DNA of 53,237 nucleotides. Origin: Nodularia spumigena CCY9414 (lineage in GTDB: Bacteria; Cyanobacteriota; Cyanobacteriia; Cyanobacteriales; Nostocaceae). The DNA lies in contig NZ_CP007203.1 of assembly GCF_000340565.2 (NCBI RefSeq), positions 2,152,909 to 2,206,145 on the forward strand. The letters are read 5' to 3'. Made by a program: the position numbers and the translations under genes. Below are positions 1 through 53,237 of the stretch, piece by piece; the first letter of the stretch is position 1; each line of letters begins with the position of its first letter. Under the pieces are notes generated by a model. It was not told where the DNA came from and made no database searches. It saw only the letters and a list, made by a program, of their open reading frames with translations.

Positions 1-5
1 AGAAG

Positions 6-1148
6 TTAAAGAGGCTGCTGTATAAGCATCATAGCCATCACCCCCTGCTGATAAAATGCCTGCTTATTGCGAACGGCAGCCATCATTTCCAAGACCAAAT
101 CCTGACACCCATTCAGCGAAATTATCCAATTGTATCCGTATAAGCCTATCCAGAAAGCACTATGTCTTTTTCTGTTTCTGTTCAAATCACTTGGACGACA
201 GACATAAGATTGTTGTCTAGAAAATTGAGTTTTTTGACCTTGTAACCATGCAGAAGTCATTGCTATAGCAATTAATAAAATCAGACGGACAAGCCTATCA
301 GGAGAAGCTTGAGAACCTTCTAGATTATAGCCACCAGTTTTACAGTCTTTAAACATAGCCTCAATCCCAAAACGTTGACCATATATTTTGACAGTCGTTG
401 ATACATCTGTCAGATTAGTTGATAAATACCAAGGCTCTTTCTCTTGTTTGCCACGATATTTTCGTTTCCAATAAACTGCTAAATTACAACGACCAAACCC
501 TTTATTTTGTGTGAGATTGACATCAGGATAAAATCGGCGGTCACCGGGAGAAAGTGGAATCGTATGTAGCGGTTGAAAATCTTGCCTTTTTTTCCGAAAA
601 GTAGTGTCCTTTTTTTGTCGAAAAACATACTTTAAACCTTGACGGTGCAACCAACTGGCTAATTCAATCCCATGAAATTCTCTATCCCCAATCACCACTA
701 ATTGATAATGTTTCTAGAGCCGGATTACCGGGCGTAATACCTTTTGTTGTTCTTGCAGGTTACTGCAACCATCTTTGTTAAGTAAACACCAATATATTGG
801 CAATGCCCTTTTTTGATAAATCACGCTCACCATCAAAATATTATTGTCTTTCCATTGGGTTCTATCCAGGGCAATAATCAATTGTGATTTGGGTTTGATT
901 AGACGTGATAATATTTCTTCAATAATGGGAAACCATAGTAGCACTACACTCAACGCATTCGATTTGAGAAATCTTTGTAAGTGACGACGACGGCTATTTT
1001 GTTGTATTGGTAAAGGTATAGTAGCAGCCAATCTTTCTATTTTTACTTGTTTCTGACTTTGTAGCAACCATACCAGCATTTTTAGAGTAATTAATTGTGT
1101 ACGGCTGAGGTACTTGGATAGGATTGGTTGATAGAATGAGGGTAACAT
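6..1148 (-). pseudogene. IS4-family transposase interrupted by one in-frame amber stop
   Basis: DDE transposase of about 380 codons read from an ATG at 1148 to a TAA at 6-8. A single TAG at 714-716 splits it into a 144-codon N-terminal part and a C-terminal part in the same frame; translation through the stop gives a continuous sequence (RPVIRL, stop, KHYQLVVIGDREFHG), so this is a point nonsense change and not a frameshift. Catalytic features remain: the first Asp in ALDRTQWKD, the second Asp in VIGDREFHG, and a full Y-(2)-R-(3)-E-(6)-K signature (YGQRFGIEAMFKDCK). The terminal inverted repeats were not identified, and the left end lies at or beyond the window start. Amber readthrough or a sequencing error is possible. 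Confidence 0.88.
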
Positions 1149-1417
1149 TTATTTCGGGTCTTGTTAATTTGACGAGACCATTCTTTTTTACCATCAAACT
1201 GTCCCTCTTAATTAGCTGTCTAATAACCACATAGTATTGTCAATAAGAACCGTTTTTTTTGAGAGGGTCTGTTACTTCAATCCCTCTGGGAGTAATACTT
1301 TTACCATTTTTGTCGCCCCCTCAAGATGGAAAGTTCACGCAGAGTCGCAGAGGCGCGGAGAGATAATTTTTTCGCGTTATGCTTGACAAGGGCATTTTAT
1401 TATTTTTGCTTGTATAA

Positions 1418-1633
1418 ATGTCTCATGTTTCTATTGTTATTCCGACTTTAAATGAACAAACCAGCTTGAGGCGAACTTTACGCCAGCTGACTTTGCTAAA
1501 TCCTCCAGCTTGGGAAATTTTAGTGGTGGATGGTGGTAGCTGTGATCAAACGGTGGCGATCGCTCACAACAGCTTAGAATTATTCAATGGGGCGGTAAAT
1601 GTACAAGTCCTTCTAAAATCGTTGAAATCGTAA
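1418..1633 (+). pseudogene. N-terminal fragment of a family 2 glycosyltransferase
   Basis: The first 50 or so codons are a clear GT-A glycosyltransferase start (VSIVIPTLNE, EILVVDGGSCDQT), closest in memory to the TIGR04283 group associated with arsenosugar synthesis. After AIAHNS the reading continues into unrelated sequence and stops at codon 72, against a usual length of about 230 residues. The downstream DNA from about 1584 is the antisense of a DUF547 gene, so the C-terminal three quarters were lost by a deletion. It is very unlikely to be functional. Confidence 0.8.
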
Positions 1634-1829
1634 ATGCGTTGTAGAGGTTAATCCATAATGCTAATTGTGCCGTAGTAGAAGAATTGGATTGCAGAGACAG
1701 ATGTTTTTGGCTGGATAATCAATGAGCAACCGCAAGCGGTTGTTCTCGTTTCCAGGCAAGATAATTTACACGCCCCTGGTGGTCTACATCCTGACGCAGT
1801 AATTGATCCCAGGGTTCAAAATCAATCAT
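1584..1829 (-). pseudogene. DUF547 N-terminal remnant
   Basis: Reading the minus strand from an ATG at 1829 gives MIDFEPWDQLLRQ, then GRVNYLAWKREQPLAVAH, a TGA at 1719-1721, and in the same frame continues to the DUF547 hallmark LALWINLYNAFTIS before a second stop at 1584-1586. About 80 codons of a normally 250-residue protein remain. Its truncated end abuts the truncated end of the convergent glycosyltransferase fragment. Both genes lost their 3' parts, which points to one internal deletion between two convergent neighbours. The role of DUF547 is not known with certainty. Confidence 0.75.
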
Positions 1830-1865
1830 AAAAGCGACAAACAGAATAAGTATAAATTTTAGCTC

Positions 1866-2528
1866 TCACAACAATCCGCGATAGTGAATAAAAATTAACA
1901 TCACCGACCACGACCCCAACGCCACCTTGACTGCAACTAAGATATTCAGCAAAGGAATCACCCCACCACTGACAAGTGCGCCCAACTCTCCGTGGGGTAA
2001 CTCAAATCCTGCCAAAGTTATCACTGCCAGTACAATAAAAATCAGCACTGAAACCTTTTCCCAGATAGCGGCATTCCAGCGCGTGTAAATCGCCTGCATC
2101 CACTCCGATGATGAGGTAATTGCAATCAGTCCGATGGCTGTACCGCCCGCTACCCCAGCCGCAAAACCACCGCCCGGACTCAGATGTCCTCGAATCGCCA
2201 GTTCAATCCCCACCAATGAGCAAATAGTCGCGCCCAGACGCGCCAAAATCATGGAGGGTTCATCTGTAAACTGATAGATAGTGCAGAACGGTCTTTCATC
2301 AGCCAGCAGAAAACGCGCACCCATGACTGCGATTGTAAATACTACTACTTCAAAGATAGTGTCATACAGCCGATTCCTGAGAATGATAGCTGTAACTGCA
2401 TTGGGTACTCCACTATCTTCTACAATTGATGCCACAAGAGAGATATCCGATACATCTGGTGTTTGATTGGGCATAACCAGAAAGATCATGTAAAGCGCTA
2501 TCCCTGCTGCAATGTAGACCCATTTCAT
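1866..2528 (-). CDS. mrpB: Mrp-type Na+/H+ antiporter subunit MrpB (MnhB domain)
   Basis: Membrane protein of 220 residues, last gene of the seven-gene mrp operon. The C-terminal 140 residues resemble MnhB/MrpB, with a small-residue segment GHLSPGGGFAAGVAGG and several hydrophobic helices. The N-terminal 80 residues, with TIFEVVVFTIAVMGARFLL, resemble the MbhE-type extension often fused to MrpB. Its ATG overlaps the TAA of the preceding gene by one base (TAATG), which indicates translational coupling. In the Mrp complex it is an accessory membrane subunit needed for Na+ extrusion coupled to proton entry. Downstream is only the DUF547 remnant. Confidence 0.85.
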   Translation of the reverse strand: MKWVYIAAGIALYMIFLVMPNQTPDVSDISLVASIVEDSGVPNAVTAIILRNRLYDTIFEVVVFTIAVMGARFLLADERPFCTIYQFTDEPSMILARLGATICSLVGIELAIRGHLSPGGGFAAGVAGGTAIGLIAITSSSEWMQAIYTRWNAAIWEKVSVLIFIVLAVITLAGFELPHGELGALVSGGVIPLLNILVAVKVALGSWSVMLIFIHYRGLL

Positions 2529-3115
2529 TAATGCTTCTCCCCTGAATCTGGTGTATTTACATAAGTAACGATTGTTGCAGGTGACAAAAGTTCAGACTCC
2601 ATGATGTCATATAGCCGTTGAACTCTAGTCGTCGTATGATAGATTTGTCTTTCTTCCCCAGATAGGGAGTTATTTTTATCACTCCTGACACAAGTCGCAT
2701 GAACTTCTTTATCCATAAGTGCTTGCTGCAAAGCCTGAATATTCATGTATGGAACTAGCTCAAGACGCAGATAGTATTTGCTAAAAATTCGGCGTAAGTT
2801 TTCTAGTAGTTGCCCAAAATCACCTGGAGATTTTAAGTCTGCATCTACCTCCTGTGACTCGTCTTCCAGGACACCCAGACGCATTACCAAGGAAGAACGG
2901 ACTGCGATCGCATATAGTGTAATTGCCAGCAAAGTCCCCATTAATGCTTGGGTTAAAGCCACATCCGCCGCCCCCAAAACTGCAAATACCAAGGCCGCCA
3001 CAGCCCCCAGTATTCCCTGAACTACCAGGGCATTGTATGGATTGACCTGAAGTACCAGCATCAATGCAGATAACGGCAACAGTGCGGTAATTACATAAAT
3101 ATAGCTATCATTCAT
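2528..3115 (-). CDS. Short MrpA-like subunit (MrpA C-terminal / DUF4040 type)
   Basis: Hydrophobic protein of 195 residues if it starts at ATG 3115 (MNDSYIYVITALLP). An upstream in-frame start at 3151 would add 12 residues inside mrpG; 3115 is preferred because it overlaps the mrpG stop by only a few bases, like the other junctions here. Residues 1-90 (NALVVQGILGAVAALVFAVLGAADVALTQALMG) match the MbhD/DUF4040 part that forms the C-terminus of large MrpA proteins. The following 100 residues are soluble and acidic. The NuoL-like antiporter portion of a classical MrpA is absent, so calling this MrpA is by position and partial similarity. Confidence 0.78.
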   Translation of the reverse strand: MNDSYIYVITALLPLSALMLVLQVNPYNALVVQGILGAVAALVFAVLGAADVALTQALMGTLLAITLYAIAVRSSLVMRLGVLEDESQEVDADLKSPGDFGQLLENLRRIFSKYYLRLELVPYMNIQALQQALMDKEVHATCVRSDKNNSLSGEERQIYHTTTRVQRLYDIMESELLSPATIVTYVNTPDSGEKH

Positions 3116-3386
3116 GGTTATCATCGCTACTAGAACAATATGCCAACACATAACCCAGGACTGTATTCCAGATCGCCAAGGAGATGATGCCGAGAACGAG
3201 TAGCGGCCATTCGCTGGGGATCTTCAGCAGTAGCCCGACAATGATACTCATAGATCCTAGAGTATCTGCAACCGAAAGACTATGCAGCTTGAATAATACC
3301 GAGCGATGACCCAGTAGGGGAAAAGTTCCCCAAAACCAGAAGAACAGACCTAAGCATAAGCAGGTATAACTCAACAAGTCAATCAT
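3108..3386 (-). CDS. mrpG: Mrp antiporter subunit MrpG
   Basis: Ninety-two residues with three hydrophobic helices, the usual size and topology of MrpG/MnhG (PhaG family, about 90-125 residues). The helix 1 FFWFWGTFPLLG and the later DTLGSMSIIVGLLLK segment fit the family pattern. It overlaps mrpF by four bases upstream and the following MrpA-like gene downstream. It acts in the cytoplasmic membrane as a small structural subunit of the Mrp complex and has no known separate activity. Confidence 0.85.
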   Translation of the reverse strand: MIDLLSYTCLCLGLFFWFWGTFPLLGHRSVLFKLHSLSVADTLGSMSIIVGLLLKIPSEWPLLVLGIISLAIWNTVLGYVLAYCSSSDDNHE

Positions 3387-3634
3387 AAATTACTCATACG
3401 TTTCAGTAGATGTGCTAATAACATTAATCCGGCATTACCCACACTGAGGATGATAATCCCCACAACACCAATCATCCAATCATCCCGTAACACGGAGACA
3501 ATCAGGATCATAATTGATGTTTTGGTGGCAATACTGGCAAAAGCCAACATTTTTTGCCAAATATCATCATCTTGCCAAGCCTCATACATGGGTATGAGCA
3601 GGGCTAAAACCATTGCCAACAATACCAGATTCAC
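3383..3634 (-). CDS. mrpF: Mrp antiporter subunit MrpF
   Basis: Small membrane protein of 83 residues with three predicted helices, fitting MrpF/MnhF (about 85-95 residues). The sequence is almost entirely hydrophobic apart from a short polar loop (EAWQDDDIWQK). Four-base ATGA overlaps with mrpE before it and mrpG after it fix its position in the operon and support the start at 3634. It is assigned from size, hydrophobicity and gene order more than from a diagnostic motif. Confidence 0.8.
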   Translation of the reverse strand: MNLVLLAMVLALLIPMYEAWQDDDIWQKMLAFASIATKTSIMILIVSVLRDDWMIGVVGIIILSVGNAGLMLLAHLLKRMSNL

Positions 3635-4020
3635 GCTTTCCGCCTCCGTATCACCCGGTGTACTTCATACAACCCCTGTTCGTGATATTTCAAGACAATG
3701 GTCTTGGGCGTAAAAGTAATCAGGAATATATCTAGGAATATCAGCCCCGGTGTACGTTGAGGTTTGACTCGTTCCATGATCACATCTTCGTGGTTATGGG
3801 GACGCAAGATGATTTCAAATGCCTCAATATACGCCTGGGGAATGGCTACTATAACTTCACCCAGTACACGTAACCAATCCCTTAAAGCTTCTGGTACTTT
3901 TTGACGACCCGGTAATAGGAGGGCGACACTAACACCAATGATGATATTTGCCCAACTCAAATCAGAAGTGAGCAAAAACCAAATAGTTAGTCGCAATATC
4001 AGATTCAGATGTCCAATCAT
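3631..4020 (-). CDS. mrpE: Mrp antiporter subunit MrpE
   Basis: A 129-residue protein with an N-terminal hydrophobic pair (LRLTIWFLLTSDLSWANIIIG) and a cytoplasmic C-terminal domain that includes PQRTPGLIFLDIFLITFTPKTI, the region that in MrpE/MnhE carries the conserved TPGT-like motif. It is slightly shorter than Bacillus MrpE (about 158). It overlaps mrpD upstream and mrpF downstream by four bases each. It is an accessory subunit of the multisubunit antiporter. Confidence 0.83.
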   Translation of the reverse strand: MIGHLNLILRLTIWFLLTSDLSWANIIIGVSVALLLPGRQKVPEALRDWLRVLGEVIVAIPQAYIEAFEIILRPHNHEDVIMERVKPQRTPGLIFLDIFLITFTPKTIVLKYHEQGLYEVHRVIRRRKA

Positions 4021-5444
4021 GCTAATACCATCCCCAACAGCAAAAGCAACATCAAACTCATTACTCCAATCAGATGTTCAAGTTGCTCAAGTACACGTGG
4101 TAAGTTGAAAACTAACCGTTGAAAAATTAAAAAATGTGCCAACCAGCCAATACCGATAATCGCTAATGATTTTGTGATATTTGCCACAGTGTACGCCTCG
4201 TAGTAAAGACTACTTGAAGCAATGAGCGCGCCTAGTAATAGGATCAGTGGTGGCCAAAAACCAGGTTTGACATCGCTTCCTTGTCCATGAGGTAGAAAGA
4301 CGAATTTCGCATACACAATTGCCGTTCCTATAGCCCCAATATTCATTAACATAACTTGCCAAGGAAGAACATTTTCCAGCGTCAGCATCTTAGCCCCAAA
4401 GCCAACCAGTAACGGAAAACCCGATATTGAAAGACTACCCATAACAAGGGCAATCCACAGCGCATTATTAATTGGCCGATTTTGCAGTTCCTTAAAGTCT
4501 CGACTGGGTAAGTTACCTGCAATCAGGAAAAGCGTTGATTTTGCCAGTCCGTGGCCCAAGGCATAAAAACCTGCTACCTCCGGTGCAACGAGAAGCCAGC
4601 CTAGCTGAGAAATACTACTCAAGGCCAGCAAACGCTTCGTATCCTTTTCAAATAAGGCATAAACTACGCCCAGAAACGCTGTGGCTACTCCAAATATCCT
4701 GACAATGGGATCAATCTCTGGCACTAGCAAAGCACAGCGCACCAAGGGAAATACACCAGTTTTGACAACAACTCCTGATAGTAAGGCTGACACAGGCGTT
4801 TCTGATTCGGAGTGTGTCAAGGGTAGCCACAAACCTGATACAAATATTCCCCCTTTTGTCAAGAGTCCGACAAAGATTAAGGCGATCGCCTCCTTCGGTG
4901 CGTCAGCCAAACCTGTAAAAGCAAAGGAACCATTGGCCTCATAGACCAACACCGCGCCCACCAAATAAAACAGCATTGCTGTATTACTGACAAACATATA
5001 ACGCAAGGCCACCCAAATCGAGCGATTGGTTCGGGAATAAGCAATCAAGAGAAACGCCGCAATCCCAATTACCTCTAACGCCACATATAAACTGATGAAA
5101 TCCGCAGAGACAAAACCGGCGTTAACACTGCCATGCAGAATGATAATTTGTGTATAAAAGAAAGCCGTTTTATCAGTTCGCCAACAGTAGAGGATGACCG
5201 CAGTAGTTACCAGGGCATTTGTCAATATAAAGTAGCCACTCAATTGATCAACTACTAAGGTGACACCGAAGTTATCCAGTAAAGTTAGTGTCAACTGGGA
5301 CTGGTTAAAAAATAGCGCCAACGCATATCCAGCCGAAACCAGGGTTACAAACAGGGCGAGGTATCGGTCAAGCTTGGGAAGCAGATAAATAACGAATCCC
5401 AAAAACAACGGTAGTGCGATCCATGCAATAGTAATGTTATTCAT
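4017..5444 (-). CDS. mrpD: Mrp antiporter subunit MrpD (NuoN/NuoM-like)
   Basis: A 475-residue polytopic protein with about 14 helices of the proton-translocating NADH dehydrogenase/antiporter family. Visible landmarks are LYVALEVIGIAAFLLIAY (the helix with the key Glu), a broken-helix Lys segment LTKGGIFVSGLWLPLTHSE, and KDTKRLLALSSISQLGWLL. It is the only NuoL/M/N-like subunit encoded in this operon and so the likely ion path. Its four-base overlap with mrpC and mrpE implies coupled expression. The length is normal for MrpD. Confidence 0.9.
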   Translation of the reverse strand: MNNITIAWIALPLFLGFVIYLLPKLDRYLALFVTLVSAGYALALFFNQSQLTLTLLDNFGVTLVVDQLSGYFILTNALVTTAVILYCWRTDKTAFFYTQIIILHGSVNAGFVSADFISLYVALEVIGIAAFLLIAYSRTNRSIWVALRYMFVSNTAMLFYLVGAVLVYEANGSFAFTGLADAPKEAIALIFVGLLTKGGIFVSGLWLPLTHSESETPVSALLSGVVVKTGVFPLVRCALLVPEIDPIVRIFGVATAFLGVVYALFEKDTKRLLALSSISQLGWLLVAPEVAGFYALGHGLAKSTLFLIAGNLPSRDFKELQNRPINNALWIALVMGSLSISGFPLLVGFGAKMLTLENVLPWQVMLMNIGAIGTAIVYAKFVFLPHGQGSDVKPGFWPPLILLLGALIASSSLYYEAYTVANITKSLAIIGIGWLAHFLIFQRLVFNLPRVLEQLEHLIGVMSLMLLLLLGMVLA

Positions 5445-5776
5445 GGCGTGTTATTTTTCTCAATCACGTTGCTTTCCAAAGTGGGATTATCCCGTGCTAG
5501 CTTCATTACACCCACCAGCATTATGGCCTGAATCGAAAATCCGATCACAATTGCCGTCAATATCACCGCTTGGGGAACTGGGTCAGCATAAGCGGGATTT
5601 TCTCCATTGACAACAATCGGTGTAAAAAAGCCCTTTCGTGATGCAATCAGCACGTAATAGGCGATAACCCCCGTACTCATCACATCCATAGAGATAATCT
5701 TCATCACAAGATTCTTTTTCAGGATGATACCAAAAAATCCGCACAATATTGTGGCGAATATATATGCTTCTAACAC
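5441..5776 (-). CDS. mrpC: Mrp antiporter subunit MrpC (NuoK-like)
   Basis: First gene of the mrp operon, 111 residues with three helices, similar in size and pattern to MrpC/MnhC and NuoK. The DPVPQAVILTAIVIGFSIQA segment is the family signature (PxPQALVLTAIVI). The C-terminal tail is polar. The operon promoter must lie in the 220 bases between this start and the end of the NhaS3-like gene, which also hold AAAGTCA-type simple repeats and GGCGCTAGCC palindromes. Confidence 0.9.
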   Translation of the reverse strand: MLEAYIFATILCGFFGIILKKNLVMKIISMDVMSTGVIAYYVLIASRKGFFTPIVVNGENPAYADPVPQAVILTAIVIGFSIQAIMLVGVMKLARDNPTLESNVIEKNNTP

Positions 5777-5839
5777 GGGAATTACCTGTTGGGTAGTGGG
5801 ATAAAATTAGCTATGAAAGCACGGTGTAAATAAACAGAT

Positions 5840-5998
5840 TAGTCAAAAATCAAAAAGCCGACATAATCAACCTTTTGACTTTTGACTTTTGACCCCTTCG
5901 GGGTTCGCCAGTCGCTCATGGGGGAAACCCCCTTGGCGCTAGCCTCTACCTTTGGGAGAAGACCGCGCTGGCTCACTTTTGACCAACGCCTAGCGGTG
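5840..5998. repeat. Simple and palindromic repeat cluster
   Basis: Intergenic repeats between mrpC and the antiporter gene: tandem CTTTTGA heptamers near 5870-5892, a CCCCTTCGGGG hairpin at about 5892, and GGCGCTAGCC / CCTTTGGGAG blocks that recur inside other intergenic elements of this window. They are non-coding and typical of Nostocales genomes. Confidence 0.6.
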
Positions 5999-7387
5999 CT
6001 AGCCTAATAAATTGGCTTTCTCTAAAGATTCTTTTTCTTTTGGCGATTGTTTAAACGCAAACCGCAATAAAGGCGGTGCTAAAAAGGTGGTTAAAATCAC
6101 CATAATAATGATCGCCGCTTGTAATGGTTTATCAAGAGTACCACTAGCTGCACCAATTCCCGCAAATACTAACCCAACTTCACCACGGGGAATCATTCCT
6201 GCACCAACCGCTAACCGATTAATTCCTTCTTGGCCGAAAACTGACCAACCTGTGACAATTTTACCGATAATCGCTACCACAATTAAGAAGGTAGCAATAA
6301 TTAATCCTTCGCGATTTTCTGGAATGAAAGGATTCAGAACGCCTAAATCAACTTTCGCGCCCACTGTCACAAAGAAAACTGGGACTAAAATATCCGCGAT
6401 GGGTTTAACCTGCTCATCTAGTTCTTTGCGTTTATCTGTTTCATCCAAAACCAAGCCAGCCGCAAATGCGCCTAAAATAGCTTCTAAATGAATGGCATTA
6501 CCCAAAAAGGCCATGAAGAAGGCAAAGATTAAAGCTGGGATAATTAAGTTTCCTCGCGTTTGCAATTTATTCGCAATGGCCACAAATGTTTGATTGAAAT
6601 ATTTGCCTAATAAAATCGCACCAATCAGAAAGACTGTAGCGCTGACAATCAGATAAATGACGTTGAGAATATCAATCTCACCAGTTTTAGCAAGACTCGC
6701 AACTACTGCCAAGACAATGATGCCTAAAATGTCATCAATGACTGCTGCACCGACAATAATTTGACCTTCACGAGATTTTAACTGCCCAATTTCTGACAAA
6801 ACTTTAGAGGTAATACCAATACTAGTAGCTGTCAGTGCCGCACCAGCAAAAATCGCGGGAATAACTGGCACATTAAAGAGAAACATCAGTCCCGCAGTAC
6901 CAGCAGCAAAAGGAACAGCTACCCCAACACAAGCAACAACTACCGCTTGAGAACCGACTTTCTGTAATTCTTTTAAGTCTGATTCTAGCCCAATTTCAAA
7001 TAACAGAATAATCACACCTAGTTCTGCAAGAACGGAAACTATTTCACTCTGGCTTTGAAAAATTGATGTTACTGCTTCGGGACTGATGTTGTTAATAAAT
7101 TGCAGGATAGTCATAATGATGGAGTCTGAAGCTGCTGCACCACTGTCAGGAAACACCACCAACTTTAGTGCTGAAGCCCCTACCACTACGCCACCAAGTA
7201 ACTCGCCTAAAACGGGAGGCAAGTCGATCATTTTAGACAATTCACCGCCAATTTTACTGGCCAGATAAATGACTATTAAACTGAGTAATACACCAGCTAA
7301 GACAATAGGGGCATTTTCAGCTTCGTTGGTGGTTGCGAGTAAAGGATTTTGCCACACTGAGTTAAATATTAATTCTGAGAAAATCAT
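5999..7387 (-). CDS. nhaS3: CPA2-family Na+(K+)/H+ antiporter, NhaS3-like
   Basis: A 462-residue membrane protein of the cation:proton antiporter-2 family with 12-13 helices, NapA/KefB type. Visible motifs include LPPVLGELLGGVVVG near residue 55, GAAVIDDILGIIVLAV near 215 (the ion-binding Asp-Asp pair) and NRLAVGAGMIPRGEVGLVFAG near 385. Synechocystis NhaS3, a thylakoid Na+/H+ antiporter, is the closest relative by memory. In Synechococcus PCC 7002 a NhaS3-type gene neighbours bicA, the same arrangement as here (93 bases from bicA). It probably exports or sequesters Na+ that enters with bicarbonate. Confidence 0.88.
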   Translation of the reverse strand: MIFSELIFNSVWQNPLLATTNEAENAPIVLAGVLLSLIVIYLASKIGGELSKMIDLPPVLGELLGGVVVGASALKLVVFPDSGAAASDSIIMTILQFINNISPEAVTSIFQSQSEIVSVLAELGVIILLFEIGLESDLKELQKVGSQAVVVACVGVAVPFAAGTAGLMFLFNVPVIPAIFAGAALTATSIGITSKVLSEIGQLKSREGQIIVGAAVIDDILGIIVLAVVASLAKTGEIDILNVIYLIVSATVFLIGAILLGKYFNQTFVAIANKLQTRGNLIIPALIFAFFMAFLGNAIHLEAILGAFAAGLVLDETDKRKELDEQVKPIADILVPVFFVTVGAKVDLGVLNPFIPENREGLIIATFLIVVAIIGKIVTGWSVFGQEGINRLAVGAGMIPRGEVGLVFAGIGAASGTLDKPLQAAIIIMVILTTFLAPPLLRFAFKQSPKEKESLEKANLLG

Positions 7388-7479
7388 GTGATCTGTCTAT
7401 TGTGTTAATGAATTCTGCGGTGAGATTAAGTCCTTGGAGAAATACAAAATTAATAGTGAAATAGTGGGTAGTTCTCACC

Positions 7480-9159
7480 CTAGTCACTAGTAGCAGCAAC
7501 ATTGCGGATAAAAGCAGGATTAACTAAAGCCAAAGCTTGTTTAAGTGCTTCTGAACGATTCATAAAGAAATGATGTGAAGGTACGAATCTCTCAATGCCA
7601 AATTTTTCTAAGCGGCGTTTAACTTTACCAGCCGCACCAACAACTAATATTTGACGACCTTGCTCATAAGCATCTTGGATAGCATTTTCAATTGCTAAAG
7701 AAGCTGTCACACCCAACATAGGGACATCGCTGATATCTAAAATCAGCACATCAGAGTCTGCCATTGCTGCATGTTCACGCGCGATCGCTTTGGAAACTCC
7801 AAAGATCATTGGTCCACTCAAGTAGAATAATAGGACCCGTCCATTAGCTTGATCAAGTAATTGCTTCTCTTCATCGTTCAAGACAATGGCATCATCCGCA
7901 TCGGTAATCGTCTTCACATCCTGAGCTTGTAACTGAGAAAGACTTTCGATAGTTAAGATGTTGGCAATGAAAACTCCCACGCCAACAGCAACAATCAAGT
8001 CAACAAATACGGTTAAGAACATGACACCGTACATAATTAGCGCACCCTTCAGGGATACCTTATGAGCGCGTTGCAAAAAGCTCCAGTCGAGAATGTCAAT
8101 CCCCACCTTAAGCGCAATACCAGCCAATACTGCCATTGGAATAGGTTGAGTTAAAACAGCTGCCCACAAAACTACAACCAGTAAAATCAAAGCACGAGTC
8201 AAACCAGATACAGCCGTTCTCGCACCAGTCTGAATGTTAACTACCGTTCCCATAGTTGCACCAGCACCAGGGAGTCCACCACATAAACCAGATATGACGT
8301 TACCGATACCTTGACCAATTAATTCCTTATCAGATTTGTGTTCAGTACGAGTCAAACTATCTGCAATGACTGCTGTTAACAAGGTATCAATACAACCCAA
8401 CATTCCCAACATTGCTGCATTAACGAGCATCACCGTGATTTGTGATGCATTGAAGGTAGGTATTTGTAATGTTGGCAGTCCCATTGGGATTTCGCCAATC
8501 CGTCTGATGTCAACATCCTTGAAAAATAGCAGGGAAACTATTGTTACTAATACTAATGCTACTAATTGTGGTGGGACAAGACGCTTGATTTTAGATGGCA
8601 TTAAGAAAATAATTGCCAAGGTCATCACTCCCAAAGCTGTTTCCACAGGATTAATATTGGCGAACAGCTGGGGTAAATTTTGCACCGTTCCTAATACGCC
8701 ACCTTTAGGACTGGATTGACCCAGAAAAGGAGCAATTTGCAGCAATACCAGGATGACTCCAATCCCAGACATGAAACCGGAAATTACGCTGTAGGGCATG
8801 AGGGTAATATATTTACCCAGCTTGAATACTCCCAATATAATTTGAAAGACCCCGGCTAGCATAACTACTGTAAATGCCATTGCCAAGCCATTTTCTGGGT
8901 TATTGGCGATCATGGAACTGACAATAGCAGTCATGACTACGGTCATCGGCCCGGTAGGTTCAGAAATCAGGGTTGGTGTCCCACCAAATAAGGCGGCGAA
9001 AAAGCCAACGCAAACAGCACCATAAAGACCAGCAGCAGGCCCAGCACCAGAGGCGGCTCCGAACGCTAACGCTAGGGGTAAGGAAACGATCGCGGCAGTT
9101 AAACCACCGAATAAATCGCCTCGTAAGTTTCTAAAATGGATAGTATTAGTGAATGACAT
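7480..9159 (-). CDS. bicA: SulP-family Na+-dependent bicarbonate transporter BicA
   Basis: A 559-residue SulP/SLC26 transporter. About residues 1-420 form the transport domain, with LALAFGAASGAGPAAGLYGA, a second-half substrate-site region GGTPTLISEPTGPMTVV, and GGLPGAGATMGTVVNIQTGA. Residues of about 435-550 form a cytoplasmic STAS domain (VLILDISDVPMLGVTAS). Length and organisation match cyanobacterial BicA, a low-affinity, high-flux Na+/HCO3- symporter of the plasma membrane. Its position beside an NhaS3-like antiporter and a Mrp operon on the same strand supports an inorganic-carbon role over sulfate uptake. It was not tested against other SulP proteins. Confidence 0.88.
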   Translation of the reverse strand: MSFTNTIHFRNLRGDLFGGLTAAIVSLPLALAFGAASGAGPAAGLYGAVCVGFFAALFGGTPTLISEPTGPMTVVMTAIVSSMIANNPENGLAMAFTVVMLAGVFQIILGVFKLGKYITLMPYSVISGFMSGIGVILVLLQIAPFLGQSSPKGGVLGTVQNLPQLFANINPVETALGVMTLAIIFLMPSKIKRLVPPQLVALVLVTIVSLLFFKDVDIRRIGEIPMGLPTLQIPTFNASQITVMLVNAAMLGMLGCIDTLLTAVIADSLTRTEHKSDKELIGQGIGNVISGLCGGLPGAGATMGTVVNIQTGARTAVSGLTRALILLVVVLWAAVLTQPIPMAVLAGIALKVGIDILDWSFLQRAHKVSLKGALIMYGVMFLTVFVDLIVAVGVGVFIANILTIESLSQLQAQDVKTITDADDAIVLNDEEKQLLDQANGRVLLFYLSGPMIFGVSKAIAREHAAMADSDVLILDISDVPMLGVTASLAIENAIQDAYEQGRQILVVGAAGKVKRRLEKFGIERFVPSHHFFMNRSEALKQALALVNPAFIRNVAATSD

Positions 9160-9640
9160 TCTGGGATTGTGGTTACAAAAACAACAAAATCTAGATTTGT
9201 AAAAAATTGCCAGCTACTTTGAGTAAGTTTCATGTTTTATGGGAATGAAAAATCAAGCAAAGAAAACGTTAATTCTTGGCAAGGCAGCAGGCTATAGTGC
9301 CTTTCGACATGGCGAGTCGCTGAATACGAATCCCCAATAGAGAAGGCTGAGGTCAAAAACAGTTCAAAATGTTGACTAAAAAAACCTACATAAATAAATT
9401 GCAAGTTTTAGTTATCACCAAGTTTAATGCGGTTAAGAATAGCTTACAGCCTTATACGTCAATATTGTTAATTCACAAGCCTTAATATTAAATAAATATT
9501 AAATTGCTTTCATAGAGAAAAGGCTATACCTGTTAAGTAAGTCTGATTGCAATAATATGTAAAATAAGTAAACTTTATATTAAATCTTATGTCAAGATTT
9601 TTTTGACCAGGATATACAAAATCACCAATGTGCGATGGGC
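9160..9640. other. Non-coding region upstream of bicA
   Basis: No coding sequence is recognised. The region is AT-rich near 9400-9600 and should contain the bicA promoter, which reads leftward. I found no clear CcmR/CmpR-type operator by eye. Confidence 0.4.
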
Positions 9641-9641
9641 T

Positions 9642-9769
9642 ATACCCCGCCATCGCTTGCGGTTGTTTTCTGATCCAGTCCAAACCATTGACCAGCCCCC
9701 GGGGATCAAGATACTGTCGCAGTAACTATGGCAGGGTTCAAAATCAAAGATAAATGGGAAAACCAGCAT
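9642..9769 (-). pseudogene. Second DUF547 5'-end remnant, frameshifted
   Basis: From an ATG at 9769 the minus strand reads MLVFPFIFDFEP, matching the start of the remnant at 1829. A one-base loss after the Pro codon shifts the frame, and the next frame reads LLRQYLDPRGLVNGLDWIR and KQPQAM, the expected DUF547 continuation. Only about 42 codons survive. The apparent 60-codon ORF from this start is out of frame and not a gene. DNA identity to 1730-1830 includes the block AGGGTTCAAAATCAA. Confidence 0.68.
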
Positions 9770-9816
9770 AAATATAAATGGTTAAGATGCACCCAAATTA
9801 TTAATATTGCGGATAA

Positions 9817-11313
9817 TCACCCTGATTGCCGCCAATTTAGTGGAGCTTCCAAATAATCAGGTAGACGAGTTGTGCGATCGCCTAGCGCCATCCTAATCTG
9901 TTGTAACTCGACATTTTTTGCCCCTGTCAAAATTGCCCCTTCCAGTTTGACATCACACAGGTTAGCATTCGATAAGTTAGCTCCCATGAGGTTAGTCTCA
10001 CAAAGGTTAGCTTGAAAAAGACTAGCCTGATTCAGGTCTGAACCCATGAGATTGGCTCTATGTAAGTCAGCTTCAGCAAAACTGGCTTCCCTGAGATCGG
10101 CAAAAATTATTTCTGTTTGTTGCAATTTAGCCGCATTGAGATTAGCCCCATTCAGGTTAGCCCCATTCAGGTTAGCCCCATTCAGGTTGGCTCCAATCAG
10201 ACCGGCAAATTGCAGATTGGCTTTACCCAGCTTCGCCCATTGCAAGTTAGCTAGAAACAACTTCGCTCCAGAGAGGTTAGCAACTTTCAAGACCGCCTGT
10301 TGCAAGTTGGCTTTATAAAGGTTAGCCCCAGAGAGGTTAGCTGCACGCAGACTTACTCCCAAAAGGTTGGCTCGTCGTAAATTAGCCCCGCAAAGGTTAG
10401 CGTGATTCAGGTTCGCCCAAGACAGGTTAGCTCGATTCAGGTTGGCTTTTTCGAGGTTGGCTGCATACAGGATAGAGCCAGTCAGTTGCGCCCCTTCGAG
10501 ATTAGCCTTACACAGATGAGAACCACGCAAGTCGGCTCCACAAAGGTTAGAGCCACGCAAATCCGCTCTTTCTAGGTTGGCTTCGAGCAAGTCGGCTCGC
10601 CGGATATCGGTATTACGTAAATCCAGTTGGTGATTTTCCTCGTCTAGGAGAGAATTACGCCGTCCAATCACCGTCAGAGCTGCTTGAATATCCCGACGAA
10701 TTTTTGGTAATACTTCGCCGGTGTTCACTTCCTCCTGCTGTGTCCGACGCACCCGGCTTTTGGGGCTACCCAAGTATATTGGCTGTAAATTTTCTAGCTT
10801 TTCTTGCTCTTCATCTGTCTGGATGGGAGCATTTTCCCGCACAAAAGCCGCGAGGATTTCCATGATTGTCCAGTGTTCTTGGGGAAAATCCTGTGCAACT
10901 CTTTCTAAAATATAAATTGCACCTGTTCGGGTTTCGATTTTTTCGTGTCCCAGCTGGTTAACCGCCCCCATAAAGCATTCTACAATCAGCTTCTCTTGAC
11001 TGATTTGGGAATTTTGAATGCTAATTTCGTTGTTTTTTTCAGCCGCTAGCCTCCATTGCAAAAGCTCCGCTAACACATTTTTTTGCCTACCATCCGCACG
11101 CTTGGCTGAATAGTAAGCATTAATCAACACTGCCAATCCCATAAAAACTATGGCTGTGCTTGTTAATACATTATTTCTATATTGTATTCGTTGATCAACT
11201 GTCAATTCCTCAAGGTAAGACGATGCAAAAACAATCAGGGTCAGTGAGAGAAAAACTATAATTATTATAGCTATCAACCAACGCCAGAATTTGTCTGTTT
11301 TATAAGCAGACAT
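9817..11313 (-). CDS. Membrane-anchored pentapeptide-repeat protein
   Basis: A 498-residue protein when started at ATG 11313, which has GAGGAA ten bases upstream; a GTG at 11331 would add six residues. Two hydrophobic helices (about residues 12-36 and 54-74) anchor it. Residues of about 90-165 form a conserved Nostoc-type soluble segment (RTGAIYILERVAQDFPQEHW). A link IQAALTVIGRR leads into roughly 50 pentapeptide repeats of the A(D/N)LxX type, from about 225 to 470, expected to fold as a right-handed quadrilateral beta helix. Three NGANL units in a row show recent repeat duplication. The function is unknown. Confidence 0.88.
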   Translation of the reverse strand: MSAYKTDKFWRWLIAIIIIVFLSLTLIVFASSYLEELTVDQRIQYRNNVLTSTAIVFMGLAVLINAYYSAKRADGRQKNVLAELLQWRLAAEKNNEISIQNSQISQEKLIVECFMGAVNQLGHEKIETRTGAIYILERVAQDFPQEHWTIMEILAAFVRENAPIQTDEEQEKLENLQPIYLGSPKSRVRRTQQEEVNTGEVLPKIRRDIQAALTVIGRRNSLLDEENHQLDLRNTDIRRADLLEANLERADLRGSNLCGADLRGSHLCKANLEGAQLTGSILYAANLEKANLNRANLSWANLNHANLCGANLRRANLLGVSLRAANLSGANLYKANLQQAVLKVANLSGAKLFLANLQWAKLGKANLQFAGLIGANLNGANLNGANLNGANLNAAKLQQTEIIFADLREASFAEADLHRANLMGSDLNQASLFQANLCETNLMGANLSNANLCDVKLEGAILTGAKNVELQQIRMALGDRTTRLPDYLEAPLNWRQSG

Positions 11314-11634
11314 AGCAGTAATATTCCTCACGACACAGAATTATTACTTAGAGTTTAGGAAAAATTAGTATATCATTTAGCAGAAATTTTGAATATGCCC
11401 CATAATCTCATATTTTGAACATATATCACAAGACTTAATTAGTACAGTTTTTATAGAGAATATTGTATTAATTATAACAGAATTTTAATGAATGAGATAG
11501 ATTAATCAGGCGATCGCCTGAATGTGTCAAGCTATGGGTAAAGCCCCACCTCCAGCTATCGCACACCCTTTGAGTGTCGTCGGTTAAATATGCTTTATCC
11601 ATCACTCTTGTAGAGACTCAAATGTCTGATCTTG
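11314..11634. other. Intergenic AT-rich spacer
   Basis: No gene is recognised between the two pentapeptide-repeat genes. It contains one HIP1 palindrome (near 11510) and should hold the promoter of the leftward gene. Confidence 0.4.
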
Positions 11635-12384
11635 TCATTCAAATTTGGCTTCTCGGAGATTTGCTCCTGTGAGTATGGCATCACCCAGAGTAGCTTTCTC
11701 TAGATTTGCTAAATATAAATTTGCGCTCTGCAAATTAGCACCCGCAAGATTAGCCCCACAGAGGTTAGCAGCACTGAGAATTGCTCCCGAAAGGTTAGCC
11801 CCAGAAAGATTAGCCCCACAGAGGTTAGCAGCACTGAGAATTGCTCCCGAAAGGTTAGCCCCAGAAAGGTTAGCCCCACAGAGATTAACTTGATAGAGAT
11901 TTGTCAATTCTAAATTAGCCTGATGAAGATTAGCCCCTTTCATATCCGTGTGGCTCAAATCCAGTTGTTCGTCTAACTCGTCTTTATTAGTATCCCTTCT
12001 TCCAATTACCGTTAGCGCTGCTTGAATATCTCTAGGAATTCCTGGTGATGGATTATTGTTAAGCTCATCTCCATTCAGATCAGCAGCCTGATTTTGCACA
12101 AAATTAGTGAGAATCACCATGATTTCCCAATGATATTTCTGATAATTTTGAGAAAATTCCTCTAAATCATAAATTACTGCTAGTCTGTTCTCGATATTTT
12201 TATCATTTAGATTTTTTATTAGTGTAAATAAATGCTTTTCCCTGGGATTAAATGTAATATCTAATGCTTTTTCTTGAGCAAAACCTATCCCAAGGATGAT
12301 TTTTTTTAATGATGTCTGATTACTTGTTAACTGCCCTTGTAATTGTCTTAATATTTTGGAGGTATTAATAATTGCTATCAACAT
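11635..12384 (-). CDS. Short pentapeptide-repeat protein, paralogue of upstream neighbour
   Basis: A 249-residue protein. Residues of about 35-115 share the architecture of the neighbouring protein (NRLAVIYDLEEFSQNYQKYHW, then IQAALTVIGRR and LDLSHTDMKGANL), followed by about 22 pentapeptide repeats. It lacks the double transmembrane N-terminus and has one weak hydrophobic stretch. DNA 11761-11820 and 11821-11880 are near-identical 60-base units, so four pentapeptides were duplicated recently. It lies 320 bases from the larger paralogue on the same strand. The function is unknown. Confidence 0.82.
   Translation of the reverse strand: MLIAIINTSKILRQLQGQLTSNQTSLKKIILGIGFAQEKALDITFNPREKHLFTLIKNLNDKNIENRLAVIYDLEEFSQNYQKYHWEIMVILTNFVQNQAADLNGDELNNNPSPGIPRDIQAALTVIGRRDTNKDELDEQLDLSHTDMKGANLHQANLELTNLYQVNLCGANLSGANLSGAILSAANLCGANLSGANLSGAILSAANLCGANLAGANLQSANLYLANLEKATLGDAILTGANLREAKFE
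11761..11880 (-). repeat. 60-bp tandem duplication inside pentapeptide gene
   Basis: Two consecutive 60-base units differ at one position (AGAT against AGGT near 11809 and 11869). Each encodes four pentapeptides. Confidence 0.95.
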
Positions 12385-12731
12385 ACAGAAACTATTTTAT
12401 CAAAATTAATCATTTATTTTATTGTGATGGCATAGAAAGATTTAATCATTAGTAAATTTAATGATTTTTAGGATTACAAATAATAGAAAATATCACAACT
12501 TGGTGGGCAAATATAAGTAAAAAAAAGTTATATATACATGAAAATTTACATAAACTAGTATAAGTTTATTCTGAGCAATCATGCTATTATTAGTAATAAT
12601 TCTAGTATCGTTATCAAATTAAACTCATATTTAAAAATACCTTAAAATTAAGGATGAGGAGATACTAAAATTATCAATATTAGTATCAACTGCAATAGTT
12701 ACTGAATTTGCCACAATAGCCTGATATACAG
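12385..12731. other. Divergent AT-rich intergenic region
   Basis: This region lies between the leftward pentapeptide gene and the rightward flavoprotein. It is very AT-rich and should hold promoters for both. No repeat or small gene is recognised. Confidence 0.4.
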
Positions 12732-13943
12732 ATGCCAAAAAATATCCAACCTATAATTAAAGATTTAGTGTTAATTGGTGGTGGACATAGCCATGCTATT
12801 GTATTGAAAATGTTTGGCATGAATCCTTTGCCTGGAATACGTTTGACCTTGATTACCCCAGCCTCAGATACACCCTACTCTGGGATGCTACCAGGACACA
12901 TTGCGGGATTTTATAACCATGAAGAATGCCACATTGATTTACGAAAATTGGCTAACTTTGCCCAAGCACAGTTATATATTGATAGAGCCATCGGACTGGA
13001 TTTGAAAAACCACAAAGTGATTTGTGCTAACCGTCCAGCCGTAAACTTTGATGTATTATCTATTGATATTGGCAGCACTCCAGCCACCATATCTGTATCG
13101 GGAGCCACCGAATATGCAATTGCAGCTAAACCAGTGCCAAAATTATTGCAACATTGGTATCAGCTACTAGAACGTGTAGCCAAAAATCCCCAAGAACCGA
13201 TTAGTATCGCGATTGTAGGTGGTGGTGCTGGCGGTGTGGAGTTAGCACTGTCGATGCAAACTCATTTACATGGGATTTTGCAACAAAATCAGCAACCAAT
13301 TCAAAATTTGCAAATTCATTTATTCCAGCGTCAGGAAAAACTGTTGCCTAATTATCATCATTCAGTGCAACATCAATTTCAGCAAATTTTAATTAAGCGT
13401 GGTATTAATTTACATTTAGGGGAAACAGTCTGCCAAATTGCACCACTATATAGCACATTAGCCAACAGAGAAACTAAAGAAATCTTGGAGATTAAATGTG
13501 AATCGGGGTTATTGGTAGAGTGTCATAAAATATTCTGGGTAACACAAGCATCTGCACCCCAATGGTTAAAAACCACAGGACTGGCTACTGATGAACAAGG
13601 ATTTATTTTAGTAGAAGATACATTACAATCTCAAACTCACCCAGAGGTATTTGCTGCTGGTGATATTGCGACAATGGTAAATCACCCTCGTCCTAAAGCT
13701 GGGGTGTTTGCTGTGCGCCAAGGTAAGCCCTTGTTTGAAAATTTACAAAGGACTTTATTAGGTCAACCACTCAAACCCTACATACCACAGCAACAATATT
13801 TAAGTTTAATTGGTACTGGTGACAAACGGGCGATCGCTTCCAGAGGTGCTTTTACCACACCACCGCATCAACTCCTCTGGTGCTGGAAAGATTACATTGA
13901 CCGCCGCTTTATGCAACAATTTAGCTCAAGGATGGGAGAGTAG
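12732..13943 (+). CDS. FAD/NAD(P)-dependent oxidoreductase of the SelD-associated type
   Basis: A 403-residue pyridine nucleotide-disulfide oxidoreductase-like flavoprotein (TIGR03169 type by memory, related to NDH-2). FAD-binding LIGGGHSHA is at residues 12-20, followed by TPYSGMLPGHIAG. NAD(P)-binding IVGGGAGGVELAL is near 160, and the C-terminal FAD motif EVFAAGDIA near 310. The last 30 residues WCWKDYIDRRFMQQF are typical of the linker to a selenophosphate synthase domain in cyanobacterial fusions, but translation stops here and no SelD sequence follows. The redox substrate is unknown. It could work with the histidine phosphatase 70 bases downstream, but nothing shows it. Confidence 0.78.
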   Translation: MPKNIQPIIKDLVLIGGGHSHAIVLKMFGMNPLPGIRLTLITPASDTPYSGMLPGHIAGFYNHEECHIDLRKLANFAQAQLYIDRAIGLDLKNHKVICANRPAVNFDVLSIDIGSTPATISVSGATEYAIAAKPVPKLLQHWYQLLERVAKNPQEPISIAIVGGGAGGVELALSMQTHLHGILQQNQQPIQNLQIHLFQRQEKLLPNYHHSVQHQFQQILIKRGINLHLGETVCQIAPLYSTLANRETKEILEIKCESGLLVECHKIFWVTQASAPQWLKTTGLATDEQGFILVEDTLQSQTHPEVFAAGDIATMVNHPRPKAGVFAVRQGKPLFENLQRTLLGQPLKPYIPQQQYLSLIGTGDKRAIASRGAFTTPPHQLLWCWKDYIDRRFMQQFSSRMGE

Positions 13944-14013
13944 TTCGCTACTGCCCACATTTATTTTGTGTAGCCCAAGGCTTTAGCCTGCGGGAAATAT
14001 ATCAAATTCTCTC

Positions 14014-14661
14014 ATGAATCAAATAGTTTGGATTGCAAGACACGCTAACCGCCTCGATTTCGTCAACCCTGATTGGTTTCTCACCGCCCAAAGACGTTAT
14101 GATCCACCCTTATCTGATGATGGTATAGTGCAAACACAGCAGTTAGCGAAACGTTTGCAAGCAGAAAAAATTGCTCATATTTTCGCTTCCCCATTTCTGC
14201 GAACTGTACAAACAGCCAACGCCGTTGCAGAAGTTTTAGATTTACCCATTAAACTAGAAACAGGTTTGAGTGAGTGGCTAAATCCAGACTGGATGACGGA
14301 AGAACCAGAAAGACTGTCAATTCCAGCCTTAGCAGAATTATTCCCCAGAATTGATACTAGCTATAAACCGCATATTGCTGCTCAATATCCGGAAACTCAC
14401 GAAAAAGTGCGGGAACGTTCGGGACAAACTGCTAGATGCTTGGCTACTGAATGCTATCCTCAAAATATCTTGCTAGTAGCACATGGTGCATCTGTACTGG
14501 GGGCTGCAATGGGGCTAGTAGGGGACATTGCTAAAGCAGAAGTTAAAGCTTCTTTATGTTCCTTAGTAAAAGTAGTACGCCAAGGGCCTGAATGGTTGCT
14601 AGAACTAAAGGGAGATACTTCCCATTTGACCGAAATAGAGGAAGTGATTCGATTTGCTTAA
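14014..14661 (+). CDS. Histidine phosphatase superfamily protein
   Basis: A 215-residue protein with the phosphoglycerate-mutase-like fold. The phosphohistidine loop reads IARHANRLD (RHA in place of the usual RHG), followed by FASPFLRTVQTA and the second catalytic His in LLVAHGASVLGA. The substrate is not predictable. It lies 70 bases after the flavoprotein and 66 bases before glucokinase on the same strand, so it may be co-transcribed. Length and motifs suggest an active enzyme. Confidence 0.83.
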   Translation: MNQIVWIARHANRLDFVNPDWFLTAQRRYDPPLSDDGIVQTQQLAKRLQAEKIAHIFASPFLRTVQTANAVAEVLDLPIKLETGLSEWLNPDWMTEEPERLSIPALAELFPRIDTSYKPHIAAQYPETHEKVRERSGQTARCLATECYPQNILLVAHGASVLGAAMGLVGDIAKAEVKASLCSLVKVVRQGPEWLLELKGDTSHLTEIEEVIRFA

Positions 14662-14727
14662 ATTAATAACTCGCTCCACCCTCGGTTTACACTACAGAAA
14701 AACTAATTAATTCGCTCATTAAATTGT

Positions 14728-15753
14728 ATGACCTTGTTACTAGCAGGAGACATTGGCGGTACGAAAACTATTTTGCGGTTGGTAGACGCATCAGACTCAC
14801 TAGATTTACAGACTATTTGTGAGGAAACTTACCGCAGTGGGGATTTTCCAGATTTAGTACCGTTAGTACAGCAGTTTCTCAGCAAGGCTAATACGCCCAC
14901 ACCACAAAAGGCTTGTTTTGCGATCGCCGGGCCAGTGGTAGATAATACAGCCAAGCTGACCAATTTAACCTGGTTTCTCGATACCGACCGTTTAAAACAA
15001 GAATTAGGCATTGATTCCATGAGCCTAATTAATGACTTTGCGGCTGTGGGATACGGCATTTTCGGGTTAAGCAAAAAAGATTTGCTGACTTTGCAAGTTG
15101 GTAAACACAAATTAGAAGCACCCATTGGCGTTATTGGGGCTGGGACTGGCTTAGGACAAGGATTTTTGATTAAACAGGGTAACTACTACCAAGTCTTTCC
15201 CTCAGAGGGCGGACACGCTGATTTTGCCCCCCGCAGCGAGTTGGAATTTCAGCTATTGAAATACCTCCTGGATAAACATGATATCCAGCGTGTTTCTGTA
15301 GAAAGGGTAGTTTCTGGACAGGGAATTGTCGCAATTTACCAATTTTTGCGCGACAGAAAAATATCGGGCGAATCACCAGAAATCGCCCAAGTTGTCAGAA
15401 CCTGGGAACAAGAAGCCGGACAGCCGGAAAAAAGCGTTGATCCCGGTGCGGCTATTGGTATGGCTGCACTCCAAGGAAGCGATCGCCTTTGCGTACAAAC
15501 CTTACAATTATTTGTAGACATTTACGGTGCAGAAGCCGGTAATCTTGCCCTAAAATTATTACCTTACGGCGGTTTATATATTGCAGGTGGCATTGCTCCC
15601 AAAATCCAAACCCTGCTGCAAAACGGTAGTTTTCTCTTAAACTTCAGCCAAAAAGGAAGGATGCGTTCCATCCTCGAAGACATACCCGTACATATTATTC
15701 TCAATCAACAAGTGGGGCTAATTGGTGCAGCTTTACGTGCAGCTCGGTTATAA
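14728..15753 (+). CDS. glk: Glucokinase
   Basis: A 341-residue ROK-independent, bacterial-type glucokinase (Glk, Pfam Glucokinase). The phosphate-binding GDIGGTKT is at residues 8-15, the catalytic Asp in LINDFAAVGYGI near 100, GAGTGLGQGF near 137, and EGGHADFAPR near 160. The length is close to the usual 320-345. It phosphorylates glucose to glucose-6-phosphate, feeding glycolysis and the oxidative pentose phosphate route. The start at 14728 follows a spacer of 66 bases. Confidence 0.92.
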   Translation: MTLLLAGDIGGTKTILRLVDASDSLDLQTICEETYRSGDFPDLVPLVQQFLSKANTPTPQKACFAIAGPVVDNTAKLTNLTWFLDTDRLKQELGIDSMSLINDFAAVGYGIFGLSKKDLLTLQVGKHKLEAPIGVIGAGTGLGQGFLIKQGNYYQVFPSEGGHADFAPRSELEFQLLKYLLDKHDIQRVSVERVVSGQGIVAIYQFLRDRKISGESPEIAQVVRTWEQEAGQPEKSVDPGAAIGMAALQGSDRLCVQTLQLFVDIYGAEAGNLALKLLPYGGLYIAGGIAPKIQTLLQNGSFLLNFSQKGRMRSILEDIPVHIILNQQVGLIGAALRAARL

Positions 15754-15943
15754 CAGATTAATTATTGGGGATTGGGAACTAAAGATGGTGATACAAGCCA
15801 GATTTGTTCTCCCCTGCCCCTCTGCCTCTTCCCCCTGCTTCTTCAATTGAGGTGGGGTTCTTTTATTCCCAGTATCAACCAACTGCAAAAAACTGGTAAA
15901 TTACCCTATAACTCGAAAAATTTAGTTTTATTTACCAAGCATT

Positions 15944-17044
15944 ATGAAACGTCGAAAAATTATCAATACAGGTGCGATCGCCACTGCAACTGCTGTAACA
16001 TTAGGCTCCTGTGCGCGTACCCAAACCGCCGCTAACGTCCAAACTGGACAGCCCAACGTCCGGTGGCGAATGGCAACCAGCTGGCCTAAATCCCTCGGAA
16101 TTTTTAGCGGTGCAGATATACTTGCCAAGCGAGTCAAAGAAATGACCAATGGACGTTTCACCATTACACCCTTTGCGGCGGGGGAATTGGTTCCGGGGTT
16201 GCAAGTCATGGACGCTGTGCAAGCTGGAACTGTGGAATGCGGACACACCGCTAGTTATTATTACATCGGTAAAAACTTAGCATTAGCCTTCGCCACCTCC
16301 GTACCCTTCGGCTTCAACGCCCAACAGCAGAACTCTTGGCTATATCATGGTGGCGGACTAGAAGCCATGCAAAAAATTTATAGCGACTTCAATATCATTA
16401 ACTTCCCGGCTGGTAACACCGGGGCGCAGATGGGAGGATGGTTTAAAAGAGAAATTAACACTGTTGCCGACCTTCAAGGCTTAAAAATGCGTATTCCCGG
16501 AATCGGGGGACAAGTCATATCTCGTATGGGAGTGCAAGTGCAAGTCTTACCAGGAGGGGAAATTTTCTTAGCATTAGATCGGGGTGCAATTGATGCCGCC
16601 GAGTGGGTAGGCCCTTATGATGATGAGAAACTCGGTTTAAACAAAGCCGCCCAATTTTACTATTATCCCGGTTGGTGGGAACCAGGCCCCACATTAGAAG
16701 TGTTAGTTAACCGTAGTGCTTGGGACAAATTACCCCCAGAATACCAAGCCATCTTCAAAACAGCGACTCATGAAGCCAACATGAATATGCTCACTGAATA
16801 CGATGCTTTGAATGGTCAAGCACTTTCAAGATTGGTTGCCGGGGGTACTAAATTAGTTTCCTTCAGCCCAGAAATTATGCAAGCAGGTCAAAAAGCCTCC
16901 TTTGAATTTTTAGAGGAAAATGCCAGTAAAGATGCAACTTTCAAAGAAGTTTACGAACAGTGGAAAGGCTTCCGTAAACAAGTTTTCGACTGGAACCGTG
17001 TCAATGAATTGAGTTATGCCAATTTCGCTATCTCTAATAGTTAG
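15944..17044 (+). CDS. TRAP transporter substrate-binding protein (DctP/TakP family)
   Basis: A 366-residue periplasmic binding protein. The N-terminus [18 protein letters not shown] leads to the lipobox-like TLGSCA, a probable Tat-type or Sec lipoprotein signal. The body matches DctP proteins of the alpha-keto acid (TakP) branch: [28 protein letters not shown] near 185, the family Arg and helix around it, and [16 protein letters not shown] followed by [14 protein letters not shown]. Cyanobacterial relatives include the GtrC glutamate-binding subunit. The ligand (keto acid or dicarboxylate) cannot be fixed by reading. Its membrane partners are encoded just downstream on the opposite strand. 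Confidence 0.87.
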
Positions 17045-17172
17045 GGAGTGGGGAGAAGAAGCAGGGGAGCAGGGAGCAGGGAGCAGGGGGGAGGGGGGAG
17101 GAAAGATTTTGACTTGCCAATGACAAATGACTAATGACAAATGACTAATGACAAATGACTAATGACTAATCT
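17041..17172. repeat. G-rich and TAATGAC simple repeats
   Basis: A spacer between two convergent genes. It begins with purine-rich GGGAGCA repeats (17045-17100) and continues with tandem AATGACT/AATGACA heptamers (17119-17170) of the kind scattered through Nostocales genomes. Confidence 0.8.
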
Positions 17173-18510
17173 TCATTTTCCCAAGTTAGGTAAAAAGCTC
17201 ACTATTCCGGGGAAAGCAATGATTAAGACCAAAACTAACATTTGCAGCAAAATAAACGGGATAACACCGCGATAAATGTCAGATGTGGTAACTTCTGGAG
17301 GTGCGACACCACGCAGGTAAAACAGCGCAAAACCAAAGGGAGGTGTGAGGAAGGAAGTTTGCAAATTAGCTCCTAAAATCACACCGTACCAAACCAAATC
17401 AATGTTTAATTGTTGGGCTACCGGCACAAATAGAGGTATGACAATAAAGGCAATCTCGAAAAAGTCGATAAAAAAGCCGAGAATAAATACCGTTGCCATG
17501 CTTACAATCAAAAAGCCGACTGTACCGCCGGGAAGATTGGCGAGGACATCGAACATAAATTGATCGCCATTCACTCCCCGGAATACTAAACTAAAGGCTG
17601 TGGAACCCAACAGAATAAACAGCACCATACTGGTGATTTTTAAAGTGGTATCACAAACCTGACGCAGAGATTCTAAGGTAAATTGACGGTTTGCAGCAGC
17701 CAAGGCGATCGCACCAGCACAACCCACAGCCCCCGCTTCTGTCGGTGTAGCAAAGCCAAAAAAGATACTTCCCAAAACCAATAAAATCAGAATCAACGGC
17801 GGTAGCATCACCTGAAATATGCGTTTCCCCAAAGCTTTACCACCAATATCCCGCACCTCGGCAGGCAAAGCCGGTGCTAAATCTGGCTTTAAAAATGCCA
17901 CAATCAGCACATGAAGGGCAAACGCACCCGACATCATTAAACCCGGAATCAGGGAACCAATAAATAAATCACCAACCGAAATCCCCAACTGATCACCCAA
18001 TACCACTAACACAACACTCGGCGGGATAATTTGCCCCAAAGTCCCCGATGCCGCAATTACACCCGTTGCTAATTGTTTGTTATATCCATAGCGCAGCATA
18101 ATTGGCAGAGAAATTAAACCCATAGCCACTACCGTAGCCGCCACCACCCCAGTAGTTGCAGCCAACAGCGCCCCCACCAACACCACAGCTAAAGCTAGTC
18201 CGCCACGTAAGCGTCCCAACACAATCCCCATTGTTTCTAACAAATTCTCAGCTATCCCAGATTTCTCCAGCATTGACCCCATAAAGATAAAATAAGGGAT
18301 AGCTAACAGCGTATAATTAGCCATAATGCCAAAAATGCGCTGTGGCATAGCAGTGAGAAACACCGGGTCAAATACACCCAGAGAAATTCCCACAATGCCA
18401 AATAAAATTGCCACCCCACCCAGAGAAAAAGCTACAGGATATCCCAGGGATAGCAGCACTAACGCCCCAGCAAACATCACTGGCCCCAACCATTCATAAT
18501 CCAGTGTCAT
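17173..18510 (-). CDS. TRAP transporter large permease (DctM)
   Basis: A 445-residue polytopic membrane protein of the DctM family with about 12 helices, of normal length. Hallmarks are MLRYGYNKQLATGVIAASGTLGQIIPPSVV near residue 145 and GFATPTEAGAVGCAGA near 250, together with FFIDFFEIAFIVIPLFVP. It is the Na+-coupled translocation subunit that receives ligand from the DctP protein. Its start overlaps the end of the DctQ gene by 17 bases, so the two are translationally linked. Confidence 0.93.
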   Translation of the reverse strand: MTLDYEWLGPVMFAGALVLLSLGYPVAFSLGGVAILFGIVGISLGVFDPVFLTAMPQRIFGIMANYTLLAIPYFIFMGSMLEKSGIAENLLETMGIVLGRLRGGLALAVVLVGALLAATTGVVAATVVAMGLISLPIMLRYGYNKQLATGVIAASGTLGQIIPPSVVLVVLGDQLGISVGDLFIGSLIPGLMMSGAFALHVLIVAFLKPDLAPALPAEVRDIGGKALGKRIFQVMLPPLILILLVLGSIFFGFATPTEAGAVGCAGAIALAAANRQFTLESLRQVCDTTLKITSMVLFILLGSTAFSLVFRGVNGDQFMFDVLANLPGGTVGFLIVSMATVFILGFFIDFFEIAFIVIPLFVPVAQQLNIDLVWYGVILGANLQTSFLTPPFGFALFYLRGVAPPEVTTSDIYRGVIPFILLQMLVLVLIIAFPGIVSFLPNLGK

Positions 18511-19048
18511 GAATTTCCTCCTGGGGTTCGAGTCTGCCTAGAAGAATAGCCAAATTTTTGATTACCTGAGAAATTCCCTGGAAAATCAACAACACAAAGG
18601 AGACGATAATCATGCTTTTGATAGGGTAGCGGGGTAAACCATCAGGATCTGGCGATGTTTCCAGAATTTGCCACGAAGCCAAAACGGTATCCCAAGAAAA
18701 AAATATCACCATTATACAGAATGGAATGAGAAATAATACTGTCCCCAGTAAATCTGCCAGTGCTTTGCGCCGAGGCGGCCAATTGCTGTAAAACACATCA
18801 ACGCGCACGTGTTCATTGTGCTTTAAAGTGTAGCCCGCACCCAACAAGAAAACTAAATCAAAAATATACCATTGGGCTTCTATGTAAGCATTAGAAGTTA
18901 AGTTAATGCCAATAAACCGTCCCAGGTATCGTCCTGAAACATTCCATACACCAAGGATGACCATGACTAGCACCAGCCAACCGGTCAATTTGCCAATGCG
19001 TTCAGTACAGACATCAATTATTCTGGCTATCTTTAATAGTCTTTCCAA
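18494..19048 (-). CDS. TRAP transporter small permease (DctQ)
   Basis: A 184-residue protein with four predicted helices. The family motif region YTLKHNEHVRVDVFYSNWPPRRKA is clear near residues 76-100, and WYIFDLVFLLGAGY precedes it. The product is the small membrane subunit of the TRAP transporter and pairs with DctM. The gene leads a two-gene minus-strand unit and runs convergent to the binding-protein gene. The Synechocystis counterparts would be GtrA (DctQ) and GtrB (DctM). Confidence 0.88.
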   Translation of the reverse strand: MERLLKIARIIDVCTERIGKLTGWLVLVMVILGVWNVSGRYLGRFIGINLTSNAYIEAQWYIFDLVFLLGAGYTLKHNEHVRVDVFYSNWPPRRKALADLLGTVLFLIPFCIMVIFFSWDTVLASWQILETSPDPDGLPRYPIKSMIIVSFVLLIFQGISQVIKNLAILLGRLEPQEEIHDTGL

Positions 19049-19189
19049 AGATTATCTCACCCTTTTCAATTGCTGTAAGTGTAGTTTACAACTCAAGATT
19101 ACCGAAAAATAGTATTTGTTGATTCAAACTTGGTGTCTTAGAAGTGCGGATATGAGAAAATTAATGTAGATAAATTTTATATTTATTCA

Positions 19190-19789
19190 ATGACTTCAAA
19201 CGTTCCCGTTCCCAAAGTAAAATTACCTATGCAAGCCATAGGGGCTAAGATATTCCACTCTGTTAATATCATTAGCCTATTTCTCATGCTCACCAGTGGG
19301 CTACAAATTTACAATGCTAACCCCGTATTTGGTGGACGTGCTGGTTTACACATTCCCCCCATATTTACATTAGGAGGTTGGTTAGCAGGAGGTAGACACT
19401 GGCACTTTGCGGCTATGTGGTTATTCTCTTTAAATCTCCTCTGGTATGGAATTTATGTTTTAATTACCCGACGCTGGCGACGTAGATTTGTTGGTGTTAA
19501 TGACCTGAAAGCATTACAAAAAACTCAAAATTCTCGGCGTTTAGCTTATGCGTGGCATCGCATCATATATACAACAATTATTCCTATTTTACTGTTAGCA
19601 TTACTTACAGGACTAGGTATGTATAAACCCGCCCAATTTCCCTGGATTGTCGATATGTTTGGCGATTGGCAAGCATTACGCATCGTGCATTTTTCATCAG
19701 TCCCAATGGTAGTTATATTTACGGTTCTTCACTCATTACTAGGACGAAAAGCCGGAGGTTCTCAACTTACTGAATCCATGTTTTGGTAA
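19190..19789 (+). CDS. Cytochrome b561-type membrane protein
   Basis: A 199-residue integral membrane protein of the di-haem cytochrome b561/Ni-Fe hydrogenase b-type superfamily. It has four helices; candidate haem ligands are His23 in KIFHSVNIISLF, the His residues of GGRHWHFAAMWLFSLNLLWYG, AWHRIIYTTIIPI, and VHFSSVPMVVIFTVLHSLLG. It probably passes electrons between the quinone pool and the molybdoprotein encoded 430 bases downstream on the same strand, by analogy with thiosulfate-reductase-like and YedZ/YedY pairs. That coupling is inferred from proximity. Confidence 0.8.
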   Translation: MTSNVPVPKVKLPMQAIGAKIFHSVNIISLFLMLTSGLQIYNANPVFGGRAGLHIPPIFTLGGWLAGGRHWHFAAMWLFSLNLLWYGIYVLITRRWRRRFVGVNDLKALQKTQNSRRLAYAWHRIIYTTIIPILLLALLTGLGMYKPAQFPWIVDMFGDWQALRIVHFSSVPMVVIFTVLHSLLGRKAGGSQLTESMFW

Positions 19790-19815
19790 ATTACGTTAAT
19801 CAATATTCTCTGACG

Positions 19816-20192
19816 TTTTTATAAACTATAAGAACCTCACCCCAGCCCTCTCCTTAGTAAGGAGAGGGAGCATGAATTGTCTTTTACCTATTTTCTAGCG
19901 GTATAGCAATTCCCATTCAAGTGAGGTACAAGCACTAATAATTAAACGCAGATGGACGCAAATGAACGCAGATCATTGTGTACTTTATTAGACTGGGAAA
20001 TGCTATATGCACTTGAATAAAGTACATCATAGCCCCCTCCTTGCTTGCGGGGAGGGGGTTGGGGGTAGGGTTCTTGTATCTCACTCAATCGAAAACCGCA
20101 ATAACATCCCCTCACTTTTTTAGAAACTATAAACAACCTCACCCCAGCCCTCTCCTTACTAAGGAGAGGGAGCATGAATTTTGTTTCACATA
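19816..20192. repeat. Direct repeat pair with hairpins
   Basis: About 70 bases are repeated at 19816-19887 and 20116-20192. Each carries a perfect 23-base palindrome (19846-19868 and 20148-20170), built on CCCTCTCC and GGAGAGGG arms, and is followed by AGCATGAATT. Between them lie a further hairpin, CCCCCTCC with its GGAGGGGG partner (20033-20058), and the small element at 19902-20007. There is no gene. Confidence 0.85.
19902..20007. mobile_element. Putative MITE with TATAGCA termini
   Basis: The left end TATAGCAATTCCCA is the near-perfect inverse of the right end TGGGAAATGCTATA, spaced 106 bases overall. The interior holds ACGCAGATGGACGCAAATGA, a common dispersed sequence in these genomes. 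There is no coding capacity. Confidence 0.6.
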
Positions 20193-20216
20193 TTTTACCC
20201 ACTGAGCAAAAAATAG

Positions 20217-20924
20217 ATGAATTTACATTACATACAGCGTCGTCAATTTCTCAAAATTTCGGGATTATCTAGCATAAGTTTACTTTTAGGTGGTTGTGGT
20301 ACACCATTATTTGAAGATATAGTCGGACCACTTTCTGAACCACTAAATCGCAAAGTCGGGGAATTAATATTTCAACCTCAAAAGCCTGTCCCAGAGTTTG
20401 CGCTGAGTCAAGTTAAACCAGAAGAATTGATAGTTAATACTTTTAGAAGTACGCCAATTATTGACCCAAATAAATATCGTTTAATTATTGATGGTGAAGT
20501 TAACAACCCTCTTAGCCTCAGCTTGGCTGAAATTCAAGCTTTACCACTAAGTTCTATGATTATTCGTCATATTTGCGTAGAAGGTTGGGCGGCTATAGTA
20601 CAGTGGGGTGGTGTATGTCTACGAGAAATTATCGCTCTGGCTGAACCTCAAGCTAATGTCCGGTTTGCTTATTTTAAATCGGCTGATGGTTATTATGAAA
20701 GTTGGGATATAGCTTCAGCTTTACATCCTCAGACTTTGTTAGCTTATGAAAAGAACGGTGCAGCTTTACCAGTTGAGAATGGTGCGCCTTTACGTTTAGC
20801 TTCGCCGATTAAACTTGGTTATAAGCAGAGTAAATGGGTGACTAAAATCTCGCTTTTGAGTAGTTTATCACCCTTCAAGGGCTATTGGGAAGATCAGGGT
20901 TATGATTGGTTTGCCGGACTTTAG
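20217..20924 (+). CDS. YedY/sulfite oxidase-like molybdopterin-dependent oxidoreductase
   Basis: A 235-residue protein with a twin-arginine signal (RRQFLKISG) followed by a lipobox, LLLGGC, so it is probably exported folded and lipid-anchored. The mature part matches the oxidoreductase molybdopterin-binding domain: NKYRLIIDGEVNNPLSLSLAE, then the Mo-ligating Cys in IIRHICVEGWAAIVQWGG (about residues 118-135) and LRLASPIKLGYKQSKWV near the end. There is no dimerisation domain, as in MsrP/YedY. The upstream cytochrome b561 gene is a plausible electron partner. The substrate is unknown; methionine sulfoxide or another sulfur compound is possible. Confidence 0.87.
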   Translation: MNLHYIQRRQFLKISGLSSISLLLGGCGTPLFEDIVGPLSEPLNRKVGELIFQPQKPVPEFALSQVKPEELIVNTFRSTPIIDPNKYRLIIDGEVNNPLSLSLAEIQALPLSSMIIRHICVEGWAAIVQWGGVCLREIIALAEPQANVRFAYFKSADGYYESWDIASALHPQTLLAYEKNGAALPVENGAPLRLASPIKLGYKQSKWVTKISLLSSLSPFKGYWEDQGYDWFAGL

Positions 20925-21163
20925 GGAGTTTTAAAGTGTCGCTGGGAAGGTGGAAATAGGAGATGGAACAATACAGTTCAGTTAACCAATTTTTTCCGAA
21001 TCTGTCTTCTCTCTCTGTGTTCTCTGCGCCTCTGCGGTTCGTTAAAACGTTAAAATCCACATTCTGCACCCTTCACTCAAACGTATTGGGATATGGAAAG
21101 GACTAAACTCCAGTTACTACGAACTTTAATTATTTACTCTGTTTTAATTAGGTAATAATAAAA

Positions 21164-22603
21164 ATGAACTTTTTTGATAAATTGCAGGGTAGCATATCAC
21201 AAAATCAAAGCTTACTTTTTGTAGGACTTGACCCAAATCCAGAGATGATGCCAAAGCATTATAAATCTCAGGATGTTATCTCTGATTTGCATAATTGGTT
21301 ACAATTTATTATTACCGAAACGGTTGATTTTGTCTGTGCTTATAAGCCAACTTTGGGATTTTATGAAGCTTTGGGAGTTCCGGGTTTAGAACTGCTGCAA
21401 AAAACTTTAGCGGCTATTCCCAGTCATATTCCTATTATTTTGGATGCTAAACATAGTGACTTAAATACCAGTACGGTTTTTGCTCGTGCAGTATTTACAG
21501 AATGGAATGTAGATGCTATCACTCTCAGTCCCTATACAGGTCAAGACCATGTAGCACCATTTTTAGTTTACCCTGATAAAGCAGTATTTATTTTATGTTG
21601 TACTACTAATTTAGGTGCAGAAGCTTTACAACAATATCCCACAAATGAATCACCTCTTTATTTACAGGTGGTGAAGGAGTCGAAAAATTGGGGAACTCCT
21701 GAACAATTGGGTTTGGAAGTAGGTACGATAAATGCTGAAGTTTTGGCGCTAATTCGGGCGGTTGCGCCTGAGAGGATAATTATGGCGCGTAGCATTTGGG
21801 CTGAGGGAAGTCATCTCAATCAAATTTTAGAAGCTGGTTTGAGTGCTAATGGTGATGGGTTATTGATTCCGGTTCCTCAAGATATGTTGAGTCAACCAAA
21901 TTTAGCTGAAAATATTCAGGCTTTACGTGCAGAAATTAATCAAGGGAAAACTGAAATTGTGCGTGATGCTTCTACCTGTGCTGTGTGGTTACCTGATGTT
22001 TCTGTTTCAACTCAACATCCCCAACAAGATTTGATTTTACAACTTTATGATGTTGGTTGTATTATGTTTGGCAGTTTTGTACAAGCATCGGGAGCTACTT
22101 TTCCTTATTACATTGATTTACGGAAAATTATTTCTAATCCTCAAGTTTTTAATCAAGTTCTCAGTGCTTATGAGGAGATTTTGAATTCTCTGAATTTTGA
22201 TCGGTTAGCAGGTATTCCCTACGGTTCTTTACCCACTGCGACTGGTTTATCTTTGCGTCTTCATTGTCCGATGATTTATCCCCGGAAGGAGGTAAAAGCA
22301 CACGGAACTCGGAGGTTAATTGAGGGTAGTTTTTATCCTGGTGAAACTGTGGTGGTGGTTGATGATATTTTGATCACTGGTAAAAGTGTGATGGAAGGTG
22401 CTGAAAAGTTAAAGTCAGCAGGATTGAATGTTCAGGATATTGTAGTATTGATTGACCATGAAAATGGTGTGCAAGACAGATTGCTAGATAATGGTTATCG
22501 AGGTCATTCTGTTTTTACTCTTTCGGAAATTACAGAAACGCTTTATCAGGCTGGTAGAATTAATCAGGAACAGTTTTTAGCTTTTAAGGAAAGTGAAGAA
22601 TAG
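21164..22603 (+). CDS. pyrF-pyrE: Bifunctional orotidine-5'-phosphate decarboxylase / orotate phosphoribosyltransferase
   Basis: A 479-residue fusion. About residues 1-275 are a group 2 OMP decarboxylase: the first catalytic Lys in AYKPTLGFYEALG, the Asp-Lys-Asp set in LDAKHSDLNTS near 95, and a phosphate-binding region IIMARSIWAEG. About residues 285-479 are an orotate phosphoribosyltransferase with the PRPP motif VVVVDDILITGKS near 400. The order is decarboxylase then transferase, opposite to animal UMPS, and typical of cyanobacteria. It performs the last two steps of UMP synthesis. A dihydroorotase homologue lies 3.6 kb downstream. Confidence 0.94.
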   Translation: MNFFDKLQGSISQNQSLLFVGLDPNPEMMPKHYKSQDVISDLHNWLQFIITETVDFVCAYKPTLGFYEALGVPGLELLQKTLAAIPSHIPIILDAKHSDLNTSTVFARAVFTEWNVDAITLSPYTGQDHVAPFLVYPDKAVFILCCTTNLGAEALQQYPTNESPLYLQVVKESKNWGTPEQLGLEVGTINAEVLALIRAVAPERIIMARSIWAEGSHLNQILEAGLSANGDGLLIPVPQDMLSQPNLAENIQALRAEINQGKTEIVRDASTCAVWLPDVSVSTQHPQQDLILQLYDVGCIMFGSFVQASGATFPYYIDLRKIISNPQVFNQVLSAYEEILNSLNFDRLAGIPYGSLPTATGLSLRLHCPMIYPRKEVKAHGTRRLIEGSFYPGETVVVVDDILITGKSVMEGAEKLKSAGLNVQDIVVLIDHENGVQDRLLDNGYRGHSVFTLSEITETLYQAGRINQEQFLAFKESEE

Positions 22604-22689
22604 CTGCCTCAAGATACCTAACTTTTTAGAGAAGTCGGGTATCTGACCCTCTGCTTCGGGAGTAAATCAGATAGGATTACTATATTAAT

Positions 22690-22779
22690 AGGACTTACGC
22701 AAAAACTCTCTTAAACCCTCTTGACTCGGTGTACTCTGTGCCTCTGTGGTTAGTTTTCCCATAAATTTGCGTAAGTTCT
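22690..22779. mobile_element. MITE, AGGACTTACGCA family, copy 1
   Basis: Left terminus AGGACTTACGC and right terminus GCGTAAGTTCT (one change) form inverted ends. It is 90 bases long and non-coding. The internal text TGTGCCTCTGTGGTTAG is a frequent dispersed segment. Confidence 0.75.
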
Positions 22780-22805
22780 AATTAAGTTAATTTATCATAT
22801 TATTT

Positions 22806-23903
22806 ATGTCTATTTCACTAAAAGAATTGCTAAAATGGTTAATATTAACGTTGCTTTTTCCGATAGTATTTCTCAATTTTTGGCTAATATTTCTATTTTT
22901 AAAGTCATTTCAAGAGTTGGTAACAATTTTTATCTTGGCTACTTTGCTGGCTTTTATTTTGAATTATCCTGTGAAGTTTTTTGAAAAAGCTGGTGTTAAC
23001 CGGAATTATGCAGTAGCCTTAGTATTGATATCTGCTTTGGTAATTTTCGCGGTTTTTGGTATAGTTTTGTTACCTATCATTTTGCCGCAATTCAATGAAA
23101 TGGTTAAATTACTGCCTCAATGGATTGATGCAAGTGGTGAAAAATTTCAACTTCTGAATAACTGGGCTATTAGCCACGGTTTAAACATTAATTTTAGTGA
23201 GATTATCAGTGATTTCACAGAGCGTTTGCCAAATGAATTGGAGAATATCACCGATAACCTTTTCAGTATTTTTATAGAAACTGTTGATAGTGTTTCTGAT
23301 ATTTTAATTACAGTAGTATTGACTTTTTATATTTTATTAGATAGTCCAAGGATTTGGTCAGGGATATTTAAAAAATTGCCTTGGAGTTTTACTGATAAAG
23401 TACAGCGATCGCTTCAGCAAAATTTTCAAAATTATTTGATTGGTCAGGTAACTTTAGCCTCGCTGATGGGATGTTTATTAACAGTGATATTTTTAGTTTT
23501 CCAAGTTCAGTTCGGTTTAATCTTTGGTTTGGGTGTGGGAATATTCAGCTTAATTCCCTTTGGTGATGTTGTTAGTATTAGTTTAATTACTTTAATTATA
23601 GCAGCACAGAATTTTTGGTTGGCGGTGAAAGTTTTAGCTGTGGCTGTGGTGACTGACCAGTTTATTGACCAGGCGATCGCACCTCGGCTTTTAGGTAAAT
23701 TTACAGGACTAAGGCCAATATGGGTGTTGGTTGCTTTGTTGCTCGGAACCTCTATTGGCGGGTTGTTGGGATTGTTAATTGCTGTACCCATAGCTGGATT
23801 TATTAAAGATACCTTAGATGGCTTTTCTGAGCCTGATGATAGCACTTGCACTGTTACAGATGCAGAAATACCAGAGATATTAAATCAGGAACCGACATCT
23901 TAA
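22806..23903 (+). CDS. AI-2E family transporter (YdiK/PerM type)
   Basis: A 365-residue membrane protein of the AI-2 exporter/PurR-regulated permease family. It has about eight helices, with the conserved central loop SFTDKVQRSLQQNFQNYLIGQ and the C-terminal family signature VTDQFIDQAIAPRLLGKFTGLRPIWVL. Members range from TqsA-like exporters to Na+/H+ antiporters, so the substrate is open. The C-terminal 25 residues are acidic and probably cytoplasmic. Confidence 0.85.
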   Translation: MSISLKELLKWLILTLLFPIVFLNFWLIFLFLKSFQELVTIFILATLLAFILNYPVKFFEKAGVNRNYAVALVLISALVIFAVFGIVLLPIILPQFNEMVKLLPQWIDASGEKFQLLNNWAISHGLNINFSEIISDFTERLPNELENITDNLFSIFIETVDSVSDILITVVLTFYILLDSPRIWSGIFKKLPWSFTDKVQRSLQQNFQNYLIGQVTLASLMGCLLTVIFLVFQVQFGLIFGLGVGIFSLIPFGDVVSISLITLIIAAQNFWLAVKVLAVAVVTDQFIDQAIAPRLLGKFTGLRPIWVLVALLLGTSIGGLLGLLIAVPIAGFIKDTLDGFSEPDDSTCTVTDAEIPEILNQEPTS

Positions 23904-23907
23904 TAGT

Positions 23908-24020
23908 CTAGTCGTGGGTACAGTTTTTAGTACAGCAAGGCGTAAATAGCACAACCATTTTAAATCAATTAAAAGCTTATTTTATCAGCTTTTTAACTTT
24001 TGACTTCACGGCGGTTTCTA
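23908..24020. mobile_element. MITE, CTAGTAC family, divergent copy in reverse orientation
   Basis: This reads GCGTAAATAGCACAACCATT, then TTAAATCAATTAAAAGC and ACTTTTGACTTC, the reverse complement, with several changes, of the two near-identical copies at 33192 and 46802. It starts five bases after the preceding gene. The right boundary is approximate. Confidence 0.68.
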
Positions 24021-24421
24021 CCTGATCCTCTGTCTGAAGATTGATTTGGTATTGAATAACAAATAGCAGAAATCAGCAGCAGTGAAACAATTGCAGAATC
24101 AGTCAGCATGATAGATACAAGTTATGAAAAGATAGTCAGCCGAAAATTCCAGCCTACATTACCTCTCAAAAACTCGATTCAGTCTTAGGTCTGAATTTGT
24201 CTGCCAAAATGTTAAATTCCTTTAAATCCCATTTCTGCTTCTATAGGACTCCTATTTGATTTCTGTTGGCGTAGCCTGCGCTTTGCGCTTACAACTCAAA
24301 AAGCTGTTTCCCACGGACCACTCCCCCGGTTACTGAGCGCAGTCGAAGTAACTCCCCACGGACCACCTACGCCGGTCAGTATGGCTACGCCACGCAAGCT
24401 ATCAAAAATCAAAGCGGATTA
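24021..24421. other. Intergenic region with dispersed palindromes
   Basis: No gene is present. Positions 24255-24410 carry small palindromic blocks (CACGGACCACT, GGCGTAGCC/GGCTACGCC types) common in Nostoc spacers. Confidence 0.5.
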
Positions 24422-24565
24422 CTATATCTCTTGTTGTGCTGGTGCAGATTTTACGCCATCTGGGGTAACTCGGCGGTGATGCTGTTGCCAAATGCCAAAT
24501 TGGCTGAGAAATATACCAATTAAAATTAGGCTACCGCCGATATATTGACCACGGTAATGAAAACG
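24422..24565 (-). pseudogene. C-terminal remnant of an EamA/DMT-type permease
   Basis: The minus strand reads QYIGGSLILIGIFLSQFG, then IWQQHHRR and PDGVKSAPAQQ before a TAG at 24422-24424. The pattern GxYIGGxLILxGIFLS matches the last helix of EamA drug/metabolite transporters. A stop occurs in frame a few codons upstream, so only about 45 codons remain. Confidence 0.5.
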
Positions 24566-24730
24566 CTGCTAATCATCCTAGAGTTTGCAGATTACGTCTA
24601 GGTGATTACGGATAAAGGTTAGCATTAATTAGGGAAGTCCAGATGCCCGCCCCACAAAAGCTATTTATTCTGAAGTAAGCTGCTGTAATCGTTGTAGAAT
24701 TAGTCCTTTAGATATAGGAGGGCAAAACAG

Positions 24731-26083
24731 ATGACTCGTGTCATCATTGTGCGCCACGGACAAAGCAGCTATAACACCGAGCGGCGAATCCAGGGACGCA
24801 CCGACGTGTCAAGATTAACAGAAAAAGGTGGTGCTGATGCCAGTAAAGTAGGAAAAGCCCTCAGCAATATTTCATTTAATGCTATTTATAGCAGTCCTCT
24901 CCAGCGAGCCAAAAAAACCGCCGATATTATCTATAGTGAGTTAGCACCTGATTCTAAACAGTCTGTTGCGCCGCAAATTTCCGAGCAGTTGATGGAAATT
25001 GATTTGCCTTTGTGGGCAGAAATGCTCAGTGCTGATGTCAAGGAAAAGTTTACCGAAGACTACCGCACCTGGAAAGAACGTCCCCATGAACTGCAAATGT
25101 TGGTGAAGGATGGAGAAGGGACAAAAGAACATTTTCCTGTCCTGGCTATCTATCAACAAGCGCGGTTGTTTTGGCAAGAAATTTTGTCACGTCATCAAGG
25201 ACAAACCATCCTGATAGTCGGACATAATGGCATTAATCGCGCCCTGATTAGTACAGCATTGGGTATTCCCCCTAGTCGCTACCATTGCCTACAGCAATCT
25301 AATTGTGGCATCAGTGTATTGAATTTTGTCGGTGGTTTAGGAGAACCAGTCCAACTAGAATCGATGAATCAAACGCAACACATGGGAGAAGCTTTTCCCT
25401 CCTTGCGACCGAATCATCAGGGAGTGCGATTGTTGTTGGTACGTCATGGAGAAACCGAATGGAATCGCCAAACCAGATTTCAGGGACAAATTGATATCCC
25501 GTTGAATGATAATGGTAGGAAACAGGCGCAAACAGCCGGCGAATTTTTGCAAGACGTGGAAATTGACTTTGCTGTGAGTAGTTCAATGCTGCGCCCGAAA
25601 GAAACAGCAGAACTGATCTTGGATCACCATCCTCATGTAAATTTAGAATTACAAGATGGTTTAAGAGAAATCAGTCACGGACTTTGGGAAGGAAAACTAG
25701 AAAAAGAGATAGAGGAAGAATTTCCCGGAGAGTTACAGCGCTGGCGACTTATGCCAGCAGAAGTACAAATGCCTCAAGGGGAAAACTTGCAGCAGGTTTG
25801 GGAACGTAGTGTAGCAACTTGGCAATCAATTGTACAAGCGGCATTAACAAATCAACTCAAAACTGGATTAATAGTGGCTCACGATGCTACTAATAAAACC
25901 TTGCTGTGTCATGTTCTGGGTTTATCAACAGAAAACTTCTGGAATTTCCGCCAAGGTAATGGTGCTGTTAGCGTCATCGATTACCCATCGGGACTAAATG
26001 GTTTACCAGTGCTACAAGCAATGAACATTACCAGTCATTTGAGTGGCGGTGTACTCGATAAAACTGCGGCTGGAGCCTTGTAA
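24731..26083 (+). CDS. Double-domain histidine phosphatase
   Basis: A 450-residue protein made of two phosphoglycerate-mutase-like domains. Domain 1 has VRHGQSSYN (residues 6-14), YSSPLQRAKKTA and VGHNGINR (about 157). Domain 2 has VRHGETEWN (about 236), SSMLRPKETA and VAHDATNK (about 385). Both keep the RHG phosphohistidine loop, and the second has His-Asp where His-Gly is usual. A strong AGGAGGG ribosome site precedes the ATG. Two-domain forms are conserved in cyanobacteria; the substrate cannot be read from sequence, with sugar phosphate and phosphoserine both possible. Confidence 0.87.
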   Translation: MTRVIIVRHGQSSYNTERRIQGRTDVSRLTEKGGADASKVGKALSNISFNAIYSSPLQRAKKTADIIYSELAPDSKQSVAPQISEQLMEIDLPLWAEMLSADVKEKFTEDYRTWKERPHELQMLVKDGEGTKEHFPVLAIYQQARLFWQEILSRHQGQTILIVGHNGINRALISTALGIPPSRYHCLQQSNCGISVLNFVGGLGEPVQLESMNQTQHMGEAFPSLRPNHQGVRLLLVRHGETEWNRQTRFQGQIDIPLNDNGRKQAQTAGEFLQDVEIDFAVSSSMLRPKETAELILDHHPHVNLELQDGLREISHGLWEGKLEKEIEEEFPGELQRWRLMPAEVQMPQGENLQQVWERSVATWQSIVQAALTNQLKTGLIVAHDATNKTLLCHVLGLSTENFWNFRQGNGAVSVIDYPSGLNGLPVLQAMNITSHLSGGVLDKTAAGAL

Positions 26084-26111
26084 AAAACTAATCAACCTCT
26101 AGCAAAAATGA

Positions 26112-26180
26112 AAATCCAACCACAGATACACATAAAAAAACACCGTTATTTCATCTGTGTTCATCTGTGGTTATAAATAA
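26112..26180. repeat. Inverted repeat, CCACAGATG type
   Basis: AACCACAGATACACATAAA and its approximate inverse (TCTGTGTTCATCTGTGGTT) form a long imperfect hairpin in the spacer before the dihydroorotase gene. It may terminate the upstream transcript. This is a commonly dispersed sequence. Confidence 0.65.
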
Positions 26181-26197
26181 TCATAAATTCAAATTTC

Positions 26198-27454
26198 ATG
26201 AGAGAACTGCTACAACAAGTAAGGATAATTGATTCAGAGTTAGAAACTGATAAAATAGCTGATGTCCTCATAGCCGATGGTAAAATTAAAGCCGTCGCCC
26301 CAGAGATTTCTGATATTAGTTCTGATACTCAAATTAAAGATTGTCGGGGACTAATTCTTGGTACTGGATTAGTCGATTTGTATAGTCACTCGAGCGAACC
26401 AGGATTTGAAGAACGAGAAACCCTGTCATCTCTATTACAAGCTGCTGCTGCTGGTGGTTTTACGAGAGTTAGCATTTTACCTGATACTTCTCCAGCTATT
26501 GATCATCCGGCGATTGTGGCACAGTTGCGGCAGAAAGCCGGGGAAATGGTTAATATACCCCATTTTCACATCTGGGGTGCGATGACTCTGGATTTGGCTG
26601 GGAAGCAATTGACAGAATTAGCAGATTTGGCTGCTGCGGGTGTGGTGGGTTTTACAGATGGTAAGCCTTGGGAAAATTTAGGGTTTGTGCGCCGGGTGCT
26701 GGAGTATCTCCAACCGTTCGGGAAACCAGTAGCATTTTCTCCAGGCGATCGCTTACTATCAGCCAATGGAGTGGTGCGCGAAGGAACGCAAGCGCTGCGT
26801 TTGGGTTTACCACCAATCCCAGCCAGTGCCGAAACTACGGCGATCGCATCTTTGTTAGAATTAGTAGCAGCCATCGGTACGCCAGTCCATATCATGCGCG
26901 TCTCTACAGAGCGCAGTGTGGAACTCATCGCCGCAGCTAAGGCTCAGGGTTTACCCATCACCGCCAGCACTACTTGGATGCATTTATTGCTTGACACCAC
27001 AGCAATTAAAAGTTATAATACTAGCCTGCATTTAGAGCCACCGTTAGGTAATGCCAGTGATGTAGAGGCTTTACGTGCAGGGGTAAGAGCAGGGGTGATA
27101 GATGCGATCGCCATTGATCATGCAGCTTACACCTATGAGGAGAAAGTCCAAGCCTTTGCGGAATCGCCTCCTGGAGCAATTGGTTTTGAGTTAGCATTAC
27201 CGTTGCTATGGCAAAATTTAGTAGAAACTGGTAAATTTACAGCCTTAGAATTATGGCAAGCTCTCAGCACTAAACCAGCAATATGTTTACAACAGAAACC
27301 GAGTTTAATTACTCCTGAGCAAAAAGCCGAAGTTACCTTATTTAATCCCCAGGAGACATGGAAGGTGGAAAAGAAAAATCTTCACACCCTTTCTAGTAAT
27401 ACACCTTGGCTAGGACAAGAAATTAAAGGTCGGGTTGTGCAAATTTGGGCATAA
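26198..27454 (+). CDS. pyrC: Dihydroorotase-like amidohydrolase with altered metal site
   Basis: A 418-residue class I dihydroorotase homologue of normal length. The overall pattern is clear (GLILGTGLVDLY near residue 55, GFTRVSILPDTSP, AIDHAAYTYEEK near 300, then GAIGFELALPLL). The usual DxHxHxRxPG metal motif reads DLYSHSSEPG: the first His is Tyr and the substrate Arg is Ser. The late DHAPH motif reads DHAAY. It may therefore be a non-catalytic partner of aspartate carbamoyltransferase, like PyrC' of pseudomonads, or use a different site. The family assignment is firm, but catalytic activity is doubtful. Confidence 0.85.
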   Translation: MRELLQQVRIIDSELETDKIADVLIADGKIKAVAPEISDISSDTQIKDCRGLILGTGLVDLYSHSSEPGFEERETLSSLLQAAAAGGFTRVSILPDTSPAIDHPAIVAQLRQKAGEMVNIPHFHIWGAMTLDLAGKQLTELADLAAAGVVGFTDGKPWENLGFVRRVLEYLQPFGKPVAFSPGDRLLSANGVVREGTQALRLGLPPIPASAETTAIASLLELVAAIGTPVHIMRVSTERSVELIAAAKAQGLPITASTTWMHLLLDTTAIKSYNTSLHLEPPLGNASDVEALRAGVRAGVIDAIAIDHAAYTYEEKVQAFAESPPGAIGFELALPLLWQNLVETGKFTALELWQALSTKPAICLQQKPSLITPEQKAEVTLFNPQETWKVEKKNLHTLSSNTPWLGQEIKGRVVQIWA

Positions 27455-27615
27455 ATCAGTTATCAGTTATCAGTTATCAGGTGTAGGTTGGGTTGAGGCT
27501 TTGGGAAAACTAACAAAAACAGGGCTTCTCGATGTTGGGTTTCACTCTGTTCTACCCAACCTACAAATGTCTTCTTTTTTAGGATGACTAATGACTAATG
27601 ACTAATGACTAATGA
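27455..27615. repeat. Tandem heptamers between convergent pyrC and era
   Basis: TCAGTTA repeats near 27458-27481, an inverted GTAGGTTGGGTT/AACCCAACCTAC pair (about 27483 and 27552) that can form a terminator-like hairpin, and TAATGAC heptamers at 27584-27616 running into the era stop codon. Confidence 0.75.
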
Positions 27616-28590
27616 CTATTCTTCCACACGGTAGCCTAACTCTGCTAAAGTCATGCGCGATTGTCGCCATTTTTCTTGTACTTTCACGAACAATTCTAGA
27701 TAGACTTTACCAGCAATTAGCTTTTGAATTTGTTCGCGGGCTTCGCTACCAATGGCTTTGAGCATTGACCCACCTTTACCAATGAGAATACCTTTTTGGG
27801 AATCTCGCTCTACGTGTATGGTTGCAAGTATACGGGTAATAGTGGGTGATTCATCTACTCTATCAATAGCGATCGCTACTGAATGAGGAACTTCTTCACG
27901 GGTTAACAGTAAAATCTGTTCGCGAATCAATTCACCCATGATAAAACGTTCCGGTTGGTCGGTTACCAAGTCGGGGGGATAATAAAACGGCCCGGTTTCT
28001 AAATGTTCAATTAATAATTGTTGCAGTTCTGGTAATCCTGCACCAGTCTGGGCGGAAAATTTGACTATCGGCCATTGTTGGGTTTCAGCCAAAGCTTGGT
28101 AACTATCATCAATCGGCTGAAAATTTGGGGGTTGTTGGTCAATTTTATTTAAACCCAAAATTACTGGGGTTTCAGTACGAACCAGCAAATCAGCAATAAA
28201 GCGATCGCCAGCACCACAAGCTACTGATCCATCTACTACAAACAGTACCACATCCACTGAATCAATGGCATTGCGGGCATTTTTCACCAGGACTTGTCCC
28301 AATTGATGATGGGGTTTATGAATTCCTGGTGTATCTACAAAAATTAACTGCGCCTCTGGTGTAGTTAAAATCCCTCGCAAACGATTGCGTGTAGTTTGGG
28401 CGATGGGCGACGTGATCGCAATTTTTTGTCCTACTAATTGATTCATCAAAGTAGATTTACCGACATTTGGGCGACCAATAATGCCAATAAAACCTGATTT
28501 AAATTCAGGAGGAGCCTGGGGGATAGATACTTCTCCTGAAAAAGAGAAGTTGTGATTATCAATACTAGTCACCTTTAGCTCCACCGTCAT
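27616..28590 (-). CDS. era: GTPase Era
   Basis: A 324-residue Era GTPase. The G1 motif GRPNVGKST is near residue 38, G3 in FVDTPGIHKPHH, G4 in LNKIDQQ, and a C-terminal KH RNA-binding domain holds LIGKGGSMLKAIGSEAREQI. It binds the 3' end of 16S rRNA and helps 30S subunit assembly. An N-terminal extension of about 30 residues before the G domain is longer than in E. coli Era (301 residues) and is common in cyanobacteria. Confidence 0.95.
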   Translation of the reverse strand: MTVELKVTSIDNHNFSFSGEVSIPQAPPEFKSGFIGIIGRPNVGKSTLMNQLVGQKIAITSPIAQTTRNRLRGILTTPEAQLIFVDTPGIHKPHHQLGQVLVKNARNAIDSVDVVLFVVDGSVACGAGDRFIADLLVRTETPVILGLNKIDQQPPNFQPIDDSYQALAETQQWPIVKFSAQTGAGLPELQQLLIEHLETGPFYYPPDLVTDQPERFIMGELIREQILLLTREEVPHSVAIAIDRVDESPTITRILATIHVERDSQKGILIGKGGSMLKAIGSEAREQIQKLIAGKVYLELFVKVQEKWRQSRMTLAELGYRVEE

Positions 28591-28789
28591 ATATTACAGA
28601 ACAGATGAGTTGATTCTTTTCTCAGATACACAACAAACATAATTTAACCCTGGCATTTTGAGGAACTGCCTTTATTTCAGTTTAATCTACCAGGGACGTA
28701 CCTATCAAAATTCTGAAGTATCAGATGTGGATTCCTACTCTGTAACGAGAAGTTATTAAGTATTATTTTTGTTTATCTATTTCTAAGTA

Positions 28790-28906
28790 TATAGCGTTTC
28801 CTAGTCTGTAGGTACTATATTATCTGTGTAGCCTACAACCGAATTTCGCTGCTGCATCTGTGGTTGAATAATTCTTGTAGTACCTATAGAGGACAGAATC
28901 GCTATA
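28790..28906. mobile_element. Putative MITE with long inverted ends
   Basis: The left end TATAGCGTTTCC and onward to TAGGTACTA (28790-28817) pairs with the inverse of TAGTACCTATAG and onward to AATCGCTATA (28878-28906), with a few mismatches. It is 117 bases long, non-coding and possibly inserted at TA. Confidence 0.7.
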
Positions 28907-29047
28907 AACGAGCTTCATTGGTGGAAAAATTATACACAAATCCATTTTCTTCCGCACAGATATAAATAACGCTTGGTTACGAAATTGCGCTGCAAAAATC
29001 CACCAGTATTGCGAAGAAAAATTAAGGCGATCGCTAATATTATTAAC

Positions 29048-29164
29048 AGGACTTACGCAACAATTGCCAAAAATCTTGATTTATCTAACCGCCAAGCCGC
29101 CTTGGCGCTAGCCTCTCCCTTTGGGAGAAGAACGCCAAGAAAACTTAGATTATGCGTAAGTCCT
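29048..29164. mobile_element. MITE, AGGACTTACGCA family, copy 2
   Basis: AGGACTTACGCA at the left is exactly inverted as TGCGTAAGTCCT at the right. The interior has the CTTGGCGCTAGCCTCTCCC block shared with copies 4 and 5. It is 117 bases long. Confidence 0.85.
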
Positions 29165-29194
29165 AATTAAATAACTTGATCACACACTCAAGAT

Positions 29195-30613
29195 ATGACC
29201 ACCACAGAAATTAATCCGTATCTCAATCATAACTTTGCCCCAGTCCGGGACGAAATCACCACCGATACCCTGAAAGTCATCGGTGAGTTACCCGCCAACT
29301 TATCGGGGATGTTTGTCCGCAATGGTCCCAATCCCCAGTGGTCACCTATTGGGAAGTATCATTGGTTTGATGGCGATGGGATGTTACACGGTGTCAGAAT
29401 TAGCAACGGTCAAGCCACTTATTGCAATCGCTACGTCCGAACCAAAGGATGGAAAATAGAACAAGAAGCAGGTAAAGCTGTCTGGTCTGGATTATTGGAA
29501 CCACCGCAGATGGATAATCCTCATGGTGGATACAAAAACACCGCCAATACAGCCTTAGTTTGGCACGCTGGTCAGATGTTAGCACTCAATGAAGGCGGTG
29601 CGCCTCACGCTATCAAACTTCCAGATTTACAGACTATTGGTGAATATACTTATAATAATCAGCTAGTTTCTGCCTTTACAGCCCATCCCAAGGTAGATCC
29701 AAAAAACGGTGAAATGATGTTTTTTGGTTACTCATTTGCCCCACCATACCTGCAATACAGCATAGTTTCAGCCGCAGGTGAAATCGTCAAGACAGTGCCA
29801 ATTGACCTGCCAATGGGGGTGATGATGCATGATTTTGCCATCACCGAAAATTATACAATATTTATGGATTTGCCCCTAACATTCAGCCCAGAAAGAGCGC
29901 AACGGGGAGAACCTGCGATGATGTTTGAGAGCGATGTCTACGACGGGCTACGCCTACGCCCCAGTCGCTTTGGCATTATCCCCCGTCATGGCGACAACAG
30001 TAATATCAGATGGTTTGAAAGTTCTCCTTGCTACGTCTTCCATACCCTCAACGCCTACGAAGATCAAGACGAAATAGTCCTAGTCGCCTGTCGCATGAGT
30101 TCCACTAGCGTCTTGAAGGCTGATGATTCCCAAACCGACCCAGAAGCAGATATTCCCCGCTTACATCGCTGGCGATTTAACCTCAGCACAGGAAAAGTGC
30201 AAGAAGAAATGCTAGACGATGTATCAGCAGAATTTCCCCGCATTAACGAAAACCTCTTGGGGCAAGCAACCCGATACGGTTATGCTGGCAGAATGGACAA
30301 TAGTCCTCTACCACTGTTCGATGGTTTAATTAAATATGACCTGAACAATGGCAAATCCCAAACCCATGCATTTAAACAGGGATGTTATGGGGGTGAAGCT
30401 GTATTTGCTCCCAGTATTGGGGCTAAACATGAAGATGATGGCTGGTTAATTACTTTTGTTCACGATGAAGCTTTACAAAAATCGGAAATTGTGGTATTAA
30501 ACGCCCAAGATGTCACCGCCGAACCTGTAGCGCGGGTACTAATTCCCCAAAGAGTCCCCTATGGCTTCCACGGTACTTGGGTTTCTGAAGAACAGTTGAG
30601 CAAGACCGTATAA
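29195..30613 (+). CDS. Apocarotenoid 15,15'-oxygenase-type carotenoid cleavage dioxygenase
   Basis: A 472-residue carotenoid oxygenase (RPE65/CCD family), the size of cyanobacterial Diox1/ACO. The four iron-ligating His are visible in context: SAFTAHPKVDP, GVMMHDFAITENY, CYVFHTLNAYED and YGFHGTWV near the C-terminus. The N-terminus NGPNPQWSPIGKYHWFDGDGM is typical. It probably cleaves apocarotenals to retinal or related products. The closest type is judged from memory; full-length beta-carotene cleavage is an alternative. Confidence 0.9.
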   Translation: MTTTEINPYLNHNFAPVRDEITTDTLKVIGELPANLSGMFVRNGPNPQWSPIGKYHWFDGDGMLHGVRISNGQATYCNRYVRTKGWKIEQEAGKAVWSGLLEPPQMDNPHGGYKNTANTALVWHAGQMLALNEGGAPHAIKLPDLQTIGEYTYNNQLVSAFTAHPKVDPKNGEMMFFGYSFAPPYLQYSIVSAAGEIVKTVPIDLPMGVMMHDFAITENYTIFMDLPLTFSPERAQRGEPAMMFESDVYDGLRLRPSRFGIIPRHGDNSNIRWFESSPCYVFHTLNAYEDQDEIVLVACRMSSTSVLKADDSQTDPEADIPRLHRWRFNLSTGKVQEEMLDDVSAEFPRINENLLGQATRYGYAGRMDNSPLPLFDGLIKYDLNNGKSQTHAFKQGCYGGEAVFAPSIGAKHEDDGWLITFVHDEALQKSEIVVLNAQDVTAEPVARVLIPQRVPYGFHGTWVSEEQLSKTV

Positions 30614-30646
30614 ATTTTACTAGGGATCATCACCTAATTCCTATTC

Positions 30647-30744
30647 AGGACTTACGCAAAATATCTCTCAAACCCTCTTTTCTTCTCCCAAGGGGAGACG
30701 CTACGCGAACGTGGTTCGTTTTTTCATAATTTTGCGTAAGTCCT
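30647..30744. mobile_element. MITE, AGGACTTACGCA family, copy 3
   Basis: AGGACTTACGCA at 30647 and TGCGTAAGTCCT ending at 30744 are perfect inverted ends. It is 98 bases long, with CTCCCAAGGGGAG and CTACGCGAACG inside. It lies between two convergent genes and could act as a bidirectional terminator. Confidence 0.85.
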
Positions 30745-30757
30745 ACTATTGTCCCCG

Positions 30758-31885
30758 TTAAAAATCAAAATTGCTCAAATCAATATCCTGTAAGCCTCTA
30801 TTCTGTCCTGGTATCTGAGAATCTAAGGAATTGGGCTGCATCTGTTGAGCAGGCGATCGCCAGATTAAATTACCATTATTATCAGCTACCACAGGAGACA
30901 TCGGAGCAACAATATCTGGACTGGGAGCCTGGATAGAAGAATTGGGCGCAAAATTAGTTTGTACACCAGATTCTACACCAGACGGGAGAGGTGAAATCAC
31001 AGAATTTGGCTGTACTGGGCTAGGTAGTCCCTCGATGGTATTCACCTGATTTACAGCGTTTGGCGGTAGGTTATTTGGTACACCTACAGTTGGTTGAACA
31101 CCAGTCGCAGCATTTAACCCAGTGCTAGGATAAACACCTTGGCTGGGTAAACCGTTATTAGACGGAATCTGCATTACTCCACCAGCAGCAGTTTTTTCTA
31201 AAGAATTGATGGGATTTGCAATTTCACCATTAAAACCAGACAAACTTTGATTACTGGCTTGATTAACTGGTGTTTGAGAGAAACTAATCGAGTTAGGATT
31301 TTGACTATTCTCGGTTTGATTAACCCCAGTAGGCGATGTTGCTGGTGTTCCTGTTGGTGGAGATGAAGTTGCTAAAGATCTGATCCCTAAAGGCTGACTA
31401 TTAACATTAAACGTCCCCGCCTGCAATAACTTTTCTGTTTCTAAAACAAAGGGATTTTTCCCTGGAGGTGGGGAAGTGCTATTAAATGTCTCTATTTGGG
31501 GATTTGATGCTGTACTGTCTTCTGAAAGTTGTTTTTTAAGTTCCTCAAGTAAATTATCCTGATCATTGTCCTGAGATTTTGCTGGAGGGAGATTAGGAAT
31601 TATCGCCAGATTTCCCGGTTTCACATCAAACGAGCCTGGTAAATTATCAAGATTTGCTGTAATAGCTTTATCTTCTGGTGAAAGAGCAGAATTATCAGAC
31701 TGGAGGGAAGTAACCTCTTCCTTTGGCTGATTAGTAGATATCTTTCGGTTAGACCAATATTCACCAATTCCCAGCCCTATCACCGATAAAACAATTGCTG
31801 CTCCCCAAAAACTAGGTTTGGCTAAATTCCATAAACCGGCTTTGAAATAACGTAAATAGGCGGGGGGATAATCATGATGTGGCAT
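30758..31885 (-). CDS. Low-complexity membrane-anchored protein in the lpt cluster
   Basis: A 375-residue protein not recognised as a known family. One hydrophobic helix at about residues 25-45 (FWGAAIVLSVIGLGIG) follows a short cytoplasmic N-terminus. The remainder is rich in Asn, Pro, Ser, Gln and Gly without cysteines and is probably disordered and periplasmic. It is the last gene of a minus-strand cluster with LptA, LptB and the LptF/G-like permease, 100 bases after the permease. The context suggests a role in envelope biogenesis, which is inference only. Confidence 0.7.
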   Translation of the reverse strand: MPHHDYPPAYLRYFKAGLWNLAKPSFWGAAIVLSVIGLGIGEYWSNRKISTNQPKEEVTSLQSDNSALSPEDKAITANLDNLPGSFDVKPGNLAIIPNLPPAKSQDNDQDNLLEELKKQLSEDSTASNPQIETFNSTSPPPGKNPFVLETEKLLQAGTFNVNSQPLGIRSLATSSPPTGTPATSPTGVNQTENSQNPNSISFSQTPVNQASNQSLSGFNGEIANPINSLEKTAAGGVMQIPSNNGLPSQGVYPSTGLNAATGVQPTVGVPNNLPPNAVNQVNTIEGLPSPVQPNSVISPLPSGVESGVQTNFAPNSSIQAPSPDIVAPMSPVVADNNGNLIWRSPAQQMQPNSLDSQIPGQNRGLQDIDLSNFDF

Positions 31886-31984
31886 AAAAAATATGTATTA
31901 TAAAGGACAAAAATTTACAAAAACTTGCACCTTAAAACTAACACGCGCCAACATTTCTCCATACTCTCTCTTAACTTTCCCATA

Positions 31985-33160
31985 TTACCGTTCAGCGACC
32001 CGCATCAATAAGAATAAACCTATGCCTAAAAACAGGAAATTCGGTAGCCAAGCTCCCATAAAAGGAGATAAAACACCAGCTTGTCCCATTGCGCCACTAA
32101 TAAAGAAAATTAAATAATACGTAAAAATTACAATGACACTCACACCAAAACTTGTACCTCGTCCGCTACGCTGAGGTCTGCTTCCCATAGCTGAACCTAC
32201 CAAGCCAAAGACTACACAGACAAATGGCAAAGAAAATTTTTGTTGGATACGTACTTGCAGTTTGCGAATTTCTTTCCTGTCGCCACCGATACGTTGTATT
32301 TCTAATTGTTCTAAAGACTCCCTAATATTCATTTCGCCAGAATCTCGCCTTCTCTCAACTAAATTTAATGGTGTGCGAGGCAGTTGCAGTTGTTGGTGTT
32401 CAAACCGTAAAATATTGCGATAGGAGCTATCTGGAGCTACTAAATAGACCGTACCGTTGTAAAAATCCCAAACATTGTCAGAAGCATTCCACTGGGCAGA
32501 TTCAGATACCACAATTTGATTTAAACCTTCTGTAGTGCGGTCTATAATTGTTAAACCCTTCATTTGCTTACCATCAAACTGGTCAGCATAAAATAAGCGT
32601 GCCAATATTCTGTTCCTGCTACCATCTGGTTGTTCAACGTCTCGGTATTCAGGATAAAAGATATTGGACTGCTGAAAAGTCGGTCTGTCTGACTTGAGGG
32701 CTTTTTCCAGAGTAACTGTTGCTTGGTAATTTGCTGCTGGTGCGATTTGCTCATTAAAGATAAATGTTATCCCCGTCACCACCAGACTCAACATTACAGC
32801 CGTTAGCACCATGCGATAAACACTGACCCCACAGCCACGCATAGCAATTAGTTCGCTCTCGCCCGAAAGACGACTATAAGTCATCAAAGTAGCCAGCAGC
32901 GTAGACATGGGGAAGGCTAAGACAATAAAATTGGGAAACTTTAACAAAAATACCTGAATTGCAATGCTGATTGGCAATCCAGACTCAACAATTTTCCTCA
33001 CTAGCTCAAACACAGCATCAATAGTCACACCCAGGGATGAAAATGCTCCCACACCAAATAAAAATGGTGCTACCAATTCCTTGGTAAAGTAGCGATCCAT
33101 GAGGGTAAAAGGTAACAGCGAATTCAGGCTGTATAAAGGGTTGAGCTTCTTGGATATCAT
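31985..33160 (-). CDS. LptF/LptG-family permease (YjgP/YjgQ)
   Basis: A 391-residue protein: three N-terminal helices, a large periplasmic jellyroll-like domain (about residues 125-280) and three C-terminal helices, as in LptF/LptG. The N-terminal segment MDRYFTKELVAPFLFGVGAF and AFPMSTLLATLMTYSRLSGESELIAMRGCGVS are diagnostic. It works with LptB to extract lipopolysaccharide from the inner membrane and pass it to LptA. Only one permease is encoded here; cyanobacteria often seem to have a single LptF/G-like gene, implying a homodimer. Confidence 0.92.
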   Translation of the reverse strand: MISKKLNPLYSLNSLLPFTLMDRYFTKELVAPFLFGVGAFSSLGVTIDAVFELVRKIVESGLPISIAIQVFLLKFPNFIVLAFPMSTLLATLMTYSRLSGESELIAMRGCGVSVYRMVLTAVMLSLVVTGITFIFNEQIAPAANYQATVTLEKALKSDRPTFQQSNIFYPEYRDVEQPDGSRNRILARLFYADQFDGKQMKGLTIIDRTTEGLNQIVVSESAQWNASDNVWDFYNGTVYLVAPDSSYRNILRFEHQQLQLPRTPLNLVERRRDSGEMNIRESLEQLEIQRIGGDRKEIRKLQVRIQQKFSLPFVCVVFGLVGSAMGSRPQRSGRGTSFGVSVIVIFTYYLIFFISGAMGQAGVLSPFMGAWLPNFLFLGIGLFLLMRVAER

Positions 33161-33191
33161 AAGGAATTATCGAAATTAACTATAAACACCC

Positions 33192-33301
33192 CAGTACCGC
33201 AAGGCGGAAGTCAAAAGTCAAAAGTCAAAAGTCAAAAGTCTGACTTTATAGGCTTTTGATTGATTTTAAATGGTTGTCCTATTTACGCCAACTTGTACTA
33301 G
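33192..33301. mobile_element. MITE, CTAGTAC family, copy 2
   Basis: About 110 bases, nearly identical to 46802-46912: AGTACCGCAAGGCGG, four CAAAAGT heptamers, GACTTTATAGGC, TTTTAAATGGTTGTCC and a GTACTAGT end. It sits between lptB and the permease gene in the same apparent transcription unit. Confidence 0.85.
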
Positions 33302-33365
33302 TTTCGGCAAAGCAGCAGTATTTGTGGGAAAATAATCTCAATATGACAATTTATTAATTACTAAT

Positions 33366-34094
33366 TTAGGCTTGAAAGCTATCCCCCAAATAGTATTGCC
33401 GGACTAGGGGATTATTATAGAGTTCATCAGGATTACCAAAAGCGAGAATTTGTCCCTCACGCATAATATAGGCGCGGTCTGTAATGGCTAAAGTTTCGCG
33501 GACATTGTGATCTGTAATTAAGATTCCCATGCCGCGATCGCTTAATTGTGCGACAATATGCTGAATCTCGGAAACCGCAATAGGATCAACACCGGCAAAA
33601 GGTTCATCCAAAAATAAAAATTTTGGCCCTTCTCTTCCCGCAGCTAAAGCCCGCGCTAATTCTGTTCGCCGTCGTTCCCCACCAGAAAGTTGAATTCCTT
33701 TGCTATTAGCTACTTTTTCCAAGCGAAACTCCTGTAATAAACCTTGGATTCGTTTTGACCATTCCCATCGTGGCACATGAGTTTGCTCTAACACCAAGAG
33801 AATATTGTCCTTGACAGAGAGTTGGCGAAAAACACTTGGTTCTTGAGCGAGATAACCAATGCCTAATTGCGCTCTTTTGTGCATAGGCATTGCAGTTATT
33901 TCCATACTATCCAGCCAAACTTTTCCTTGATTGGGTTTTTCTAAACCTGTCGCAATGTAAAAAGTCGTCGTTTTACCCGCACCATTAGGGCCAAGTAACC
34001 CGACGACTTCACCCTGAGAAATGGAAAGGTTGACGCGATTAACGATATTTCGCTTACCGTAAGATTTGTGAATATTCTCTAAAACAATTTTCAC
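33366..34094 (-). CDS. lptB: Lipopolysaccharide export ABC ATPase LptB
   Basis: A 242-residue ABC ATPase with Walker A GPNGAGKTT (residues 35-43), Q-loop YLAQEPSVFRQLSV, signature LSGGERRRTELARAL (about 138), Walker B FLFLDEPFAGVD and H-loop ITDHNVRE. The C-terminus LVRQYYLGDSF is the LptB type. It drives LPS extraction with the LptF/G permease encoded 200 bases downstream. It follows lptA by 27 bases. Confidence 0.94.
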   Translation of the reverse strand: MKIVLENIHKSYGKRNIVNRVNLSISQGEVVGLLGPNGAGKTTTFYIATGLEKPNQGKVWLDSMEITAMPMHKRAQLGIGYLAQEPSVFRQLSVKDNILLVLEQTHVPRWEWSKRIQGLLQEFRLEKVANSKGIQLSGGERRRTELARALAAGREGPKFLFLDEPFAGVDPIAVSEIQHIVAQLSDRGMGILITDHNVRETLAITDRAYIMREGQILAFGNPDELYNNPLVRQYYLGDSFQA

Positions 34095-34121
34095 GATTCG
34101 CGCCTGTTGTGGTAATTGATG

Positions 34122-34577
34122 CTAATTAGATTGTCCATCAACTTCCGTATCATTGACCATGTAGGTTGACTCTACTTGACGGTTGGATTGAGGTAAAGCC
34201 ACAAAACGTCCTTCATCAATGAGATAAGTCACTTTCTCCGCACGGATACTATTGATTCCCTGTTGCAAAATATAGACATTTCCACTCAAATCAATGCGGC
34301 GTTCCTTGCTAAAAAATTGGGCTTGAGCAGCTGTGGCTTTAATTTGGCGCGCCGGATACAACATCTGCACATTACCGCGAGCCGTTGCTACTTGAGTGTT
34401 GGCGTTATATTCTTGCACATCAGCGCTGATGGTGAGGGGACTATTTTGCTCAGATGTTTGTGCAGTCGCAGTTTGCACATGAGTCGGAAATGTAAAACTA
34501 CCCAAGAGTGCAGCTGGTAGCATCAAAGCTAATCCCAGGCGACGGATTTGTGATACTGGCAATTGATAGCAGGACAT
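34122..34577 (-). CDS. lptA: LptA/OstA-like periplasmic LPS bridge protein
   Basis: A 151-residue exported protein. The N-terminal signal has a hydrophobic core LGLALMLPAALLGSF and cleavage probable after VQTATAQ. The mature part is an OstA-like domain: LTISADVQEYNANTQVATARGNVQMLYP and KATAAQAQFFSKERRIDLSGNVYI. It forms the bridge carrying LPS across the periplasm. It is first in the lpt cluster and 27 bases before lptB. Confidence 0.88.
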   Translation of the reverse strand: MSCYQLPVSQIRRLGLALMLPAALLGSFTFPTHVQTATAQTSEQNSPLTISADVQEYNANTQVATARGNVQMLYPARQIKATAAQAQFFSKERRIDLSGNVYILQQGINSIRAEKVTYLIDEGRFVALPQSNRQVESTYMVNDTEVDGQSN

Positions 34578-34752
34578 GATATTTTAATTACGAATTTAGG
34601 ATATCAGCTTGTATACTAACTATCTCAATTTTTTTGTCCAGATATAAAATCTACATTCTGGAGTAACTTGGGATAACTGCTAGCTGAAATATTGACGCTT
34701 TGTCTAGCCTCAAGGTTTCGCCCATATCGACATTGATGCAGTCAAAACCACT

Positions 34753-34780
34753 GTAGAGATGTTCCATGAAACGTTTCTAC
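34753..34780. repeat. GTAGAGA palindrome, copy 1
   Basis: An imperfect 28-base palindrome, GTAGAGATGTT to AACGTTTCTAC, related to those at 42891 and 45270. Confidence 0.75.
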
Positions 34781-34786
34781 ATTTAT

Positions 34787-34945
34787 AGGACTTACCCACA
34801 AGTTAAGAAAGAATGAACCACGTTCGCGTTAGCGTCTCCCCTTGGGAGAAGGAACGTTCGCGAAGCGTCTCCCCTTCTCCTAAAGGGAGAGGCTAGCGCC
34901 AAGGGAGAAGGAAAGAAGGTTTGAGAGATATTTTGCGTAAGTCCT
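34787..34945. mobile_element. MITE, AGGACTTACGCA family, copy 4 (expanded)
   Basis: The left end AGGACTTACCCA has one change; the right end TGCGTAAGTCCT is intact. It is 159 bases long because of extra GCGTCTCCCCTT / GGAGAGGCTAGCGCCAA blocks inside. Confidence 0.82.
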
Positions 34946-35047
34946 GATTTAAATTCATACTTGGTTTGAGCAACGCCACTTTTGCTATATCCCCAAAGCC
35001 TGCATTCCCAGCCTGAGACTGGGAAAGACTCCATGAGGGGGTAAGGT

Positions 35048-35440
35048 TTACTCGTTAATTACGGCAATTTTGGGCGAAGGTAAAGCCTGACTATCACCGA
35101 AGTCACCAGCACTAAATTTTTCTGCTCCCATTTGTTGTAATACTGACAACAAGGCTGCACTTTGACTTAATAACTCGTCTACATCAATGCTGCTATAAAC
35201 AGATGGGTAACGTCGTAAGCGATTGCTGCCTTCTCCTAGTAAAATTACAGCACCTCGCCAGTTGCCATTACCCAAATGATACTGTGCTACAGCAATTTGT
35301 AAAATCCCTTGATAAAAGGTTTTTTCTGGTTCGCTGGCTTCTATCCACAAAGCCTCTAAAGTGTCATGACAAGCGTAGAACTGTCCAGAGTTAAACTGTT
35401 CTACCCCTTGCCAAAACTCTGGGGGGATAATTTCGCTCAT
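35048..35440 (-). CDS. DUF309 domain protein
   Basis: A 130-residue all-helical protein of the DUF309 family, recognised by FYACHDTLEALWIEA (residues 22-36) and FYQGILQIAVAQYHLGNGNWRGA. The conserved HDxLE and FyqGllqiA motifs are intact; no activity is known. Its start overlaps the stop of ftrC by four bases, so both are probably translated from one mRNA. Confidence 0.85.
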   Translation of the reverse strand: MSEIIPPEFWQGVEQFNSGQFYACHDTLEALWIEASEPEKTFYQGILQIAVAQYHLGNGNWRGAVILLGEGSNRLRRYPSVYSSIDVDELLSQSAALLSVLQQMGAEKFSAGDFGDSQALPSPKIAVINE

Positions 35441-35802
35441 CCCATGCTGTCTCGGACTTCTTTGATGGTTTCTAGAGTAATTTCTTGTTGGTCTCCAGCA
35501 AACTCGTTATCTGGGGTAAGAAACAGCATACAGTGGCACTCTTTGCGTTCTCTCATGGGTACGCAGGGACAGTTCCAGTATGTAGCATTCACTTCAGCTT
35601 CTTTGTCTTCGTAGTGGCGACAGGGACACAAAGGCGCACCTAAATCGTCTTTATGTTTTGCTAGTCCTTCAATTACGACTGCGGTTACAGAAGGTTCTGA
35701 ACAGAAGTATGTTCCTGTTCGTTTAGCGTACTGTTCGGAAAAGTGCCGCATTGCCTCTAGGCTTTTATCTGTGGATGTTGTGTTATTTTCTGATGAGATC
35801 AT
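35437..35802 (-). CDS. ftrC: Ferredoxin-thioredoxin reductase catalytic chain
   Basis: A 121-residue catalytic subunit. The seven-Cys pattern is visible: FCSEPS near 55, LCPCRHY near 85, WNCPCVPMRERKECHC near 105. These hold the 4Fe-4S cluster and the redox disulfide. It transfers electrons from photosystem I-reduced ferredoxin to thioredoxin. The variable (alpha) chain is not in this window. It is followed with a four-base overlap by the DUF309 gene. Confidence 0.95.
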   Translation of the reverse strand: MISSENNTTSTDKSLEAMRHFSEQYAKRTGTYFCSEPSVTAVVIEGLAKHKDDLGAPLCPCRHYEDKEAEVNATYWNCPCVPMRERKECHCMLFLTPDNEFAGDQQEITLETIKEVRDSMG

Positions 35803-35907
35803 ACGGGTGGGCGCTCATAATTTAAATATTTCTTTGCATTGTACCAAATGGAATTGATCTTAATTTGGTTTAACTGATCAGCATTGCAGTATGATTCGCT
35901 CTCACGA

Positions 35908-37065
35908 TCAATGTGATAATTTTTGCAGTTGCGGTTGCAGTTCTTGTTCGTTCTGCACAAGAATACCAAGATAATCCCGATTCACTACCGCCTGTTCTGA
36001 TGGTGAGGTGGTATTTTGCCACAATACCCAACGACTACCTTGGGGTAGGGAAGAAATGCTTAAAGGGTTTTGTGTTAGCCAAATTAAAGCATTGCTCTGG
36101 CGATCGCTCGTGCTAATCTCTTCTTGATATCTCGTTGCTGCTAATGTTTCTAAAACTACACGCTCGCCTTTAACTAAACCTGTGGATGCTGTCCATAATT
36201 GCACTGGCATTTGCTGGCGGACTGCATAAAAATACAAGGAAGCTGCGGCAATTACTGCTTGTTCAAACTGCTCGGATTCCCAATTCCCAGCAGTGTCTAG
36301 GGCAATAATTATGTCTTGTCCACCTGTAACTATTTCTAACTCCCGCACCCGTAATTCTCCGTAACGAGCGCTGGTCCGCCAGTGGATGAGACGGGTAGGA
36401 TCGCCCAGGCGGTATGGACGCAGCGATCGCACTAAACCCGATGTAGCTGTCTGCAAAGGTGTACTACGGGGATCACCTCTTTTGCTGTCTTCTTGCCCGA
36501 TTTCATCCACTAGGGGGCAGGTAGTCAAAGGTAACACAGTGGGATAGACAATGGCGCTAGCCGCACACTCACGCTGACGGCGACACCAAAACAATCCCAA
36601 AGGCGCACCAGTACCCAGTTCCACTGTATGCCAGCGATAGACCCCCCGTTGCCGAGTTGGTTGATAATATACCCAACGGTAACTGTCTTGGCGATTAATA
36701 GTTTCAATGGCTGTTTTAACTGGTGTCCCTAAGACAAATGGTAAGATATCCTCCACTTGCAACAAGCTGACAGGCTGCTTTGTGGGATTGCAGATTTCTA
36801 ATTCCACAGTCAAGTCATCCCCTGCGGATACAGGTTGCATGGGGCGACGTTTGACAACTAAACCCACAAGCGATCGCGGTGGTAAAAAAGCCGCTATACC
36901 CAAAAGGGCAAAACTAATCCCACTAATCGCATACAGCCAGCCAGCCATAGTATTAACGGCTGCTCCAAAAAAACAAATTGCAACTCCTGCTAATACCCAG
37001 CCTGTATATGCAGGGGCGATAGCACGGATTTCTAGCCAATTGGTGATCGGTTTGATGATGTTCAT
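35908..37065 (-). CDS. DUF58 domain protein
   Basis: A 385-residue protein with two adjacent N-terminal helices (about residues 15-60) followed by a soluble domain. The DUF58 core is clear in SLRPYRLGDPTRLIHWRTSARYGELRVRELE (about 215-245) and a vWA-like segment IIIALDTAGNWESEQFEQ. DUF58 proteins usually accompany MoxR ATPases and transglutaminase-like proteins; none is present beside it. The function is unknown. Confidence 0.88.
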   Translation of the reverse strand: MNIIKPITNWLEIRAIAPAYTGWVLAGVAICFFGAAVNTMAGWLYAISGISFALLGIAAFLPPRSLVGLVVKRRPMQPVSAGDDLTVELEICNPTKQPVSLLQVEDILPFVLGTPVKTAIETINRQDSYRWVYYQPTRQRGVYRWHTVELGTGAPLGLFWCRRQRECAASAIVYPTVLPLTTCPLVDEIGQEDSKRGDPRSTPLQTATSGLVRSLRPYRLGDPTRLIHWRTSARYGELRVRELEIVTGGQDIIIALDTAGNWESEQFEQAVIAAASLYFYAVRQQMPVQLWTASTGLVKGERVVLETLAATRYQEEISTSDRQSNALIWLTQNPLSISSLPQGSRWVLWQNTTSPSEQAVVNRDYLGILVQNEQELQPQLQKLSH

Positions 37066-37096
37066 GTTTCTTTTTTAACCCAAAATCACCCAAATT

Positions 37097-39193
37097 TCAG
37101 GCAATCATCTTCCCCACCAGGACATCATGTATGGAATTTAATAATTCATCCGCAGTAAAGGGTTTTGCTAAAAATCCGTGAATCCCTGTCACCGTCGCTC
37201 GTGCTAAAGCCGCAGCCGAAGCCAATCCACTCATGGCGATAATTTGCACCTCTGGGTTGATAACTTGCAAGGTGCGGATAGCAGTTCCCCCAGCCATTGA
37301 TGGCATCATCATATCTATCAACACCAATTTAATATCCTGCTGATATTGGCTATAAAGCGTTAAAGCTTCAATTCCATTTTGGGCAATTAATACTCTGTAG
37401 TTGTGAATCTCTAATGTGGTTTTAGTAATTTGCGTAATTGCCGATTCGTCATCTACAACTAAAATTAATTCCCCGTTTCCTGTGGGCAGTTTGACCTCAT
37501 CTACTATGGGGGGAGTGCTATGACTACTGGGCAGGTAAACTTGAAATTGGCTACCTACTCCTACTTGACTCGATACTTCTAAAAACCCACCGTAGCTGTT
37601 GATAATATCAATAGCTAAACCCAAACCAGTACCTTTACCCTGTTCTGGAGTGGTGAAATTGGGTGTAAGAATTTTAGCAATTAATTCTGGACTCATGCCA
37701 ATTCCAGTATCACTAACTGTAATGACTAAATACTCACCAACTTTTGCGCCAATGTGGGTTTTTGTAAAGCTGGCATCGATTAAGACTTTATGCCCAGAAA
37801 TTTCAACTTTACCACCTTCAGGCATAGCATCACGAGCATTGACTAATAAGTTGATCAATACTTCATGCAGTTGGGCTTGATTTCCTCGTACAAATTCTAT
37901 CTCTGAAGATATATTAATCTCACTTTCGATAGATTTAGGCAATATCTGTTTAATTGTCTGCTCAATATCTTGGCTCAGATTGGCAACTAACACTATTGAG
38001 CCTTTACCTTGAAAATTGCGGGTAAATGACTGAATTTGTTGGACTAAATCAGTCCCCTTTTTGGTATTAGTTTCCAATAAATTGAGCATTTGTAGGGAAC
38101 TTTCACTCAACTGGGGATGTTTGAGGGGCAAAAGTTGAGCTACTGTCATGATCGGCGAAAGGATGTTTTTGAGATCATGAGCGATCGCACTCGTGAGAGT
38201 ACCAAGGCTTTCTAATTGCTGGGCGCGCTGAAGCTGGATTTCTAACTGTTTTTTCTCAGTGATATCAGTGTCAACAGTCATGATTGATCGGGGCGCACCT
38301 ACGGTATCATACATGAGTGTCCAACGGCTGTTAATGATGATTCGCTTACCATTTCTGGTAACTTTTCGTAATTCCCCAAACCATGAACCATTTTTTAAAA
38401 CAGTTGTCAGCGCCACTGCGAGTTGAGGTGAAGCTTCTGGGGATAAAAGTTCCCAGGTATTCTTTCCTATAGCTTCCTCGGCGCGCCAGCCATAAATTTT
38501 TTCCGCGCCTTTGTTCCAATATAAAATTTGGTTTTGCAAATCTCTGACGAGAATCGCATCTGTGGTAATGTCTAGCAGCGCCGCCTGTTCGCGGATTTTT
38601 TGCTGTGCTTGGAGGCGATCGCTAATATCCCGAAATAGCCATCTCAAGCCCGCTTTTTTCTGCTGATTACCTTCAGTCAGAGCAACTGTCATTTCCGCCG
38701 GAAAATCTATTTTTCCCTCATTGTGAAATACCCGGAACTCTGCTGTAATTTTTTGCTCTTGCTGCTGTTGTAATTTCCCGATGTAGGAACGAAATTTTGG
38801 CAGTTCTGTTTGATGTATGAATACAGAAAGCGGTTTACCGATTAAGTAAGACTGGCGGACATTTATTAACTTAGCCGCAGCAAAGTTAGCTTCTTGAATC
38901 ACCCCAGTGATATCAGTCACTAAATATCCATCGGGGGCAAAATTGAATAAATCTTGGTAAGACTGGCGTTCTGCTTCTACAAGATGGCGAGTAGTGACTA
39001 ATTCCCGGTTTTGTTGTGTTAGCTCTTCAGACAATACATGGAGTTCTTCTAAAGAAATTGAAATTTCGGCGATCGCTTCTTGTAAAAGTTCTCTAGAAAC
39101 CTCCTCTTCTCCTGTTTGGCTAGCACGTACAGATAAATTTTCCAATCTGTGATGCGCCCTGGTGATTGCTTGTTCTAAAGTTTCTCTGATCAT
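37097..39193 (-). CDS. PAS-containing hybrid histidine kinase
   Basis: A 698-residue protein from ATG 39193, which has GAGGG just upstream; the longer TTG-started frame overlaps the preceding gene and is less likely. An N-terminal coiled coil (about 1-75) is followed by two PAS domains (about 75-195 and 205-325). A HisKA region has the phospho-acceptor His in AIAHDLKNILSPI, and a HATPase domain has the N-box NLLVNARDAMPEGG and GTGLGLAI. A C-terminal receiver has its Asp in LVLIDMMMPSMAGG. It lies 25 bases after the CheR-like gene and is probably its signalling partner. Confidence 0.92.
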   Translation of the reverse strand: MIRETLEQAITRAHHRLENLSVRASQTGEEEVSRELLQEAIAEISISLEELHVLSEELTQQNRELVTTRHLVEAERQSYQDLFNFAPDGYLVTDITGVIQEANFAAAKLINVRQSYLIGKPLSVFIHQTELPKFRSYIGKLQQQQEQKITAEFRVFHNEGKIDFPAEMTVALTEGNQQKKAGLRWLFRDISDRLQAQQKIREQAALLDITTDAILVRDLQNQILYWNKGAEKIYGWRAEEAIGKNTWELLSPEASPQLAVALTTVLKNGSWFGELRKVTRNGKRIIINSRWTLMYDTVGAPRSIMTVDTDITEKKQLEIQLQRAQQLESLGTLTSAIAHDLKNILSPIMTVAQLLPLKHPQLSESSLQMLNLLETNTKKGTDLVQQIQSFTRNFQGKGSIVLVANLSQDIEQTIKQILPKSIESEINISSEIEFVRGNQAQLHEVLINLLVNARDAMPEGGKVEISGHKVLIDASFTKTHIGAKVGEYLVITVSDTGIGMSPELIAKILTPNFTTPEQGKGTGLGLAIDIINSYGGFLEVSSQVGVGSQFQVYLPSSHSTPPIVDEVKLPTGNGELILVVDDESAITQITKTTLEIHNYRVLIAQNGIEALTLYSQYQQDIKLVLIDMMMPSMAGGTAIRTLQVINPEVQIIAMSGLASAAALARATVTGIHGFLAKPFTADELLNSIHDVLVGKMIA

Positions 39194-39218
39194 TTTCCCT
39201 CTTCTCCTGTGATTACTC

Positions 39219-41117
39219 CTATTGCTGTTGCTGTCGCCTTTGGGCAATTTCTTTAGTAGAAATCATACTTTTAACTTGCTCTACATCTGTCATCATCAAG
39301 ACTGCGCCTTCCATTACTGAACCAAACAAAGGAGTAATAGCCAGATAACATTTTATTTGTCTTCCCCGACGATTGGTAGCATCTAAAATCATTTCTTGGA
39401 ACTGCTGTTTCCCAGATAAGGATTCCCGGATAGGCGATCGCAGTTGCTCCACGGGTAAACCAATATCTAAACTAAATAAGGATTTTCCTAATACTTCGTC
39501 TGTTCTTAATCCCCACAAATCCTCTACCATGTAATTCCAAACTAAGATATTAAAGTTATTATCAATCACCAGTATTCCCGTTTGCAGACTTTTGAGAATG
39601 CACACAAGGAAAATATTCGTGCGGTTGAGTTCTGTGGTGCGTTCGCTCAGTTCATTATTAATTGTTTGTAATTCTTCATTAGTAGATTGCAGTTCTTCGT
39701 TCATTGTCTCTAATTCTTCATTAGTAGACTGAAGTTCCTCATTAGTAGTCTCTAATTCTTCATTAGTAGACTGAAGTTCCTCATTAGTAGTCTCTAATTC
39801 TTCATTAGTAGATTGCAGTTCCTCATTAGTAGTTTCCAAATCTTGACGGGAGCCTTGCAACGCTTCTTGAAGTTGAATAAAACGAGTTACATCATGAAAA
39901 GCGATACTTACACCTAAAAGGCAATTGTCAACATCTTCCAATGGTATAATTCGCACATCTAAATATTGTATTTCTGCATTAGATAAATAACGTTCGACAT
40001 TTGTCAAGCTGATAGTACGGCGTTCCGCATAAGCCCGTTCAATGAGCGATCGCAGTTCTAGTGGGCGGTAGGAAAGTTCTAAATCCTGAAAAGGACGAGC
40101 TAAATCCTTGGGTGAAAGACCAAATACAGCGCGAGCCTGAGCATTTGTCAGCACTAATGTACCACTTATATCCACTACTATTTGGGCGATGGATGCGGAA
40201 TCAAAAGCCATCTCTCGCAGGCGCATATACCGAGATAATCGGTGGTTAGATTCGTCCTCCACTGTATTTGCCATTACTAGCAGGCGATCGCGTAAATTCG
40301 CTACTGATACTTTGCTAAATATACGATTTTTTAAGTCTACAGGGGTGAATAAATTGGAATGTACTAACAGCATTTCTGCTTTTCCCAAAAAAAGATACCC
40401 TGGATCATTGAGAGCAAAATGGAACCGAGCCATAATTCGCCCCTGAGTCTCAGAATTAAAATACATCAGTGTATTGCGACATACCAGCAAATCTAAACGC
40501 GAAATTGGCGCATCTTGCAGCAAATTATGACGACCAAAAATCACCGAACGGCGTAAATCTTGGCGAAAAACATAGTTATTTCCGGCAATCTCAAAATATT
40601 TCTCTTTCAGTTCCGGTGGTACTAACTGGACATCCTTAGCTGAATAGACAGCTTGACGGGCTTGATTTAGGGCTTCTTCATCTACATCAGTAGCATAAAT
40701 TTTTACCCGTTGGCGAAATTCTTCTGCTCCCAAAATTTCCGCCATCAGCATAGCTAAAGTGTAAGCTTCCTCTCCAGATGCACAACCAGCACTCCAAATG
40801 CGGATTTGGTCAGAGTGATTTTTTTTCGCCACAATCTTGGGTAAGACTTGCTCTGCTAAGTATTCCCAGGCTGATGAATCTCGAAAAAAGGCAGTAACGT
40901 TGATTAAAATTGTGTTAAAAAGTTGATGGAATTCGTCTGGATAAACTTCTAAGTAGTCTAAGTAATCTTCAAAATTCTCAATACTTAAAGATTGTATCCG
41001 CTTGCGTACCCGACGCATCAAAGTTGAACGCTTATAGCCTGTGAAATCAAATCCCCGGTTTTGTCCGAGATAAGTCAGTAATTTTTCAAATTCAGGGTTG
41101 GTTTCTGCGGAAGTCAT
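39219..41117 (-). CDS. CheR-type methyltransferase with PAS domains and repeated coiled coil
   Basis: A 632-residue protein. Residues 1-275 are a CheR protein-glutamate methyltransferase (FDFTGYKRSTLMRRVRKR, SAM site RIWSAGCASGEEAYTLAML, RLDLLVCRNTLMYF). A PAS domain follows (about 300-410), then a long coiled coil built from about ten near-identical TNEELQS/TNEELET heptad units (about 425-495) and a second PAS (about 510-620). This arrangement is that of the CheB/CheR/PAS hybrids of Nostoc, here split from CheB. It probably modulates a non-motility pathway with the kinase downstream. Confidence 0.9.
   Translation of the reverse strand: MTSAETNPEFEKLLTYLGQNRGFDFTGYKRSTLMRRVRKRIQSLSIENFEDYLDYLEVYPDEFHQLFNTILINVTAFFRDSSAWEYLAEQVLPKIVAKKNHSDQIRIWSAGCASGEEAYTLAMLMAEILGAEEFRQRVKIYATDVDEEALNQARQAVYSAKDVQLVPPELKEKYFEIAGNNYVFRQDLRRSVIFGRHNLLQDAPISRLDLLVCRNTLMYFNSETQGRIMARFHFALNDPGYLFLGKAEMLLVHSNLFTPVDLKNRIFSKVSVANLRDRLLVMANTVEDESNHRLSRYMRLREMAFDSASIAQIVVDISGTLVLTNAQARAVFGLSPKDLARPFQDLELSYRPLELRSLIERAYAERRTISLTNVERYLSNAEIQYLDVRIIPLEDVDNCLLGVSIAFHDVTRFIQLQEALQGSRQDLETTNEELQSTNEELETTNEELQSTNEELETTNEELQSTNEELETMNEELQSTNEELQTINNELSERTTELNRTNIFLVCILKSLQTGILVIDNNFNILVWNYMVEDLWGLRTDEVLGKSLFSLDIGLPVEQLRSPIRESLSGKQQFQEMILDATNRRGRQIKCYLAITPLFGSVMEGAVLMMTDVEQVKSMISTKEIAQRRQQQQ
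39655..39840 (-). repeat. Tandem repeats encoding TNEEL heptads
   Basis: A 42-base unit (TTCCTCATTAGTAGTCTC followed by TAATTCTTCATTAGTAGA) repeats about four times with few changes inside the CheR-like gene, encoding alternating QSTNEEL and ETTNEEL. Confidence 0.9.
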
Positions 41118-41206
41118 AAATGGGAGTGAGTAATAAGGGACACAGGAATAAGGGGTAAGCTGTTGTCCCCCATTCTCCTGCCTTTTTTATGGCTAATGAT
41201 GATTTT

Positions 41207-41824
41207 TTAACCCATAACTAAAGTTACCAAGGTTGTGGATATCTCATCCAAAGGTAAAATAAAATCTACATCACCAGTATTTATTGTGGCATTAGGCATC
41301 CCAGAAAATTCGCTGCTGTTTGTATCTTGGGAAATCACAGTACCCCCCATTTTATGGATAGCCTCTACTCCCGTCGCCCCATCCCTACCCATTCCAGTCA
41401 ATACAATAGCGATCGCCCTGTCTTTGTAACAAGCTGCAACCGATGCAAATAATACATCAGCCGAGGGACGGACAAAATGTATTCGTTTTGACTGGGATAA
41501 AGAAAGAGTGCCATTGCTGTTGACTAATAAATGATAATCAGGTGGCGCAATATACACTGTTCCTGGAGTAAGACAATCTCCCTCTTCTGCGTGCTTGACT
41601 TCTAGGGCAGTGTGCCGTGCTAAAATTTCTGGCATTACGGAAGGATACTGGGGAGCCAGATGCTGCACCACAGCGATCGCCGCGCTAAAATCTTTTGGTA
41701 ATGTTGATAGTAATTTAGTTAAAGCAGTCAACCCACCAGCCGAAGATGCTATGGCTACAATATCGAAGCTAGCATTAGCAAAGCGAGGTGGATAATTCTG
41801 AGCATCTTCTAACCTCTGGATCAT
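41207..41824 (-). CDS. CheB-type methylesterase domain protein without receiver
   Basis: A 205-residue stand-alone CheB methylesterase catalytic domain. The Ser is in IASSAGGLTAL (about residue 30), the His in VVQHLAPQYPS, and the Asp in LTGMGRDGATG near 145. The usual N-terminal receiver domain of CheB is missing, so control must come through partners. It is 89 bases upstream of the CheR-like gene on the same strand, forming a three-gene CheB-CheR-kinase unit. Confidence 0.9.
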   Translation of the reverse strand: MIQRLEDAQNYPPRFANASFDIVAIASSAGGLTALTKLLSTLPKDFSAAIAVVQHLAPQYPSVMPEILARHTALEVKHAEEGDCLTPGTVYIAPPDYHLLVNSNGTLSLSQSKRIHFVRPSADVLFASVAACYKDRAIAIVLTGMGRDGATGVEAIHKMGGTVISQDTNSSEFSGMPNATINTGDVDFILPLDEISTTLVTLVMG

Positions 41825-42296
41825 AGTTTATTGGCCGATTGCGATCGCCAGACTTCTAGTAGATAGTTACAGTTTAATTTAATTGATTACACCAATAAAT
41901 ATATTGTATATTATTTAAACACTGCCTGTATTTTTCTATTGAACTATTAAAATTAATAGTTTATCTTCCAGAGGTAGTAAATATTTGGGTTGCAAAACTG
42001 CCTGTTAATATTAGGACTTACGAAAAAACTCTCTGAAATCCTCTTCCCTTCGTGTCCTTCTCCCAAGGGGAGAGGCTAGCGCCAACGTGTCCTTCTCCCA
42101 AAGGGAGAGGCTAGCGCCAACGTGGTTCATTCTTTCGTAACTTGTGCGTAAGTCCTGAATATAACTCGTTGAATTAAAACTTTATAGATTATTTTATAGT
42201 TATTTACTTAATTTCAAAACCCTCTTATTCCCCTCCTTTCTTGCACCGGAGGGGATAGAAGTGGGGTTATACTTCCAGTTAAGAATGTCTAAACTT
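41825..42296. other. Intergenic region with MITE and hairpin
   Basis: No gene is present. It holds the element at 42013-42156 and a hairpin CCCCTCC/GGAGGGG at 42230-42254, similar to one at 20033. The cheB-like gene's promoter should lie near its right-hand start at 41824. Confidence 0.5.
42013..42156. mobile_element. MITE, AGGACTTACGCA family, copy 5
   Basis: AGGACTTACG at the left and GTGCGTAAGTCCT at the right. It is 144 bases long. A block CGTGTCCTTCTCCCAA plus AGGCTAGCGCCAA is duplicated inside. Confidence 0.83.
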
Positions 42297-42791
42297 TTAA
42301 CGTTTTTTAATTTTTTTGAGCTTAGGAATAGGACGCATCGCTTCTCTACCCAGAATAAACATTCCTGTGATACCCAAACTAACAAACCAAACATATTCGT
42401 ACCAACATTGGCGAATTTGGTTAATGGTATTGAGTGCTGGATGCAAAGACTTCAAATAAAGCAGCAACACCAGTATCATCAACGCCCCAAAACCCACAAA
42501 ACTTAAACCAATATAAATTCGTGCTGGGCGTAATTCAAAATCGCTAATTTGCTCTAGATTAATTTCTGCTAGTTCCTGTAAAGATTCATCAGCCACAGTG
42601 GAAGCTACCTGCAACTTTTGACTCAGCTTGGGCGGTAAAATAGGAGTCAGTACCGCCACAGTCGGGCGACGTAACACAGCCTCAGAATATCGCAGCAATT
42701 CCAGGGGTTTAGAAGTCTTACTCAGTTGAGCAAATTCTAACTTGATATTTTTCCTAGAAATTGGGGCGGTGGCTTTACCTTCAAAATCCAT
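42297..42791 (-). CDS. Conserved cyanobacterial membrane protein, unknown function
   Basis: Not recognised. It has 164 residues from ATG 42791 (MDFEGKATAPISRKN); a start at 42821 would add ten residues with an odd hydrophobic beginning. A soluble N-terminal half is followed by two helices (IYIGLSFVGFGALMILVLLLY and WFVSLGITGMFILG) and a basic tail PIPKLKKIKKR. There is no enzyme motif. It is single and on the minus strand. Confidence 0.65.
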   Translation of the reverse strand: MDFEGKATAPISRKNIKLEFAQLSKTSKPLELLRYSEAVLRRPTVAVLTPILPPKLSQKLQVASTVADESLQELAEINLEQISDFELRPARIYIGLSFVGFGALMILVLLLYLKSLHPALNTINQIRQCWYEYVWFVSLGITGMFILGREAMRPIPKLKKIKKR

Positions 42792-42890
42792 AGCACACCA
42801 GAAAATAAATAGGATATTCATAGCCTAGCGAATCAGTTACCCTTTCGACAAATGCCAAAAGTTAAATCAGTGAACAGTAAATTAAAGCCT

Positions 42891-42918
42891 GTAGAGACTT
42901 TGCATGCAACGTCTCTAC
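42891..42918. repeat. GTAGAGA palindrome, copy 2
   Basis: A 28-base near-palindrome centred on TGCATGCA, with arms GTAGAGAC and GTCTCTAC. Confidence 0.85.
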
Positions 42919-42991
42919 ACTGTAATCTAATTAACCGAAAACTGTGAAACCCAATTATCTCTCTTAACTGATAACTGATAACTGATAACTG

Positions 42992-44227
42992 TTAAATTAA
43001 AACCCGTTCCAAAGCCTCAATTAAACGGTCAACTTCCGCAAGGGTATTGTAATGTACCATACTCACGCGGATGATTCCACCTTGAGTAGCTAATCCCAAA
43101 TATTCAATCAGGCGTTTAGCATAAAAATCTCCGTAGCGAATCCCAATATAAGCAGAATCAACCTTGGGGGGAATGGTTGAGCTATGAACACCATCTACAG
43201 TAAAAGATATCGTCGGAACACGCAATTCACGATGCGCCGTTGATTTACCAATCACGCGAATTTTCGGACGACTATTGAGGTATTTTAGCAGGCGATCGCT
43301 CAAATTTTCTTCATGCACACTAATTAAATCAAACACCTGCGCCATTTGACCTCTCAGGTCAGGTGCAGTATCATCACCATAGTGTAATTGTGCCAACTCA
43401 CTCAAATAATCACATAAACCCAACATCCCATAAGTCAATTCAAAATTAAGATTTCCTAACTGAAACTTATAAGGAATATCAGACTGCTCAATAAAATAAT
43501 GGTTCAAGCCCGGAATTCTGAATAAATGTTCTTTCTTCCCATAAAGTAAAGCACAGTGAGAACCATAAACCTTATAACAACTCAGAACATAAAAATCCAC
43601 ATCTAAATCTTGAACATCAATTAATCTATGTGGCGCATAAGCTACACCATCCACACAAACCATCGCCCCCCGTTCATGGACAAATGCAGTAATTTCTTTA
43701 ATCGGGTTAATAGTTCCCAAAATATTAGAAGCATGAGTCAAAGCCACTAATTTTGTGCGCCCACTCATTAATAGTTCTAAATCCTCCAAATGCAGTTCTA
43801 AAGTATCTGGGCGAACTTGCCAAACTTTAACTGTAATTCCTTGCTTTTCCAACGCTACCCAAGCCCCAATATTAGCTTCATGGTCGCAATTAGTCACAAT
43901 CACTTCATCGCCTGGTGTAAAAGTTTGGCTCAAACACAGAGATAGTATTTTCAACATCATGGTAGTAGATGAACCCATGACAACCTCCTGCGGTGATTTG
44001 GCGTTAATCAAAGTCGCCATTCCCCCATTAGCCAAAGCCACCCTTTCGCCAGCTAGTTGAGAAACCGCATAAGAAGCCCCCAATTGGACATCAGTAGTCA
44101 AGAGAAATTCACTAATTCTATCTACTACTTTTTTCAGAGTTTGAGACCCACCAGCATTATCAAAAAAAGTCCAATCTCCCGCCAGTGCGGGAAAATATGG
44201 GCGAACTTTGTCAATATTCAGGAACAT
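42992..44227 (-). CDS. Cysteine desulfurase-like aminotransferase class V protein
   Basis: A 411-residue fold-type I PLP enzyme of the cysteine desulfurase-like TIGR01976 group (by memory). The N-terminus has FFDNAGGSQTLKKVVDRI; the PLP Asp is in VCVDGVAYAPHRLIDV and the Schiff-base Lys in VLSCYKVYGSHCALLYGK near residue 220. The C-terminus GIRYGDFYAKRLIEYLGL fits that group better than IscS/SufS, and no clear mobile catalytic Cys loop is seen. The substrate is uncertain. It is followed by tandem AACTGAT repeats (42967-42990), with no neighbour in operon. Confidence 0.85.
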   Translation of the reverse strand: MFLNIDKVRPYFPALAGDWTFFDNAGGSQTLKKVVDRISEFLLTTDVQLGASYAVSQLAGERVALANGGMATLINAKSPQEVVMGSSTTMMLKILSLCLSQTFTPGDEVIVTNCDHEANIGAWVALEKQGITVKVWQVRPDTLELHLEDLELLMSGRTKLVALTHASNILGTINPIKEITAFVHERGAMVCVDGVAYAPHRLIDVQDLDVDFYVLSCYKVYGSHCALLYGKKEHLFRIPGLNHYFIEQSDIPYKFQLGNLNFELTYGMLGLCDYLSELAQLHYGDDTAPDLRGQMAQVFDLISVHEENLSDRLLKYLNSRPKIRVIGKSTAHRELRVPTISFTVDGVHSSTIPPKVDSAYIGIRYGDFYAKRLIEYLGLATQGGIIRVSMVHYNTLAEVDRLIEALERVLI

Positions 44228-44773
44228 ACTTTAATAATTCTCTAATTAGCTTTTTAAATCGAAGATATAACTGGGGACTGGGGACTGGGTTAAGACCCTT
44301 TTTGTTTCTCGGTTTTATTATCCGTTTATGTCTTAACCTCCTTGGCGGTTGCTATACACCACAAACCCAGAATGACGGTTGAAATGTATCCTTTATTCTT
44401 GACTTAGCCAACAGGTATCTCACCCACTAGGCAATCTACATCCTCTTATGGTAATAATATTTTTTGGTAAGGAACCGCGCCAATCTTTTTTTCTTTATAC
44501 TTTTCCAGGGGTCTACCTAAAGACTGATACCAATTCATGTTTAAATATGCGATTCTGGGCAAAGTGCATATAGATAGAGTTCCTCTAAACTCGACTCATA
44601 AAGGCAAATTGCCTCTGCAACTGCAACTTGGTATTAAAGAAAAAATGGCTCTTTTAAAATTGAAATGTTTTGATTCTTCACAATCTCACCTATTTTTTTT
44701 GATAACTTAAAGACAGAGCCAAAAAATATTGTGTTACATATCAATTCCTTGAGCAAAAGCAAAATAATGAGCT
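44228..44773. other. Non-coding region upstream of DUF4327 gene
   Basis: No gene is present. GGGGACT repeats lie near 44274-44287. An element-like stretch, 44524-44637, starts TGATACCAATT and ends ACTTGGTATTA, a weak inverted pair. Confidence 0.4.
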
Positions 44774-44995
44774 ATGGATACTGCTGTTAGATATGATATT
44801 GGGGTGATTAGGGAAGAAGCTCGTCAACTGGTCAAAAAAGGACTTCTTCACCGTCAACAGCCAATCTACTCTTTATGTAGATACGTTCCTAATCGTGACT
44901 GGATATTGTTTGAAACGGAATTAGAAAAGCATGAATTTTTGCTCAGAGATAGGATTATTGACCTATTGAGTAGTGAAACATGGGAGGAAGATTGA
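44774..44995 (+). CDS. DUF4327 family protein
   Basis: A 73-residue soluble protein of the cyanobacterial DUF4327 family: YDIGVIREEARQLVKKGLLHRQQPIYSLCRYVPNRDW. It is of normal length for the family and has no known activity. It is monocistronic, with an intrinsic terminator 45 bases after its stop. Confidence 0.85.
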   Translation: MDTAVRYDIGVIREEARQLVKKGLLHRQQPIYSLCRYVPNRDWILFETELEKHEFLLRDRIIDLLSSETWEED

Positions 44996-45038
44996 TCCTG
45001 CAAAAATAACTTGAAGCGACTTACATAAGAAACTCTGG

Positions 45039-45070
45039 TAAAAAACCACGAATTAATTATTGGTTTTTTA
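45039..45070 (+). terminator. Intrinsic terminator of the DUF4327 gene
   Basis: A perfect ten-base stem, TAAAAAACCA paired with TGGTTTTTTA around a 12-base loop, with a built-in T tract. Confidence 0.8.
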
Positions 45071-45150
45071 AATGTAACTCGCTTTTTTTGGTAAATTTAC
45101 TAGATACAATATTCCATATTACTCTATCTAAATCGAGAGAATTGAAAGTT

Positions 45151-45182
45151 TTAAAATCCCGGTATGTGACAATATCGGGATT
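45151..45182. terminator. Hairpin, possible second terminator
   Basis: AAAATCCCGGTA and TATCGGGATTTT form a 12-base stem with one wobble and an 8-base loop. It is symmetrical, so the direction is open; a T run follows on the plus strand and an A run precedes. Confidence 0.6.
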
Positions 45183-45269
45183 TTGGTTGATAAGAATAAT
45201 TTACAGGACTTTGTAAGTAAATGAAGTACACACATTAATACAGCAGTTCTCGGTTAATTAGACCACAGT

Positions 45270-45297
45270 GTAGAGACGTTGTATGCAACGTCTCTAC
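45270..45297. repeat. GTAGAGA palindrome, copy 3
   Basis: A 28-base near-palindrome with arms GTAGAGACGTTG and CAACGTCTCTAC, followed by GGGTTTTTTTT, so it could terminate a rightward transcript. Confidence 0.88.
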
Positions 45298-45343
45298 AGG
45301 GTTTTTTTTACCTGAAAATTGCTGTAAATTCAGTCGATATCAA

Positions 45344-45589
45344 TTAGGCTGGAACATCTTGTACTCCAATCCAGCCAGTGATAGTTTGACCTTTACCAGG
45401 GTAAATTATATTATTCTCTGTAGGCTGAACTTTTTCAGCTAAGTTATCAGGAAACGCTTTTTCCAGATAAACAGGATTTTGCTGATAAAATACTGGCATA
45501 TCTTGCCAACAATGACGGCAAAACCAAGCAAAGCCTGAAACACGTATATGTGGCAAAAGTAATCCTGAACAACAAGGACAGTAATTCAT
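45344..45589 (-). CDS. Small zinc-ribbon protein, unknown function
   Basis: An 81-residue protein with two Cys pairs in the first 32 residues: YCPCCSGLLL and WFCRHCWQDM, with His13 and Arg between. The spacing is that of a zinc ribbon. The C-terminal part is polar without motifs. It is not assigned to a family. A single gene; similar short proteins are common in Nostocales. Confidence 0.65.
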   Translation of the reverse strand: MNYCPCCSGLLLPHIRVSGFAWFCRHCWQDMPVFYQQNPVYLEKAFPDNLAEKVQPTENNIIYPGKGQTITGWIGVQDVPA

Positions 45590-46205
45590 ATTATTCTATA
45601 ATCCTGATAATAAAAAGCTGTTTGTAGAAAATCAGGGCTGTTAATTAATCAGCCCAACGTCATTAAAAAAACTATTTATATCTCAAGTCTAATGAAAAAT
45701 TATGAGGAGATGACAAATAACGTGATATTCCGCAAGCTTTCGTAATATTTATACATGAAGTATTGTGTAGTAAAATCAATTTTATTTACTAACACTTGAC
45801 ATTATTTAAATTGCCGACACATCCAAAAAAACTCGCCCCGCTTTTATAGCAACGGACAGGGCGCTGAGGACATGACAAAATTTCAAAACCAATTTACTAA
45901 TTTTTATGAATAAAATATACCATAATGTCTTGTGGAGCGGGCATCTAGCCCGCTAATCACCAATGATTTAAACAAAAATTTGTGGCGTTGCTGAATCAAA
46001 GTATGAAATGCCAACATTACCTTTTTTCTTTGTCTCTACCCTACGGGAACGTTTTCAACGAATGCGCCTAACTTACTTCGTGATAGAGCCTAAGACACGC
46101 CTTAGCCATACGCTAGGCTAGTGCGTGCTAGCGGAGCGGAGCAACGACAAATTCATATTTGAAATCAGCAACGCCAAAATTGAGCTACTGAACAGCATTC
46201 AATAC
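45590..46205. other. Non-coding region downstream of glnB
   Basis: No gene is supported. It contains a hairpin AGCGGGC-ATCTA-GCCCGCT (about 45937-45955), a terminator-like structure on the minus strand at about 45825-45853, and Nostoc-type dispersed palindromes (46080-46140). Confidence 0.45.
45824..45854 (-). terminator. Candidate minus-strand intrinsic terminator
   Basis: Read leftward, CGCCC, a loop region, GGGGCG, then AGTTTTTTT. It lies 350 bases past the glnB stop, so it may end a long 3' UTR or a separate small RNA. Confidence 0.45.
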
Positions 46206-46559
<354 letters not shown>

Positions 46560-46801
46560 CTACTAATAGCTTCGTTTATCAATTTACCCGATAGGGGCAA
46601 AACTCCATATTTTCCAATTGGAGATGTCGCGCCAACGCTGATTTTAATCAGTATCAGCAAGTATGTAAGAATTGCCACTTTTTTTAAACTGTATGCGCCC
46701 TACCAAAATAATTCTGACTTGGTGCGGAGATTTTGGTGAGGTTTTTGTATGTAATTTTTGTAACTCAAAAATAAATGATCAGAAAAAGCTAATTTATCGC
46801 C

Positions 46802-46912
46802 CTAGTACCGCAAGGCGGAAGTCAAAAGTCAAAAGTCAAAAGTCAAAAGTCTGACTTTATAGGCTTTTGATTGATTTTAAATGGTTGTCCTATTTACGCC
46901 GTACTGTACTAG
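46802..46912. mobile_element. MITE, CTAGTAC family, copy 3, abutting a stop codon
   Basis: Starts CTAGTACCGCAAGGCGG and ends CGCCGTACTGTACTAG, giving inverted ends; the interior is almost identical to 33192-33301. The TGA of the leftward gene occupies 46913-46915, directly against the right end. Confidence 0.88.
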
Positions 46913-47515
46913 TCACATAGGTGAGGTTAACGAACGATTTTGATTTTCAAACAAGGGACGCACAATCAAATACCCAGCCCCAAAAGCAGTGAACATGATT
47001 AAGAAGATCGTAACAGCTAACCACCAGCCACTAAATTCTTTAACTTTTCTTTTCGTCGGGTGATAATAGTGAACCTCTTGCTCTTCTATAAAAAATGTCT
47101 CTGGTATGGGGTGATTTATTTCTACAGGTGCTGAGAATTCAGGGTAATGCCTGTTTTCTTTAACTACGGGTGGACTCTGACGAGAAGCTTGCTGAGGTGG
47201 AGGGGCTGCTGTGGCTGGATTTTTCGCTTCACCAGCAGCATGGGTGGCTTGGGAATGACTCGGTTTAGGACTAGAATTTACAAACTTTTGCAGATGTAAC
47301 AAAGACTGAACAACTTTGCTAATTTCTTGACGTAATAATTCATTTTCTTGCTCTAGTTGGTGATTTTGTTGAGTGAGTGTATCTAATTTTGCTTGTGTTG
47401 ACTGTAGCTCTGTGGCTAATTCCCGGTACACATACAATGGTACAGATGTCGGCTGGGTTGAAGAATTTGGTGGTTTGGCTGAATTGCGGGGAACAGAATT
47501 GGGGGTTGTTTGCAT
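46913..47515 (-). CDS. Coiled-coil protein with C-terminal membrane anchor
   Basis: Not assigned to a family. It has 200 residues: a Pro/Ser/Thr-rich start, a coiled coil at about residues 28-75 (ELQSTQAKLDTLTQQNHQLEQ region), a disordered Pro/Ala/Gln segment, then one helix near the end (WLAVTIFLIMFTAFGAGYLIV, about 167-187). The topology suggests a tail-anchored protein with its coiled coil in the cytoplasm. The stop codon directly abuts a MITE, so the last residues (NQNRSLTSPM) may differ from those of orthologues. Confidence 0.7.
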   Translation of the reverse strand: MQTTPNSVPRNSAKPPNSSTQPTSVPLYVYRELATELQSTQAKLDTLTQQNHQLEQENELLRQEISKVVQSLLHLQKFVNSSPKPSHSQATHAAGEAKNPATAAPPPQQASRQSPPVVKENRHYPEFSAPVEINHPIPETFFIEEQEVHYYHPTKRKVKEFSGWWLAVTIFLIMFTAFGAGYLIVRPLFENQNRSLTSPM

Positions 47516-47651
47516 AGATAAGTTAGTATCAAAAATTTAATTTATCAGTTCGTACAGAGATATTAGCAAAGTATAGTCCCCCTGAAACTAGTCCCAGAAT
47601 ATTAGACAAATTCTCTTCCTAACAGTTAACCACTAGCACAACACACATGAG

Positions 47652-48473
47652 TTAATTTTGTAACAGGGAAAAAAAGTGTCCCACAGGCCCTTGTCCTTTG
47701 CCAATATCGAGGGCGTAAGTGAGTGCATTAGTTACATACTCCTTTGCCTGTTGTACAGCAGGCCATAAGTCCATACCCATGGCCAAATTTGCAGCGATCG
47801 CAGCTGATAGTGTACAACCAGTACCGTGGGTATTTTTTGTCTCCACTCGCTGTGTAATTAAAGTTTCCAGTTTCTGCCCATCAAACCAGATATCAACACC
47901 ACGCAAATTACCCAGCATCCCGCCACCTTTGACTAAAACGGCTTTTACCTTGAGATTTCGGTGTATAACTTGAGCCGCCGCCCGCATCTCATCTAAAGTA
48001 TTAATTGCTAAACCGCTTAAAATCTGCGCCTCATAACGATTTGGTGTCACAATAGCCGCTTGAGGTAATAAGACATAACGCAGAGTTTTCACTGCATCAT
48101 CGTCAATTAATTGCGCCCCTGTGCGTGATACCATTACCGGGTCAACAACTAAATTATGAATTTGTAATGCTTCCACTTGCTGGGCGACAGCAGAGATAAT
48201 TTTCTGGTTCAGCAACATTCCAGTTTTTGCAGCTTGCACACCAATATCTTCCACCACGGCTTGAATTTGGGCTATCACCGCCTCCGTAGACATAGCATCA
48301 ACCCGCACCACACCTAAAGTATTTTGTGCCGTCACGCAGGTAATAGCGCTCGTACCGTGGACGCGGTGAAAAGCAAAGGTACGTAAATCAGCTTGAATAC
48401 CCGCACCACCACCGCTATCTGAACCAGCAATGGTTAAAGCCACAGGTACTCTAGAGGTGATTTCAGCGTTCAT
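47652..48473 (-). CDS. thiD: Hydroxymethylpyrimidine/phosphomethylpyrimidine kinase
   Basis: A 273-residue ribokinase-superfamily enzyme of thiamine synthesis. It has ALTIAGSDSGGGAGIQADLRTF (residues 12-33), VVDPVMVSRTGAQL near 115, and the anion-hole/catalytic motif NTHGTGCTLSAAIAANLA near 213-230. It phosphorylates HMP and HMP-P to HMP-PP. It is single, with no thi neighbours visible and no TPP riboswitch recognised in the short leader. Confidence 0.95.
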   Translation of the reverse strand: MNAEITSRVPVALTIAGSDSGGGAGIQADLRTFAFHRVHGTSAITCVTAQNTLGVVRVDAMSTEAVIAQIQAVVEDIGVQAAKTGMLLNQKIISAVAQQVEALQIHNLVVDPVMVSRTGAQLIDDDAVKTLRYVLLPQAAIVTPNRYEAQILSGLAINTLDEMRAAAQVIHRNLKVKAVLVKGGGMLGNLRGVDIWFDGQKLETLITQRVETKNTHGTGCTLSAAIAANLAMGMDLWPAVQQAKEYVTNALTYALDIGKGQGPVGHFFSLLQN

Positions 48474-48528
48474 AGAAATTATAGTTGAGATGGTAGTTGC
48501 TGGGCTGTTAAAAAAGAGAAATTTTACA

Positions 48529-48960
48529 CTACTGATTTTGTTCTTTATTTAAATCTTGCCAGACTCCCTGCAAATACTTACCCCATTTTGCAGCTAAAGG
48601 AACTTCTGTGAATGGAATGCGTACAGATGGGGATTCAGACAAGAGAAATTCTAACTCAATAGCTCGACCTTTTTGGGGATAATTTTCCAATTCTACTATT
48701 TTATCATCTACCAAAAGACGTATATCTTTAACGTCCAGCAGAGAAAAAGTGTCTAATTCAATCAGCCCTTTAGGTGTGGGTTTACCCCAAGTTATATTGT
48801 TATCTTTTAAACCCAATACAGCATAAATATCATATTTGGATTTATCAAATTGCTCCGCCCAAAGACGATATGCTTCCAGCTTCTGGTACTCCCTTGAACC
48901 TTGCCAAGCCAACCAGAAAAATGCAACTAGCAAAGGCAACCATAAAAGACCACGTTCCAT
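48529..48960 (-). CDS. Membrane-anchored conserved protein, unknown function
   Basis: Not recognised. It has 143 residues with one N-terminal helix (LLWLPLLVAFFWLAW) then a soluble domain with beta-rich text such as LIELDTFSLLDVKDIRLLVDDKIVEL. It probably faces the periplasm or lumen. It lies 56 bases upstream of thiD on the same strand and may share its transcript. It is divergent from the subtilase gene. Confidence 0.65.
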   Translation of the reverse strand: MERGLLWLPLLVAFFWLAWQGSREYQKLEAYRLWAEQFDKSKYDIYAVLGLKDNNITWGKPTPKGLIELDTFSLLDVKDIRLLVDDKIVELENYPQKGRAIELEFLLSESPSVRIPFTEVPLAAKWGKYLQGVWQDLNKEQNQ

Positions 48961-49069
48961 TGTTTATATAGTCCTAAATCTTGAGTAAAAATTGTAAATA
49001 GTACACCAATCAGGCACGAAGATAAGTTATGGTAGTGAGAAAACTGGCAAAAAGCTGTAATCAGTTAAG

Positions 49070-50923
49070 ATGAAAAAACTTATATTATTGTGCTTGTTTC
49101 TCATCGGGCTGGGGGCTGCTGTATTTGGTTTCCTGAATTTTCAGGGTTTAGCAGCTAAAGGCGAGTTTGAGACGATTTTGCTAGATTTTCGCCAAGATAT
49201 TCCCGCAGAGGTAATAGAGCAGAATTTACAAGCGATCGCTCAAGAATACAACGTCACACCCCGATTAGACAATCAATTTTCAGCGTCAGATCATGTGTAT
49301 ATTATTGAAGGCGATCGCCAGCGACTGAAAAAACTGAAAAAATCTCCATTCGCCCAATTTACACAATTAATCGAGCCAAATTACATATATAGAAAGATTC
49401 CTCTACCAGCCGCAGCAACTTGGTTTGAAGATATTTTACCATCTCCAGATCATCAAGCAAATCCCACATTAATTGGCCCTAACGACCAATTTTACAGCAA
49501 ACAGTGGAACCTGCACAACATCGGCATGGAAGGCGCGTGGACTCAAACCAAAGGCAGTGGCGTAACAGTAGCTGTAATTGACACTGGCATAACTCGCGTC
49601 CGTGACTTGGTAGACACGAAATTTGTGAAAGGGTATGATTTTGTGAGCGATCGCGAAGAAGCCACAGACGATAACGGACACGGTACTCACGTCGCCGGCA
49701 CCATAGCCCAAGCCACCAATAACACTTATGGTGTAGCCGGCATTGCCTACGAAGCCAGTCTCATGCCCTTAAAAGTTCTCAGCGCCTACGGTGGCGGAAC
49801 CGTCGCCGACATAGCCGAAGCAATTAAATTTGCTGCTGACAACGGTGCAGACGTAATTAATATGAGCTTAGGTGGCGGTGGTGAAAGCCAATTAATGAAA
49901 CAAGCCATCGACTACGCCCACAACAAAGGCGTAACCATTGTAGCCGCAGCCGGCAACGAAAATGCCAATGGCGCAAGTTATCCCGCACGTTACCCCCACG
50001 TAATTGGCGTTTCTGCATTTGGTCCAGACGGAGAAAAAGCCGCTTATTCCAACTTTGGCGCAGGCGTAGATATTTCCGCACCTGGTGGTAGTGACGCTGG
50101 TGCAATTCTCCAAGAAACCATCGACCCCGACAACAACGGCGAAGGAGTATTTCTCGCACTCCAGGGAACAAGCATGGCTTCCCCCCACGTTGCAGGTGTA
50201 GCCGCATTAATTAAAGCTTCTGGAGTCACTGAACCAGACGAAATATTAAAAGTCCTCAAGCAGTCAGCAAGAATTATCCAAGATGATAGCTTTAACTATT
50301 ATGGCGCTGGACAACTTAACGCCGAAGCCGCAGTCAAACTCGCCACACAAGGACAAATCAGCTTCCAAGACTTCTTCCGGTGGTTAAGAGATAACGGTTA
50401 TCTCAACCCTCGTTTTTGGATTGATGGCGGTGCAGTAGCATTAGTACCTAAACTACTCATGGTATTGGGTTCCTATCTTCTAGCTTGGTTTTTGCGGGTT
50501 TACTTCCCCTTCGCCTGGAGTTGGTCTTTATCCAGTGGCTTAATAGCTGGTAGTTCTGGTTTATTCTTCCTCCGGGGATTATATATCTTTGACCTCCCCC
50601 AATGGCCATTCCGAGTTTTAGGCAGTTCCATTCCCGAACTAGGAAACACCCTTCAAGGAACTAACGCCTTAAATCCCATATTTGCCAGCGTGTTAATTCC
50701 CGTAGTTTTAATAGCATTATTCTTAGGACATCCTAGCTGGAAATGGTTTGCCATTGGTTCGTCCCTGGGCTTCGCGGCATTTTTAACAGTTAGTGCCATT
50801 TACGACCCAGCAGTGTGGGGTTTAGGAAGTAGCTACCTAGCGCGGAGTTTCCTCATCATCAACGCCATACTCTGTTATGGACTAGCCCGTTTAGCATTAA
50901 AAACCGAAACTCAAACAACATAA
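49070..50923 (+). CDS. Subtilisin-like S8 serine protease with C-terminal membrane domain
   Basis: A 617-residue protease. There is a signal or anchor helix (about residues 3-22), a propeptide-like segment to about 140, then the S8 catalytic domain: Asp in VAVIDTGI (about 172), His in [13 protein letters not shown] (about 205), oxyanion Asn in [11 protein letters not shown] (about 300) and Ser in [16 protein letters not shown] (about 370). Residues 450-617 hold about five hydrophobic helices, which is unusual for a secreted subtilase, so the protease domain is probably tethered outside the cytoplasmic membrane. The substrate is unknown. Confidence 0.92.
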
Positions 50924-50924
50924 G

Positions 50925-51130
50925 GGGAAAGAAGCAGGGGGGCAGGGTGCAGGGTGCAGGGGAGAAGAGGCAGGGGGGCAGGGTGCAGGGGGCAGGGGGG
51001 AAGAAACTTCTCAATCTCTATTCCCCACTCACCACTCCCCACTCCCAACTCCCAACTCCCAACTCCCAACTCCCAACTCCCTACTCCCAACTCCCAACTC
51101 CCAACTCCCAACTCCCAACTCCCTACTCCC
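50925..51130. repeat. G-rich and ACTCCCA heptamer repeats
   Basis: GGCAGGGTGCAGG units (50938-51000) are followed by about 14 tandem CCCAACT/CCCTACT heptamers (51020-51130). An apparent upstream extension of the next gene's reading frame through this repeat is not coding. Confidence 0.9.
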
Positions 51131-51138
51131 TAGAAAAT

Positions 51139-51363
51139 ATGAGCATTACAGTTACAGGTACAATTGAACGCCGAAATATTGGTACTGGCGTTTGGGCGTT
51201 AGTTACAGATGAGGGTAATACTTACGAAATCCTCAGAGGTGCTGACAAAAACTTGCTTAAAGCCGGACAAACAGCAAAAGTTACAGGACAAGTACGTGAA
51301 GATGTCATGACTATTGCCATGATAGGCCCTGTCCTGGAAGTCAAATCTTTTGAAGTAGTTTAG
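51139..51363 (+). CDS. Small beta-barrel protein, DUF5818-like
   Basis: A 74-residue protein starting at [13 protein letters not shown]; the longer open frame from 50947 is repeat DNA. The sequence alternates like a small OB-type barrel ([37 protein letters not shown]). It resembles short cyanobacterial proteins annotated DUF5818; this family call is from memory and moderate. It ends two bases before the convergent thioredoxin-like gene. Confidence 0.72.
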
Positions 51364-51365
51364 CT

Positions 51366-51683
51366 TTAACTAGCCGCCGAATTGAGGACTTCTTGTAGAC
51401 TAGTTCTAAACTCACCTTTGGGATGACCTCCTTTGACTTCACCCTTAATCTGAAATTCTCCCTCTGGAGATTCACAGATAATGTAAGTAGGCCATCCCAT
51501 TTCTGATTTATCTGGATACTGAGATAACAAAACTTGGCGATATTTACGGTAACTAGCCGTATCTTGCATTTTCACGTCGATAAATTGCAAACCCAACTCT
51601 TCAGCCACCTTTTTGTCATAAAAAGACATTTTGTGGCAGATACCGCAGTCTTCTGAAGAAAATTTAATAACAGCTAAACTCAT
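51366..51683 (-). CDS. Thioredoxin-like fold protein with CGIC motif
   Basis: A 105-residue protein with a thioredoxin fold: AVIKFSSEDCGICHKMSFYDKKVAEELGLQFIDV, a Cys-Gly-Ile-Cys active site at about residues 14-17. The cis-Pro is probably in GWPTYIICES. The motif differs from CGPC thioredoxin, so it is probably a reductase or oxidase of unknown partner. It is the last protein-coding gene before the sRNA array. Confidence 0.82.
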   Translation of the reverse strand: MSLAVIKFSSEDCGICHKMSFYDKKVAEELGLQFIDVKMQDTASYRKYRQVLLSQYPDKSEMGWPTYIICESPEGEFQIKGEVKGGHPKGEFRTSLQEVLNSAAS

Positions 51684-52514
51684 GAGGCTATGTATATATA
51701 AGCTTTAGGGAGACTACCACATCAGTCAAAAACCAACAATAAAATTCTAGAAAAAATTAATGCTTTGAGCAAACATCCGAGGAAATACTCCGTAGGTAAG
51801 CGATCGCAATTATTTATATAATCAATCAAAGGCTGTAAATTTTTATTGCATTGGGTGATCAAAGCGGCGCTCTAGGGCGGGAAAATTCGCCGGAAAGCCT
51901 GTGAGCAAATGATCCCCCGGCTTTTTAAAAGATCAAAGCTATCTAACAAAAATCTAGCTATTTAACTAAAAATTATGATAGGATAGATAAAACTACAATC
52001 AATACATCTACAAAATGTAGTTTTGCATAATATCTAGGCAATATATTAGGCAAATCTCATAAGTAATGCAAAAATGCAATACTGATTTGCTACAAGGCTA
52101 ATAGTGTTAGGGTGAAGTAACCTAGAAAGTTTGATAAACCAACGTCTGCTAGGTAAGGGATGCAAAAGCTTACTTGGTGTGATAACTTTGGAACACTTGG
52201 CAAAAACCAATTATTAAAAAACTAATAACTTAAATCCTCTGTTACTTGTTTAACAGTCTTTAACTGCGAATATCAGGTAAAACTGTAAAAACGGTAAGCT
52301 CTCAAGCTCTTGATTTCCATTTGTCCAGTTCTATTTATTTATTGGTAGTCTTGTACAGATTTTCAGAAATGGTTGCAATCTAGGTTTTGTCAATAAACTC
52401 TGACAATATTAGGAATAAAAAACTATCTACAGTAGAACATTTTCATAATCTTGCGTTATAATGTTTGCCTAAGCAACAACAAATGAGCTAAGGCTATCGG
52501 CAGAAGACTTTCTC
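51684..52514. other. Long non-coding region left of the sRNA array
   Basis: No protein gene is supported over 830 bases. A structured segment at about 51865-51926 ends in a terminator-like hairpin. The remainder is AT-rich; I see no further intact array copies here, though a degenerate one may exist. Confidence 0.45.
51889..51926 (+). terminator. Terminator-like hairpin of unknown transcript
   Basis: GCCGG and CCGGC pair around a 23-base loop and are followed by TTTTT. Just upstream CGGCG and CGCCG (51865-51892) can also pair, so a small structured RNA ending here is possible. Confidence 0.4.
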
Positions 52515-52571
52515 AAAAAACTCCATCGAATCTTTGCCGGCAAAGGGAGTTAGTTATCAGGGTGCATCTAC
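52515..52571 (-). ncRNA. nsiR1: NsiR1-like sRNA, copy A (most divergent)
   Basis: The leftmost array copy, read leftward. The core GATGCACCCTGATAACTAAC is shared with other copies. The terminator differs: the arms AACTCC/GGAGTT enclose a perfect CTTTGCCGGCAAAG hairpin before TTTTTT. The 5' end is estimated from the spacing to TCCGGA at 52603-52608. Confidence 0.62.
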
Positions 52572-52602
52572 TAATTAAATGTTCTCAGGTTGAGTCCAGC
52601 CC

Positions 52603-52608
52603 TCCGGA
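52603..52608 (-). promoter_or_regulatory. TCCGGA box of copy A
   Basis: An exact TCCGGA placed about 30-35 bases before the estimated start, as in heterocyst-related (DIF+) promoters of Nostoc sp. PCC 7120. Confidence 0.6.
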
Positions 52609-52648
52609 TAAATCTTTCCCAAGATTTGTTATTATTCTGTTTTAATAG

Positions 52649-52705
52649 AAAAAACCCCTAGTGGTGGCAGCCAGCCAGGGGAGTTAGTTATCAGTGTGTA
52701 TCTAC
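52649..52705 (-). ncRNA. nsiR1: NsiR1-like sRNA, copy B
   Basis: Read leftward: the core with CTGATAACTAACTCCCC, then a hairpin CCCCTGGCTGGC/GCCACCACTAGGGG region and TTTTTT. It differs from copies E and F at several positions. Confidence 0.7.
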
Positions 52706-52736
52706 CAATCAACTTTTCTAGGATCAAATACCATGT

Positions 52737-52742
52737 TCCGGA
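52737..52742 (-). promoter_or_regulatory. TCCGGA box of copy B
   Basis: An exact TCCGGA, 134 bases from the box of copy A. Confidence 0.62.
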
Positions 52743-52782
52743 TAAAATTGTCACAAATGGGAATGTTGGTTCTACCCAACAT

Positions 52783-52839
52783 AAAAAAATCCCTCACTGG
52801 TGGCAGTCTAGGGGAGTTAATTATCAGGACGCATTTATC
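52783..52839 (-). ncRNA. nsiR1: NsiR1-like sRNA, copy C
   Basis: Read leftward: CCTGATAATTAACTCCCC, a loop, AGGGA and TTTTTTT. The 5' part has diverged (GATAAATGCGTCC). Its promoter box has one change (TCTGGA read on the plus strand, 52859-52864), so it may be weak. Confidence 0.65.
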
Positions 52840-52858
52840 AAGCATCAGTTAAGTTTGT

Positions 52859-52864
52859 TCTGGA
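52859..52864 (-). promoter_or_regulatory. Degenerate TCCGGA box of copy C
   Basis: Plus-strand TCTGGA (minus TCCAGA), one mismatch from TCCGGA, 122 bases from the copy B box. Confidence 0.4.
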
Positions 52865-52906
52865 CAAAATTATCATTAATGATATGATGGTTGCTGTTTA
52901 CAGAAG

Positions 52907-52966
52907 AAAAAAATTCCCCAATGAGTGTTAGTCAGGTAGGGGAATTAATTATCAGGTTGCATCTAC
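52907..52966 (-). ncRNA. nsiR1: NsiR1-like sRNA, copy D
   Basis: A 60-base unit read leftward from GTAGATGCAACCTGATAATT to the CCCC/GGGG hairpin and TTTTTTT. An AT-rich candidate -10 (GATTAAATT) lies just upstream. Confidence 0.75.
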
Positions 52967-52997
52967 CAATTTAATCTTCGCGCTGCAACTACCATTC

Positions 52998-53003
52998 TCC
53001 GGA
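52998..53003 (-). promoter_or_regulatory. TCCGGA box of copy D
   Basis: An exact TCCGGA followed leftward by GAATGGTAGTTGC, about 24 bases from the candidate -10. Confidence 0.65.
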
Positions 53004-53036
53004 GAAACCTATCATCATCAATAGTGTAAATTGCAT

Positions 53037-53096
53037 AAAAAAATCCCCCAACGGGTGTTAGCCAGTCAGGGGAGTTAGTTATCAGGGTGCATCTAC
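53037..53096 (-). ncRNA. nsiR1: NsiR1-like sRNA, copy E (complete)
   Basis: A 60-base unit, identical to copy F through core and terminator. Read leftward: GTAGATGCACCCTGATAACT, the terminator arms TCCCC and GGGGGA around TGACTGGCTAACACCCGTT, then TTTTTTT. The promoter has TCCGGA at 53128-53133 and TAAATT at 53098-53103, 24 bases apart. This matches the size (about 60 nt), tandem organisation and promoter of NsiR1 in Nostoc sp. PCC 7120. Confidence 0.8.
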
Positions 53097-53127
53097 TAAT
53101 TTAATCTTCGTGGCACATCTACCATTC

Positions 53128-53133
53128 TCCGGA
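53128..53133 (-). promoter_or_regulatory. TCCGGA box of copy E
   Basis: An exact TCCGGA, 130 bases from the copy D box. The flanking TTCTCCGGA and CACATCTACCA are shared with copy D in part. Confidence 0.68.
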
Positions 53134-53160
53134 CAAAATTTCAGAAACTGTGAATTGCAT

Positions 53161-53220
53161 AAAAAAATCCCCCAACGGGTGTTAGCCAGTCAGGGGAGTT
53201 AGTTATCAGGGTGCATCTAC
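53161..53220 (-). ncRNA. nsiR1: NsiR1-like sRNA, copy F (promoter cut by window end)
   Basis: The core and terminator are identical to copy E over 60 bases. The window ends 17 bases upstream of the estimated 5' end, so its TCCGGA box is outside. Confidence 0.76.
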
Positions 53221-53237
53221 TAATTTAATCTTCCTGG

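Follow-up and report, generated by a model that had tools for sequence, protein, structure and literature searches.

The window, as we call the whole stretch of 53,237 nucleotides of Nodularia spumigena CCY9414 DNA that was analysed, carries six NsiR1 genes (Rfam RF02399) at its right end. These are direct repeats on the minus strand, are read leftward and span 52514-53222; the RNA 5' ends, taken as Rfam position 1 on that strand, lie at 52573, 52707, 52840, 52968, 53098 and 53222, with successive spacings of 134, 133, 128, 130 and 124 nt. At least six direct repeats had been predicted from the DNA alone, and they were found again both by Rfam and by direct reading; the spacing of 122-139 that was predicted with them is closer to the box-to-box distances, the 5' ends being 124-134 apart. 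As was also foreseen, each of the six copies is terminated by a minus-strand G+C hairpin followed by a run of T. The Rfam search proposed in the original prediction returned RF02399, with four of the six copies above the gathering score of 39 bits and the other two slightly under it, at 35 and 32.9 bits. E-values for the four range from 2.7e-12 to 4.5e-6 in a scan of the whole window; those of the two sub-threshold copies, from a search of 1238 bases, are 7.5e-5 and 2.3e-4.

Counted from hetF, which lies beyond the window, these are copies 7 to 12, and they and their promoter boxes are all on the minus strand. Copies 7 (53161-53222) and 8 (53037-53098) each score 71.6 bits and are identical in sequence to each other and to the hetF-proximal copy. 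Copy 8 has a TCCGGA box of the DIF1 type at -35 (53128-53133). The promoter of copy 7 is cut off by the window edge, as had been noted, and its box is found in the genome as an exact TCCGGA at -35. Copy 9 (52907-52968, 46.5 bits) is divergent, with TCCGGA at -35 (52998-53003). Copy 10 (52783-52840, 32.9 bits) is degenerate; it has no box at -35, and a degenerate, displaced TCCAGA, read on the minus strand, lies at about -24 (52859-52864). Copy 11 (52647-52707, 55.2 bits) again has TCCGGA at -35 (52737-52742), as does the last, copy 12 (52514-52573, 35 bits; box 52603-52608), in which the 5' part is intact and the terminator hairpin is altered. The original prediction of a box at the same place in five of the six copies holds for four of the five whose promoter is inside the window, these being exact at -35, and fails for copy 10, whose promoter is probably weak or silent, judging from its sequence. 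When single sequences were folded, copies 10, 11 and 12 were not clearly better than shuffled versions (51, 43 and 123 of 200 shuffles, respectively, were as good), while for the remaining three copies 19, 10 and 10 of 200 shuffles folded equally well. Elsewhere in the window, a gene for a P-II nitrogen regulatory protein (46206-46544, minus strand; Pfam P-II, 113 bits) lies about 6 kb to the left of the array, and a subtilase-family protein with a C-terminal DUF5942 domain is encoded at 49070-50923 on the plus strand.

Extension to the right in the organism's own genome, a check suggested at the outset, revealed six further copies and then hetF, giving an array of 12. The gene that follows the array lies on the plus strand, opposite to the array, and encodes a protein of 845 aa that is identified as HetF by NCBIfam (1456.7 bits, cut-off 1200). 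Ten of the 12 copies reach the gathering score, their 5' ends are 124-134 nt apart, and TCCGGA is exact at -35 in all except copy 10. The Rfam family, copy number, orientation, neighbouring hetF and -35 box all agree with the NsiR1 array near hetF that had been proposed. This array is already known: 12 short repeats upstream of hetF (nsp22100) are in print for N. spumigena CCY9414, according to the accessible part of PMC3610870. For hetR and ntcA the start sites given there precede the start codon by 109 and 45 nt; they map here 108 and 44 nt ahead of an in-frame ATG, which in hetR is codon 20 of the translated reading frame.

Conservation of the array was followed across 81 HetF loci, consisting of the best 80 of 135 relatives and the own locus. 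By profile search, 77 of the 81 loci, own included, have copies, 487 in total and all opposite to hetF. The covariance model agrees with this, its 278 and 229 matches at HetF loci being minus strand in every case. The profile search found no NsiR1 copy at the other four loci (L041, L051, L057 and L064); each of these is HetF-like, with 4.5 kb upstream free of NsiR1 and a matched frame that starts with GAA, and they may be paralogues or may start elsewhere. Boxes were scored between -40 and -30 in 432 copies, those beginning at model position 1 with 45 nt of upstream sequence: an exact TCCGGA was present in 351 and one with a single mismatch in 58, compared to 0 and 11 for shuffled upstream stretches. 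RF02399 was above cut-off in all 118 sampled genomes of the family, and in a control set of 14 genomes its sole match, in Escherichia coli, was under cut-off.

Besides the 12 array copies, RF02399 exceeds its cut-off at one other place in the own genome (52.1 bits), a thirteenth gene located at G000:C1:1958566-1958616:+ (L088 5567-5617 (+)), around 247 kb from the array. This solitary NsiR1-like gene lies between cobM (TIGR01465, 334 bits) and lgt (TIGR00544, 264 bits), is head-to-head with cobM and has TTCCGGAT upstream. It matches the same model as the array genes and has the same 5' element, the same box and a terminator of its own, features which place it in the NsiR1 family; it is a single gene at cobM and not part of a tandem array at hetF. 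A 25-nt pattern from its 5' part, allowing up to three mismatches, occurs exactly once per genome in 118/118 family genomes sampled, without any mismatch in 116 of them, and the reversed control pattern occurs in none. All 118 solitary genes share a contig with cobM and are head-to-head with it; the distance to the matched end of cobM is 102-571 nt, with a median of 129, and is within 300 nt for 117 of them. In the best 30 of the 118 loci by cobM similarity, own included, TTCCGGAT is present within 45 nt upstream in every case. The 5' part of the cobM-linked gene is nearly invariant across the sampled family.

A structural alignment was made of 28 cobM-type copies, picked for diversity and all having cobM and/or lgt as a neighbour. 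Positions 2-13 are invariant and the terminator helix is 94% paired. Over the whole structure 13 cells were changed on both sides versus 4.6 in shuffles (0/500 as high), and the number of pairs with a change on both sides, 4 versus 2.7 in shuffles, was not unusual (103/500). The 5' mini-hairpin never varies in these copies, so that covariation does not test it. We found no report of a cobM-linked NsiR1 gene in the open-access literature, which does not establish its absence from print. Identity with NsiR8 or NsiR9 was rejected, as these are too long, at 171 and 122 nt in the accessible part of PMC4734099, versus about 50 nt; the other entries in Table 1 of that source are given as positions only and could not be linked to cobM. 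The array itself is of low novelty, and it is the cobM-linked sibling that is worth following.

At the level of the order, RF02399 was detected in 198 of 291 genomes at E 0.001 and was over cut-off in 181. The solitary pattern was present in 109 of the 291, 80 of these outside the own family. Twenty of the 80 outside loci were fetched; they are strong matches from nine families and not a random sample. Nineteen adjoin cobM and/or lgt (cobM 17/20, lgt 14/20) and the twentieth, L187, adjoins hetF; of the 19, 18 have an exact TCCGGA and L184 has TCCTGA. At one locus, from an f12 genome (L180 1641-2225 (+)), cobM and lgt are separated by four NsiR1-like copies in tandem, perhaps an independent amplification at a second site.

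In six genomes of g95 (family f18) the cobM copy is the sole RF02399 match, and the box is TGCGGA instead of TCCGGA. Another f18 genome, G282, has beside cobM a more divergent RNA with TTCCGGAT, whose score is under the gathering threshold. No HetR match at E 1e-10 was obtained in any of the 13 f18 genomes tried, and HetR was found in 22 of the 44 genomes of the same search; three of the six g95 genomes are less than 90% complete, while G161 and G311 are 100% and 99% complete. HetR is required for heterocysts and, since it was undetected, the six g95 genomes likely make none. The HetP family had been tried as a heterocyst marker, but it was found in 15 of 43 genomes tried, 13 outside the own family, and was replaced by HetR. 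Among 19 cobM loci fetched in one set, the RNA was present at seven (the six g95 genomes and G282) and was not found at 12, allowing up to 4 mismatches in 19, these being from three g132 genomes and G134 (f18), three f8 genomes, G185, G140, G148, G188 and G122. Since it was not found at these 12, the loss of the cobM-type RNA, or its spread, may have happened on more than one occasion. A related RNA, below the gathering score, is present elsewhere in the g132 and f8 genomes. At L133-L138 and L140-L142 (f8, f30 and f18-g132) a related RNA has AGTAGATGCACCCTGATGA and a terminator; TCCGGA is missing from the 42-45 nt upstream, and neither cobM nor lgt nor hetF is matched in the 3 kb of sequence covered.

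We conclude that the window very probably holds one half of the hetF-linked NsiR1 array of N. spumigena CCY9414, an array of 12 tandem genes of around 60 nt opposite to hetF whose RNAs would act in trans only. The usual unit has a DIF1-type promoter of its own with TCCGGA at -35; the 5' segment is conserved (UGGUAGAUGCACCCUGAU) and is predicted to hold a small GGU/ACC hairpin, and the unit ends in an intrinsic terminator that it does not share with its neighbours. In Nostoc sp. PCC 7120 the NsiR1 genes have individual DIF1 promoters and show HetR-dependent expression early in heterocyst development, NsiR1.1 is antisense to the 5' UTR of hetF and NsiR1.4 pairs at the start codon of alr3234 (accessible parts of PMC9045159 and PMC8406250). 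By analogy, transcription in N. spumigena would begin early in cells becoming heterocysts under the control of HetR, and would yield many RNAs that pair with mRNAs such as those of hetF and the hetP-like alr3234, lowering their translation. The window genes, copy 10 excepted, carry the sequence features for expression of the Nostoc 7120 type. They lie in the half of the array that is remote from hetF, which none of them overlaps, so they can act only in trans. For the array as a whole, the published hetF start site is downstream of the proximal copy, which is itself of the array type, and for this reason we propose that all copies act in trans and that CCY9414 has no dedicated hetF antisense isoform. 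The cobM-adjacent gene is a member of the same family as the array. The array is a well-studied developmental sRNA locus that helps to decide which cells become nitrogen-fixing heterocysts.

Candidate targets were sought with RNAduplex in 28 comparisons of seven target stretches with four RNAs. No defensible site was found in the start regions of hetF, two hetP-family genes, hetR, lgt and cobM. For array copy 4 against the two hetP-family genes, 110 and 81 of 200 shuffles were as good; leaving the cobM leader aside, the lowest values were those of copy 12 (5/200) and the solitary RNA (8/200) with L120, a hetP-family gene of the N. spumigena genome, and of the solitary RNA with hetR (11/200). 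The 200-nt cobM leader scored strongly because it contains the antisense strand of the solitary RNA.

An element in the hetF leader also bears upon pairing. The element, CAGGATGCATCTAAGG, lies at about -90 of hetF (L004 2472-2487) and recurs with no more than four mismatches in 65/81 HetF loci. In N. spumigena it matches the complement of NsiR1 nucleotides 4-16 in 12 of the 13 positions, and at least 11 pairs, including G-U, can be formed at 60/81 loci versus 2/81 shuffled leaders, although the loci are related and these are not 60 independent events. The published N. spumigena hetF start site is just downstream of the element, so in this organism the pairing site would fall outside that transcript, and a promoter spacer is an equally good reading. 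We prefer to see the element as a promoter spacer, a pairing site or both. That it is a decayed extra NsiR1 copy is disfavoured by its conservation in so many loci.

A wider proposal, which we advance tentatively and at somewhat less than even chances, is that the NsiR1 family predates HetR-controlled heterocysts. The ancestor would have been a solitary gene flanked by cobM (precorrin-4 methyltransferase) and lgt (prolipoprotein diacylglyceryl transferase), with a near-invariant 5' segment and a TTCCGGAT-type promoter, and the hetF array would be its amplified and recruited derivative. The shared 5' segment would serve as a seed to which the hetF leader is complementary; any copy, including that at cobM, could then target hetF in trans if the transcript starts far enough upstream. 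The presence of the cobM sibling throughout the sampled family and in genomes where HetR was undetected would date the origin of the family before heterocysts, and as a single-copy gene the sibling is tractable by a one-gene deletion.

The foremost alternative to action in trans only is that the array works exactly as in Nostoc 7120, with a proximal NsiR1.1 antisense to a long hetF 5' UTR that blocks translation in cis. The position of the proximal copy (L004 2324-2385, 5' end 2385) would suit this; it is 177 nt before the hetF start codon, and the nearest copy is 170-195 nt from hetF at 60/81 HetF loci, own included. Further, hetF of Nostoc 7120 is transcribed from -256, a position within nsiR1.2 (accessible part of PMC8406250). 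However, the published N. spumigena table, as far as that source (PMC3610870) is accessible, lists a single start site for hetF, 2206991F. This corresponds to L004 2492, from where it is 70 nt to the hetF start codon; the 5' end of the proximal copy lies 107 nt upstream of this site, so no NsiR1 copy is antisense to the hetF mRNA from that start. The antisense overlap known from Nostoc is therefore not supported in N. spumigena; a second, unlisted start site upstream would restore it.

The sequence of the proximal copy also argues against a block in cis. Over 62 nt it is identical to four other copies in this genome and one base different from three more. The comparison covered the 51 loci at which four or more copies are nearly full-length (beginning at model position 1 or 2 and reaching at least 50) and the proximal copy lies 150-260 nt from hetF; that of L004 is a perfect match to another copy over the 52 nt compared, whereas in the other 50/50 loci the proximal copy is distinct, with a best identity of 0.88 or less. 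Within the genus, the proximal copy is distinct at L191 and L192 (L192 and L008, Nodularia sp. LCM1.Bin15, give identical copies and are not independent), and degenerate at L190, where the 40 nt inspected contain no TCCGGA. It seems that array-type sequence has replaced a dedicated proximal copy in CCY9414; the promoter side still resembles that of L191. Alternatively, an error in the draft assembly is a possible source of the array-type proximal copy, the array sequence containing one N. A divergent proximal copy antisense to the hetF 5' UTR, a trait that belongs to the Nostoc 7120 locus rather than to the Rfam family, was thus not seen here, and we consider cis repression of the Nostoc kind unlikely in this strain. 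Under the preferred reading, in which all copies act in trans, N. spumigena would apparently lack a distinct hetF antisense isoform and so would offer a natural test of the need for cis repression in patterning.

It could also be argued that most copies are inert products of tandem duplication, with one or two active promoters and no function for copy number. Copies 10 and 12 do fall under the Rfam cut-off, the former having no box at -35, and the number of RF02399 matches varies within the genus (4, 7, 13, 15 and 19 in five sampled genomes). Against this, the exact -35 box is kept in 11/12 own copies and 409 of the 432 scored copies at HetF loci have it with at most one mismatch, while all 12 Nostoc 7120 copies are activated (accessible part of PMC8406250). 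Such inertness is therefore very improbable. Repeats arising by chance are ruled out by the Rfam E-values and the box statistics.

The array of N. spumigena compares closely with that of Nostoc 7120, as far as the sources on the latter are accessible: both have 12 tandem copies of around 60 nt opposite to hetF, with individual promoters bearing a DIF1 motif, and in both the central copies are alike and the outer copies divergent. The two differ in that the N. spumigena proximal copy is identical to four others, and in the listed hetF start, at -70 versus -256. Limnospira indica PCC 8005, a cyanobacterium that forms no heterocysts, has an NsiR1-like RNA of 57 nt, RNA162 (accessible part of PMC8400943); the likeness lies in there being an NsiR1-like RNA outside the heterocyst formers, and does not imply kinship with the cobM copy. 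The array published for CCY9414 itself, in the accessible part of PMC3610870, is the same locus as that described here, to which the present analysis adds the cobM-linked sibling and the anatomy of the individual copies.
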